Source: Parvibaculum sp.
GTDB lineage: Bacteria > Pseudomonadota > Alphaproteobacteria > Parvibaculales > Parvibaculaceae
Assembly: GCA_019635965.1 (NCBI GenBank)
Contig: JAHBYK010000017.1
Location: forward strand, 1 to 40,037
Length of the DNA stretch: 40,037 bases
Direction: 5' to 3'
The position numbers and the translations under genes are program-made. The notes under the pieces were generated by a model. It was not told the origin of the DNA. It saw only the letters and a program-made list of their open reading frames with translations, and did no database searches. Of this stretch, positions 1 through 40,037 are shown in pieces (position 1 is the first letter of the stretch; every line of letters starts with the position of its first letter).

Positions 1-65
1 GGTATCCGGCGGTTGCGGGCAGTATGGGGCGGGGGGGCTGCCTTGTCGATAGCTTGCCGTCCCGG

Positions 66-1085
66 TCAGAACAGGGGCGATGCGGGTGACGCAAGGGAGA
101 CCCAAAGCAATGTGCCGCCAAGCAGGACCAGGGCGATCCCGCCGGCGAAGCGAAGGCCAAGCTCGATCCGCTGAGTGCGCGGGCTGTCGACCGTGCCGGC
201 GAGGCGCAGCGCCATGTTCTTTGAAAAAACCGTCAGAATGGCCAGCACCGAAACGGTGATGGCCGTACCGATCGACATGGCAATCGCGGAGAGGACGCCA
301 ACGCCGAATGCGCTTTGGGTCAGGGCGAAAAGGAGTACGAGGATCGCCCCGCTGCAGGGCCTAAGGCCGACGGAGAGGATCATTGCCGCCATGCCTTTCC
401 AGCCATCCGCGGCGCGGATTTCGGCAGGGGTCGGCATATGGGCATGGGCGTGATCGTGGCCACAATCCTCGCCGTGCTCATGTCCTCCGTGGTGTGAGTG
501 GTCATGCGCGTGATGGTGGTGGTGCTCGCGGCCGCGGGCGCGGGTGATGGCTTGCCAGATGAGCCAGACGCCGATGCCGGCAATCAGGACAAAACTCGCC
601 CGCTCGATGATCGGGACTGCGCCTGCGGTTCCGCGGCTCGACAGGCCAATGACGACAGCAAGAATCCCGACCATCAGGATGGCCGTCACAGCTTGCGCAA
701 AGGCAGAGAGAAAGGCGAGAAGGATACCCCTGCGGACTTCGCGCTCATCAGCGAGAAGGTAGGAGGTGACAACGATCTTTCCGTGGCCGGGGCCGGCTGC
801 GTGAAATACGCCATAGAGGAAGGAGATCGAGATGAGGCCCCAGACCGCCGCGGCGGATTGCTGGAGATTCACGGCCCGCAGTGCACCGGCCATGGACCGG
901 TAATATTCCTGCTGCATGGCAATGATGTAGCGCATCAGATCGGAAAAGAAGCCGCCTTCAGGCGCCGCTGCCGGTTCCGCACCCGGCACGGCGAAGGGGC
1001 TCTGGGCCAGCGCGGGCAGGGCAAGGGAAGGCAAAGCGAGGCCAAGGGCGGCAAGCGCCGCTATTAGCAATGTTCTGCCATTCAT
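66..1085 (-). CDS. NicO/RcnA-family nickel/cobalt permease with His-rich loop
   Basis: Predicted polytopic inner-membrane transporter for Ni2+, Co2+ or a related metal (339 aa). The N-terminus is a signal-like hydrophobic segment ending near ALPALAQS. The family hallmarks are FHAAGPGHGK at about residues 94-103 and GLRPCSGAILVLLFAL at about 240, in two membrane blocks. Between the blocks lies a cytosol- or periplasm-facing loop at about 187-216 that is mostly His, Asp and Glu, a usual metal-binding loop in this family. The start codon lies inside the stop of the DUF1007 gene (ATGA overlap), so the two are translationally coupled; NicO-DUF1007 pairs are common. Direction of transport and metal cannot be told from the sequence. 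No regulator gene (RcnR, NikR) is adjacent. Confidence 0.88.
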   Translation of the reverse strand: MNGRTLLIAALAALGLALPSLALPALAQSPFAVPGAEPAAAPEGGFFSDLMRYIIAMQQEYYRSMAGALRAVNLQQSAAAVWGLISISFLYGVFHAAGPGHGKIVVTSYLLADEREVRRGILLAFLSAFAQAVTAILMVGILAVVIGLSSRGTAGAVPIIERASFVLIAGIGVWLIWQAITRARGREHHHHHAHDHSHHGGHEHGEDCGHDHAHAHMPTPAEIRAADGWKGMAAMILSVGLRPCSGAILVLLFALTQSAFGVGVLSAIAMSIGTAITVSVLAILTVFSKNMALRLAGTVDSPRTQRIELGLRFAGGIALVLLGGTLLWVSLASPASPLF

Positions 1086-1756
1086 GAGGCGGACGGACAG
1101 GTTACAGTGACGATAGTGGCGAAGCTCGCTCCGATGCGCGAGTTCTCATCGGTGAAAGCGGTTTCGGGCAGGCCGAGCCAGACATTCTCCACATTCGGCG
1201 TTTCGCTTGCGAGTGTGCAGCCTTGCGGCACCGTCCCTGTCATGCGAACCGGATCGGTCTTTTCATATTCGATCGAGATGTAATAGGAGGGGTCGTAAAC
1301 CCGAAGCTGAAGCGGCGCTGCCGCGGCGGGTGCCAAGGGCTCTTTCAGCGGGACCGTGAAGGAAAGGGACAGACGCCCGCTTGCTTCATCCCAGGTGGAC
1401 TTGCCGTCTTCGGCTATGCCGAGCGCAATGTTATTGCCGCCGGAGCTGATCTCGGTGAAATAGTCCCATTCAGCGAGGTTCTGCAGGTTGATACCGGCAA
1501 GTTCGGCGAGATATGCCGGGTCATACCCGCTGCCATTGCGCGGCGCGCCTTCCAGCGCGAAGGCCGAGTAGAATTCATCGAAGGTCCAGGCGATCTGGAC
1601 GGCGGTCACGCGGCCCTCATCGTCGAACCGCAGTTCCGTCCGCATGTCGATCCAGACATGCGGGTGGGCCCGGGCAGGGGAAGCCGGCACGCAGAAGACC
1701 GCCAGCGCCAAAAGCGCCGCGAAGAAAACATGCGTGCCGTTTGCCCCTGCCTGCAC
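1082..1756 (-). CDS. DUF1007 periplasmic protein, partner of the NicO permease
   Basis: Secreted protein of 224 aa. A signal peptide (hydrophobic core FFAALLALAVF, cleavage about ARA|HPHVWID) leaves a mature N-terminus beginning HPHVWID, the signature start of DUF1007 proteins; this His-rich start is a plausible metal site. The rest is predicted beta-rich with many aromatic residues. It is assigned as the periplasmic component of a metal transport pair because it overlaps the NicO gene by four bases. The start codon is GTG, six bases after the stop of the upstream acyl-CoA dehydrogenase, so it may ride on that transcript. No ribosome binding site of good quality is visible, consistent with coupling. 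The molecular role of DUF1007 is not established. Confidence 0.82.
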   Translation of the reverse strand: MQAGANGTHVFFAALLALAVFCVPASPARAHPHVWIDMRTELRFDDEGRVTAVQIAWTFDEFYSAFALEGAPRNGSGYDPAYLAELAGINLQNLAEWDYFTEISSGGNNIALGIAEDGKSTWDEASGRLSLSFTVPLKEPLAPAAAAPLQLRVYDPSYYISIEYEKTDPVRMTGTVPQGCTLASETPNVENVWLGLPETAFTDENSRIGASFATIVTVTCPSAS

Positions 1757-1762
1757 CTTGTC

Positions 1763-2902
1763 TCAGTACCCTTCGAGATTGGCGAAGCGGTCCCGATGGA
1801 AATTGCCGTCACCGAAGCTGGCGGCGGCAACACGGGCGCGCTTCATGAAGAGGCCGATATCGAACTGGTCGGTCATGCCCATGCCGCCATGCATCTGCAG
1901 GCCTTCATTCGTCATGAGGGTAGCGGTGTCGGACAGGCGGGCTTTCGCAAGGCTCGCCAGCAACGGCACGTCGTTGCGCCGGGCTTCGATGGCAGAGAGG
2001 GCATCGAGCACAACCGAGCGGCAAAGCTCGATTTCGGCGAAGAGTACCGCCATGCGGTGCTGCAGCGCCTGGAACGAGCCGATGACCTTGCCGAACTGCT
2101 TGCGTTCCTTCAGATAGGCGAGCGTTGTATCGAAGGTCTGCTGCACGAGACCGAGCATTTCGGCGGAGAGGCCGATGCGTGCAATGTCGAGCACTTGTTC
2201 AAGAACGTCATTGCCGCCATCGATCGAGCCGAGCACGGCCGACGAAGGCACGGAGACGTTGTTGAACTCTATGTTCGCGGCGTTGCGGCTATCGACCATA
2301 TGGGTCCGCGTCACTTTCACGCCATCGGCCTTCGGATCGACGAGGAAGAGCGTGATGCCGGAGCGATCATTCATATCGCCGCTCGTACGGGCGACGACGA
2401 TCAACTGTTCCGCCACATGTCCGTCAAGCACGAAGGTTTTCTTGCCGGTAATGCGGAAGGATGTGCCATCCGCTTCGGCGCGGGTTGCGATGCGCGAGGG
2501 GTTGTGGTGCGGGCCTTCCTCCAGCGCAAGCGCCATGATGCGTTCGCCGGCGGCGATGGCCGAAAGAATTTCCTGACGCTGCGTCGCATTGCCGGCGAGC
2601 TGCACGGCCGAGCCGCAGAGCAGGACGGTCGAAACAAGCGGCGTTGCCGCGAGTGTGCGGCCAGCCTGTTCCAGCACGAGGCCAAGGCCGACGGGGCCGA
2701 ACTCCGTGCCGCCGTATTTCTCGGAAATCATGATGCCGGCAAAGCCGAGATCGGCCATTTCCTTCCAGGCCGCGCGGTCAAATCCCGTTGCGTCCCTGGT
2801 ATCGCGGAGTTTGCGCAAATTGGCGACCGGCAGGCGCTCCTGAAAGAACTGCGTTGCGGTGTCGCGGAGAAGCTGTTGCTCCTCGGTCAATACAAGTGCC
2901 AT
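1763..2902 (-). CDS. Acyl-CoA dehydrogenase family protein, probable partner subunit
   Basis: FAD-dependent acyl-CoA dehydrogenase fold, 379 aa from the ATG at 2902 (a TTG ten codons upstream is possible; a weak GGAA lies before the ATG). The N-terminal helical domain, the central beta domain (about 125-225) and the C-terminal helical domain with LKERKQFGKVIGSFQALQHR are all present. At the MCAD-type catalytic position, where the neighbouring gene has IEGGTSE, this protein has SFGDGNFHRDR and no Glu. Glu248 in SAEML lies in the helix that carries the base in LCAD- and IVD-type enzymes, so it may or may not be catalytic. It follows the other dehydrogenase by 73 bases, suggesting an alpha2beta2 complex like the FadE pairs of steroid side-chain degradation. 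Substrate unknown. Confidence 0.85.
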   Translation of the reverse strand: MALVLTEEQQLLRDTATQFFQERLPVANLRKLRDTRDATGFDRAAWKEMADLGFAGIMISEKYGGTEFGPVGLGLVLEQAGRTLAATPLVSTVLLCGSAVQLAGNATQRQEILSAIAAGERIMALALEEGPHHNPSRIATRAEADGTSFRITGKKTFVLDGHVAEQLIVVARTSGDMNDRSGITLFLVDPKADGVKVTRTHMVDSRNAANIEFNNVSVPSSAVLGSIDGGNDVLEQVLDIARIGLSAEMLGLVQQTFDTTLAYLKERKQFGKVIGSFQALQHRMAVLFAEIELCRSVVLDALSAIEARRNDVPLLASLAKARLSDTATLMTNEGLQMHGGMGMTDQFDIGLFMKRARVAAASFGDGNFHRDRFANLEGY

Positions 2903-2975
2903 CTGTTCCAGATTTTCGTTTTGTTGTTTCAAATGAGCGGTCGAGAGCGCGCCGTGAGGCGCGCCTCAGATGCGG

Positions 2976-4172
2976 TCAGTCAGGCAGGCCGAGAACGCGC
3001 TTCGACACGACGTTCAGCTGCACTTCGCTGGTGCCACCTTCGATGGAATTGCCCTTCGAACGGAGCCAGGAGCGTGTGATGCCGATTTCATCATCGGTGA
3101 ACCCATCACCTTCCCAGCCAAGCGCCTGAGTGCCCATCAGTTCGAGCAGCAATTCGTAGCGGCGCTTGTTCAGCTCCGTGCCGTAATATTTGAAGATCGA
3201 GCTTGCAGCGCCCGGTCCCTGGCCCGCCTTCGCCTCTTCGGCGGAACGCTGCATGGTGAGCGCAAAGGCCTTCGAATCCATTTTCTGGCGGGTGATGTGA
3301 TCGCGGAGCTGCGCGCTTGCAATCTTGCCGTCCACTTCGCCGAAATATTCCTTGGCCACCTGGTCGAGGCCACCAAGGCCGGTGCCGGAGCCGACGCCAC
3401 CAAGGCCCATGCCGGAAATCATCTCGCGCTCATGCTGAAGCAGGCGCTTGGCGATGGTCCAACCCTTGTTGAGTTCGCCAACGAGGTTTTTCTTCGGCAC
3501 CTTCACATCGGTGAAGAAGGTTTCGCAGAAGGGCGAGGCGCCGGAGATCATCGTGATCGGGCGGGCTTCCACGCCGGGCGACATCATGTCGAAGAGCAGG
3601 AAGCTGATACCGTCATGTTTTTTCGTCGGGTCCGTGCGGACCAGGCAGAAAATCCAGTCGGCCTTGTCGGCATAGGAGGTCCAGATCTTCTGGCCGTTGA
3701 CGAGGTAGTGGTCGCCCTTGTCCTCGCATTTGGTTTGCAGCCCGGCCAGGTCCGAGCCAGCGCCCGGTTCCGAATAGCCCTGACACCAGCGGATCTCACC
3801 GCGCACGATTTTCGGCAGATGTTCCTTCTTCTGCTCTTCATTCGCGAATTCGAGAAGGGCCGGTCCAAGCATCCAGATGCCGAAGCTCGACAGCGCCGGG
3901 CGCGCCTTGATGCGCCGCAGTTCCTGCTGGAGAACGAGGTTTTCTTCCTTGGTGAGCCCGCCGCCGCCATATTCCTTCGGCCAGGTCGGCGCGGTCCAGC
4001 CGCGCGAGGCCATGCGGTCAAGCCAGAGCTTGGCTTCGGGGTTCTTGTATTTGGCGTTGCGGCCGCCCCAGACCGTCTCGTCCTCGGAGGTCATGGGGGT
4101 CCGCATCGAGGGCGGGCAATTTTCTTCGAGCCAAGCCCGGGTTTCCTGACGGAACTTCTCAAGCGCTTCCAT
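2976..4172 (-). CDS. Acyl-CoA dehydrogenase, catalytic-type subunit
   Basis: Oxidises an acyl-CoA to the trans-2-enoyl-CoA with FAD, probably passing electrons to ETF. It has 398 aa from the ATG at 4172, which is preceded by AGAGAAG; a TTG six codons upstream is the alternative. Visible features are the N-terminal helical domain with WPKEYGGGGLT, the flavin/substrate strand motif CQGYSEPGAGSDLAGL near residue 130, the segment GQKIWTSYADKADW, and the C-terminal IEGGTSEVQ whose Glu (about 378) matches the MCAD catalytic base. Its length and sequence resemble the CoA-dehydrogenases used for bulky or long-chain substrates rather than short-chain FadE. It lies downstream of the acyl-CoA synthetase and upstream of a second, divergent dehydrogenase, so the three are likely one activation-plus-dehydrogenation module. 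Confidence 0.9.
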   Translation of the reverse strand: MEALEKFRQETRAWLEENCPPSMRTPMTSEDETVWGGRNAKYKNPEAKLWLDRMASRGWTAPTWPKEYGGGGLTKEENLVLQQELRRIKARPALSSFGIWMLGPALLEFANEEQKKEHLPKIVRGEIRWCQGYSEPGAGSDLAGLQTKCEDKGDHYLVNGQKIWTSYADKADWIFCLVRTDPTKKHDGISFLLFDMMSPGVEARPITMISGASPFCETFFTDVKVPKKNLVGELNKGWTIAKRLLQHEREMISGMGLGGVGSGTGLGGLDQVAKEYFGEVDGKIASAQLRDHITRQKMDSKAFALTMQRSAEEAKAGQGPGAASSIFKYYGTELNKRRYELLLELMGTQALGWEGDGFTDDEIGITRSWLRSKGNSIEGGTSEVQLNVVSKRVLGLPD

Positions 4173-4320
4173 AATCTTCTCTTTCTGCAAGCGGTTCTCG
4201 TTGCTGACACAATATCAGCCGGTCCTTGGCAGGCAACCGGGAAGCGGCGGATTGAGCCTCATCGAAGGGATAGAATCATCCGTCCGACAGGGCTTTATAG
4301 CGCCGATGGGCAGAGGCGGG

Positions 4321-4359
4321 GACAAGGTAAAGGCCGGCCCTGCAGGACCGGCCCTTGTC
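4321..4359 (-). terminator. Strong hairpin after the acyl-CoA synthetase gene
   Basis: A long near-perfect inverted repeat (GACAAGG...CCTTGTC outside, GGCCGG...CCGGCC inside, CCTGCAGG at the tip) begins 24 bases past the stop codon at 4383. On the minus strand the inner stem is followed only by TTTACC, so the uridine run is poor. It could terminate or attenuate transcription, or stabilise the 3' end, between the synthetase and the dehydrogenases. Confidence 0.5.
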
Positions 4360-4382
4360 ATTCCGTTTCAGCGCGTTTCAGC

Positions 4383-5993
4383 TCAGGCGACGCCAAGCTC
4401 GCGCTTTGCGAATTCGGTTACACCCTTGTAATCCGCCTTGCCGTTCGGTGCGCGGAAGGGGACCGTACCGATCAGGATGCGCTTCGGCGTCTTGTAGCCG
4501 GCCAGCTTGTCGCGGACATGGGCGCGCAAGGCTTCCTCGTCGAAGCTCGATCCCTGGTTGAGCTTCACGATGCCCGTGACGGCCTGGCCCCATTTCTCGT
4601 CGGGGAGACCGACGACCAGTGCATCCTCGACGGCGGGATGCGTTTTCAGCACTTCCTCGACTTCTTCGGGGTAGACCTTTTCGCCAGCCGTGTTGATGCA
4701 GACCGAGCCGCGGCCGAGTAGCGTCAGCGTTCCGTCCGGCTCGACGAGGCACCAGTCGCCGGGGATCGAATAGCGTTCGCCGCGCACTGTCTTGAAGGTC
4801 TTGGCGCTCTTTTCCGGGTCCTTGTAATAGCCAACGGGGATCGGTGCGCCGAGGGCAATGAAGCCCGGCTTGCCGGAGCCCGGCACGACAGGCTCGTCAT
4901 TCTCGTCGAAGACCTTGCAGCGTTCGCCGATCTGGAACTTCGCGGTGGCGACTTCGCCATCCTTGGTCATCAGCGAGGAGCCGAGGCCAACGGCTTCGGA
5001 TGCACCGAAGCTGTCGGTCATGATGGCATTCGGCATGTATTTCAGAAGGCCTCGCTTCACTTCCGTGGACCACATCACGCCGGAAGAAATGATGGTGGCG
5101 ATGGAGGAAAGATCGTATTTGCCGGGGGCTTCCTCAAGCGCGCGCAGCATGGGCTTTGCGAAGGCGTCGCCCACGATGGCCACCTGCTGAACCTTGTTGC
5201 GGTCGACCGCTTCCCATAGCTCATGCGGATCGAGCGAGACGCTGTCGAGCGTTACGACGCAGCCACCGGACAGCATGTTGCCATTTGCGGTGAGAAGGCC
5301 CGTGCCATGCATCAGCGGGCAGGCGGGGATCATCGGGCCGGCGGGGCCGACTTCCTTGATCGAAGCGACCAGCGCGTCGAGCGTTTCCGGAACGGGCCCG
5401 AGGCGGCGCAGCGCGGCAAGCTGCACTTCGCGCAGATCGTCATGCCGCCACATGACGCCTTTCGGCATGCCCGTGGTGCCGCCGGTATAGATGAAGAGCA
5501 TATCGTCGGGCGAACGCTTGATGTCGAGTTGTTCGCCGCTGCCCTTTGTGGCGAGGTCCTCGAAGCGTTCGGCGAAGGGAGAGATCTCGCCGCCATCATT
5601 GACTTCGACGAATGTGCCAACCTTGTTGAGACGCGGGCGGATTTCCTCGATCACGTCGCGGAACTCGCTGCCATAGACGACGGTCTGCGCATCCGAATTG
5701 TCGAAGATGTAGAAGACTTCGTCCGGCTTGTAGCGGTAATTGACGTTCACATGGGTGAGGCGCGCCTTATAGGCCGCGGCAAGCGTTTCCATGTATTCGG
5801 GCCGGTTGCGCATGTAGAAGGCGACCTTGTCGCCCGGTTTCGCGCCGCGCTCGATCAGCGCGCGGGCGAGATTGTTGCTGCGCTTCGTCGTTTCGCCCCA
5901 TGTGATGCGGCGGGTGCCATGCACGAAGGCGGGCGCATCCTGCGGCAGCACAGGGGAAATGGCGTCGAGGATGTCCCCGAGGTTCCAAGGCAT
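4383..5993 (-). CDS. Acyl-CoA synthetase (AMP-binding, FadD-like)
   Basis: Activates a carboxylic acid to its CoA thioester through an acyl-adenylate (536 aa, cytosolic or membrane-peripheral). The P-loop-like AMP-binding motif YTGGTTGMPKGVMWRHDD lies at about residues 169-186. The acyl-pocket and adenine region follow (SFGASEAVG, about 330), then GDWCLVEPDGTLTLLGR before the hinge. The C-terminal subdomain ends with NGKADYKGV, whose Lys (about 519) is the conserved adenylation lysine. The start is firm: GGGAGGA stands just ahead of the ATG. The type resembles FadD3/FadD17-like synthetases found with acyl-CoA dehydrogenase pairs in steroid, terpenoid and fatty-acid degradation clusters. The exact substrate cannot be read from the sequence. 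Confidence 0.9.
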   Translation of the reverse strand: MPWNLGDILDAISPVLPQDAPAFVHGTRRITWGETTKRSNNLARALIERGAKPGDKVAFYMRNRPEYMETLAAAYKARLTHVNVNYRYKPDEVFYIFDNSDAQTVVYGSEFRDVIEEIRPRLNKVGTFVEVNDGGEISPFAERFEDLATKGSGEQLDIKRSPDDMLFIYTGGTTGMPKGVMWRHDDLREVQLAALRRLGPVPETLDALVASIKEVGPAGPMIPACPLMHGTGLLTANGNMLSGGCVVTLDSVSLDPHELWEAVDRNKVQQVAIVGDAFAKPMLRALEEAPGKYDLSSIATIISSGVMWSTEVKRGLLKYMPNAIMTDSFGASEAVGLGSSLMTKDGEVATAKFQIGERCKVFDENDEPVVPGSGKPGFIALGAPIPVGYYKDPEKSAKTFKTVRGERYSIPGDWCLVEPDGTLTLLGRGSVCINTAGEKVYPEEVEEVLKTHPAVEDALVVGLPDEKWGQAVTGIVKLNQGSSFDEEALRAHVRDKLAGYKTPKRILIGTVPFRAPNGKADYKGVTEFAKRELGVA

Positions 5994-6067
5994 AGAAGTC
6001 CTCCCAGACTCGATGTTGAGTGCCGCCGCCTCTTGTGCCGGGCGGTCGGCAAGTTCTTTTGCGGCGT

Positions 6068-6096
6068 ACTATAGGAGGGAATTGCGGAGCGGTCAT
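6068..6096 (-). promoter_or_regulatory. Candidate sigma-70 promoter for the acyl-CoA synthetase
   Basis: On the minus strand, ATGACC (6096-6091) and TATAGT (6073-6068) are separated by 17 bases. The predicted transcription start near 6061 gives a leader of about 68 bases. It lies in the gap between the protease stop (6110) and the synthetase start. The -35 match is partial. Confidence 0.4.
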
Positions 6097-6109
6097 CCGC
6101 AAGAGCGTG

Positions 6110-7000
6110 TCAGCAGGGCAGGCCCGGTCCGCCTTCGGCGCTGGCGACAAGGCAGGCGACCGACGTGCCGGGGGCTCCCGTCATCAGGATCTGTTCAATG
6201 ACGTTGCGGAAAGGCCCGTCGACGCGAACCGCCGTGTTCGGATTCATGCGGCCATTATAGGGGCGGCCCGAAATATGGGTAATTGCGTTGAGCTGGGTCG
6301 AATTCACGGCGACGAGATAGGAAACGCCGTCCTCGCGCAGCACGAGAGGTCCGCCCGACCAGCCCGGCATCATGTCGCAATCATGATTGAAGACGCGATG
6401 GTCGAAACCGTTGAGATCGGAAAAACGCTTCGGCATGGGGCCGCATTTGTCAGATACCTGCAGCGGCCCGCGTTCGCCATTGTGCCCCGCCAGAAGAAAG
6501 GTTGCGCCATTGGCGCGCAGCGCATTGGCATCCGCCTCGCCGAGGACGCGCGGAACGAGCCTGTCGAGCTCTTCCGGCAAACGGCGGTCGAGCACGGCGA
6601 CGGCCCAGTCATTGTGCCAGTTGCGATAGAGCTTCACGGCGCCGGTCTTGAGGAAAATGATGCGCGCGGCGCGGGCGGGATCGGCGCCGACATGAAATTC
6701 GCAATCGGTGAGGAAGTCGCCGCCCGGACCGACAAATGCATGTGCGACAGTCACTATCACGTCGAAGCGCGGCATGACGTGACGCTCGGGATCCGTGATG
6801 AGGGCGCCTACGGGGCGGCGCGTCGTGCCCTCGCAGACGATGGTGCCGACGCCGCTCATACCGTCTTCGGGGCGGATGTCGCGGCGGTCGTCATTGCCAA
6901 AAATGTTGGACGCGGAAGGCGAAGGCACGAGGAGCAGGATCAGCAGGCCGAGGCTTGCCGCGCGCATGGCTTTTGCGATTGCGCCGTCCGTGCCGTGCAT
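6110..7000 (-). CDS. Secreted trypsin-like serine protease
   Basis: Chymotrypsin-fold (S1) peptidase, 296 aa from the ATG at 7000; an in-frame ATG at 6967 leaves a shorter, still complete signal peptide (ASLGLLILLLVPSPSAS). The catalytic triad is visible: His87 in VTVAHAF, Asp131 in HNDWAVAVL, Ser215 in GWSGGPLV. The usual GDSGGP becomes GWSGGP, with Trp replacing the Asp next to the serine. Cys56, Cys100, Cys186 and Cys208 may form disulfides, in keeping with export to the periplasm or medium. No PDZ domain is present, so it is not DegP-like. It lies alone on the strand, about 80 bases from the gene on either side of the same strand. Substrate unknown. Confidence 0.78.
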   Translation of the reverse strand: MHGTDGAIAKAMRAASLGLLILLLVPSPSASNIFGNDDRRDIRPEDGMSGVGTIVCEGTTRRPVGALITDPERHVMPRFDVIVTVAHAFVGPGGDFLTDCEFHVGADPARAARIIFLKTGAVKLYRNWHNDWAVAVLDRRLPEELDRLVPRVLGEADANALRANGATFLLAGHNGERGPLQVSDKCGPMPKRFSDLNGFDHRVFNHDCDMMPGWSGGPLVLREDGVSYLVAVNSTQLNAITHISGRPYNGRMNPNTAVRVDGPFRNVIEQILMTGAPGTSVACLVASAEGGPGLPC

Positions 7001-7083
7001 TCCGGGAAACCCTCGGAACGATTACACCGCAACAACAATAGCACGGGAGGCGCTGCGGCAGCAGAACAACTCTGCGTGATGGA

Positions 7084-7704
7084 TCAGGCTGCGGCGGGCG
7101 CGGATTTCCGCCGTTTTTTCGCCCAGGCGGCGATGCGAAGGCCGAGCGCGGCAAAGCCGAGAGCGGCTGTGATGGCGAAGATGATCTTCGGTTCGGGCGG
7201 CGTCTCGCTCGCCAGGCGGGCAAGATAGGACCGCATGAAGATCAGCCAGATGTAATAGCTGCCGACGAGATGGAGACGGCGCCAGAGGACGGGACCGAGC
7301 GTGCGCTGCGACCAGTCGTTGGAGGTGAGCGCCATGAGCGCGACGAAGACATAGGCAAGGCCGCCGCCAATGATCGTCACCATGCCAGGCACCTCGCCGA
7401 TCGAGAGGAAAAAGCCTGTCAGTGCAAGGAGATGGATGAAATGCGCCAGGGCGAAGGAGAGGCCGGTATAGCGCCGGTTGCGGCGCAGCCAGCGCGTGCC
7501 GTCCGAAGGGAAAAGCTGCGCCAGGGCGCCTGCCGAAAAGGCAATGAGGAAGATCAGAAAGGCAAGGCGGGCCGTATAGCGCGTGACATGCAGGAAGCCT
7601 TCGCTCCCCATGCCCCAGATGCCGAAGCTCAGGGCGGCGATCAGGGCGGCGCAGGCGAGGACCGCCGGGAAGAACCAGAAGGGGCGGAAGCGGGTCTCTG
7701 TCAT
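7084..7704 (-). CDS. Ferric-reductase-like transmembrane haem protein
   Basis: Small polytopic membrane protein of 206 aa with about six hydrophobic helices and a basic C-terminus (AKKRRKS). Histidines occur in helices at HFIHLLALTG and WRRLHLVGSYY, as expected for haem-b ligands in the ferric-reductase-like domain (MsrQ/YedZ, NOX transmembrane fold). No flavin or NADPH domain is attached and no MsrP gene is adjacent, so the partner is unknown. It is divergent from the TetR gene, and its start is only 70 bases from the double operator at 7774-7833, so that regulator could control it too. I see no convincing ribosome binding site ahead of the ATG. Confidence 0.72.
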   Translation of the reverse strand: MTETRFRPFWFFPAVLACAALIAALSFGIWGMGSEGFLHVTRYTARLAFLIFLIAFSAGALAQLFPSDGTRWLRRNRRYTGLSFALAHFIHLLALTGFFLSIGEVPGMVTIIGGGLAYVFVALMALTSNDWSQRTLGPVLWRRLHLVGSYYIWLIFMRSYLARLASETPPEPKIIFAITAALGFAALGLRIAAWAKKRRKSAPAAA

Positions 7705-7773
7705 CGTTTTGTCACCGAACTGTCACGAGGCTTGCCCCGGCCGGTTCGTCCTTCCGCGTTGCGGTTCCGAAAC

Positions 7774-7833
7774 TTTCATACAGCGTGTATGATTTTATAG
7801 CTCAGCCCCTAAAATCATACAAGCTGTATGAAA
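7774..7833. promoter_or_regulatory. Twin TetR-type operator forming a 24-bp inverted repeat
   Basis: Two 24-base arms (7774-7797 and 7810-7833) form an inverted repeat with one mismatch and a 12-base spacer. Each arm holds its own 15-base dyad of the form CATACA-N3-TGTATG (7777-7791 and 7816-7830). Centres are 39 bases apart. TATGAT inside the left arm could be a -10 box. The right arm ends one base before the most likely start codon of the TetR gene, so bound repressor would block transcription or initiation. The site is also positioned to control the divergent gene at 7704. Confidence 0.72.
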
Positions 7834-8448
7834 ATGCCCCGATCCATGCCCTCTCCCCGCACCGCGCCCGCCAAGAAACCCTCCCGCAACAGGGGCAAGC
7901 TGATCGCGGCGGCGCGGCGGCTCTTTGCAGAGAGGGGCTATGCGGCGGTCGGCACGGAGGAGGTGGTGCGCGAGGCGGGGGTGACGCGGGGCGCGCTCTA
8001 TCATCAGTTCACGGATAAACGCGATCTCTTCCGCGCGGTGCTGGAGGAGATGCTGCCCGAGATCGGCCAGCGGCTCTATGAGGAGACGATGGCGCGGATC
8101 GGCCATGACCGCGAGGATCTGCAGGTGGGTGCGCGCGTGCTGCTCGGCATCTATGCGGAGCCGGAGGTGCGGCGGCTCTTTCTGATCGAGGGACCGGCGG
8201 TGCTCGGCCTGTCAGACTGGAAGGCGCTGCAGGCGCCGCTCTCGACGCTTTTTCTCGATCACGCGCTGCGGCATCTGGTGGAGGAGGGGATCATCTCTGA
8301 AAGCGAGATGCTCTCGCTCAACGAACTTCTCTCCGGCGCGCTGCAACAGGCCGCACTCGGCATCGCCGCGGCCGACGACCCGGAAGCCGCGCGCGCTTCC
8401 TACGCGGCGGGGCTCGATCGGATCATCGAGGGGCTGATGCGGGGGTGA
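7834..8448 (+). CDS. TetR/AcrR-family transcriptional regulator
   Basis: DNA-binding repressor of 204 aa from the ATG at 7834; in-frame ATGs at 7828 and 7846 are also possible, and none has a clear ribosome binding site, so a very short or absent leader is likely. The N-terminal helix-turn-helix reads LIAAARRLFAERGYAAVGTE then VVREAGVTRGALYHQFTDK, a canonical TetR domain over about residues 20-65. The helical ligand-binding and dimerisation domain follows. The twin dyad at 7774-7833 overlaps its start region, strong evidence for autoregulation. It is divergent from the ferric-reductase-like gene and convergent with the di-iron protein gene. Ligand unknown. Confidence 0.88.
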   Translation: MPRSMPSPRTAPAKKPSRNRGKLIAAARRLFAERGYAAVGTEEVVREAGVTRGALYHQFTDKRDLFRAVLEEMLPEIGQRLYEETMARIGHDREDLQVGARVLLGIYAEPEVRRLFLIEGPAVLGLSDWKALQAPLSTLFLDHALRHLVEEGIISESEMLSLNELLSGALQQAALGIAAADDPEAARASYAAGLDRIIEGLMRG

Positions 8449-8492
8449 TTTCGTGCCGCCAAAAGACGGCCTGGTGAAAGACGAAAAGACAA

Positions 8493-8516
8493 GGGCGGCA
8501 ACCGGAGTTGCCGCCC
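8493..8516 (-). terminator. Rho-independent terminator of the di-iron protein gene
   Basis: Perfect 10-base stem GGGCGGCAAC / GTTGCCGCCC with a four-base loop, starting 24 bases past the stop codon at 8541. On the minus strand it is followed by TTGTCTTTTC. The plus-strand side lacks a T run, so it mainly serves the minus-strand gene. Confidence 0.75.
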
Positions 8517-8540
8517 TGATGCGTTTCCGCGCGGTGCGTG

Positions 8541-9677
8541 TTACTCGGCGGCCGACATGCGGTCGAGCGAATAGGCGCCGCCGCCCTGGCCGTTGAGCTG
8601 GCGGAGATACTTGATGCCTTCCTCGGCGATGTCGTCGCCGATCATGCGGTCGCCTTCGCTGTAGAGCTCCTTCATGTCGATGAAGGCGGCGTAGTTCATC
8701 GCCGTGCGGTCGGTGATGATGCCCGCCTTCAGGAGCGTCTTGATCAGCACACGGAAGATGTTGGAAGTTTCCTGCATGCTTTCGCGGATGTTCTTGTCCG
8801 TCAGAGCTTCCATATAGGCGCCCTGCACCCATTCCCAGTCGAGGCCGACTGCGGCATAGATGTGCTTCTTCTGCTCGGGGCTGCCGAGATTGTAGAGAAG
8901 CACCTGGAAGACTTCCCAGGCCCAGTCCTCGATGGCATTGCGCTGCTCTTCATTGAGGTTCGGGATGGTGCGGTCGGCCCAGATCTTGCCGAACTTGTGA
9001 TGGAAGGCCTCGTCCGTCATGGTGAGCTGCATCAGCTTCACCATCAGGGGATCGCGGCCCCATTTGTAGAAGGAGGCGAAGGCGCCCATGGCGAGGCCTT
9101 CGACCAGCATCTGCATGCCGACGAGCTTCTTCCAGACGAGCGGCGAGTTGACGAGCTCCGTCAGGATGTTGCCGAGCGCCGGGCCGACGGGCACGGGCTT
9201 GCCCCAGCGGGCCTTGATGTAGTTAGAGAAGCCGGCGACATGGCGCGCCTCTTCGCGGGTCTGGTTCGCGGCATATTCCTGCGCGCCCGGGTCTTTCAGG
9301 ATGTGGCAGAGCGACGCCGAAAGGGCGAGCGCGCCCGCCTCGCCATGCAGGATCGAGGACAGTGCCCATTGCACGTCCATGTTGACGAGCTTGATCCTCT
9401 GCTTTTCGTCGAGCTTGTCCTTCACCGCCGTCTTCAGGTCGGTGTTCTGCTCGGGATCGATGAGGTACTCATTCTCCATGTCGAAGGGCGCGGAGAAGTC
9501 GACATATTTCGGGTCCTGCGGGTCCCAGAAATGGTCGTGGGTCGCGGAAATGATCTTGTCGAAAGCGGTGGAGCGGTTGCCGTAGCGGTCCACATCCATC
9601 ATCGCGGGGAAATCGTCAGGCGCGACCGCTTCGTAGGCCGCATCGACCGTGATATTCGTCGTGATCTTGTTTGTCAT
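8541..9677 (-). CDS. Ferritin-fold di-iron protein, candidate oxygenase
   Basis: Helical protein of 378 aa carrying a regular carboxylate-bridged di-iron signature: Glu113 (LHGEAG), Glu143-x2-His146 (EEARH), Glu193 (MLVEGL) and Glu223-x2-His226 (DEAFH). Spacing is 30 residues within each pair, as in ribonucleotide reductase R2, stearoyl-ACP desaturase and related oxygenases. The protein is far longer than ferritin or bacterioferritin, so oxygen activation is more likely than iron storage; this is inference. No signal peptide or membrane helix is seen. The start is firm (GGAGGAACC before ATG), and the gene is monocistronic with its own promoter (9715-9743) and terminator (8493-8516). No reductase or ferredoxin gene is adjacent. 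I cannot name the substrate. Confidence 0.75.
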   Translation of the reverse strand: MTNKITTNITVDAAYEAVAPDDFPAMMDVDRYGNRSTAFDKIISATHDHFWDPQDPKYVDFSAPFDMENEYLIDPEQNTDLKTAVKDKLDEKQRIKLVNMDVQWALSSILHGEAGALALSASLCHILKDPGAQEYAANQTREEARHVAGFSNYIKARWGKPVPVGPALGNILTELVNSPLVWKKLVGMQMLVEGLAMGAFASFYKWGRDPLMVKLMQLTMTDEAFHHKFGKIWADRTIPNLNEEQRNAIEDWAWEVFQVLLYNLGSPEQKKHIYAAVGLDWEWVQGAYMEALTDKNIRESMQETSNIFRVLIKTLLKAGIITDRTAMNYAAFIDMKELYSEGDRMIGDDIAEEGIKYLRQLNGQGGGAYSLDRMSAAE

Positions 9678-9714
9678 GGTTCCTCCAAACCCGGCTCAGC
9701 CGTCCTTGAGTACC

Positions 9715-9743
9715 AATATAGGGGCTGGGGTTAAGGGAAGCAA
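9715..9743 (-). promoter_or_regulatory. Sigma-70-like promoter of the di-iron protein gene
   Basis: On the minus strand, TTGCTT (9743-9738) and TATATT (9720-9715) are 17 bases apart. The predicted start near 9708 gives a leader of about 31 bases that contains the GGAGGAA ribosome binding site. It lies in the 124-base gap shared with the divergent hydrolase gene. Confidence 0.55.
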
Positions 9744-9801
9744 AATAAATGACGCCCCCGTCACGAATTTCGACGGTAGGGGCAGACGAAGGGAGGCGGG
9801 G

Positions 9802-10614
9802 ATGAAAGAAGGATTCGTCGAGACGGCGCATGGGCGGCTGGCCTATGTGGAGAGCGGCGGCGGGGGCCTGCCGGTGCTCTTCATTCACGGCAATTCCTCC
9901 TGCAAGGAGATGTTCGGGCGGCAGTTTTCGGCGCCCATGGCGGGGCGCTACCGCTTCATTGCTTTCGACCTGCCTGGCCATGGCCAGAGCTCGGATGCGC
10001 CGGAGCCCGCGAAAACCTATTCGATCACCGGCTTTGCCGATGCGGCGATGGCGCTTCTGGAAGCGCTCAAGGTCGAGCGGGCAGTTGCGATGGGCTGGTC
10101 GCTTGGCGGCCATGCGGTGCTCGAGATGATGGCGCGTTGGCCGGGCACGATCGCGGGCTGGATCACCGGGACGCCGCCGGCGGGCGGCGCCGACATGGCC
10201 GAAGCCTTTCTGCCGTCGGACAAGATGGGCCTTACCTTCAAGGCCGATTTCACGGAGGAGGAAGCGCGCACCCAGGTGCAGGGCGGGCTTGGCGAGGGCG
10301 TGCCGATGGAGCCCTGGATGCTGGCGGCCTCGCTCCGCGCCGATGGGCGCTTCCGGCCCCTGATGCTGCAATCGGCAATCGAAGGCCGCGACCTCGACGG
10401 GCGGAAGATCGCGGGCGAGGCGCCGCAGCCGCTTGCGGTGGTGACGGGCGGGGCGGAGCCTTACGTGAACAATGCGTTCCTCGAGAAAGTGACCTACCGG
10501 AACCTGTGGGACCGCAAGGTCCACGTCCTGCCGGGGTTCGGCCATGCGCCGTTCTGGGAGGCGCCGGAAGTGTTCAACCCGCTCTTCGAGAGGTTTCTCA
10601 AGGAGGTGAGTTGA
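9802..10614 (+). CDS. Alpha/beta hydrolase
   Basis: Soluble hydrolase of 270 aa. The start at 9802 is chosen for the GGGAGGCGGGG just ahead of it and because it begins the fold; an upstream in-frame extension lacks support. The oxyanion segment is FIHGNSS (28-33), the nucleophile elbow GWSLGGH puts Ser100 at the active site, and His248 in PGFGHAPFWEAP is the catalytic histidine. Glu219 in GGAEPY is the likely acid. The sequence resembles lactone, ester or epoxide hydrolases, and nothing distinguishes these. It is divergent from the di-iron protein gene and convergent with ychF. No lid signature of lipases is seen. Confidence 0.85.
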   Translation: MKEGFVETAHGRLAYVESGGGGLPVLFIHGNSSCKEMFGRQFSAPMAGRYRFIAFDLPGHGQSSDAPEPAKTYSITGFADAAMALLEALKVERAVAMGWSLGGHAVLEMMARWPGTIAGWITGTPPAGGADMAEAFLPSDKMGLTFKADFTEEEARTQVQGGLGEGVPMEPWMLAASLRADGRFRPLMLQSAIEGRDLDGRKIAGEAPQPLAVVTGGAEPYVNNAFLEKVTYRNLWDRKVHVLPGFGHAPFWEAPEVFNPLFERFLKEVS

Positions 10615-10634
10615 GGGGCGCGGCGGCGCCTCTC
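10613..10634. terminator. Hairpin between convergent hydrolase and ychF genes
   Basis: GAGGGGCGC and GCGCCTCTC pair with one G-T wobble around a four-base loop, filling the 22-base gap between the two stop codons. There is no T run on either side, so termination strength is doubtful. Confidence 0.35.
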
Positions 10635-10636
10635 TC

Positions 10637-11746
10637 TCAATTCGCGAAGCGGAAGTGCATCACGTCGCCGTCGGCGACGGTGTAGTCCTTGCCTTCGAGG
10701 CGCATCTTGCCGGCATCCTTGGCGCCTTGCTCGCCGTTCAGCGCAACATAGTCGTCATAGGAAATCGTCTCGGCACGGATGAAGCCTTTTTCGAAATCCG
10801 TGTGAATGACGCCGGCGGCGGCGGGCGCGCGCGTGCCCTTGGTGATGGTCCAGGCGCGGGTTTCCTTCGGGCCGACCGTGAAATAGGTGATGAGGTCGAG
10901 AAGGGCGTAGCCCGCGCGGATGAGGCGCGAGAGCCCGGGCTCGGTGAGCCCCAGCGTTTCGAGATATTCGTCGCGGTCGGCGGGCGGGAGTTGCGCCACT
11001 TCCTCCTCGATGCGGGCGGAAATGACGACGGACTGCGCGCCTTCGGCCTTTGCACGCTCCTCAACGGCTCTGGAATATTCGTTGCCGGTGGCGGCGGAGG
11101 CTTCCTCCACATTGCAGACATAGAGCACTGGCTTCGAGGTGAGAAGGTTCAGTCCTTCCCACGCCTTCATGTCTTCGTCGGAGACCTTGCCTTCGGCGGT
11201 CGCGATGCGCGCCGGGCGGCCGTCGCGCAGATAGGCGAGCGCGATGTTCATCAGCTCGACCTGCTGCTTCGCATCCTTGTCGCCGCCCTTCGCCTTTTTC
11301 TCGTTCGCCGCAACGCGCTTTTCCAGGCTTTCGAGGTCGGCGAGCATCAGTTCCGTCTCGACGATCTCGGCATCGGCAAGCGGGTCGATGCGGTTCTCGA
11401 CATGGGTGATGTCGTCATCGACGAAGCAGCGCAGCACATAGGCGATGGCATCCACCTCGCGGATATTGGCGAGGAACTGGTTGCCGAGACCTTCGCCCTT
11501 GGAGGCGCCTTTCACGAGGCCCGCAATATCGACGAAGGTGAGGCGCGTCGGGATGATTTCCTTGCTCCTGGCGATCGAGGCGAGCTTGTCGAGGCGCGGA
11601 TCCGGCACGGCCACTTCGCCGACATTCGGCTCGATGGTGCAGAAGGGATAGTTCGCGGCCTGCGCGCTGGCGGTCTGCGTCAGCGCGTTGAAGAGCGTGG
11701 ACTTGCCGACATTGGGCAGTCCGACAATGCCGCATTTGAAACCCAT
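10637..11746 (-). CDS. ychF: Ribosome-associated P-loop ATPase/GTPase YchF (Obg family)
   Basis: Cytosolic P-loop NTPase that binds ribosomes and prefers ATP; a universal protein of the OLA1/YchF group (369 aa, usual length about 363-370). The Walker A motif GLPNVGKST lies at residues 9-17, the switch and G3 [16 protein letters not shown] at about 75-90, and the altered G4 motif NVEE (in YVCNVEEAS) replaces the NKxD of true GTPases, as in all YchF proteins. A helical insert is followed by the C-terminal TGS domain ([18 protein letters not shown], then YDDYVA). It starts five bases after the stop of pth, a conserved pth-ychF pairing, and belongs to the rplY-pth-ychF transcript. Confidence 0.97.
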
Positions 11747-11751
11747 GAGAC

Positions 11752-12366
11752 CTACTCTCCGTCGCTGTCTTGCTGTTTCGTTTTCTTCTTTTCGGGCTCG
11801 GGATTGAGCGCGAGGTGAACCTTGTTCGCGAATGTCGCGTCCTTGCCTTCGGCAAGAAGGGGGGCCGCATCCGCCATGGCGTCCAGCATGGGCTCAAGCC
11901 AGGCCGCATCCGCCTTCGAGAAATCGCCGAGCACATGGCCAAGCACGCGCTCCTTTTCGCCCGGATGGCCGATGCCGATGCGCACGCGGCGGAAATCCGG
12001 GCCGATATGGGCGGCGATGGAGCGGATGCCGTTATGCCCGGCCGCGCCGCCGCCCGTCTTCATGCGGACCTTGCCCGCTTCGAGATCCAGCTCGTCATAG
12101 AGGACGACGACATCCGCCGGCGTCAGCTTGTAGAAGCGCATCGCCTCGCCGACGGCGCGGCCGCTCTCGTTCATATAGGTCGTGGGTTTCAGCACGATCG
12201 CCTTTTCGCCGGCCAGCATGCCTTCGCAGACAAGCCCTTGAAAGCGCGCGCGGGGCGGCGAAAAGGAATGGCGGCGGACGATCGCGTCCGCCGCCATGAA
12301 TCCGACATTGTGCCTGTTCCGTGCGTATTTCTCGCCCGGATTTCCAAGACCGACGAGCAAGATCAT
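11752..12366 (-). CDS. pth: Peptidyl-tRNA hydrolase
   Basis: Releases peptides from prematurely dissociated peptidyl-tRNA in the cytosol (204 aa). The N-terminal [20 protein letters not shown] contains the conserved Asn and the catalytic His (about 20). TYMNESG at about 64 and the [13 protein letters not shown] loop with [12 protein letters not shown] near residues 90-110 (catalytic Asp) are the other signatures. A Lys/Glu-rich tail ([15 protein letters not shown]) extends beyond the fold. It lies 26 bases after rplY and five bases before ychF. The same order is found in many alphaproteobacteria. Confidence 0.97.
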
Positions 12367-12392
12367 CGCCGCCTCCCTTCAGGCAGCGAAGA

Positions 12393-13031
12393 TCAATCGT
12401 CTTTCGCTTCTGCCTTGGCTTCAGCTTTTTCTTCCGCCTTGGCTTCGTTGTCCGCAGAGACGACGGCAGCAGGGGCGGCGATCGTCGCGATGGTGAAGTC
12501 GCGATCGGTGATGGTCGGCGTCACCTTGGCAGGCAGCGTGACCGCCGAGATGTGGATCGAAACGCCCATCTCGTAGCCCTTGAGATCGATGTCGATCTGC
12601 TCGGGGATCGCATCCGCCGGGCAGTTGAGTTCGATATCGTGGCGCACGATGTTGAGCACGCCGCCAGCCTTGAGGCCGGGCGAGGCTTCGTGATTGTGGA
12701 AGTGCACGGGCACGTTCACGACGATGGTCGCATTCTTGCCGAGACGCAGGAAATCGACATGGATGATGAAGTCGCGCACCGGCTCGAACTGCACGTCGCG
12801 GGGAATGACGCGCTCGGTCTTGCCACCGATCTCGACATCGAGCGTGTGGCTCATGAAGGTGCCGGTCTGGTAGAGAGCGCTCACGTCCTTGTAGCTGACG
12901 GTGATGAGCTCGGGGGACTTCTTGTCACCATAGATGACGGCGGGGACGCGGCCCTGACGGCGGAGCGAACGGACAGCCCCCTTGCTGCCTTTTTCGCGCG
13001 CCTCGGCCTTGAGCGTCTGTGTCTCGGCCAT
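12393..13031 (-). CDS. rplY: 50S ribosomal protein L25 with CTC extension
   Basis: 5S-rRNA-binding ribosomal protein of the long L25/CTC type (212 aa). The N-terminal L25 domain (LKAEAREKGSKGAVRSLRRQ, GRVPAVIYG) binds 5S rRNA. The C-terminal TL5/CTC beta domain includes the conserved NCPADAIPEQIDIDLKGYEMG stretch. An acidic/Ala tail (EAKAEEKAEAKAEAKDD) ends the protein. GGAGAA stands ahead of the ATG. It is the first gene of rplY-pth-ychF, with its own promoter at 13123-13151 and an unusual leader that holds a five-codon ORF and a GC-rich hairpin. Confidence 0.97.
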   Translation of the reverse strand: MAETQTLKAEAREKGSKGAVRSLRRQGRVPAVIYGDKKSPELITVSYKDVSALYQTGTFMSHTLDVEIGGKTERVIPRDVQFEPVRDFIIHVDFLRLGKNATIVVNVPVHFHNHEASPGLKAGGVLNIVRHDIELNCPADAIPEQIDIDLKGYEMGVSIHISAVTLPAKVTPTITDRDFTIATIAAPAAVVSADNEAKAEEKAEAKAEAKDD

Positions 13032-13053
13032 AGCATATTCTCCAATAAAAACG

Positions 13054-13076
13054 GGGCCTTAGCGGCCCTCGTGCAT
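13054..13076 (-). promoter_or_regulatory. Possible leader-ORF attenuator ahead of rplY
   Basis: In the rplY leader a five-codon ORF (MHEGR, 13076-13059) follows a GGAGGAG at about 11 bases. Its last codons and stop lie inside a hairpin with arms GGGCC and GGCCC (13068-13054), which is followed on the minus strand by CG then TTTTT, just before the rplY ribosome binding site. The layout resembles a small transcription attenuator, but the stem is only 5 bp. Confidence 0.3.
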
Positions 13077-13122
13077 AGCCCGCAAGTCTCCTCCAGGGGT
13101 GTGGAAGTGCGGGATCGCGCGC

Positions 13123-13151
13123 CTTATAGCGCCTGAGGGGGGAAAACTCAA
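13123..13151 (-). promoter_or_regulatory. Sigma-70 promoter of the rplY-pth-ychF operon
   Basis: On the minus strand, TTGAGT (13151-13146) and TATAAG (13128-13123) are 17 bases apart. The predicted start near 13116 gives an 85-base leader. It lies just downstream of the prs stop codon at 13172. Confidence 0.6.
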
Positions 13152-13171
13152 CCCGTGGGGGCGTTCAGGAA

Positions 13172-14107
13172 TCAGTCGAAAAGGCTCGAAACCGAGCGTT
13201 CCTCGGCGGTGCGGCGCATGGCCTCGCCGATCAGCGGGGCGATGGAGACGACGCGAATATTGTGGGAGACGCGGACGGCCTCGGTCGCCTGGATCGAATC
13301 CGTGATGACGAGTTCCTTGAGCTTCGAGGCGGAGACGCGGGCGACCGCGCCGCCCGACAGGACGCCATGCGTGACATAGGCGGAGACTTCGGTGGCGCCG
13401 GCCTTCAGAAGCGCGTCGGCGGCGTTGCAGAGCGTGCCGGCGCTGTCGACGATGTCGTCGACGAGGATGCAGGAGCGGCCCGCGACATCGCCAATGATGT
13501 TCATCACTTCGGATTCGCCTGCGCGTTCGCGGCGCTTGTCGACGATGGCGAGGTCGGCGCCGATGCGTTTGGCGATGGCGCGGGCGCGGACCACGCCGCC
13601 CACGTCCGGCGAGACGACCATGACGCCATTATCCGTCTTGTAGTGCTGTTCGATGTCGCGGGTGAGCACCGGGGCGGCAAAGAGATTGTCGGTTGGAATG
13701 TCGAAGAAGCCCTGGATCTGGCCGGCATGGAGATCGAGGGTGAGGACACGGTCGGCGCCGGCGGTCGTCACGAGATTGGCGACGAGCTTGGCGGAGATCG
13801 GCGTGCGGGCGCCGGGTTTGCGGTCCTGGCGGGCATAGCCGAAATAGGGGATGACCGCGGTGATGCGGCGCGCGGAGGCGCGGCGCAGCGCATCCATGAT
13901 GATGAGCAGTTCCATCAAATGGTCGTTCGCGGGATAGGAGGTCGACTGGATCACGAAAACGTCCTCGCCGCGGACGTTTTCCTGAATTTCCACGAAGACT
14001 TCCATGTCGGCGAAGCGGCGCACGACGGATTTGGTAAGCGGCAGGTTCAGATAGGCGGCAATGGCTTCGGCAAGGGCCCGGTTGGAATTGCCCGCTACGA
14101 GTTTCAT
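13172..14107 (-). CDS. prs: Ribose-phosphate pyrophosphokinase (PRPP synthetase)
   Basis: Makes PRPP from ribose 5-phosphate and ATP for purine, pyrimidine, histidine, tryptophan and NAD synthesis (311 aa, cytosolic; family length about 310-320). The ATG at 14107 is chosen because it begins [17 protein letters not shown]; a 44-residue in-frame extension is unlike the family. The ATP loop [20 protein letters not shown], the flexible loop [10 protein letters not shown] and the PRPP loop [17 protein letters not shown] (about residues 215-230) are intact. The gene lies upstream of rplY but has its own leader with a terminator-like hairpin. Confidence 0.97.
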
Positions 14108-14164
14108 TGCGATGTCCCTGCGATTGCCTGTGTGCCGAATGGCGGGAATGGGTGCCCCGATCCG

Positions 14165-14198
14165 AAAAAACCGCTCCGGGTGGAAACGCCGGGGGCGG
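14165..14198 (-). terminator. Terminator-like hairpin in the prs leader
   Basis: On the minus strand CCGC-CC-CCGG, a nine-base loop, then CCGG-A-GCGG is followed directly by six T. It lies 58 bases before prs and 87 bases after the stop of the upstream unknown gene. It may end that gene's transcript or act as an attenuator for prs, because a candidate prs promoter lies on its far side. Confidence 0.5.
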
Positions 14199-14207
14199 TG
14201 CGAGCGC

Positions 14208-14236
14208 GTTTTAACAAGGGCCCTAATCCCTGTAAA
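14208..14236 (-). promoter_or_regulatory. Candidate prs promoter
   Basis: On the minus strand, TTTACA (14236-14231) and TAAAAC (14213-14208) are 17 bases apart. The predicted start near 14201 gives a leader of about 94 bases that begins with the hairpin at 14171-14198. Confidence 0.4.
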
Positions 14237-14284
14237 CACGCAAACTCAAGCTGAAAACGGCTCGCATCAAAGGGGGACAGCGCC

Positions 14285-15154
14285 CTAGCCATTGGCGGCA
14301 ATCCGCTCCGGCGCGGGCTGAAGCACGGCGACCACGCCATCGGCGGCGGCGCGCGCCGCGGATTCGGCGACCTCGCCCCAGCTTCCCGCGATGCGGGCGG
14401 CATCGAGCGCGTTCTTCTGGTGGATTTCGCCGAGGCGCTGGCCGTCCGCCGATTTCACGAGCCAGTGGATCGAGACATCGGTGCGGCCGTCGCTGCGCGA
14501 GGCGGTGAGGATACTGCCTTCGATGCTGAAATCCTGGGTGGTGAGCCAGGGGGCGTCGCCGGCGCGCGCCTTCAACTCGGCATCAAGGGCGCGCGTGAGG
14601 GCGGCGGCGCCATCGCCCGGTGCGGGGCCGAAGGAAATGGCGAAGGCGGGACTGGCGGGCGCGGCAATGCTGCCGGTGACAATCGCCTCGTTTGCCGGAG
14701 AGGGGGCGGGCGAATAGGCCGCATACCATTGCGCGATCCGGCCCGCGGTCTCGGCAGCGAAGAGGCGGAGCGCGCGCTCGTCCACCTTGCCGTCATCGAA
14801 GGTCCTTTCGCTGACGAGGCGGTGGAGCGGCCGTCCCGCCTCATCGGCAATGTCGATCACGGCGACGAGATAGGCGCCATCGCCGCCTTCGCCCGTGCCG
14901 AGCGCACCGCCGATGGCGAAGGGAAGCGCGCCGCTGCGCGATGCTTCCTGCGCGAGATAGGTGGCGAAGACGGCCGCATCGGCAGACCGGGCGGCATCGA
15001 GCGGGAGGATTTCGACTTTCGCGGGGGCGGCAGCGGCCATGCCGCCGATGCAGAAGGTGGCGGCGACAATCGCGGCAACGGCGCCGGCGCGCAGGGCGCG
15101 GCGCGCGCGTCCCTTCGGCCTGTGGCCTTGCCCTCGCTCCGTTCCCGATTGCAC
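14285..15154 (-). CDS. Secreted protein of unknown function
   Basis: No family recognised. 289 aa from a GTG at 15154 that follows GGGGAAG at good spacing. A basic N-terminus (RPKGRARRALRAG) and a hydrophobic run (AVAAIVAATFCIGGMAAAA) indicate a signal peptide or anchor with cleavage near AAA|PAKVEI. The mature part is Ala-rich with two similar-looking alpha/beta halves, each containing a strand pair of the kind YLVAVIDIADEAGRPLHR and VSIHWLVKSADGQRLGEI, followed by a helix. That suggests an internal duplication and a periplasmic or envelope role. It follows pgeF by 88 bases on the same strand and may share its transcript. No catalytic motif is visible. Confidence 0.6.
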   Translation of the reverse strand: MQSGTERGQGHRPKGRARRALRAGAVAAIVAATFCIGGMAAAAPAKVEILPLDAARSADAAVFATYLAQEASRSGALPFAIGGALGTGEGGDGAYLVAVIDIADEAGRPLHRLVSERTFDDGKVDERALRLFAAETAGRIAQWYAAYSPAPSPANEAIVTGSIAAPASPAFAISFGPAPGDGAAALTRALDAELKARAGDAPWLTTQDFSIEGSILTASRSDGRTDVSIHWLVKSADGQRLGEIHQKNALDAARIAGSWGEVAESAARAAADGVVAVLQPAPERIAANG

Positions 15155-15242
15155 CCGATGCTTCCCCGCTGCCTGCCCCGGCTTCCCGGAGGCGCAGGAA
15201 TTTTACTCCGATTCGTCACGGGTCATGTGGGGGAAGCCGCGT

Positions 15243-16013
15243 TCAGGGGCGGAGCATCAGTGCGGAAATCTGGCGGCCATAGTCCTTTTCCTTTCGATGC
15301 GTGGTGCGGCGGAAGGAAAAGAATCGCTTTTCGTCCTGATAGGTGCAGTGGCCAAGCGCCGCGACCGTACCGATACCGGACGATTCGAGGCGGGCGACGG
15401 CATAGCCCGGCAGATCGAACATGAAGTGGCCGGGATTTTCCGACGGCTTGAACCAGCGGGTATTGGCGGCGTCTTCCGAGAGGAACCGCTCGTGAAATTC
15501 CGGGCCGACTTCATAGGCCTCCTGCGAGATGCAGGGGCCGATGGCGGCGACGATGTTCCGCCGCTCCGCGCCGAGGCCGAGCATGGCCTCGATGGTGGCT
15601 TCGAGCACGCCGGTGACGGCGCCCTTCCAGCCGGCATGAGCGGCGCCGATCACCTGCGCCTTCTGGTCGGCAAGGAGGACCGGCGCGCAATCGGCGGTGA
15701 GGATGCCGAGCGCGATGCCGGGCGTGGCCGTGACCATCGCATCGGCCTGCGGCGCGGTATCGGGCGTCCATGCCTCCCTGACGAGGGCAACGGCGGGGCT
15801 GTGGATCTGATAGACGGTGAGGAGCTTTTCGCGCTCCACGCTCAGCTTGTCCGCCACGCGGGCGCGGTTCTCGCGGACATTCTCCGTGTCGTCATCCGAG
15901 CCATAGCCGCAATTCAGCGAGGCATAGATGCCTTTCGAGACGCCGCCTTCGCGCGTGAAAAAGCCGTGGCGGATATGCGTGAGCACATCGAGAGGTTTCG
16001 CCGTCAGCATCAT
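15243..16013 (-). CDS. pgeF: Peptidoglycan editing factor / multicopper-oxidoreductase-like purine nucleosidase (DUF152)
   Basis: Cytosolic enzyme of the YfiH/LACC1/PgeF family, 256 aa. In E. coli it removes precursors in which L-Ser replaces L-Ala in the UDP-MurNAc pathway, and homologues cleave purine nucleosides. The three zinc ligands are present: His in YQIHSPAV, Cys in TADCAPVL and His in AHAGWKG. GPCISQEAYEVG and the C-terminal CTYQDEKRFFSFRR complete the family pattern. It starts seven bases after the methyltransferase stop, in the conserved alphaproteobacterial order lgt / COG1565 / pgeF. Older annotations call it a laccase-domain protein or polyphenol oxidase, which is probably wrong. 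Confidence 0.92.
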   Translation of the reverse strand: MMLTAKPLDVLTHIRHGFFTREGGVSKGIYASLNCGYGSDDDTENVRENRARVADKLSVEREKLLTVYQIHSPAVALVREAWTPDTAPQADAMVTATPGIALGILTADCAPVLLADQKAQVIGAAHAGWKGAVTGVLEATIEAMLGLGAERRNIVAAIGPCISQEAYEVGPEFHERFLSEDAANTRWFKPSENPGHFMFDLPGYAVARLESSGIGTVAALGHCTYQDEKRFFSFRRTTHRKEKDYGRQISALMLRP

Positions 16014-16020
16014 CTGTTCC

Positions 16021-17097
16021 TCATGCGAAACCGGCGGGCGCGCCCGCGCCCGGCGGGGTGATCCCCAGCACCTTGAAGAGGCTGCCCATCTCCTCCGCGC
16101 CGGTCAACCGCGCAAGCGCCGTTTCGATTTCGCGTTTCTGCGGATCGGCGGCATTGCGCGCAAGACGCTCGGCGCGGGCGGCGATGCCGAGCGCGATGAG
16201 GAAGGGGCCCTGCTCAACGGGACCATGCGCTGCGGCGCCGCCGCGGCGGACGGCATGGGCAAGCGCCTCGAAATCGACATGGGCGGTGATATCCGCCTCG
16301 CCGGGCGCGTCGAACGGATCGGCAAAGCGGTGGTGGCGAAGTGCCTGAAGCGTGTCGCCCGGTGCGCTTTTCACATACCCATAGTCGATGATGAGCGCGG
16401 CGCCGCCATGGTGCGCGATGCGGGCGGCGATGTCTTCGGCGATGGCGGTGGCGGCGGGGCAGGTTTCGGCGATGGAACCGATGGGCGCATTTCGCACATT
16501 TTCGGCGAGCGCCTTGTCGTTCGCGGCGGCGACGGGCGCCAGGACGGGCACGAATTTGCCGTCACGGAAATCGACGCAGCGTTCGCACCAGCCGCGTTCC
16601 GTGCGCTGATATTGCGTGACCGGAAGCGCGTCGAAAAATTCGTTGGCAATGAGAAAGAGCGGCAGCGCGGGCAATTCGCCGATCGAGACGTGCCATTGCG
16701 CTTCAGGCACGCGGGCGCGCTGAGCTTCGCGCAGCGCCGGGCTCGTCTCGACGAAATGGACGGATGCAGCCTCCACCATGCCCGGCACGGTGCGCATGGC
16801 GCGCAGCGCATCGGCCATCAGCGTGCCGCGGCCGGGGCCGAGTTCGGCAAGGGCGAAGGGCGCGGGGCGGCCGCCTGCGATCCAGCGGTCGGCAAGCCAG
16901 AGGCCGATCAGCTCGCCGAACATCTGACTCACTTCGGGCGCGGTGGTGAAATCGCCCGCACGGCCCAGCGGATCGCGCGTGATGTAGTAGCCATGTTCGG
17001 GATGGCCGAGGGCGAGCGCCATGTAGTGCGACAGGGGCAGGGGCCCCGTTTCGCCGATCAGGCGAATGAGGTGATCGCGGAGACCGGCGCCGCTCAT
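16021..17097 (-). CDS. NDUFAF7-like SAM-dependent methyltransferase (COG1565)
   Basis: Bacterial member of the family whose mitochondrial version (NDUFAF7/MidA) dimethylates an arginine of complex I subunit NDUFS2 (358 aa). The start at 17097 overlaps the lgt stop by four bases (ATGA), which makes the 14-codon upstream extension unlikely. Family marks are GHPEHGYYITRDPLG followed by GDFTTAPEVSQMFGELIG at about residues 40-70. The SAM-binding motif is ELGPGRGTLMADALRA at about 90-105, and LIIDYGYV lies near 235. The bacterial substrate is not known; methylation of NuoCD is a reasonable guess. It sits between lgt and pgeF in a conserved cluster. Confidence 0.9.
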   Translation of the reverse strand: MSGAGLRDHLIRLIGETGPLPLSHYMALALGHPEHGYYITRDPLGRAGDFTTAPEVSQMFGELIGLWLADRWIAGGRPAPFALAELGPGRGTLMADALRAMRTVPGMVEAASVHFVETSPALREAQRARVPEAQWHVSIGELPALPLFLIANEFFDALPVTQYQRTERGWCERCVDFRDGKFVPVLAPVAAANDKALAENVRNAPIGSIAETCPAATAIAEDIAARIAHHGGAALIIDYGYVKSAPGDTLQALRHHRFADPFDAPGEADITAHVDFEALAHAVRRGGAAAHGPVEQGPFLIALGIAARAERLARNAADPQKREIETALARLTGAEEMGSLFKVLGITPPGAGAPAGFA

Positions 17098-17915
17098 TTC
17101 GTCCTTGCGGGCCCGGCGGCGCGGTTGGCGAAGACCCACATGAGCGCGGCGCCCGCAAGCGCCATCGGGATCGACAGCGCCATGCCCATGGTGAGCCAGC
17201 CGCCCGCGAGATAGCCGATCTGCGCATCGGGCTCGCGGAAGAATTCGACGAAGGTGCGCGCGATGCCATAGCCGCAGATGAAGGCGCCGGTGACGACGCC
17301 GGGCTTTTTCAGCGCACCGAGACGCCAGACGAGGAACCAGAGAATGGCAAAGAGCAGGATGCCTTCAAGCGCCGCCTCATAGAGCTGGCTCGGATGGCGC
17401 GGCAGCGGGCCGCCATTGGGAAAGACGACGCCCCAGGGCACATCCGTCACGCGGCCCCAGAGTTCGGAATTGATGAAATTGGCGATGCGGCCGAAGAAGA
17501 GGCCGATCGTGGCGGCGGCGCTCGTCACATCCATCAATGAGGTGAGCGGGAGCTTGCGGGCGCGCGAGAAGAGGAACATGGCGGCGAGAACACCCGCCGC
17601 GCCGCCGTGGAAGCTCATGCCGCCCTGCCAGACATAAAGCACTTCGAGCGGGTGCCAGAGATAGTGGCCGGGATTGTAGAACACGACATAGCCGAGGCGG
17701 CCGCCGAGAATGACGCCGAGCGCCACCCAGAGCAGCATGTCGTCCACATCGTTTCTGGTGAGCGGCGATTTCTTCGGCCAGAGGCGATCGGCTTCCGCGA
17801 GCATGATGACATAGCGCCAGCCGAGGATGAGACCCGCGATATAGGCGAGCGCATACCAGCGGATCGCAAAGGGGCCGATCTCGATCAGGACGGGGTCGAT
17901 ATGGGGAAAGGGCAT
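17094..17915 (-). CDS. lgt: Prolipoprotein diacylglyceryl transferase
   Basis: Inner-membrane enzyme that transfers diacylglycerol from phosphatidylglycerol to the lipobox cysteine of prolipoproteins (273 aa). The ATG at 17915, beginning MPFPHIDPV, is chosen over an upstream start that adds a non-family extension. About seven membrane helices are seen. The motifs MSFHGGAAGV, the signature GRIANFINSELWG and RHPSQLYEA are intact, with the essential His, Arg, Asn and Glu. The methyltransferase gene begins in its stop codon. The window also encodes a possible lipoprotein substrate (27326-27730). Confidence 0.97.
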   Translation of the reverse strand: MPFPHIDPVLIEIGPFAIRWYALAYIAGLILGWRYVIMLAEADRLWPKKSPLTRNDVDDMLLWVALGVILGGRLGYVVFYNPGHYLWHPLEVLYVWQGGMSFHGGAAGVLAAMFLFSRARKLPLTSLMDVTSAAATIGLFFGRIANFINSELWGRVTDVPWGVVFPNGGPLPRHPSQLYEAALEGILLFAILWFLVWRLGALKKPGVVTGAFICGYGIARTFVEFFREPDAQIGYLAGGWLTMGMALSIPMALAGAALMWVFANRAAGPARTK

Positions 17916-18067
17916 GAGGCTCCGGCTTTCGGCACTGGCGATGCGCGCCAGTTTGGCGCGGCCGGGCTTCAAGTCAAGGAAGGGACGCGCGGGGCTTGAT
18001 TGCGGACAAGCTGTCGAGACCAACCGTCCTGAGATTTGCGGCGCAATTCTTGAGGCTTGCGCTCGAC

Positions 18068-18096
18068 AAAAAACGGGCGGCCAGATGGCCGCCCGT
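18068..18096 (-). terminator. Rho-independent terminator of the CYP153 gene
   Basis: Perfect 11-base stem ACGGGCGGCCA / TGGCCGCCCGT with a two-base centre, 27 bases past the P450 stop. On the minus strand it runs straight into six T (18073-18068). It separates the P450 gene from lgt. Confidence 0.85.
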
Positions 18097-18123
18097 CCAT
18101 GTGCGAGAGCCTGTGCGTCGGCG

Positions 18124-19389
18124 TCAGTTCTTCGCCGGAATCACGACCTTCATGGATTCATAGCCGCGCACGAAGGTGGAATAGGTGCGCTTCGGTTCGC
18201 CGACCAGCCGGATTTCCGGGAAACGCTTGAGGATTTCTTCCCAGATGATGGTGAGCTGAAGTTCGGCAAGGCGGTTGCCGACGCAGCGGTGGATGCCGAA
18301 GCCGAAGGAAATGTGCTGGCGGGGCCGCGCGCGGTCGATGATGTAATCGTTCGGACGCTCGATGACTTCATCGTCGCGGTTGCCCGAGAGATACCACATG
18401 ACGACCTTGTCGCCTTCGCGGATCTTCTTGCCCTGGAATTCGATGTCACGGTTCGCGGTGCGGCGCATATGGGCGAGCGGCGTCTGCCAGCGGATCGTTT
18501 CGGAAACCATCGGCGTGACGAGCGAAGGATCATTGCGCAGCTTCGCATACTGATCCGGGTTCTGGTTCAGCGCGAGAATGGAGCCGGAGATGGTGTTGCG
18601 CGTCGTGTCGTTGCCGCCGACGGTCAGCAGCACGACATTGCCGAAATATTCACGCGGCTCCATGTTCCGCGTTTCGGGATGATGCGCGAGCATGGAAATG
18701 AGGTCGCCGGTCGGCTCGGCATTGACCTTCTCATTCCAGAGGTTCGTGAAATAGGCATTGTATTCGCCGAAGATCTCGAGCTTCTGCTCGAGCGTCTCGA
18801 CGAGGCCGCCCGCCACCGGAATGGCGGTGACGACATCCGACCAGTAGGTGATCTTGCGGCGGTCTTCCTGCGGTGCGCCGAACAGCGTCGCCAGCGTCAT
18901 CGCGGTGAGTTCCTTCGAGACGAGATCGACCCAGTCGAATTCCTCGCCGATGGGCAGGCCGTCGAGAATGCCGGCGGCGCGCTCGCGGATCTGCGGTGCC
19001 ATCTGGGCGAGCGCGGAGGGGGCGACGGCGGGGCTCACCGCCTTGCGCTGCACGTCGTGGCGCGGCGGGTCCATGGCGATGAACATGGGCAGCGGCTCGA
19101 AATTCTGCTGGCCGCCGCTGATCGTGATGCCGCCTTTCATATAGTCGGACGAGAAGACCTGGTGGTTCGTGTCGACCGCCATGATGTCGTTGTATTTGGT
19201 GATCGACCAATAGGGGCCGTATTCGCTTTCCGGCGTGTAATGAACCGGGTCTTCGGCGCGCAGGCGCTCGAACCAGGGCAATACCGCATCGGCCTCGAAA
19301 AGCGCGGGCTGGGCGGGATCGAGGGTTTCGAGCGGCTGGGCATAAGCCGCCTCCCTGTCGAGATCCTTCTTTGAAACCTGCTCGTTCAT
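18124..19389 (-). CDS. Cytochrome P450, CYP153-type alkane/fatty-acid omega-hydroxylase
   Basis: Soluble class I P450 of 421 aa that should hydroxylate the terminal carbon of medium-chain alkanes or fatty acids, taking electrons from a ferredoxin and reductase encoded elsewhere. The I-helix is VGGNDTTRN, the K-helix ExxR is ETIRWQTPLAHMRRT, and the haem loop FGFGIHRCVGNRLAE puts the axial ligand at Cys369. FGPYWS-like EYGPYWSITKYNDIMAVDTN, GGITI and LPMFIAMDPPRHDVQRK follow the CYP153A pattern closely, as I recall it from CYP153A6. GGAGGAACAG precedes the ATG. A TetR gene lies upstream on the same strand, and a strong terminator follows the P450. CYP153s are typical of alkane degraders lacking or supplementing AlkB. 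Confidence 0.92.
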   Translation of the reverse strand: MNEQVSKKDLDREAAYAQPLETLDPAQPALFEADAVLPWFERLRAEDPVHYTPESEYGPYWSITKYNDIMAVDTNHQVFSSDYMKGGITISGGQQNFEPLPMFIAMDPPRHDVQRKAVSPAVAPSALAQMAPQIRERAAGILDGLPIGEEFDWVDLVSKELTAMTLATLFGAPQEDRRKITYWSDVVTAIPVAGGLVETLEQKLEIFGEYNAYFTNLWNEKVNAEPTGDLISMLAHHPETRNMEPREYFGNVVLLTVGGNDTTRNTISGSILALNQNPDQYAKLRNDPSLVTPMVSETIRWQTPLAHMRRTANRDIEFQGKKIREGDKVVMWYLSGNRDDEVIERPNDYIIDRARPRQHISFGFGIHRCVGNRLAELQLTIIWEEILKRFPEIRLVGEPKRTYSTFVRGYESMKVVIPAKN

Positions 19390-19506
19390 GGCTCTGTTCC
19401 TCCGGTCTTGTGCGGTTATTCAGGCCATATAGCGGCCATTCGAACAGCGTTCTGCAATGCCGGAATGGCCCTGAAGCGGCCCGGCCGCTGCGGCTTTTCG
19501 ACCCGC

Positions 19507-20190
19507 TCAGGCGCCGCGGTCGATCAGGAAGGCGGCACCGGCCATCAGTTTCTCGATCCGCTCCAGGGGGATTTCGCCCGGCGGGTAGGAAGCGGTGATG
19601 GCGGCGATGCCGCGCCCCATTGCCCAGATCGCATGGGCGGCATTTTCCTGATGCTCGGGCGGCAGGCGGTCGTCCTCCGCCATCGAGGCACGGTAGGCGG
19701 CGATGGTGGCAAGCTCCGCCTCACGCAATGCGGCGTGCTGGGCCATCAGATGCTCGTCGAACATCAGCGTGGCAAGGGCGGGATGGGCCAGCACGAAACT
19801 GAAAAAGGCGCGCGCGGCGGCCCGCATGGGCGGGGCATGTTCCGGCAGGGTGCGGAAATGGGCGATTTCGCGTTGCAGGTCCTGGAAGCCGGAGAGCGCA
19901 AGGTGCAGCAGCAGCTCTTCCTTGTTGGCGAAGTAATGATAGATCGAGGCCAGACCGATGCCGGCGCTGTCGGCGATGGCGCGCAGGCTGAGCGCGGCGA
20001 CGCCCTTTTCGGCGAGGATCTGCATGGCGGCGGCCAGCGTGCGGGCGCGGACGCTGTCGATCGCAAGCAGCGAGTCCGAGGGGCGCTCGCTCCCGCCATC
20101 CCTGCGGCCAAAGAGCGGCTTGCCGCTTGCCACCGCGCTCAGCGCCTCGCGGATGCCTTTCGGCAATTCGGTTTTTCTGTCCTTGGCCAT
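19507..20190 (-). CDS. TetR-family regulator, possible controller of the P450 gene
   Basis: Repressor-type protein of 227 aa from the ATG at 20190; an ATG 14 codons upstream is possible and neither has a strong ribosome binding site. The helix-turn-helix covers about residues 50-95 (AAMQILAEKGVAALSLRAIA then DSAGIGLASIYHYFANKEEL). The helical C-terminal ligand domain follows. It precedes the CYP153 gene by 117 bases on the same strand and is divergent from ubiK. In the gap before the P450 there is a short dyad GAAC-N3-GTTC near 19441-19451, a possible but weak operator. Regulation of the P450 is inferred from position only. Confidence 0.85.
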   Translation of the reverse strand: MAKDRKTELPKGIREALSAVASGKPLFGRRDGGSERPSDSLLAIDSVRARTLAAAMQILAEKGVAALSLRAIADSAGIGLASIYHYFANKEELLLHLALSGFQDLQREIAHFRTLPEHAPPMRAAARAFFSFVLAHPALATLMFDEHLMAQHAALREAELATIAAYRASMAEDDRLPPEHQENAAHAIWAMGRGIAAITASYPPGEIPLERIEKLMAGAAFLIDRGA

Positions 20191-20308
20191 GCGTTCATCG
20201 ATCCGGGGGCGGCAACCAGCGAAGTCTATCATGGGGTTTTCGCGCGGGTTCGCTTTTCGGGCGCGGTGCGACTATGTTGCCTCGAAGCATCGTGAGCGGA
20301 GCAGCCCC

Positions 20309-20593
20309 ATGACCCAGACCCAGAACCGGATTTTCGACGAGCTTGGCAGGCTTTTCACCAATGCGGCGGGCGCCGCGCAGGGGGTCAGGCAGGAGATCGA
20401 GACGGTCATCAAGGGGCAGGCCGAGCGGCTCGTCGCCGACATGGATCTCGTGACGCGCGAGGAGTTCGAGGCGGTGCGCGCCATGGCGCAGCTTGCCCGC
20501 GAGGAGAACGAGACCCTGAAGGCGCGGATCGAGGCGCTGGAAGCGGCGCTGGCCAAGAAGGCCACCAAGAAGGCGGCCAGCGCGGACGAGTGA
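20309..20593 (+). CDS. ubiK: Ubiquinone biosynthesis accessory factor UbiK (YqiC/BMFP family)
   Basis: Small coiled-coil protein of 94 aa that in E. coli assists the late aerobic ubiquinone-biosynthesis complex and interacts with lipids and UbiJ. The family pattern is clear: RIFDELGRLFTNAAGAAQGV, then VTREEFEAVRAMAQLARE, and the C-terminal coiled coil ENETLKARIEALEAAL ending in a Lys/Ala tail (KKATKKAAS). GAGCGGAG lies ahead of the ATG. It is divergent from the TetR gene and precedes a YbjN-domain gene and proC, an order common in alphaproteobacteria. Confidence 0.88.
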   Translation: MTQTQNRIFDELGRLFTNAAGAAQGVRQEIETVIKGQAERLVADMDLVTREEFEAVRAMAQLAREENETLKARIEALEAALAKKATKKAASADE

Positions 20594-20768
20594 CGCCGCC
20601 TGCTTCATCCACAGATTCGGCCCGGATTTCCCCACCTATCGGGCGGGCAAGGGTTGCGCCGACTCAATGTGTCGGGCACGTTTGTCTGGTGTTCACGGGG
20701 CGGGCAGCCCACTAGATATGGGGTTCGGAGGATATTCGGGCCCCGGGGCAACCCGAGCGGGGTGATGA

Positions 20769-21272
20769 ATGTCAGGCTCTGTCGCCGAAGCCGAAGAATT
20801 CGACGGCAATCCGCTCGATCTTCTCGAACAGGTCGCATCGATCCGCGACTGGTTCTTCGAGCGGAGCCATGAGGATGAGCTGAATATCTGCGTCGCCGGC
20901 GAGTGGCGGGACTATCAGCTTTCGCTCAACTGGCGGACCGATATTTCGGGCCTTCACGTCGCCTGCACGCTGGACCTGAAGGTGCCGGCGGAAAAACGGC
21001 CGGTGGTGCGCCACCTCATCACCCTCATCAACGAGCAGCTCTGGTCAGGCCATTTCGACATCTGGTCGGACGAGGGCGCGGTGCTCTATCGCAACAGCCT
21101 GCTGCTCTGCGGCGGGGCGGCGGCCACGCCCGAACAGTGTGAGGCGCTGCTGCGGCTCGCGGTGGACGCCTGCGAACGCTATTATCCGGCGCTGCAATTC
21201 GTGATGTGGGCGGGGAAGTCGGCCGAGGAGGCCATAGCCGCCGCCATGTTCGAAACGCAGGGAAGCGCCTGA
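20769..21272 (+). CDS. YbjN-domain protein
   Basis: Small cytosolic protein of 167 aa with the YbjN/type III secretion chaperone-like fold: an N-terminal acidic region (LDLLEQVASIRDWFFERS), then alternating strands (ELNICVAGEWRDYQLSLNWR, DISGLHVACTLDLKV) and a helix (PVVRHLITLINEQLWSGHF). The C-terminus is helical (CEALLRLAVDACERYYPALQ). The biochemical role of this group is unknown. It lies 175 bases after ubiK and 35 before proC on the same strand. That gap holds a dyad CCGAC-N7-GTCGG near 20660-20676 and a GANTC (CcrM-type) site, neither of clear meaning. Confidence 0.8.
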   Translation: MSGSVAEAEEFDGNPLDLLEQVASIRDWFFERSHEDELNICVAGEWRDYQLSLNWRTDISGLHVACTLDLKVPAEKRPVVRHLITLINEQLWSGHFDIWSDEGAVLYRNSLLLCGGAAATPEQCEALLRLAVDACERYYPALQFVMWAGKSAEEAIAAAMFETQGSA

Positions 21273-21307
21273 CGCGCCGACGGTTTCCTCAGAAGACGGT
21301 TCCAGAG

Positions 21308-22132
21308 ATGACAGTTTCGATCGAGCGTCCGCTTGTACTTGTGGGCGCGGGCAAGATGGGCAGCGCGCTGCTTTCCGGCTGGCTTCAGGGCGGGCTTTCG
21401 CCTTCGCTCGTGCATGTGCGCGAGCCGCAGCCATCGGCCGAGATCGGGGCGCTGGCGGCGAAGGGGCTGAAGCTCAATGCGCCGGTCAGCGAGATTGCGG
21501 CGGCGCGGCCGGCGCTGGTGCTGATCGCGGTGAAGCCGCAGGCCATGGGCGCGGTGCTGCCGGAGCTTGCGGCCCTGGTGCGGCCGGAAACCGTGTTCCT
21601 GTCGATTGCGGCGGGGACGGGGCTCGAGCGGCTGGAGGAACTGCTCGGCGCCGGCGTGGCGGCGATCCGCGCCATGCCGAATACGCCGGCATCGGTCGGA
21701 CGCGGCATCACGGTCGCCCATGCGAACCGGCATGTGACGGCGGAGCAGCGCGCGCTGGCGGACGGGCTGCTGGCCGCCGTGGGCGAGGTCGGCTGGGTCG
21801 AGAGCGAGGGGCTGATCGATGCGGTGACGGCGATCTCGGGCAGCGGGCCTGCCTATGTGTTCTATCTCGTCGAATGTCTCGCCGCGGCGGGCGAGGCGCT
21901 GGGGCTCGATGCGGCGCTGGCGATGAAGCTCGCGCGGGAGACGGTGAGCGGATCGGGCGAGATGCTGCACCGGCTGCCGGAACCGGCCTCGGAACTGCGC
22001 GCCAATGTGACATCGCCGGGCGGCACGACGGCGGCGGCGCTCGATGTGCTGATGGGCGAGGGGGGGTTGTCGCCGCTGATGCGCCGGGCGGCGATGGCGG
22101 CGCGCGACCGGGCGCGCGAACTCGGCAAGTAG
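21308..22132 (+). CDS. proC: Pyrroline-5-carboxylate reductase
   Basis: Last step of proline synthesis: reduces 1-pyrroline-5-carboxylate with NAD(P)H (274 aa, cytosolic decamer in the family). The Rossmann motif VGAGKMGSALL is at residues 11-21, RAMPNTPA lies at about 120, ISGSGPAYVFYLVECLA at about 175 and the P5CR signature TSPGGTTAAALDVL at about 235. The ATG at 21308 is chosen because it opens the Rossmann fold directly. It follows the YbjN-domain gene by 35 bases and precedes the TetR/COQ9-like gene by 51. Confidence 0.97.
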   Translation: MTVSIERPLVLVGAGKMGSALLSGWLQGGLSPSLVHVREPQPSAEIGALAAKGLKLNAPVSEIAAARPALVLIAVKPQAMGAVLPELAALVRPETVFLSIAAGTGLERLEELLGAGVAAIRAMPNTPASVGRGITVAHANRHVTAEQRALADGLLAAVGEVGWVESEGLIDAVTAISGSGPAYVFYLVECLAAAGEALGLDAALAMKLARETVSGSGEMLHRLPEPASELRANVTSPGGTTAAALDVLMGEGGLSPLMRRAAMAARDRARELGK

Positions 22133-22183
22133 GCTCGCCTTCGGGCCTTGCGGGGCCTATGTTTCTTCCGTCAGGAGAAAGAC

Positions 22184-22792
22184 ATGGCCCGCAAGAGCGA
22201 CCCGGAAGACAAGATCATCAATGCCGCGATGAAGCTCGCCGCGACGCGCGGCTGGCAGGCGCTGACGCTGGCCGACATCGCCAAGGCGGCGAAGCTGAAG
22301 CTGCCGGACATGCCGGCGCATTTTTCGTCGAAGACCGCCATTCTCGCCGCCTATGGACGGCGGATCGATGCGCGCGTCCTCGATGAAGCGGCCGCCGCGG
22401 AGATGGAAGGCGAAAGTGCGCGCGACCGGCTGTTCGACGTGCTGATGATGCGTTTCGACGCGATGGCGGGCGAGAAGGCGGCGCTGAGGCGCATCGCGGC
22501 GGACCTGAAGCGGGAGCCGCTTTCCTCTGCCGTGCTGGCGCGGCCGGTGCTGCAATCCATGAGCTGGATGCTGGAAGCGGCGGGGATCGACTCCTCCGGC
22601 ATTGCGGGCGCCGTGCGGGCGCGCGGCCTGGCGCTGATCTGGGCCTCGGCCTTCAAGGCCTGGCTCGACGATGATGACGACCAGTCGAAGACCATGGCGG
22701 TGCTCGACCGCAGGCTTGCGGATGCGGCGATGCTGATCGAGCGCGTGTCGCGCCTCATGCCGAAGCGCCGCGCGGCGGAAGAAGCCGCCTAG
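22184..22792 (+). CDS. TetR-fold protein with COQ9-like C-terminus
   Basis: 202 aa from an ATG preceded by AGGAGAAA. The N-terminus has a TetR-type helix-turn-helix (IINAAMKLAATRGWQALTLA then DIAKAAKLKLPDMPAHFSSK), but the recognition helix is Lys-rich and unusual (KAAKLKLPDMPAHF instead of SxxxxYxxF). The C-terminus, ALIWASAFKAWLDDDDDQSK followed by AVLDRRLADAAMLIERV, resembles the end of COQ9 family proteins, where an acidic segment is followed by xLDRRI. COQ9 itself has a TetR fold and binds lipid-like quinone intermediates. It lies 1.6 kb from ubiK in the same direction. It may be a ubiquinone-related lipid-binding protein or an ordinary regulator, and I cannot decide between them. Confidence 0.7.
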   Translation: MARKSDPEDKIINAAMKLAATRGWQALTLADIAKAAKLKLPDMPAHFSSKTAILAAYGRRIDARVLDEAAAAEMEGESARDRLFDVLMMRFDAMAGEKAALRRIAADLKREPLSSAVLARPVLQSMSWMLEAAGIDSSGIAGAVRARGLALIWASAFKAWLDDDDDQSKTMAVLDRRLADAAMLIERVSRLMPKRRAAEEAA

Positions 22793-22795
22793 AGG

Positions 22796-22821
22796 TGCCC
22801 GTCAGAAATGCCCGTCAGAAA
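22796..22821. repeat. 13-bp tandem duplication across a stop codon
   Basis: The unit tgcccgtcagaaa occurs twice without a gap (22796-22808, 22809-22821). It covers the stop codon of the NTF2-fold gene, so a second copy of the same TGA lies 13 bases downstream in another frame. Confidence 0.9.
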
Positions 22822-23186
22822 TGAAAGACGCGGCAGGCGGTGAGCTTGGCATGTTTCCATTCGAGGATTTCGGCGACGCGCTTGCGGCCCGCCTCGTCGC
22901 CATTCACCACGCGCCAGTATTCGATGGCGGCGCGGCCTTCATCATCCGTTCCCTCGGCGATCACATTCGTTATGTCGGCGCGGAAGCCCGTGAGGCGCGT
23001 TGCGACGGCGGCGGCATAGGTGCGCATCTCCGCCGGGCCATGAAGCGTTGCATCGGGGCGGTTCAGATAGGTGGTGACGGCGGCGCTCATATGGGTGGCG
23101 CCTTCGGCGTAAAGCGCGGCGACCTTTTCCGGGTCGAGGTCCGACCAGGCCCGCTGCCATTCCGCAACCATTCGGGGGAGGTTCAT
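22815..23186 (-). CDS. NTF2/SnoaL-like protein
   Basis: Small cytosolic protein of 123 aa with the cone-shaped NTF2 fold pattern: an N-terminal helix (MVAEWQRAWSDLDPEKVAAL), the loop motif YAEGATHMS, the helix HGPAEMRTYAAAVATRL and then strands FRADITNVI, RAAIEYWRVV, RVAEILEWK. Family members are isomerases, dehydratases or binding proteins; the active site cannot be assigned. CGGAGAC precedes the ATG, and a well-spaced promoter overlapped by a perfect 27-base palindrome lies just upstream, so expression is probably tightly controlled. Convergent with the TetR/COQ9-like gene. Confidence 0.78.
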   Translation of the reverse strand: MNLPRMVAEWQRAWSDLDPEKVAALYAEGATHMSAAVTTYLNRPDATLHGPAEMRTYAAAVATRLTGFRADITNVIAEGTDDEGRAAIEYWRVVNGDEAGRKRVAEILEWKHAKLTACRVFHF

Positions 23187-23213
23187 GACGGTCTCCGGGA
23201 TGCCATGCGGCGC

Positions 23214-23242
23214 AGGATAGGCGACAACGGCATTTAGGTCAA
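23214..23242 (-). promoter_or_regulatory. Promoter of the NTF2-fold gene
   Basis: On the minus strand, TTGACC (23242-23237) and TATCCT (23219-23214) are 17 bases apart. The predicted start near 23207 lies about 20 bases before the ATG at 23186, leaving room for the CGGAGAC ribosome binding site. Confidence 0.6.
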
Positions 23243-23258
23243 TAATATTGACCTAAAT
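23232..23258. promoter_or_regulatory. Perfect 27-bp palindromic operator over the -35 box
   Basis: Two 13-base arms (ATTTAGGTCAATA and its complement TATTGACCTAAAT) flank a single central A with no mismatch. The site covers the -35 hexamer of the NTF2-fold gene and touches the stop codon of the sensor kinase gene. It is AT-rich in GC-rich surroundings, as expected of a TetR- or MarR-type operator. It does not match the twin TetR site at 7774-7833 or the MarR site at 25979-25999. Confidence 0.75.
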
Positions 23259-24673
23259 CAGACCGGCAGATGGATGATCGCCCGCAGGCCGCCCATGGGG
23301 CTGCGGGCAAGCGTGATGTCGCCGCCATGGCCGCGGGCGATGTCGCGGGCGATGGCAAGGCCAAGGCCGGTGCCGCCCTTGTCGAGATTGCGGGCGGCAT
23401 CGAGCCGGTAGAAGGGACGGAAGACTTCTTCGAGCTGATCGTCCGGTATGCCTTCGCCGTCATCGTCCACGAGAATGTCGATGCTGCCCGCGTCGTCCTG
23501 TTCGGCATCGCGGATCGCCGTCACCCAGACATGGGGCGCATATTTGCCGGCATTGTCGATGATGTTGGTGAGGCACCGCTTGAAGGCATGGCGCCGGAGC
23601 GGCAGCGTCAGATCGCCATGCAGGTCGAGCTTCACATCATGGCCCTTGCGCACCGCATCGTCGCGCACCTCGGCAATGAGATCGGCAAGATCGGTCTCGA
23701 CCGACGGCTCGCCCTGATGACCGCGGGCGAACTCGAGATAATCCTCGAGCATCCGTTCCATCTCGGCGATGTCCTCGCGCAGCTCCGCGATTTCCGGTCC
23801 GTCGGGCAGCATGGCGAGTTGCAGCTTGAAGCGCGTGAGGGGCGTGCGCAGATCGTGGCTGACGCCTGCGAGCATGGCGGTGCGCTGTTCGATGTGACGC
23901 TCGATGCGGGCGCGCATGTCCATGAAGGCCTGTGCGGCGCGGCGCACTTCCGAGGCGCCCTGCGGGCGGAAGCTCTCCACATCGCGGCCCATGCCGAAGG
24001 ATTCGGCGGCGGCGGCGAGACGCTCGATCGGCCGGATCTGGTTCCGCAGGAAAATGATCGCAACGATGATGAGCACGATCGAGGTGCCGACCATCCAGAC
24101 GATGAAGATGTGCGAGTTCGAGGCATAGACCTGCGAAGCGGGCGAGAGCACGCGCATCACGCCGCCATCATAGGCGATGCGGATATCGACATAGCTGTTC
24201 TGCCGCAGCGTGTTGATCCAGTAGGGGCGGGCGATGCGCTTGCGGATTTCATCATTGAGGGAGTCCGCCAGCAGGCCGCCGGTGGATGAGGCGGTATCGG
24301 GCAGCCGCTCGCCTTCGAGGAAGGCGACGGGCAGGCCGAGATTCTCGCCGGCCCGCCGCGTGATGCGCGCGGCATGGAAGGGCGATGGATCTTCCTCGAA
24401 CTCCTCGAGAAGCATGGCGATTTCGGCAATGGTCTTGGCCGAGAGGCGTTCCGTGACGAGCTGCCAGTGCCGCTCGAGAAAGACATAGGTGACGACGATC
24501 TGGAGCAGCACCATCGGCGCGACGATGATGATGAGCGAGCGCCAGTAGAGGCCTGCGGGCATGAGCCGCTTCAGCAGCAGGAAGGGATGCAGCGCGGCGA
24601 GCGCAGGCGCGGCACGGCTTCGGCGTGTCGGGGCTCCGGTCCGGTTTTCGGTATCGGATTGCGGCATGTGCAT
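23258..24673 (-). CDS. EnvZ-like sensor histidine kinase
   Basis: Inner-membrane sensor of 471 aa. The cytosolic N-terminus (about 40 residues) precedes TM1 (about 46-66), a periplasmic domain of roughly 120 residues, TM2 (about 190-210) and a HAMP linker (RNQIRPIERLAAAAESFGMG). The H-box GVSHDLRTPLTRFKLQLA places the phosphorylated His at about 273. The N-box (NIIDNAGKYA), G1 (DDDGEGIP) and G2 (GGTGLGLAIA) form the ATPase. The short HAMP-to-H-box arrangement and the sequence are typical of EnvZ. The ATG at 24673 shares its A with the TGA of the response regulator gene, so translation is coupled. The signal sensed is unknown. Confidence 0.92.
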   Translation of the reverse strand: MHMPQSDTENRTGAPTRRSRAAPALAALHPFLLLKRLMPAGLYWRSLIIIVAPMVLLQIVVTYVFLERHWQLVTERLSAKTIAEIAMLLEEFEEDPSPFHAARITRRAGENLGLPVAFLEGERLPDTASSTGGLLADSLNDEIRKRIARPYWINTLRQNSYVDIRIAYDGGVMRVLSPASQVYASNSHIFIVWMVGTSIVLIIVAIIFLRNQIRPIERLAAAAESFGMGRDVESFRPQGASEVRRAAQAFMDMRARIERHIEQRTAMLAGVSHDLRTPLTRFKLQLAMLPDGPEIAELREDIAEMERMLEDYLEFARGHQGEPSVETDLADLIAEVRDDAVRKGHDVKLDLHGDLTLPLRRHAFKRCLTNIIDNAGKYAPHVWVTAIRDAEQDDAGSIDILVDDDGEGIPDDQLEEVFRPFYRLDAARNLDKGGTGLGLAIARDIARGHGGDITLARSPMGGLRAIIHLPV

Positions 24674-25395
24674 CAATCCGGCATCAGCGCGTAGCCTTCG
24701 CCGCGCACGGTTTGCAGATAGACCGGATTTTTCGGATCGGCTTCGAGCTTGCGGCGCAGACGATTGATCTGCACGTCGATGGAGCGTTCGGCCGCTTCAT
24801 TGTCGCAGAGGTCGAGGCGCGAAAGCGGCTTGCCGGGATTGGCGGCAAAAATGCGCATGAGCTGTATCTCGCGCGTCGTCAGCCTTATCTGGCGGTCGCC
24901 ATCCCAAAGCTCGCCGCGCGTGACATTGAAACGAAGCGGCCCGAGGGATATTTCATCGGCCTTCTTCATGCCCGGCATCTGCGCGCGCCGCAGGATGGTG
25001 CCGATGCGCAAAAGCAGTTCGCGCGGTTCGAAGGGCTTGGCGAGGTAATCATCGGCACCGCGTTCGAGGCCCTCGATGCGGTCGCCCGCCTCGCCGCGCG
25101 CGGTGAGCATGAGGATCGGCACCGGAGAGATGCGCCGCAGCGACTGCGCGAAGTCGAAGCCGCTTTCGCCGGGCATCATCACGTCGAGCACGATGAGATC
25201 GAAGGCGAGACCTTCGAGACGGGCGCGCGCCTCCGCCGCATGTTCGGCGGTGGTGACGCGGAAGCCGTTTTCGCTCAGGTAACGCTTCAGAAGCTCGCGG
25301 ATGCGGCGGTCGTCATCGACGACGAGGATATGCGGCGCATCGTCGGCGACGGGCGCGCGAGCCGGCTGCACTGTGCTTCCCTGGTCTGCGGCCAA
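24673..25395 (-). CDS. OmpR-family response regulator
   Basis: DNA-binding regulator of 240 aa that should be phosphorylated by the kinase encoded next. Receiver domain at about 22-135: acidic pocket VVDDD (25-29), phospho-acceptor Asp71 in LIVLDVMMPGE, Thr98 in LMLTARG and Lys120 in YLAKPF. The C-terminal winged helix includes LTTREIQLMRIFAANPGKPL and ERSIDVQINRLRRKLE. The start appears to be TTG at 25395, eight bases after AAGGAG; no ATG is available upstream of the receiver motif. It lies 32 bases after the MarR gene and overlaps the kinase start. Confidence 0.93.
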   Translation of the reverse strand: MAADQGSTVQPARAPVADDAPHILVVDDDRRIRELLKRYLSENGFRVTTAEHAAEARARLEGLAFDLIVLDVMMPGESGFDFAQSLRRISPVPILMLTARGEAGDRIEGLERGADDYLAKPFEPRELLLRIGTILRRAQMPGMKKADEISLGPLRFNVTRGELWDGDRQIRLTTREIQLMRIFAANPGKPLSRLDLCDNEAAERSIDVQINRLRRKLEADPKNPVYLQTVRGEGYALMPD

Positions 25396-25427
25396 TATGC
25401 CGTCTCCTTCGCCCTGTGCCTGCGGCG

Positions 25428-25976
25428 CTAGTTGTTCTTCGCGGGCTGGGCCGCAATGAGGCGTTCCACTTCCGGCCGGTCGTCCTCGTTCACAAGCGCG
25501 AGCAGAACGGCGCGCCAGGCGGCCTCGGCGCCGGGACCGGCGCTGGCGAGCGCGGCGGCGACACGCGCCTGCTGGGGCGCGGCGAGGCGCTGCTCCAGTT
25601 CGATGCCGGCGGGCGTGAGGAAAAGAAGCCGCTGGCGGCGGTCCTGCTTGCCGGTTTGCTGCTCGATGAAGCCGCGCTCGATCAACTGCTTCAGGACGCG
25701 GGCGAGGCTCTGCTTGGTGATGCGCAGAATATTCAGCAGTTCCGCCACCGTGATGCCGGGATGGCGGCCCACGAAATGGATGACCCGGTGGTGGGCGCGG
25801 CCGAAATCATATTTGGCGAGAAGCTCGTCCGGGTCGCTGATGAAGTCCCGGTAGGCGAAGAAAAGAAGCTCGATCGCCTCGGTCAATGGGCCGGTTTCGC
25901 GCGCGGGCACCCCTTGCGCGGGGCGTTCTGCCGCGCGGGCCGCCGATTTACCCGTTGGTTTTGCCGTGACCGTCAT
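25428..25976 (-). CDS. MarR-family transcriptional regulator
   Basis: Winged-helix regulator of 182 aa. The N-terminal 30 residues are Ala/Arg-rich and probably disordered. The dimerisation helix LTEAIELLFFAYRDFISDPD is followed by the recognition region HPGITVAELLNILRITKQSL and ARVLKQLIERGFIEQ, then the wing QDRRQRLLFLTPAGIELEQR. The start codon lies two bases from a dyad TATGTCA-N7-TGACATA (25979-25999), which argues for autoregulation and for a very short leader. It heads the operon marR-like / ompR-like / envZ-like. It is divergent from the aminotransferase gene, and all these neighbours may be in its regulon. Confidence 0.9.
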   Translation of the reverse strand: MTVTAKPTGKSAARAAERPAQGVPARETGPLTEAIELLFFAYRDFISDPDELLAKYDFGRAHHRVIHFVGRHPGITVAELLNILRITKQSLARVLKQLIERGFIEQQTGKQDRRQRLLFLTPAGIELEQRLAAPQQARVAAALASAGPGAEAAWRAVLLALVNEDDRPEVERLIAAQPAKNN

Positions 25977-25978
25977 TT

Positions 25979-25999
25979 TATGTCAGCCATGTTGACATA
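25979..25999. promoter_or_regulatory. MarR-type operator
   Basis: Inverted repeat TATGTCA-N7-TGACATA immediately upstream of the MarR gene start at 25976, in the 222-base divergent region shared with the aminotransferase gene. The half-sites and spacing suit a MarR dimer. Confidence 0.6.
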
Positions 26000-26198
26000 T
26001 TTTCCGCCAAGTGCTACCCCTTTCGAACCGCTTGAGACAGAATGGGCGCAAAGGCCGGGCAGATCGAATCTGCCGGTCAGTATAAAGGAAGTTCGCCCGA
26101 ACTGGCTGTCTCCGGCAAATCCCCCAAGGGGGACGCGGGCAGCCGGACAAGATTGGCAAAAACCGGCGCGGCGCGAAACGGCATCAGGAAACTTGGTC

Positions 26199-27101
26199 AT
26201 GGCAGACGTTCCCTTCGACAAACGCGACGGCTTTATCTGGTTCAATGGCGAGCTTGTGCCGTGGTCGGATGCCAAGGTGCATGTGCTGACGCATGGCCTG
26301 CATTATGCGAGCTGCGTGTTCGAAGGCTGCCGGATGTATGGCGGCGAAATCTTCAAGCTGCGCGAACATTCCGAACGGCTCATCAAGTCGGCGGAAATTC
26401 TCGGCTTCACGATCCCCTACAGCGTCGAGGAAATCGACGAGGCCTGTGTCGCGGCTGTGCGTGCGCAGAAGCTGACCGACGGCTATGTGCGCCCGGTCGC
26501 CTGGCGCGGCAGCGAGGCGATGGGCGTTTCGGCGCAGAAGAACAAGATCAATCTCGCGGTCGCGGCCTGGGAATGGCCGTCCTATTTCGACCCCGAGCAG
26601 CGCAAGAAGGGCATCCGCCTCGACATCGCGCAATACAAGCGGCCTTCGCCGGAAACGGCGCCTTCGATGGCGAAGGCGGCGGGCCTCTACATGATCTGCA
26701 CGATCTCGAAGCACGCGGCCGAGAACAAGGGCTATGCCGACGCGCTGATGTATGACTATCGCGGCTATGTGGCGGAAGCGACGGGCGCCAACATCTTCTT
26801 CATCAAGGACGGCGTCATCCATACGCCGAAGCCGGACTGCTTCCTCGACGGCATCACGCGCCAGACCGTGATCGGCCTCGCCAAGGCGCGCGGCTACGAG
26901 CTGATCGAACGGCACATCAAGCCGGAAGAGCTTTCGGAATTTTCCGAATGTTTCATCACCGGCACGGCCGCGGAAGTGACGCCGGTGGGCGAGATCGGTC
27001 CCCACAAGTTCACGCCGGGCGAGATCACCAGCAATCTCCACCAGGACTATATTGCCGCTGTTCATGCGCATCAGCATCGCGCCAAGGCGGCGAATGGCTG
27101 A
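26199..27101 (+). CDS. ilvE: Branched-chain amino acid aminotransferase
   Basis: PLP-dependent class IV aminotransferase of 300 aa that interconverts Leu, Ile, Val and their 2-oxo acids. The ATG at 26199 follows CAGGAAA and begins MADVPFDKRDGFIWFNGELV, matching family starts; the open frame continues far upstream without support. HVLTHGLHYASCVFEGCRMY, the PLP-lysine region SMAKAAGLYM, VAEATGANIFFIKDGVIHTP and FITGTAAEVTPVGEI are all intact. D-amino-acid aminotransferase or ADC lyase lack the LHYASCVFEG pattern. It is divergent from the MarR gene and ends in a strong terminator. Confidence 0.95.
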   Translation: MADVPFDKRDGFIWFNGELVPWSDAKVHVLTHGLHYASCVFEGCRMYGGEIFKLREHSERLIKSAEILGFTIPYSVEEIDEACVAAVRAQKLTDGYVRPVAWRGSEAMGVSAQKNKINLAVAAWEWPSYFDPEQRKKGIRLDIAQYKRPSPETAPSMAKAAGLYMICTISKHAAENKGYADALMYDYRGYVAEATGANIFFIKDGVIHTPKPDCFLDGITRQTVIGLAKARGYELIERHIKPEELSEFSECFITGTAAEVTPVGEIGPHKFTPGEITSNLHQDYIAAVHAHQHRAKAANG

Positions 27102-27119
27102 GCAGGCCGGCATCGAATG

Positions 27120-27151
27120 AAAAAGGGCGGCTCCTTGCGGGCCGCCTTTTT
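27120..27151 (+). terminator. Rho-independent terminator of the aminotransferase gene
   Basis: Arms AAAAAGGGCGGC and GCCGCCTTTTT around a nine-base loop, starting 19 bases past the stop, ending in five T plus GTTT. Confidence 0.88.
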
Positions 27152-27325
27152 GTTTGGGTGGGTGGATATTACGTTGCAGCGTTGAGCTCAAATTGTGGTC
27201 AAGTAGATTTCATTCTAGGGGCAAGTTCTCAGTTATGAATAGCATGTGGATCTTTTAAAGTTCGCAGAGGAACCGCGCGATGCGATAGGTTCTCAGCCAA
27301 CTGGGTTAGCTAAGGATAATTGGAC

Positions 27326-27730
27326 ATGCAAAAATATGCCTCATCCAGTGCTGCGCTGGTGCTGTCAGTTTTGCTCGCATCATGTGAAGTGACACCAGAT
27401 CAGATGGAGACATCCGGGCCACCACCTGAGAATTTCAGGGAACTGACACTTCAGCACCTTCGAGCCACTCTTTTCGATCCGTACAGTGTACGTGATGCAG
27501 AAATTGCCGCGCCGACTTTAAAACCCTCATGGGTGTTGGGCGACCCTCCAGGTTGGGTTGTTTGCTGGCGAGCAAATGCTAAGAATCGAATGGGTGGGTA
27601 TGTAGGTGTAACCGAGTCGCGAGTGCTTATCCGAAATGGCCGTGTAGTCTCGTCAGATGAGGGCGACGCGCCGTACTATTGCGGAAATGCCGTGTATCAG
27701 CCATTCCCCGAATTGGAACAAATTCAATAG
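27326..27730 (+). CDS. Small lipoprotein of unknown function in an AT-richer island
   Basis: 134 aa from the ATG at 27326, preceded by AAGGAT; a TTG two codons upstream is in frame. A lipoprotein signal peptide ends in the lipobox LLASC with Cys20 as lipidation site. The residue after Cys is Glu, not Asp, which favours the outer membrane under the E. coli +2 rule. The mature part contains DPYSVRDAEI and WVVCWRANAKNRMGGYVGV, a pattern I associate with small envelope proteins that use an YSVRDA-like motif, without a named function. Base composition and codon use (TTA, AAA, GTA, AGA-type codons) are visibly less GC-rich than all neighbours, suggesting recent acquisition. Confidence 0.7.
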   Translation: MQKYASSSAALVLSVLLASCEVTPDQMETSGPPPENFRELTLQHLRATLFDPYSVRDAEIAAPTLKPSWVLGDPPGWVVCWRANAKNRMGGYVGVTESRVLIRNGRVVSSDEGDAPYYCGNAVYQPFPELEQIQ

Positions 27731-27812
27731 ATCAATCTGGGCACATACTGCTACCGATGTTGCGGATCGGAAGATGTGTTCGATGCACTTGAGATGGTGG
27801 TATGTGATGTTA

Positions 27813-27827
27813 AGCAGAGTGTCTGCT
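27813..27827 (-). terminator. Weak hairpin after moaE
   Basis: AGCAGA-GTG-TCTGCT, a perfect six-base stem five bases past the moaE stop, followed on the minus strand by TAACATC. A short stem and poor T run make it a doubtful terminator. Confidence 0.3.
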
Positions 27828-27831
27828 CATC

Positions 27832-28257
27832 TCACTCCCACTTCTTCATGGCTTCATCGTCGCTTTCGCGTGCATCGACCCAATGGGCCTCGCCGTTCCG
27901 CTCCTCCTTCTTCCAGAAGGGGGCGCGGGTTTTCAGATAGTCCATGAGGAAGGAGGCGGCCTCGAAGGCAGCCTGACGATGGGCGGAAGCGGCGATGACG
28001 AGGACGATATTGTCGCCGGGGAGAAGCCGGCCGGTGCGATGCAGGATGAGGCTAGCCTGAAGCGGCCAGCGGCGATGGGCCTCGGCCTCGATGCGGGCGA
28101 GTTCCTTCTCCGTCATGCCGGGATAGTGTTCGAGTTCGAGCGGCACATCGCGGACAATGCCGGAAAAGGTGACGACGGCGCCGATATCCGTGCGGCCTGC
28201 CGTCAGCGCCCTCACTTCGGCGCCGATGTCGAAATCCTGCGGTCCGACGCGGATCAT
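27832..28257 (-). CDS. moaE: Molybdopterin synthase catalytic subunit
   Basis: Large subunit of molybdopterin synthase: converts cyclic pyranopterin monophosphate to molybdopterin using sulfur on the MoaD C-terminus (141 aa). The start at 28257 gives MIRVGPQDFDIGAEV, the usual MoaE opening, four bases after moaD. GAVVTFSGIVRD, the LELEHYPGMTEKELARIEAE stretch, and the C-terminal SFLMDYLKTRAPFWKKE with the catalytic Lys residues are present. HRTGRLLPGDNIVLVIAAS with AHRQAAFEA completes the fold. Confidence 0.97.
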   Translation of the reverse strand: MIRVGPQDFDIGAEVRALTAGRTDIGAVVTFSGIVRDVPLELEHYPGMTEKELARIEAEAHRRWPLQASLILHRTGRLLPGDNIVLVIAASAHRQAAFEAASFLMDYLKTRAPFWKKEERNGEAHWVDARESDDEAMKKWE

Positions 28258-28261
28258 GGGA

Positions 28262-28513
28262 TCAGCCGCCGGTGACGGGCGGGAAGAAGGCGATTTCCGA
28301 TGCGCCTGCGACCGGCGTTGCGAGATCGCCATGTTCCTGATCGACGGCGCAGCGGATGAGCGCGAGATCGGCGAAGGCGAGGGCATAGTTTTCGCCGCGC
28401 GATTTCAGCCAGCCGATGACGCCCGCGACATCGCTGATGGCGGCGGGCAGCGTCACATCTTCCTCGGCGATGCCGGCCTTCTCCTTCACCCAGGCGAAAT
28501 AGAGAAGTTTCAC
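28262..28513 (-). CDS. moaD: Molybdopterin synthase sulfur carrier subunit
   Basis: Ubiquitin-like sulfur carrier of 83 aa ending in Gly-Gly (FPPVTGG), which is thiocarboxylated by MoeB and feeds sulfur to MoaE. The opening VKLLYFAWVKEKAG is typical. The start codon is GTG and lies in the stop of pgsA (GTGA, four-base overlap), so pgsA, moaD and moaE are translationally linked. Confidence 0.95.
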   Translation of the reverse strand: MKLLYFAWVKEKAGIAEEDVTLPAAISDVAGVIGWLKSRGENYALAFADLALIRCAVDQEHGDLATPVAGASEIAFFPPVTGG

Positions 28514-29121
28514 GAGCGCGATTCCCGTTCGGCGGCGGGCGGCTGCGGCTTTTTCGCGGGCTCGTCCTCGCGCAGATGGTCGATACTGGCGCGGAAATAG
28601 TCGATGCCGGTATAGAGCGTGAGGATGGCCGCGGCCCAGAGAAGCGTGAGGCCGGTTTCGGTGATGCCGGGCACGATCTTGTCGGCGGCGGGGCCTGCGA
28701 GCAGGAAGGCGAGGGCTACCATCTGGATCGCCGTCTTCCACTTCGCAAGCTGCGTCACCGGCACACTGACGCGAAGCTCGGCCAGAAATTCGCGCAGGCC
28801 CGAGACGAGAATCTCGCGGCAGAGAATGATGATTGCCGCCCAGAGCGAGAAGCCCGCGATGATGCCCTGCCAGGTGAGCGCGATCAGCACGACGGCGACG
28901 AGCAGCTTGTCGGCGATCGGATCGAGCATGCGGCCGAGCTTCGACTGCTGCTCCCAGGCGCGGGCGAGATAGCCGTCGAAGAAATCCGTGAGGCCTGCGA
29001 TGATGAAGAGCGCAAGCGCGATCCAATGCGAGGCATCGCCGGGAATGTAGAAGCAGACCACCACTGCGGGCACCAGCGCGATGCGGAAATAGGTCAGCAG
29101 GTTCGGAAGATTGGTAGCCAT
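28510..29121 (-). CDS. pgsA: CDP-diacylglycerol--glycerol-3-phosphate 3-phosphatidyltransferase
   Basis: Inner-membrane enzyme for the committed step of phosphatidylglycerol synthesis (203 aa). The CDP-alcohol phosphotransferase motif DGx2ARx8Gx3Dx3D is exact: DGYLARAWEQQSKLGRMLDP then IAD, at about residues 49-71. NLPNLLTYFRIALVP opens the protein and several membrane helices follow. Its product is the lipid donor for lgt, also in this window. The C-terminal tail is charged. It lies 67 bases after uvrC, the usual alphaproteobacterial arrangement. Confidence 0.96.
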   Translation of the reverse strand: MATNLPNLLTYFRIALVPAVVVCFYIPGDASHWIALALFIIAGLTDFFDGYLARAWEQQSKLGRMLDPIADKLLVAVVLIALTWQGIIAGFSLWAAIIILCREILVSGLREFLAELRVSVPVTQLAKWKTAIQMVALAFLLAGPAADKIVPGITETGLTLLWAAAILTLYTGIDYFRASIDHLREDEPAKKPQPPAAERESRS

Positions 29122-29188
29122 TCTTCGGTCAGCTCCGTTGTCAGCGGGCCGAGTTTAGCATTCTCGACCCGATTGTCGCGGCTCACGA

Positions 29189-31099
29189 TCACGATGCCGA
29201 ATCGGGATTGCCGTGAAAATGATCGTAAACGGCGCGTGCGACCTTTTCGCTGATCCCTTCCACGGCTTCCAGATCGGCAAGGCCGGCGCGGGAGACGGCG
29301 CGGGCGGAACCGAAATGCTGCAACAATGCGCGCTTGCGGCCGGGGCCGATGCCGGGAATTTCGTCGAGCGGATTTGCGCCGATGGCTTTCGAGCGGCGCG
29401 CGCGATGGCTGCCGATCGCGTAGCGGTGGGCTTCGTCGCGCAGGCGCTGGAGGTAGTAGAGGACGGGATTGCGCGGCTCCAGCATGAAGCCGGGCTTGCC
29501 CGCCATGAAGAAGCGTTCGCGGCCGGCATCGCGCTCCGGCCCCTTGGCGACGCCGACGGCCGTCACATTTTCGATACCGAGTTCGGCGAGCACATCGAGC
29601 GCGACCTTGAGCTGGCCCGCGCCGCCGTCGATCAGGATGAGATCGGGCCAGGCATTTTCGTCAGCCTTGTTCTCCCCGCTCTTCTTGAGCAGGCGGGTGA
29701 AGCGGCGCGTCAGCACTTCGCGCATCATGGCGTAGTCGTCGCCGGGCTCCACATCCTCGCCCCTGATGTTGAACTTGCGGTACTGGTTCTTCATGAAGCC
29801 TTCGGGCCCTGCGACGATCATGCCGCCGACGGGCTTGGTGCCGGAGATGTGGCTGTTGTCATAGACCTCGATGCGGCGCGGCGGCGCATCGAGATCGAAG
29901 ACTTCGGCGACGCCTTCGAGGAGCTTGCGCTGCGTCGAGCTTTCGGCGAGGCGGCGGCCCAGCGCCTCGCGCGCATTGGTGAGCGCGTGATCGACAAGCT
30001 CGCGCTTCTCGCCCCGGCGCGGCACACCCACCGCGACCTTGCGGCCGGCGCGAATGGTGAGCGCCTCGGCGAGCAGGGCGCGGCCCGGCACATCATGGCT
30101 GAGCAGCACCATGCGCGGCGGCGGGCGGTCTTCGTAGAATTGCGCGAGGAAGGCATCGAGCACGTCCTCCGTCGGAAGTTCCTTGTCGTGGCGGGGGAAA
30201 TAGGCGCGGTTGCCCCAGTTCTGTCCGGCGCGGAAGAAGAAAACCTGCACGCAGGTCTGGCCGCCTTCCGTCCATGCGGCAAAGACATCGGCTTCGGCGA
30301 CGGTTTGCGGATTGATGCCCTGATGCTGCTGGATCTGCGTCAGCGCGCGGATGCGGTCGCGGTAGATGGCGGCGCGTTCGAAATCGAGTTCCGCGGCGGC
30401 TTCGTCCATCAGCGTCACGAGTTCGCGCTGCGTCTTGCGGCTGCGGCCCTTCAGGAAGTCGCGCGCCTCGGCGACGAGCCTTGCATAGCCTTCCTCGCCG
30501 ATCTCGCCGGTGCAGGGCGCGCTGCACCGCTTGATCTGGAAGAGAAGGCAGGGGCGGGTGCGGCTCTCGAAAACGCTGTCGGAGCAGGAGCGGAGGAGAA
30601 ACGCCTTTTGCAGCGCGTTGAGCGTGGCGGTCACGGCGCCGGCGCTGGCGAAGGGGCCGTAATAGTCGCCGCTGCGCGTGCGGGCGCCGCGATGCTTCAG
30701 CACTTGCGGAAAGGGATGGTCGCCGGTCAGCAGGATATAGGGAAAGGACTTGTCGTCCCGCATCAGCACGTTGTAGCGGGGCTTCAGGCGCTTGATGAGG
30801 TTCGCCTCGAGAAGCAGCGCATCGGTCTCGGTCGCGGTGGTGATGAATTCCATCTGCGCGGTGGAGGCGATCATGCGGGCGATGCGGTTCGAATGGCCGC
30901 CGGGCTTGGCATAGTTCGAGACGCGCTTTTTCAGGCTGCGTGCCTTGCCGACATAGAGAAGTTCGCCATCGGCGGCATACATGCGGTAGACGCCGGGGCT
31001 GTCGGGGAGGAGCTTCACCTTGGCCGAAATCAGGGCCGCGCCCACGGGTTTTTCCGGGGCGGCGGGCGGATTTGCGGTGTTGTCGCCGGAATCGGTCAT
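29189..31099 (-). CDS. uvrC: UvrABC excinuclease subunit C
   Basis: Makes the 3' and 5' incisions during nucleotide excision repair (636 aa). Domains in order: GIY-YIG nuclease ([20 protein letters not shown], about 33-52), a Cys-rich segment ([17 protein letters not shown]), the UVR UvrB-binding motif ([20 protein letters not shown]), the RNase H-like second nuclease ([20 protein letters not shown] and [15 protein letters not shown]), and tandem helix-hairpin-helix motifs ([33 protein letters not shown]). On the minus strand TATACA stands 7 bases before the ATG, so the transcript may be nearly leaderless. uvrB, its partner, enters at the right edge of the window. Confidence 0.97.
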
Positions 31100-31459
31100 G
31101 GCTGTCTGTATAGCATTGCCGGTGCGGGCGGGTGCGGCTGTCGCCTTTGCTCCATATTGGTGCGGCGCCTGTGGATAAGTTTGTTGACAGCTTTGGCCGG
31201 GAGAGAGGCCGCTGCCGTCAAGGCTTTGTAATAATTAGGATTTGTGACGCGGCCCGGAAAATCCGCCACGTTTTAAGGCATTGAAATCTATGGGTTTTTC
31301 TGACCTATCCAGGCGCGCCCGCCGGGCCGGGGCGGCGCAGGTCTGTCATGTCCGGCCGGACAGAAGCCTGAGGCGCTGCTGTGCACAAACCTTCCGTGTG
31401 CGGCATTTGGTATCGGCAAATAGTTGATTCCATTGCCGCTTTCCGGGGACCTTCCGGCG
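31100..31459. other. 360-base intergenic region between folB and uvrC
   Basis: No supported gene. It holds TATACA (31112-31107, minus) close to the uvrC start, a perfect 9-base DnaA-box match TGTGGATAA at 31170-31178, TTGACA at 31184-31189 on the plus strand without a matching -10, an AT-rich patch around 31227-31240, and a perfect 14-base palindrome TGTCCGGCCGGACA at 31349-31362. A small RNA or unannotated regulator site is possible; nothing here proves it. Confidence 0.5.
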
Positions 31460-31867
31460 TCAGGAACGATGGCGGCTGCGTTCGATCTCGACGCCGACGC
31501 TGGCGGCTTCGGGAATGACGGCGAGTTTCTCCACCCGGACCCGCGCGACCTGCACCCTTTCATCGCCAAGACAGGAGGCGGCGATGCGCTCGGCCAGCGT
31601 TTCGACAAGGTTCAGATGACCTTCCTCGACGATCGCCCGGATGTTGCCGACCACGGTTGCGTAGCAGACGACATTCTTCAGGTCGTCGCCATGCGCGGCT
31701 TCGGCGACGGTGAGATCGACATTGACGCGGACCGGCTGGGTGCGGCCCTTCTCGTCCTTGTAGACGCCGATATGGGCATCGAGCAGCAGGTCGCGGACGA
31801 AGACATGGCGGATCGCCCTTTCCGCACTGGCGATTTTCAGCGGCGTCACATTGTCGGGCTGGCTCAT
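31460..31867 (-). CDS. folB: Dihydroneopterin aldolase
   Basis: Folate pathway enzyme that cleaves 7,8-dihydroneopterin to 6-hydroxymethyl-dihydropterin and glycolaldehyde (135 aa). The tunnelling-fold pattern HVFVRDLLLDAHIGVYKDEK, QPVRVNVDL, NVVCYATVVGNIRAIVEEGH and LVETLAERIA with the catalytic Glu/Lys (VRVEKLAVIPEA) is clear. The ATG at 31867 is chosen for its spacing from AGGA; another ATG is adjacent at 31870. It starts eight bases after the stop of a pteridine-reductase-like SDR, which supports a joint role in folate metabolism. Confidence 0.92.
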   Translation of the reverse strand: MSQPDNVTPLKIASAERAIRHVFVRDLLLDAHIGVYKDEKGRTQPVRVNVDLTVAEAAHGDDLKNVVCYATVVGNIRAIVEEGHLNLVETLAERIAASCLGDERVQVARVRVEKLAVIPEAASVGVEIERSRHRS

Positions 31868-31875
31868 CATGCGTC

Positions 31876-32640
31876 CTATTCGGAAATGCCGGCGACGTCC
31901 GGCGTTTCCCATGCGAGGTGCTGGCCGCCATCGAGCGCGATCATCTGGCCGGTCATGGCGGGCGCGGAGAGGATAAACCCGATTGCGGCGTAAATCTCGG
32001 CCGGCGATGTGCCGCGGCGAAGAATGGTGGCGTCGAGCTGCTTCTGAAAGTCGGCGGCGGACTGGCGCGCATTGGCAAGCGCCGGGCCGGGGCCGATGGC
32101 GTTGACGCGGATCGATGGGGCGAGCGAGCGGGCGAGGATCTGCGTCATGTCCCAGAGTGCCATCTTGCTCACCGTGTAGGAGAAGAAGCGCGGCGTGGGC
32201 GCCCAGACGCGCTGGTCGACGATATTGACGATATTGCCTTCCGCCCCTTCGGGGAGCTGCGCGGCGAAGCCCTGCGAGAGAAGGGCGGGCGCGCGCAGGT
32301 TGATGTCGATATGGGCGGCCCAGCTTTCCGGCGTCATGGTTTCGATCTCGTCATGCTCGAAAAGCGAGGCATTGTTGACGAGAAGGGAGAGGGGCCCGAT
32401 GGCCTTCACGGCGGCGGCGACGAGACCTTGCGTGGCTGCGAGGTCCGAGAGGTCGGCCTGCACCAGCTCTGCCCGGCCGCCCGCGGCGCGGATTTCCGCC
32501 TGGACTTCGGCGGCCTCGCCGGCCGAATGGTTGTGATGCAGCGCCACCGCCCAGCCGTCGCGCGCGAGGCCGCGCGCGATCTCGCGGCCGACACGCCGCG
32601 CGGCGCCGGTGACGAGGGCGGCTTTGGGTGCTGCGGTCAT
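31876..32640 (-). CDS. SDR oxidoreductase, probable FolM/PTR1-type pteridine reductase
   Basis: NADPH-dependent short-chain dehydrogenase of 254 aa. The cofactor motif TGAARRVGREIARGLA has the RRxG form typical of FolM and pteridine reductase PTR1. NNAS is at 89-92. The active site has Tyr155 and Lys159 (SYTVSK) but Asp142 (NIVDQRVW) where ordinary SDRs have Ser, as in PTR1. ALDGGQHLAW near the C-terminus also fits. Adjacency to folB supports reduction of dihydro- or dihydromonapterin substrates. GAGGAA precedes the ATG. FabG-type or general SDR activity is the alternative, but the missing Ser argues against it. Confidence 0.82.
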   Translation of the reverse strand: MTAAPKAALVTGAARRVGREIARGLARDGWAVALHHNHSAGEAAEVQAEIRAAGGRAELVQADLSDLAATQGLVAAAVKAIGPLSLLVNNASLFEHDEIETMTPESWAAHIDINLRAPALLSQGFAAQLPEGAEGNIVNIVDQRVWAPTPRFFSYTVSKMALWDMTQILARSLAPSIRVNAIGPGPALANARQSAADFQKQLDATILRRGTSPAEIYAAIGFILSAPAMTGQMIALDGGQHLAWETPDVAGISE

Positions 32641-32664
32641 TGTTTCTGTTCCTCGCCCTGTTCC

Positions 32665-33702
32665 TCAGACGGCCGGCGCATGGCCGAAGGCGAACATGGC
32701 GTAGAGATAGGCGCCATAGGCCGCAAGGAAAACAAGGCCCGCGCCGCGCCCGACCTTGCGGCCCGTCATCGCGATGGGCAGCAGCAGCACGGCGGCGCCG
32801 AGCATGACCCAGAGATGGAAGGACAGGAAGTCCGGCGAGACGGAAATCGGCGCGATGATCGCAGTCACGCCGAGGATCGCCAGAATGTTCATGATGTTGC
32901 TGCCGATGATGTTGCCGACGACGACATCGTCGTTGCGGCGGAAGACAGCCATGATGGAGGTCGCAAGTTCGGGCAGCGAGGTGCCGACGGCAATGAGCGA
33001 GAGGCCGATGACCGCGTCCGAGACGCCGAAGGTTTCGGCGATTTCGACACCGCCATTCACGACCAGATGCGCGCCGACCGGCAGACCGGCAATGCCGAAT
33101 ATGATCCTGAGCGCGATCATGCCGCGCGACATATCGGGAACTTCGATGTCGCCATGCGGCAGGTGATGGGTATCCGTCTGGCTGCCGGCGAAGGCGTCAT
33201 CCGGCCTTTCCTGCGCGGCGAGGGCGGCGGTTCCGGCTTCGGCGCAATAGGGATTCCTGCGTGCGTCCCAGCCTGAATAGACGAGATAGGCGGCGAGCAG
33301 GGAGATGAGCAGGACGCCCTGCCAGAAGGCGAGCGGGCCGACGAAGCAGAGCACGGTCAGAAGCACGCTCGCCGCGAGCATGATGATCATGTTGTGCGGC
33401 ACGGCGCGGCCGGAACAGGCAATGGGCGCGATAAGCGCCGGCAGGCCGAGGATCAGCAGAATGTTGGCGATGTTGCTGCCGACGACATTGCCGAGTGCGA
33501 TGCCCGGCGCACCGGCCAGGGCTGCCTGCACGCTGACAAGGAGTTCCGGTGCGGAGGTGCCGAAGGCGACAATCGTCAGGGCGATGAGAAGCGGTGAAAG
33601 TCCGTAGCGCGCGGCGAGCGCCGATGCGCCCTGCACCAGAAAGTCGCCGCACACGATCAGGATCAGCAGGCCGCCCGCGACCAGCAGGAACATTTCGGAC
33701 AT
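32665..33702 (-). CDS. Calcium/sodium antiporter (CaCA family, YrbG type)
   Basis: Inner-membrane cation antiporter of 345 aa, about ten helices in two inverted repeats. The alpha-repeats are unmistakable: GTSAPELLVS with GNVVGSNIANILLILG in the first half, and GTSLPELATS with GNIIGSNIMNILAILG in the second; their Glu, Ser and Asn residues bind Ca2+ and Na+. An acidic/His-rich cytosolic loop (AGSQTDTHHLPHGDIEVPD) joins the halves. The ATG at 33702 follows GAGG at good spacing; a GTG two codons upstream is possible. It lies 24 bases upstream of the reductase gene and may lead the caxA-like / folM-like / folB transcript. Confidence 0.93.
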   Translation of the reverse strand: MSEMFLLVAGGLLILIVCGDFLVQGASALAARYGLSPLLIALTIVAFGTSAPELLVSVQAALAGAPGIALGNVVGSNIANILLILGLPALIAPIACSGRAVPHNMIIMLAASVLLTVLCFVGPLAFWQGVLLISLLAAYLVYSGWDARRNPYCAEAGTAALAAQERPDDAFAGSQTDTHHLPHGDIEVPDMSRGMIALRIIFGIAGLPVGAHLVVNGGVEIAETFGVSDAVIGLSLIAVGTSLPELATSIMAVFRRNDDVVVGNIIGSNIMNILAILGVTAIIAPISVSPDFLSFHLWVMLGAAVLLLPIAMTGRKVGRGAGLVFLAAYGAYLYAMFAFGHAPAV

Positions 33703-33919
33703 CAACACGCCTCGTCAGGGAAATGGGCCGGGTGTGCCGGTGGCGGGGCGCCAGCGGCATTGCAGCGATACATGCGGTCGATGGCCCGCATTTCGGCGCC
33801 CGATCCTCTCGTCAAATGGCAGGTCCGCCCCCGGTCCCGGTCCCAAGGCATATAGGGGCGCGGCGGCGATATGGCAAGAATGCCGCCGGATTCACTATTC
33901 CGTTCGCGGTTCCGGCCGG

Positions 33920-34273
33920 TCAGGCCTCATAGATTGCATAGTGCTTGCGGGTGCGCTCCACGACTTCCCAGGTGCCGGAGAAACCGGCCGGGATGACGAA
34001 GGCATCGCCCGCCCGGACGGTCATGGCGGTGCCGCTGTCGCTGGTAATGACGCTCACACCCTCGAGGATGTGGCAGAACTCGTCTTCCGTGTAATGGACG
34101 ATCCATTCGCCGGGATCGCCCTCCCAGATGCCGGAGAAGAACTTTCCATCCTGCGAGGTATAGAGGTTCCAGCTCCGGTTCTGCGGCCTGCCCTTGACGA
34201 TCCGGTCCGGGGCGGGGCTCCCCTTTTCGGGCCTCAAATCCTTGATGTCGAAGGGGATAAGCGCCGGCTTCAT
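33920..34273 (-). CDS. Cupin-domain protein (COG3450 type)
   Basis: Small beta-barrel protein of 117 aa. The ATG at 34273 follows a strong GGGAGGAATCG and is preferred to an upstream extension. The cupin core includes WEGDPGEWIVHYTEDEFCHI followed by LEGVSVITSDSGTAMTVRAG, then DAFVIPAGFSGTWEVVERTR, typical of the COG3450 group (ureidoglycolate-like and stress-associated proteins). The His/Glu metal pattern is partial (HYTEDEFCHILEG). Function unknown. It is divergent from the acetyltransferase gene, with an inverted repeat between them. Confidence 0.82.
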   Translation of the reverse strand: MKPALIPFDIKDLRPEKGSPAPDRIVKGRPQNRSWNLYTSQDGKFFSGIWEGDPGEWIVHYTEDEFCHILEGVSVITSDSGTAMTVRAGDAFVIPAGFSGTWEVVERTRKHYAIYEA

Positions 34274-34356
34274 CGATTCCTCCCAAAGATGTTTTTTCAA
34301 TTCTACCACCTCACTGGCCGCGAGATTGCTGGGAATGGGGAGAGATTCCGCATCGC

Positions 34357-34371
34357 GTCCCGAAAAGGGAC
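34357..34371. promoter_or_regulatory. Inverted repeat between divergent cupin and acetyltransferase genes
   Basis: GTCCC-GAAAA-GGGAC, a five-base dyad in the 119-base divergent region. It may be an operator or simply a small hairpin; no partner regulator is evident. Confidence 0.25.
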
Positions 34372-34392
34372 AAGTTGGGTCAGGGCGGCACG

Positions 34393-35640
34393 ATGAGCGT
34401 TTCGAGCGAAGATTTCACCATGGTCCCGGAGGCGGGCAGGACGCCGCGGCCGCGCGGGATCAGCGCGCGCTTCCGGGCGGGGTATGAAGCGCGGCTTGCC
34501 CATGCGGCGGGGATCACGATCTACGAAACATTCGAGGCGGCCGAGCCGGTCTGGCGCGCCTTCGAGGAGCGGGCCAGGGGCACGGCTTTCCAGAGCTTCG
34601 ACTGGCTTTCGATCTGGCACGCGCATGTGGGGGCCACAGAAGGCATCGAGCCTGCCATCGCGGTGGTGGCGCGGCAGGGGGAGACGCTGCTTCTCGCGCC
34701 TTTGGGTATCGAGCGGAAGCTCGGACTGCGGCGGCTTGTCTGGCTGGGCGGGCGGCTGGCCGACTACAAGGGGCCGCTCGTTGCGCCCGAATTCGAGGCG
34801 CAGGTGCCGCCATCCGAATTTCCGGCGCTGTGGAAGCAGATCCGCCGGGCGCTGCCGCAGCATGATCTTGTGCTGCTCGAGAACCAGCCGGTGTCGCTCG
34901 GCACGCCGGAGACGCCATTCGGCAATCCCTTTGCGGCGCTTGGCGGCGATGAGGCGCCGGATGCGGCCTGGGTGTTCGAGCTGCCCGGCGATTTCGACAC
35001 CTTCACCAAACGCTACCGGGCGGAGACGCGCCGCGCCGACCGCTCGAAGCTGAAAAAGCTCGAAGCCGAAGGCGAAGTGACATTCCGCTTCGCGGCGACG
35101 CCGGAAGAGCGGCTGGCAATGGTGGAGGAGACGCTCGCGCGCAAGGCGGCACAGCTTGCCGCGCAGGGCATTGCCTCGATCTTTTCGGACGAACGGTATC
35201 TCGATGCCTTTCGCGCGCTGGCGCTGCTGCCGGAGGAGCGCAAGCTGATCGAGGCGGCGGAACTGAGGATCGACGGCATGTTCCTGTCCGGCAGTATCGG
35301 CCATCTGAAGAACGGCCGCGCCACGCTGATGGTTCATACCTATGATGCCGAGAAATTTCCGCGGCTTTCGCCGGGGCGGCTGCACCTTCTGAAGCTCATT
35401 CAATCGAGCATCGAGCGCGGGGTGGGCCTTTACGATCTTTCGGTCGGCTATGCGGCCTACAAGGAAAGTTTCTGCGAAGCGCCGACGGAGATGCGCAATC
35501 TCGTTGCCGGTGCGTCACCCATCGGGGCGCCGGCTGCCTTCGCGATCCGGCAGGGACTTGCGCTCAAACGCTTCGTCAAGAACGAACCGCGCCTCATGGC
35601 CGCGTTTCAGGCGCTGCGCGAAGGCTTCGCAAAAAAGTGA
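34393..35640 (+). CDS. GNAT acetyltransferase of the CelD/BioF2-like type
   Basis: Cytosolic protein of 415 aa with the BioF2/CelD acetyltransferase domain (GNAT fold, related to FemAB). The N-terminal part contains TAFQSFDWLSIWHAHVG and VARQGETLLLAPLGIERKLG then VWLGGRLADYKGPLVAPEF, which match the CelD family. The second half has TKRYRAETRRADRSKLKKLE, GMFLSGSIGHLKNGRATLMV then HTYDAEKFPRLSPGRLHLLK, and DLSVGYAAYKESFCE. Members are linked to exopolysaccharide, cellulose or surface modification; the substrate here is unknown. The ATG at 34393 is preferred to a TTG six codons upstream. Confidence 0.82.
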   Translation: MSVSSEDFTMVPEAGRTPRPRGISARFRAGYEARLAHAAGITIYETFEAAEPVWRAFEERARGTAFQSFDWLSIWHAHVGATEGIEPAIAVVARQGETLLLAPLGIERKLGLRRLVWLGGRLADYKGPLVAPEFEAQVPPSEFPALWKQIRRALPQHDLVLLENQPVSLGTPETPFGNPFAALGGDEAPDAAWVFELPGDFDTFTKRYRAETRRADRSKLKKLEAEGEVTFRFAATPEERLAMVEETLARKAAQLAAQGIASIFSDERYLDAFRALALLPEERKLIEAAELRIDGMFLSGSIGHLKNGRATLMVHTYDAEKFPRLSPGRLHLLKLIQSSIERGVGLYDLSVGYAAYKESFCEAPTEMRNLVAGASPIGAPAAFAIRQGLALKRFVKNEPRLMAAFQALREGFAKK

Positions 35641-35706
35641 CAGTCATATTGCCAATTTAATGGCGGCTGCCTAGTCTTGCCGGGTTTCCGGCAGGAGGGC
35701 TTCATG

Positions 35707-36315
35707 ATGCGTATGACAGGGCCGCGCGTGCTCATCGCCGTGCTGGCGGTTTTCTATGGTGTGTTCGTCTGGTGGTATGGCGGCGCGGGCAAACCGCTGA
35801 CGCCGGAGGAGACCGCGCATTATTTCGCGCTGCTGGACGGGCGCACACATTCGCATCCGAACCCTTCCCTGCGGGCTGCGATGGAGACGCTGGCGCGGAA
35901 CGACGACGGACGCGAATTCTTCATGGTGAACCTGATCGATGACCCGGAAGACCCCGAGGCGGCGGCGGCCTATAACCGGCTCATCATTCCCGAACTTCTC
36001 AAGCGCGGCGGTATTCCCGTTTTCCTCGCGCGGCCCTTTGGCCGGTTCATGGAGCCCGAAGGGCTTGAAGGCTGGGACCAGGTGGCGATCGTCCGTTACC
36101 GGAGCTTCCGCGACCTGCTCGAGATGATTACGTCGGAGCGGGCACAGGAGATCGAAGAGCTAAAGGCGGGCTCGGTCTCGAAGACGCATGTCTTTCCGAC
36201 GCATGTGCAATTCAGCTTCATCTGGGTGCGCTTCATCGTGGCGGTGCTGCTTGTTGCGCTCGGGCTGGCACTGCATCTCGCGCTCCGGCGCTTCGCCTTC
36301 TATGCGCGCAACTGA
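35707..36315 (+). CDS. Membrane-anchored DUF1330-like protein
   Basis: 202 aa with AGGAGG eight bases before the ATG at 35707 (another ATG at 35704). A membrane helix at the N-terminus (VLIAVLAVFYGVFVWWYGG) and one near the C-terminus (FIWVRFIVAVLLVALGLALH) flank a soluble domain of about 130 residues. That domain, FFMVNLIDDPEDPEAAAAYN then LIIPELLKRGGIPVFLARPF and WDQVAIVRYRSFRDLLEMI, has the strand-helix pattern of DUF1330/dimeric alpha-beta barrel proteins. The combination of a barrel domain with two membrane anchors is uncommon. It follows the acetyltransferase by 66 bases. Function unknown. Confidence 0.65.
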   Translation: MRMTGPRVLIAVLAVFYGVFVWWYGGAGKPLTPEETAHYFALLDGRTHSHPNPSLRAAMETLARNDDGREFFMVNLIDDPEDPEAAAAYNRLIIPELLKRGGIPVFLARPFGRFMEPEGLEGWDQVAIVRYRSFRDLLEMITSERAQEIEELKAGSVSKTHVFPTHVQFSFIWVRFIVAVLLVALGLALHLALRRFAFYARN

Positions 36316-36318
36316 CGC

Positions 36319-36873
36319 TCAGCGCGGGCGCTCCTCCCAGGGTTCGAGCGTGCCCGCGATGCGGCGCGGCTGCGGCGCCACGATCTGCGCGATGGCGGCG
36401 GCGGAAATCTCCTCATGGGTGAGCCAGCGCGAGGCACCGTTCTCGCGCATGAAGCCGAGGACGAGCTGCGCATAGGCGATATCCGTCTGATGGGCGAAGG
36501 CATCGGCGCGGATGGCAGCGATGGACGGCTCGCCATTGCTACCCGTCAGGATCGAACGCGAGCCCATTACTTCGACGAGGAGGCCGCCGGGCGCGATCAT
36601 GGCGTCGATGGCGGCGCGGAGCCGTTCGGCGCGCGGCCTGATCCAGGTCAGCGCGAAATCGAAGGGGGCGTGGCCGGCAAGCGCGCTCACGAATACAGCC
36701 TCGCCGTCATAGGACAGGGGGAGGCGCGTGAGCTTCGCATCGAGCGCGGCGCTGCCGAAGGAGAAGGCGCCGGCATTGCGCGAGACGAGGACGCATTCAT
36801 CGGCCTGCATGGCCACATGACGCGCGGCCGCGGCGAGCATGCCCGTGGTGCCGAGAAGGAGTGCCTTTCTCAA
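36319..36873 (-). CDS. Short Rossmann-fold protein, SDR-like
   Basis: 184 aa. It starts from a TTG at 36873 because the dinucleotide-binding motif LLLGTTGMLAAAARHVA lies directly after it and the next ATG would destroy it. SRNAGAFSFGSAALDA and DFALTWIRPRAERLRAAIDA followed by GGLLVEVMGS continue the fold. The C-terminal ENGASRWLTHEEIS resembles truncated short-chain dehydrogenase-like proteins of this size. The YxxxK active site is not evident, so enzyme activity is uncertain. It lies nine bases after the PAP2 gene and ends three bases from the convergent DUF1330-like gene. Confidence 0.65.
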   Translation of the reverse strand: MRKALLLGTTGMLAAAARHVAMQADECVLVSRNAGAFSFGSAALDAKLTRLPLSYDGEAVFVSALAGHAPFDFALTWIRPRAERLRAAIDAMIAPGGLLVEVMGSRSILTGSNGEPSIAAIRADAFAHQTDIAYAQLVLGFMRENGASRWLTHEEISAAAIAQIVAPQPRRIAGTLEPWEERPR

Positions 36874-36882
36874 GGCAGGCGC

Positions 36883-37647
36883 CTAACCGCGCACACGCTC
36901 ATAAAGCGCGAGGCCGCGATCGGTGATGCGGTCGGTGTAGCGGCGGAAGAAGCGATAGGCATGGTGCAGTGCCGGCGTACCCAGCACCAGCGCGGCGGCG
37001 GCGAAGGTGATGAAACCGCCGCCGACCAGCACATCCGTCATCCAGTGCGCGCCTGCGGCAAGGCGCGGCAGCGAGAAGATCACGGTGAGGCCGAGGGCGA
37101 TGAGGCCGACGCGCCAGCCGAAGCCGAGCCACCAGACAAGCGTGAGCAGCATGGAAACGGTTGCATGATCGCCGGGAAAGCTCGAATTGGAGCCTTCCTT
37201 GGCGCGCGACCAGGAAATGAAATCCTGAATCGAATAGTAGCTGTCGAGCGCGAGCGACGGCGAGAGGCGCGGAAAGGAAATGATCTCGCGCTGAAGCGTG
37301 ATGACGATGCCGAGCAGGATCACGGTCGCCACCGCGAAGGCGAGGCCGTGGCGGAAGCTGTCGATGCCGCCCCGCGAAATGACCGCGAGATAGAAGGAGG
37401 CGAGCACCAGCGCGGAGAAGACGTCGAAGAGACGGTCGCCGGTCAGCGCCCAGAAGGCGGCGATGCCCCGGCCCCAGGTGATGGTGGCGTTCAGCGCCTC
37501 GAAGGCGGCGACATCGAGCGCGTCCCAGGCGGCGCGCGTGGAGGGCAGCAGCCAGGAGACGAAAAGCAGCACCGCAAGACTGACCCAGCCGGCCAAGTGC
37601 TTCATGTTCCAGCGGTTCTCGAAAATGCCAGTCGTCGGGACGTTCAT
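36883..37647 (-). CDS. PAP2-family phosphatase, tandem paralogue of the fusion's N-terminus
   Basis: Polytopic membrane phosphatase of 254 aa. The ATG at 37647 is chosen because MNVPTTGIFENRWNMKHLAG aligns with the start of the upstream fusion protein (GIFENRWDMRQLA); an in-frame ATG at 37665 adds six codons. Active-site motifs: QREIISFPRLSP (motif 1 region), SFPGDHAT (motif 2, PGDH in place of the common PSGH) and LPRLAAGAHWMTD (Arg-x5-His-x3-Asp, motif 3). The nucleophile is His in motif 3. Residue order and length match the fusion's first 240 residues almost gap-free, so it arose by tandem duplication or by loss of DUF368. Likely periplasm-facing lipid diphosphate phosphatase. Confidence 0.88.
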   Translation of the reverse strand: MNVPTTGIFENRWNMKHLAGWVSLAVLLFVSWLLPSTRAAWDALDVAAFEALNATITWGRGIAAFWALTGDRLFDVFSALVLASFYLAVISRGGIDSFRHGLAFAVATVILLGIVITLQREIISFPRLSPSLALDSYYSIQDFISWSRAKEGSNSSFPGDHATVSMLLTLVWWLGFGWRVGLIALGLTVIFSLPRLAAGAHWMTDVLVGGGFITFAAAALVLGTPALHHAYRFFRRYTDRITDRGLALYERVRG

Positions 37648-37665
37648 CGCGGCCGGGTCTCCCAT

Positions 37666-37688
37666 GTCAGATTTGTGACGGGACTATA
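37666..37688 (-). promoter_or_regulatory. Promoter-proximal repeat before the PAP2 gene
   Basis: On the minus strand GCGGTTATAGT (TATAGT at 37688-37683 as a -10) is followed by a dyad GTCA-N6-TGAC (37666-37679). The same order, GCGGTTATACT then a GTGTC-N8-GACAC dyad, precedes the paralogous fusion gene. No good -35 is seen. Confidence 0.4.
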
Positions 37689-37729
37689 ACCGCAATTCGC
37701 CGCTTCGATGAAATAACGGATTTATGCTG

Positions 37730-39439
37730 TCAAATTGTCGGGATGTGGCGGCCCGCGGCGCCGTCGCCGGGCGCGGCGAGGCGTTGCAGCAGGCGATAGG
37801 CGGCGGCACCGGCCAGCATCGCGCAAAGGCCGATGATGACGCCGGTGTCGAAGGTTTCCGGTAGATAGGCCTGTGTGGCGACGAGATGGCGGGTGCCGCC
37901 GATTTCGACAAATTCGCGGTGCTGAAAGGGCCAGACGGCCAGCAGCGAGCCGCCCATGATGCCTGTGGCGGCGAGCATCAGCGGTTGCGCATGGCGGGCG
38001 AGCAGCGCGCTCAACAGCCGCGACAGGGCGACGGCGCCGAGCACAGCGCCCGCGATCAAGGGGGCGAGATAGGTGAAGTCGATACGCGCCACAGCTTCGA
38101 TCGTCGCCGCGTATTTGCCGAGCACGAGCAGCATGAGCGCGGCGGAAAGGCCGGGCATCATGGCGGCAACAGCGGCGATGAGCCCGCAAAGGAAGAGGAA
38201 CCAGATTTCGTCCGGCGTATCGACCGGCGTCAGCAAGGCCATCGAGATGCCCGCAGCGACACCGAGCACAAGCCAGAGCCATTCGAAGCCGTGCGGCAGG
38301 CCATGACGGCGAAGCATTGTGACGGTGGCGGCGGCGATCACGCCGAAGAACAGGCCGAACATGATCTCCGGCAGTTCCTGCGTCATGAGTTCCAGGGGGA
38401 CAACGCGCGAGAAGAAGGAAATGCCGGCTGCGGCGCCTGCCGTCAGCGTTACGAGAAAGACGAGATCGACATGACGCATCGCATCGAGGAGGCGGCCCGC
38501 GCGCAGGAGGCGCAGCAACTGCGCGTCGAAGCTCGCAATGTCGCGGATGAGACGGCGATAGAGGCCGAGGATCAGCGCAAAGCTTCCGCCGCTGACGCCG
38601 GGCATAAGCTGGGCGATGCCGAGCAGCGTGCCGCGCAGGAAGGGCGCCACGGGATTGGGCCCGCCTTCGCCGGCGCTGCCGATCTTCTCAATGGCGGTGA
38701 GCCAGAGATCGACCGCCCGGTCGGCTGCAAAGCGCGCCGCGCGGTTGAGGTGATGGAGGAGCGGTGTACCGAAGATCAGCGCGGCGGTGAGAAACGTGAC
38801 GAATCCGCCGCCGACCAGCGCATCGGTGAGCCAGTGGGCGCCGGCCGCCATGCGCGGCAGGGCGAAGGCGACAGTGAGGCCGAGCGCGAGAAGGCCGATG
38901 CGGCGCCCATATGCCGCCCACCAGCACAGCGTCAGCAGCATCATCACGGTGGCATGATCGCCGGGGAAACTGTGGGGTGAGGTTTCCTTGGCGCGCGACC
39001 AGGGAATCCAGGACTGGATCGAATGGGCTGTTTCAAGCACCAGCGTCGGCGACAGGCGCGGATATTCGATCAACTCGCGCTGGAGGGCGATCACCACCAG
39101 CAGGATAATCGAGACGGAGATGCCGAAGGCGAGCCCCTGGCGCAGCCGTTCCATATCGCCGCGCGAGATGATGAAGAGATAGACGGTGAGGACGATCATC
39201 GCCGAGAAATAGTCGAAACGGCGGTCGCCTGTGAGCGCCCAGAAGAGTGCGGCGGCTTCATGCAGCGCCACGCTTGCATTCATCAGGCGGAAGAAGCCGA
39301 GGTCTGCCGCATCCCAGACGATGCGCGTGGACGGCAGGAACCAGGAGCCGATGAGAAGCAGCGCCGCGGCGCTCCACAGCGCAAGCTGGCGCATGTCCCA
39401 GCGGTTCTCAAAAATTCCGGTGTCGGCGCGGTCCTGCAT
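37730..39439 (-). CDS. PAP2 phosphatase - DUF368 (PopT-type) fusion protein
   Basis: Membrane protein of 569 aa joining two activities. Residues 1-235: PAP2 phosphatase with Arg121/Arg128 in QRELIEYPRLSP, His162 in SFPGDHAT, and Arg196, His202, Asp206 in LPRMAAGAHWLTD. Residues 240-265: linker (TAIEKIGSAGEGGPNP). Residues 266-550: DUF368 with its two inverted-repeat signatures, IAQLMPGVSGGSFALILGLY (275-294) and AAMMPGLSAALMLLVLGKY (426-443). DUF368 proteins (PopT) were reported in 2023 as undecaprenyl-phosphate translocases; PgpB-type PAP2 enzymes release undecaprenyl phosphate from its diphosphate at the outer leaflet. The fusion would produce and return the carrier. The frame is continuous with no sign of a frameshift. 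Both active sites look intact. Substrates are inferred. Confidence 0.88.
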   Translation of the reverse strand: MQDRADTGIFENRWDMRQLALWSAAALLLIGSWFLPSTRIVWDAADLGFFRLMNASVALHEAAALFWALTGDRRFDYFSAMIVLTVYLFIISRGDMERLRQGLAFGISVSIILLVVIALQRELIEYPRLSPTLVLETAHSIQSWIPWSRAKETSPHSFPGDHATVMMLLTLCWWAAYGRRIGLLALGLTVAFALPRMAAGAHWLTDALVGGGFVTFLTAALIFGTPLLHHLNRAARFAADRAVDLWLTAIEKIGSAGEGGPNPVAPFLRGTLLGIAQLMPGVSGGSFALILGLYRRLIRDIASFDAQLLRLLRAGRLLDAMRHVDLVFLVTLTAGAAAGISFFSRVVPLELMTQELPEIMFGLFFGVIAAATVTMLRRHGLPHGFEWLWLVLGVAAGISMALLTPVDTPDEIWFLFLCGLIAAVAAMMPGLSAALMLLVLGKYAATIEAVARIDFTYLAPLIAGAVLGAVALSRLLSALLARHAQPLMLAATGIMGGSLLAVWPFQHREFVEIGGTRHLVATQAYLPETFDTGVIIGLCAMLAGAAAYRLLQRLAAPGDGAAGRHIPTI

Positions 39440-39454
39440 CGCTGCGGCATCTGT

Positions 39455-39479
39455 GTGTCATTGAAACGACACAAGTATA
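39455..39479 (-). promoter_or_regulatory. Promoter-proximal repeat before the PAP2-DUF368 gene
   Basis: On the minus strand GCGGTTATACT (TATACT at 39479-39474) is followed by the dyad GTGTC-N8-GACAC (39472-39455), 16 bases before the ATG. It parallels the site before the paralogous PAP2 gene. Confidence 0.4.
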
Positions 39480-39640
39480 ACCGCCGTCCGTCCTTTCGCG
39501 GATGATTTCGGGCGCCGGTTGCCGCTTTAGGGGGCGAGCGTTGCCTTTTGGATTCACTTTCGGGGGATGCGCCTGATTTCCGGTGGCGCGCCGGATGAGC
39601 AGGAAAGAGGGCCGCGCGGGGACGCAGAGGCGTGACACGC

Positions 39641-40037
39641 CTACCGCCCCTTCCCCTTGTACTTCCGTGCCCGTGTCCCCGGCTTGCCGCTTGTCGAGCG
39701 GCCTTTCGGTTTGACGGTGCGGGCGACGCTTTCCTCGACCGCCGACTGGCGGGCCATGGGGTCGTCGGCGATGGCGAGTTCGGTGGCTTCCAGCCGCTTG
39801 ATCTCGTCGCGGAGCCGCGCGGCGGTTTCAAATTCGAGGTCGGCGGCGGCTTCCTTCATGCGCGCTTCGAGGTCTGCGATATGGGCGCGGAGATTGTGGC
39901 CGATGAAGGCCTGATCGGCCTCGCCCGTGTCGACGCGGACATGGTCGCGCTCATAGACGCTTTCGAGAATGTCGCCGATATTGCGGCGGATGCTCTCCGG
40001 CGTGATTCCGTGTTCGAGGTTATAGGCCTGCTGCTTC
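39641..40037 (-). CDS. uvrB: UvrABC excinuclease subunit B, C-terminal part
   Basis: 3' end of uvrB, cut by the window edge at 40037. The translated end begins [20 protein letters not shown] (domain 6 of the helicase fold) and includes the UVR motif [20 protein letters not shown] that binds UvrC, then a basic tail ([16 protein letters not shown]). About 132 codons are visible. uvrC lies 8.5 kb away on the same strand. Confidence 0.95.

Follow-up and report, generated by a model that had tools for sequence, protein, structure and literature searches.

An LpxT-like PAP2 domain fused to DUF368 in Parvibaculum, and its two diverging paralogs

The fused gene, its surroundings and its distribution

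The window, that is, the whole stretch of 40,037 nucleotides analysed here from a Parvibaculum sp. assembly (contig JAHBYK010000017.1), carries on its reverse strand a gene (Table 1) that starts with ATG and runs through 569 codons with no internal stops, joining an N-terminal PAP2 half to a C-terminal DUF368 half. Both families are found over their Pfam cut-offs, PF01569 at residues 142-223 (E 7.9e-9, 35.8 bits versus a cut-off of 27.2) and PF04018, worded by Pfam as 'undecaprenyl phosphate translocase-like', with 195.7 bits versus a cut-off of 26; the continuous PAP2-DUF368 frame claimed in a preliminary description of this DNA is thus borne out, and neither of its family assignments was lost in the profile searches. 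This fusion runs uninterrupted through 23 frames of 16 Parvibaculum genomes, the single-contig genome G013 among them, which excludes an assembly or frame artefact. The form found in the window (hereafter type B) occurs intact in seven species of Parvibaculum, the orthologs of the six other genomes being 62-81% identical to it. The named close relatives of the protein are Parvibaculum metagenome assemblies, and the same sequences as in the window genome, whose assembly is 75% complete, are present in other genomes of the genus. The gene is therefore confirmed as a real fusion of PAP2 and DUF368. A viral contig scan gave no match. Neither half has a close sequence relative in the Protein Data Bank (the best match is PhoN, E 0.028) and, since the AlphaFold2 model (nine sequences) is too poor, with a mean pLDDT of 48.6 and a pTM of 0.37, nothing structural is claimed here.

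Table 1. Positions of the fused gene, its domains and motifs, and the adjacent paralog in the window
Feature	Position	Strand	Details
PAP2-DUF368 fusion gene, type B	37730..39439	(-)	569 aa; ORF and translation, Pfam, orthologs
LpxT-like PAP2 half, N-terminal	38672..39412	(-)	residues 10-256; PF01569, LpxT profile 112 bits, tblastn
PAP2 motif C2, FPGDHA	38951..38968	(-)	residues 158-163 (His162); conserved in 7/7 type B
PAP2 motif C3, R-x5-H-x3-D	38822..38854	(-)	residues 196-206; intact in 7/7 type B
DUF368 / VCA0040-like domain	37916..38623	(-)	residues 273-508; PF04018, E 1.2e-57
DUF368 repeat-1 signature, QLMPGVSGGS	38582..38611	(-)	residues 277-286; Asp277 to Gln, Thr286 to Ser
DUF368 repeat-2 signature, PGLSAAL	38135..38155	(-)	residues 429-435; usual form PGISGSF
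PAP2-only paralog	36883..37665	(-)	260 aa; intact active site; immediately downstream of the fusion gene

The PAP2-only paralog shares 57% identity with the fused PAP2 half and occurs in just three species (that of the window and two more) among the genomes searched; on the other side, the end of uvrB lies upstream on the same strand. The genes of the second fused form (type A) adjoin, in three genomes, galT, galK, GH4 and GH42 genes and an MHYT histidine kinase, an assignment of the galactose genes that is Pfam-confirmed in G013 and, in G001 and G016, judged by how the sequence looks. At L146, L145 and L147 the type A fusion is placed between the galactose-use genes, next to the MHYT-domain histidine kinase. 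Neither context names a pathway.

PF04018 was found in 16 of 27 Parvibaculum genomes (the window's included), each time as part of a fused frame 565-767 aa long. It was absent from the 10 + 13 family members of other genera that were searched, and in a class sample of 386 genomes it exceeded the cut-off in Parvibaculum alone. When 397 genomes from across the phylum were searched, the remaining PF04018 proteins that passed the cut-off had frames of 306-414 aa, except for a single frame of 576 aa that on inspection turned out to be a stand-alone gene of 312 aa. The fused form is thus, in this sample of Pseudomonadota, a Parvibaculum feature, and its gene was probably acquired by transfer into the Parvibaculum lineage. 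Sit et al. 2022 list PAP2-DUF368, DUF368-PAP2 and DUF368-BacA proteins in several microorganisms (PMC9876793). Such architectures served them as a clue to the function of DUF368 proteins, which are C55-P translocases (in agreement with the preliminary description), and to its link with C55-P recycling (PMC9876793). Hence the architecture, which the preliminary description had proposed as a natural link between the two families, has been known since 2022 and is not new, and their PAP2-DUF368 proteins agree with the window protein in domain order and in both Pfam families. Where that article presents the architecture, it does so without the subfamily, paralog and motif analysis given here (PMC9876793).

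The PAP2 half and its kinship with LpxT

The four catalytic residues proposed for the window protein (His162, Arg196, His202 and Asp206) were found where they had been placed, leaving the PAP2 active site intact. The first motif, KX6RP, takes the form R-x6-RL at residues 121-129, with the lysine replaced by Arg121; E. coli LpxT likewise has no aligned lysine there and keeps the arginine. In a tblastn search against plasmid records, residues 32-231 match enterobacterial lpxT/yeiU (~31% identity, E about 1e-15), at a single place per E. coli record, and E. coli LpxT (YeiU) aligns end to end with the PAP2 half at ~31% identity, both proteins having SFPGDH and R-x5-H-x3-D as well as a common N-terminal region that precedes the catalytic core. 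When 16 Parvibaculum PAP2 halves and PAP2-only copies were combined into a profile, the scores among E. coli proteins were 112 bits over 217 residues for LpxT, 31 for YbjG (core only) and about 4 for PgpB; BLASTP matches to PgpB were at chance level, so that the earlier label 'PgpB-type' finds no support in any specific similarity. Judged from these comparisons, the PAP2 half is LpxT-like, closer over its full length to LpxT than to the other E. coli PAP2 proteins, although E. coli LpxT, with 237 aa, stands alone and its Parvibaculum counterpart is joined to DUF368. This kinship rests on profile scores, since the branches of a PAP2-half tree were too long for it to be rooted on the outgroup (YbjG and PgpB).

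LpxT uses C55-PP as phosphate donor and lipid A as acceptor, releasing Und-P; in vitro the E. coli enzyme has C55-PP phosphatase activity, yet it did not sustain a triple phosphatase mutant, and it also accepts diacylglycerol pyrophosphate (PMC2229476). Since the likeness to LpxT spans the whole PAP2 half, the chemistry of this half may be a phosphotransfer from Und-PP to lipid A. Our best guess is that it turns Und-PP into Und-P, and the kinship does not fix the acceptor (lipid A or other). A lipid A acceptor probably exists in the genus, given that lpxC is present in 24 of 27 genomes. More than one LpxC match was seen in G001, G012, G016, G017, G022 and G026 (one match in G026 being a contig-end fragment), so that several species apparently have a second LpxC-like gene.

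LpxT-like PAP2 proteins (E up to 1e-8) were found in 30 of 349 Pseudomonadota genomes, of which the window's own is the only one of its class, and outside Parvibaculum they are stand-alone frames of 236-327 aa. Three of the genomes (G105, G341 and G387) have a tandem pair of LpxT-like PAP2 genes and, in the same genome, stand-alone DUF368.

Two fused paralogs altered in different halves

The 23 fused proteins comprise 16 of type A and seven of type B, both types occurring together in seven genomes; the window genome itself holds a second fused copy, of type A, at C84. In a DUF368 tree with 32 outgroup proteins the two types are reciprocally monophyletic (support 95/92 for clade A, 100/100 for clade B and 100/100 for A and B together), with a stem of 0.85 for type B versus 0.27 for type A, and in the PAP2-half tree the type B halves cluster with the PAP2-only copies (100/100).

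The DUF368 family text reads canonically (A)D-x-VPGVSGGT in the first repeat and LPGISGSF in the second, and the window protein has AQLMPGVSGGS and MMPGLSAAL. The preliminary description had located MPGVSG (279-284) and MPGLS (428-432) correctly, but what it read as the repeats of the family departs from their canonical form. The two-repeat signature of the sequences compared, PGxSGG(T) plus PGxSGS, is likewise replaced in the window protein by PGVSGGS and PGLSAAL. Position 277 is Asp in 34 of 38 stand-alone proteins and in all 16 of type A, Gly433 and Ser434 are each present in 37 of the 38 and both in the 16, and all 16 of type A keep Thr286 and Phe435 as well, as do most stand-alone proteins. 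All seven type B proteins have instead Gln277, Ser or Gly at 286, Ala433, Ala434 and Leu435, in addition to M426A. The D277Q change alone proves nothing, because three distant members from Bacillota or Fusobacteriota have other residues at 277 (Haladaptatus L143, badly aligned in repeat 1, was given no weight there). Most family glycines and prolines are kept in the type B half. Against the NCBIfam model PlprenPhTpVIBCH the window protein scores 162 bits, under the equivalog cut-off of 400, and so does the stand-alone DUF368 protein L029, with 223 bits. Compared with the VCA0040/PopT C55-P translocases, the PF04018 match is common to both fused types, whereas type B alters the signature residues that type A keeps; since these positions are altered in seven of seven orthologs, transport by the window DUF368 half is not to be presumed, and it may possibly be absent.

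The PAP2 half follows the reverse pattern. The four catalytic residues are all present in the seven type B proteins, but in only five of the 16 of type A, where both histidines persist in six copies and a catalytic histidine is missing in ten; motif C2, which the PAP2-only copies also conserve, is altered or lost in most type A copies. These losses, confined to type A, include H162R, H162W, H162A or Y and H202E, and the DUF368-half tree requires at least three changes to explain them. The Pfam PAP2 match was gone in two of the type A proteins tested, the copy of the window genome among them, and the broken copies have a mean identity of 44% in the PAP2 half versus 77% in the DUF368 half. Selection was gauged by pairwise Nei-Gojobori estimates without a formal test, dS being high in some pairs. 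For the PAP2 half, dN/dS is 0.11-0.14 in type A pairs with both histidines and 0.26-0.68 in most broken pairs (the 0.68 from a very small dS), against 0.08-0.15 for the DUF368 half of type A proteins, which by sequence indicates relaxed selection on the PAP2 half of most broken copies; the pair L009/L011 is an exception, with 0.12 in the PAP2 half versus 0.15 in the DUF368 half and no relaxation. Constraint is seen on both type B halves (PAP2 0.13-0.22, DUF368 0.12-0.25), so the altered DUF368 half still serves some function. The paralogs show a reciprocal drift of their halves, and this pair of fused proteins with opposite halves changed, together with the LpxT character, is what is new here.

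One possible account, in which type A lost PAP2 catalysis because type B supplies the activity, was rejected as a full explanation: broken type A copies occur with no type B detected in G005, G008, G009, G013, G023 and G024 (some of them incomplete), and intact ones alongside type B in G001, G012 and G022. BacA, found in 25 of 27 genomes, is another possible source of the activity.

Possible roles of the fused proteins

How undecaprenyl phosphate returns from the outer to the inner leaflet was an unanswered question until DedA and DUF368 proteins were identified. The fused paralogs address a related one, the cooperation of the dephosphorylating enzyme with the flippase: type A, often without phosphatase residues, and type B, with altered translocase residues, are natural mutants of each half, and their presence with the same architecture in one genus makes the coupling directly testable. 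The LpxT kinship would, in addition, link lipid A phosphorylation, beyond hydrolysis, to carrier return.

The reading that we prefer, and to which we give about an even chance, is that of an inner-membrane protein whose LpxT-like PAP2 half makes Und-P and whose derived DUF368 half binds it and returns or presents it, with specialised paralogs. The PAP2 half, whose active site would face the periplasm, would remove a phosphate from undecaprenyl diphosphate, leaving undecaprenyl phosphate, the phosphate going either to lipid A (an LpxT-like transfer) or to water (hydrolysis), and the derived DUF368 module most likely still binds the product before returning or presenting it. In the ancestral fusion, Und-PP most likely gave up its terminal phosphate to lipid A or water at the periplasmic face, and Und-P was returned by the DUF368 half; the fused gene would have come into the Parvibaculum lineage and, after a duplication, taken two specialised forms, type A keeping the canonical translocase half and often losing PAP2 catalysis, and type B keeping PAP2 catalysis with a modified translocase half. 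For the window protein, the Und-P-producing step is then likely and the return step uncertain.

The preliminary description went further, proposing a PgpB-type Und-PP phosphatase that channels Und-P directly into its own, fully active flippase. The logic of coupling stands, the two domains being in one chain with the PAP2 residues intact and such fusions having led Sit et al. 2022 to connect DUF368 with C55-P recycling (PMC9876793), and the ancestor may plausibly have worked in this way. Direct channelling is nevertheless unlikely, and for the window protein unproven, because its PAP2 half is LpxT-like rather than PgpB-like, the DUF368 signature is altered in all type B copies and the model of mean pLDDT 48.6 gives no structural support to a shared path. 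The arrangement is, moreover, broken in many type A paralogs, which keep the fusion in spite of losing PAP2 catalysis, and the repeated loss of this site next to a conserved DUF368 half argues that selection in these paralogs does not maintain obligatory channelling. The signature changes (SGS to SAA, D277Q, T286S/G and M426A in seven of seven type B proteins, against near-invariance elsewhere), the long type B stem and the PAP2-only relative adjoining the window gene would rather suit a type B protein that is effectively an LpxT-like enzyme, with a non-transporting DUF368 half as membrane scaffold or lipid-binding platform. We consider this rather unlikely, since that half is under purifying selection (dN/dS 0.12-0.25) and retains most family glycines and prolines. 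That the halves act on different lipids (for instance another diphosphate lipid for the PAP2 half and another polyprenyl phosphate for the DUF368 half), fused merely for co-expression, is very improbable: PAP2 enzymes are often broad, as the in vitro use of diacylglycerol pyrophosphate by E. coli LpxT illustrates (PMC2229476), and the neighbours of type A are galactose-use genes and the MHYT kinase, not cell-wall genes, but the relatives of both halves converge on C55-P(P) and several architectures listed by Sit et al. 2022 unite the same two functions (PMC9876793).

As a tentative and rather doubtful extension of the preferred reading, labour could be split between the paralogs, type A being a flippase with a retained pseudo-phosphotransferase half and type B an LpxT-like enzyme with a lipid-presenting or regulatory DUF368 half, and the coupling of lipid A phosphorylation to carrier return would then go via partner paralogs and not within one chain. 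Cells probably do not depend on either activity of the fused proteins, since BacA (25 of 27 Parvibaculum genomes, not found in the incomplete G000 and G020) and DedA (26 of 27) are nearly universal in the genus; the window's incomplete genome gave no match to either.

A comparable fusion is known from DedA-PAP2 proteins such as Pseudomonas aeruginosa PA4011, which likewise join a C55-P flippase family to PAP2, although the flippase family is another one (DedA) and the domain order is the reverse of that in the window; PA4011 did not replace the main flippase, PA4029 (PMC12893004). The long Parvibaculum DedA frames were considered as possible DedA-PAP2 fusions, and the one tested (from G013) proved to be PLD-DedA: at L150:2-1471, a DedA (VTT) domain and phospholipase D motifs lie in one frame, a further fusion of the membrane-lipid kind, and DedA frames of 726-764 aa recur across Parvibaculum.
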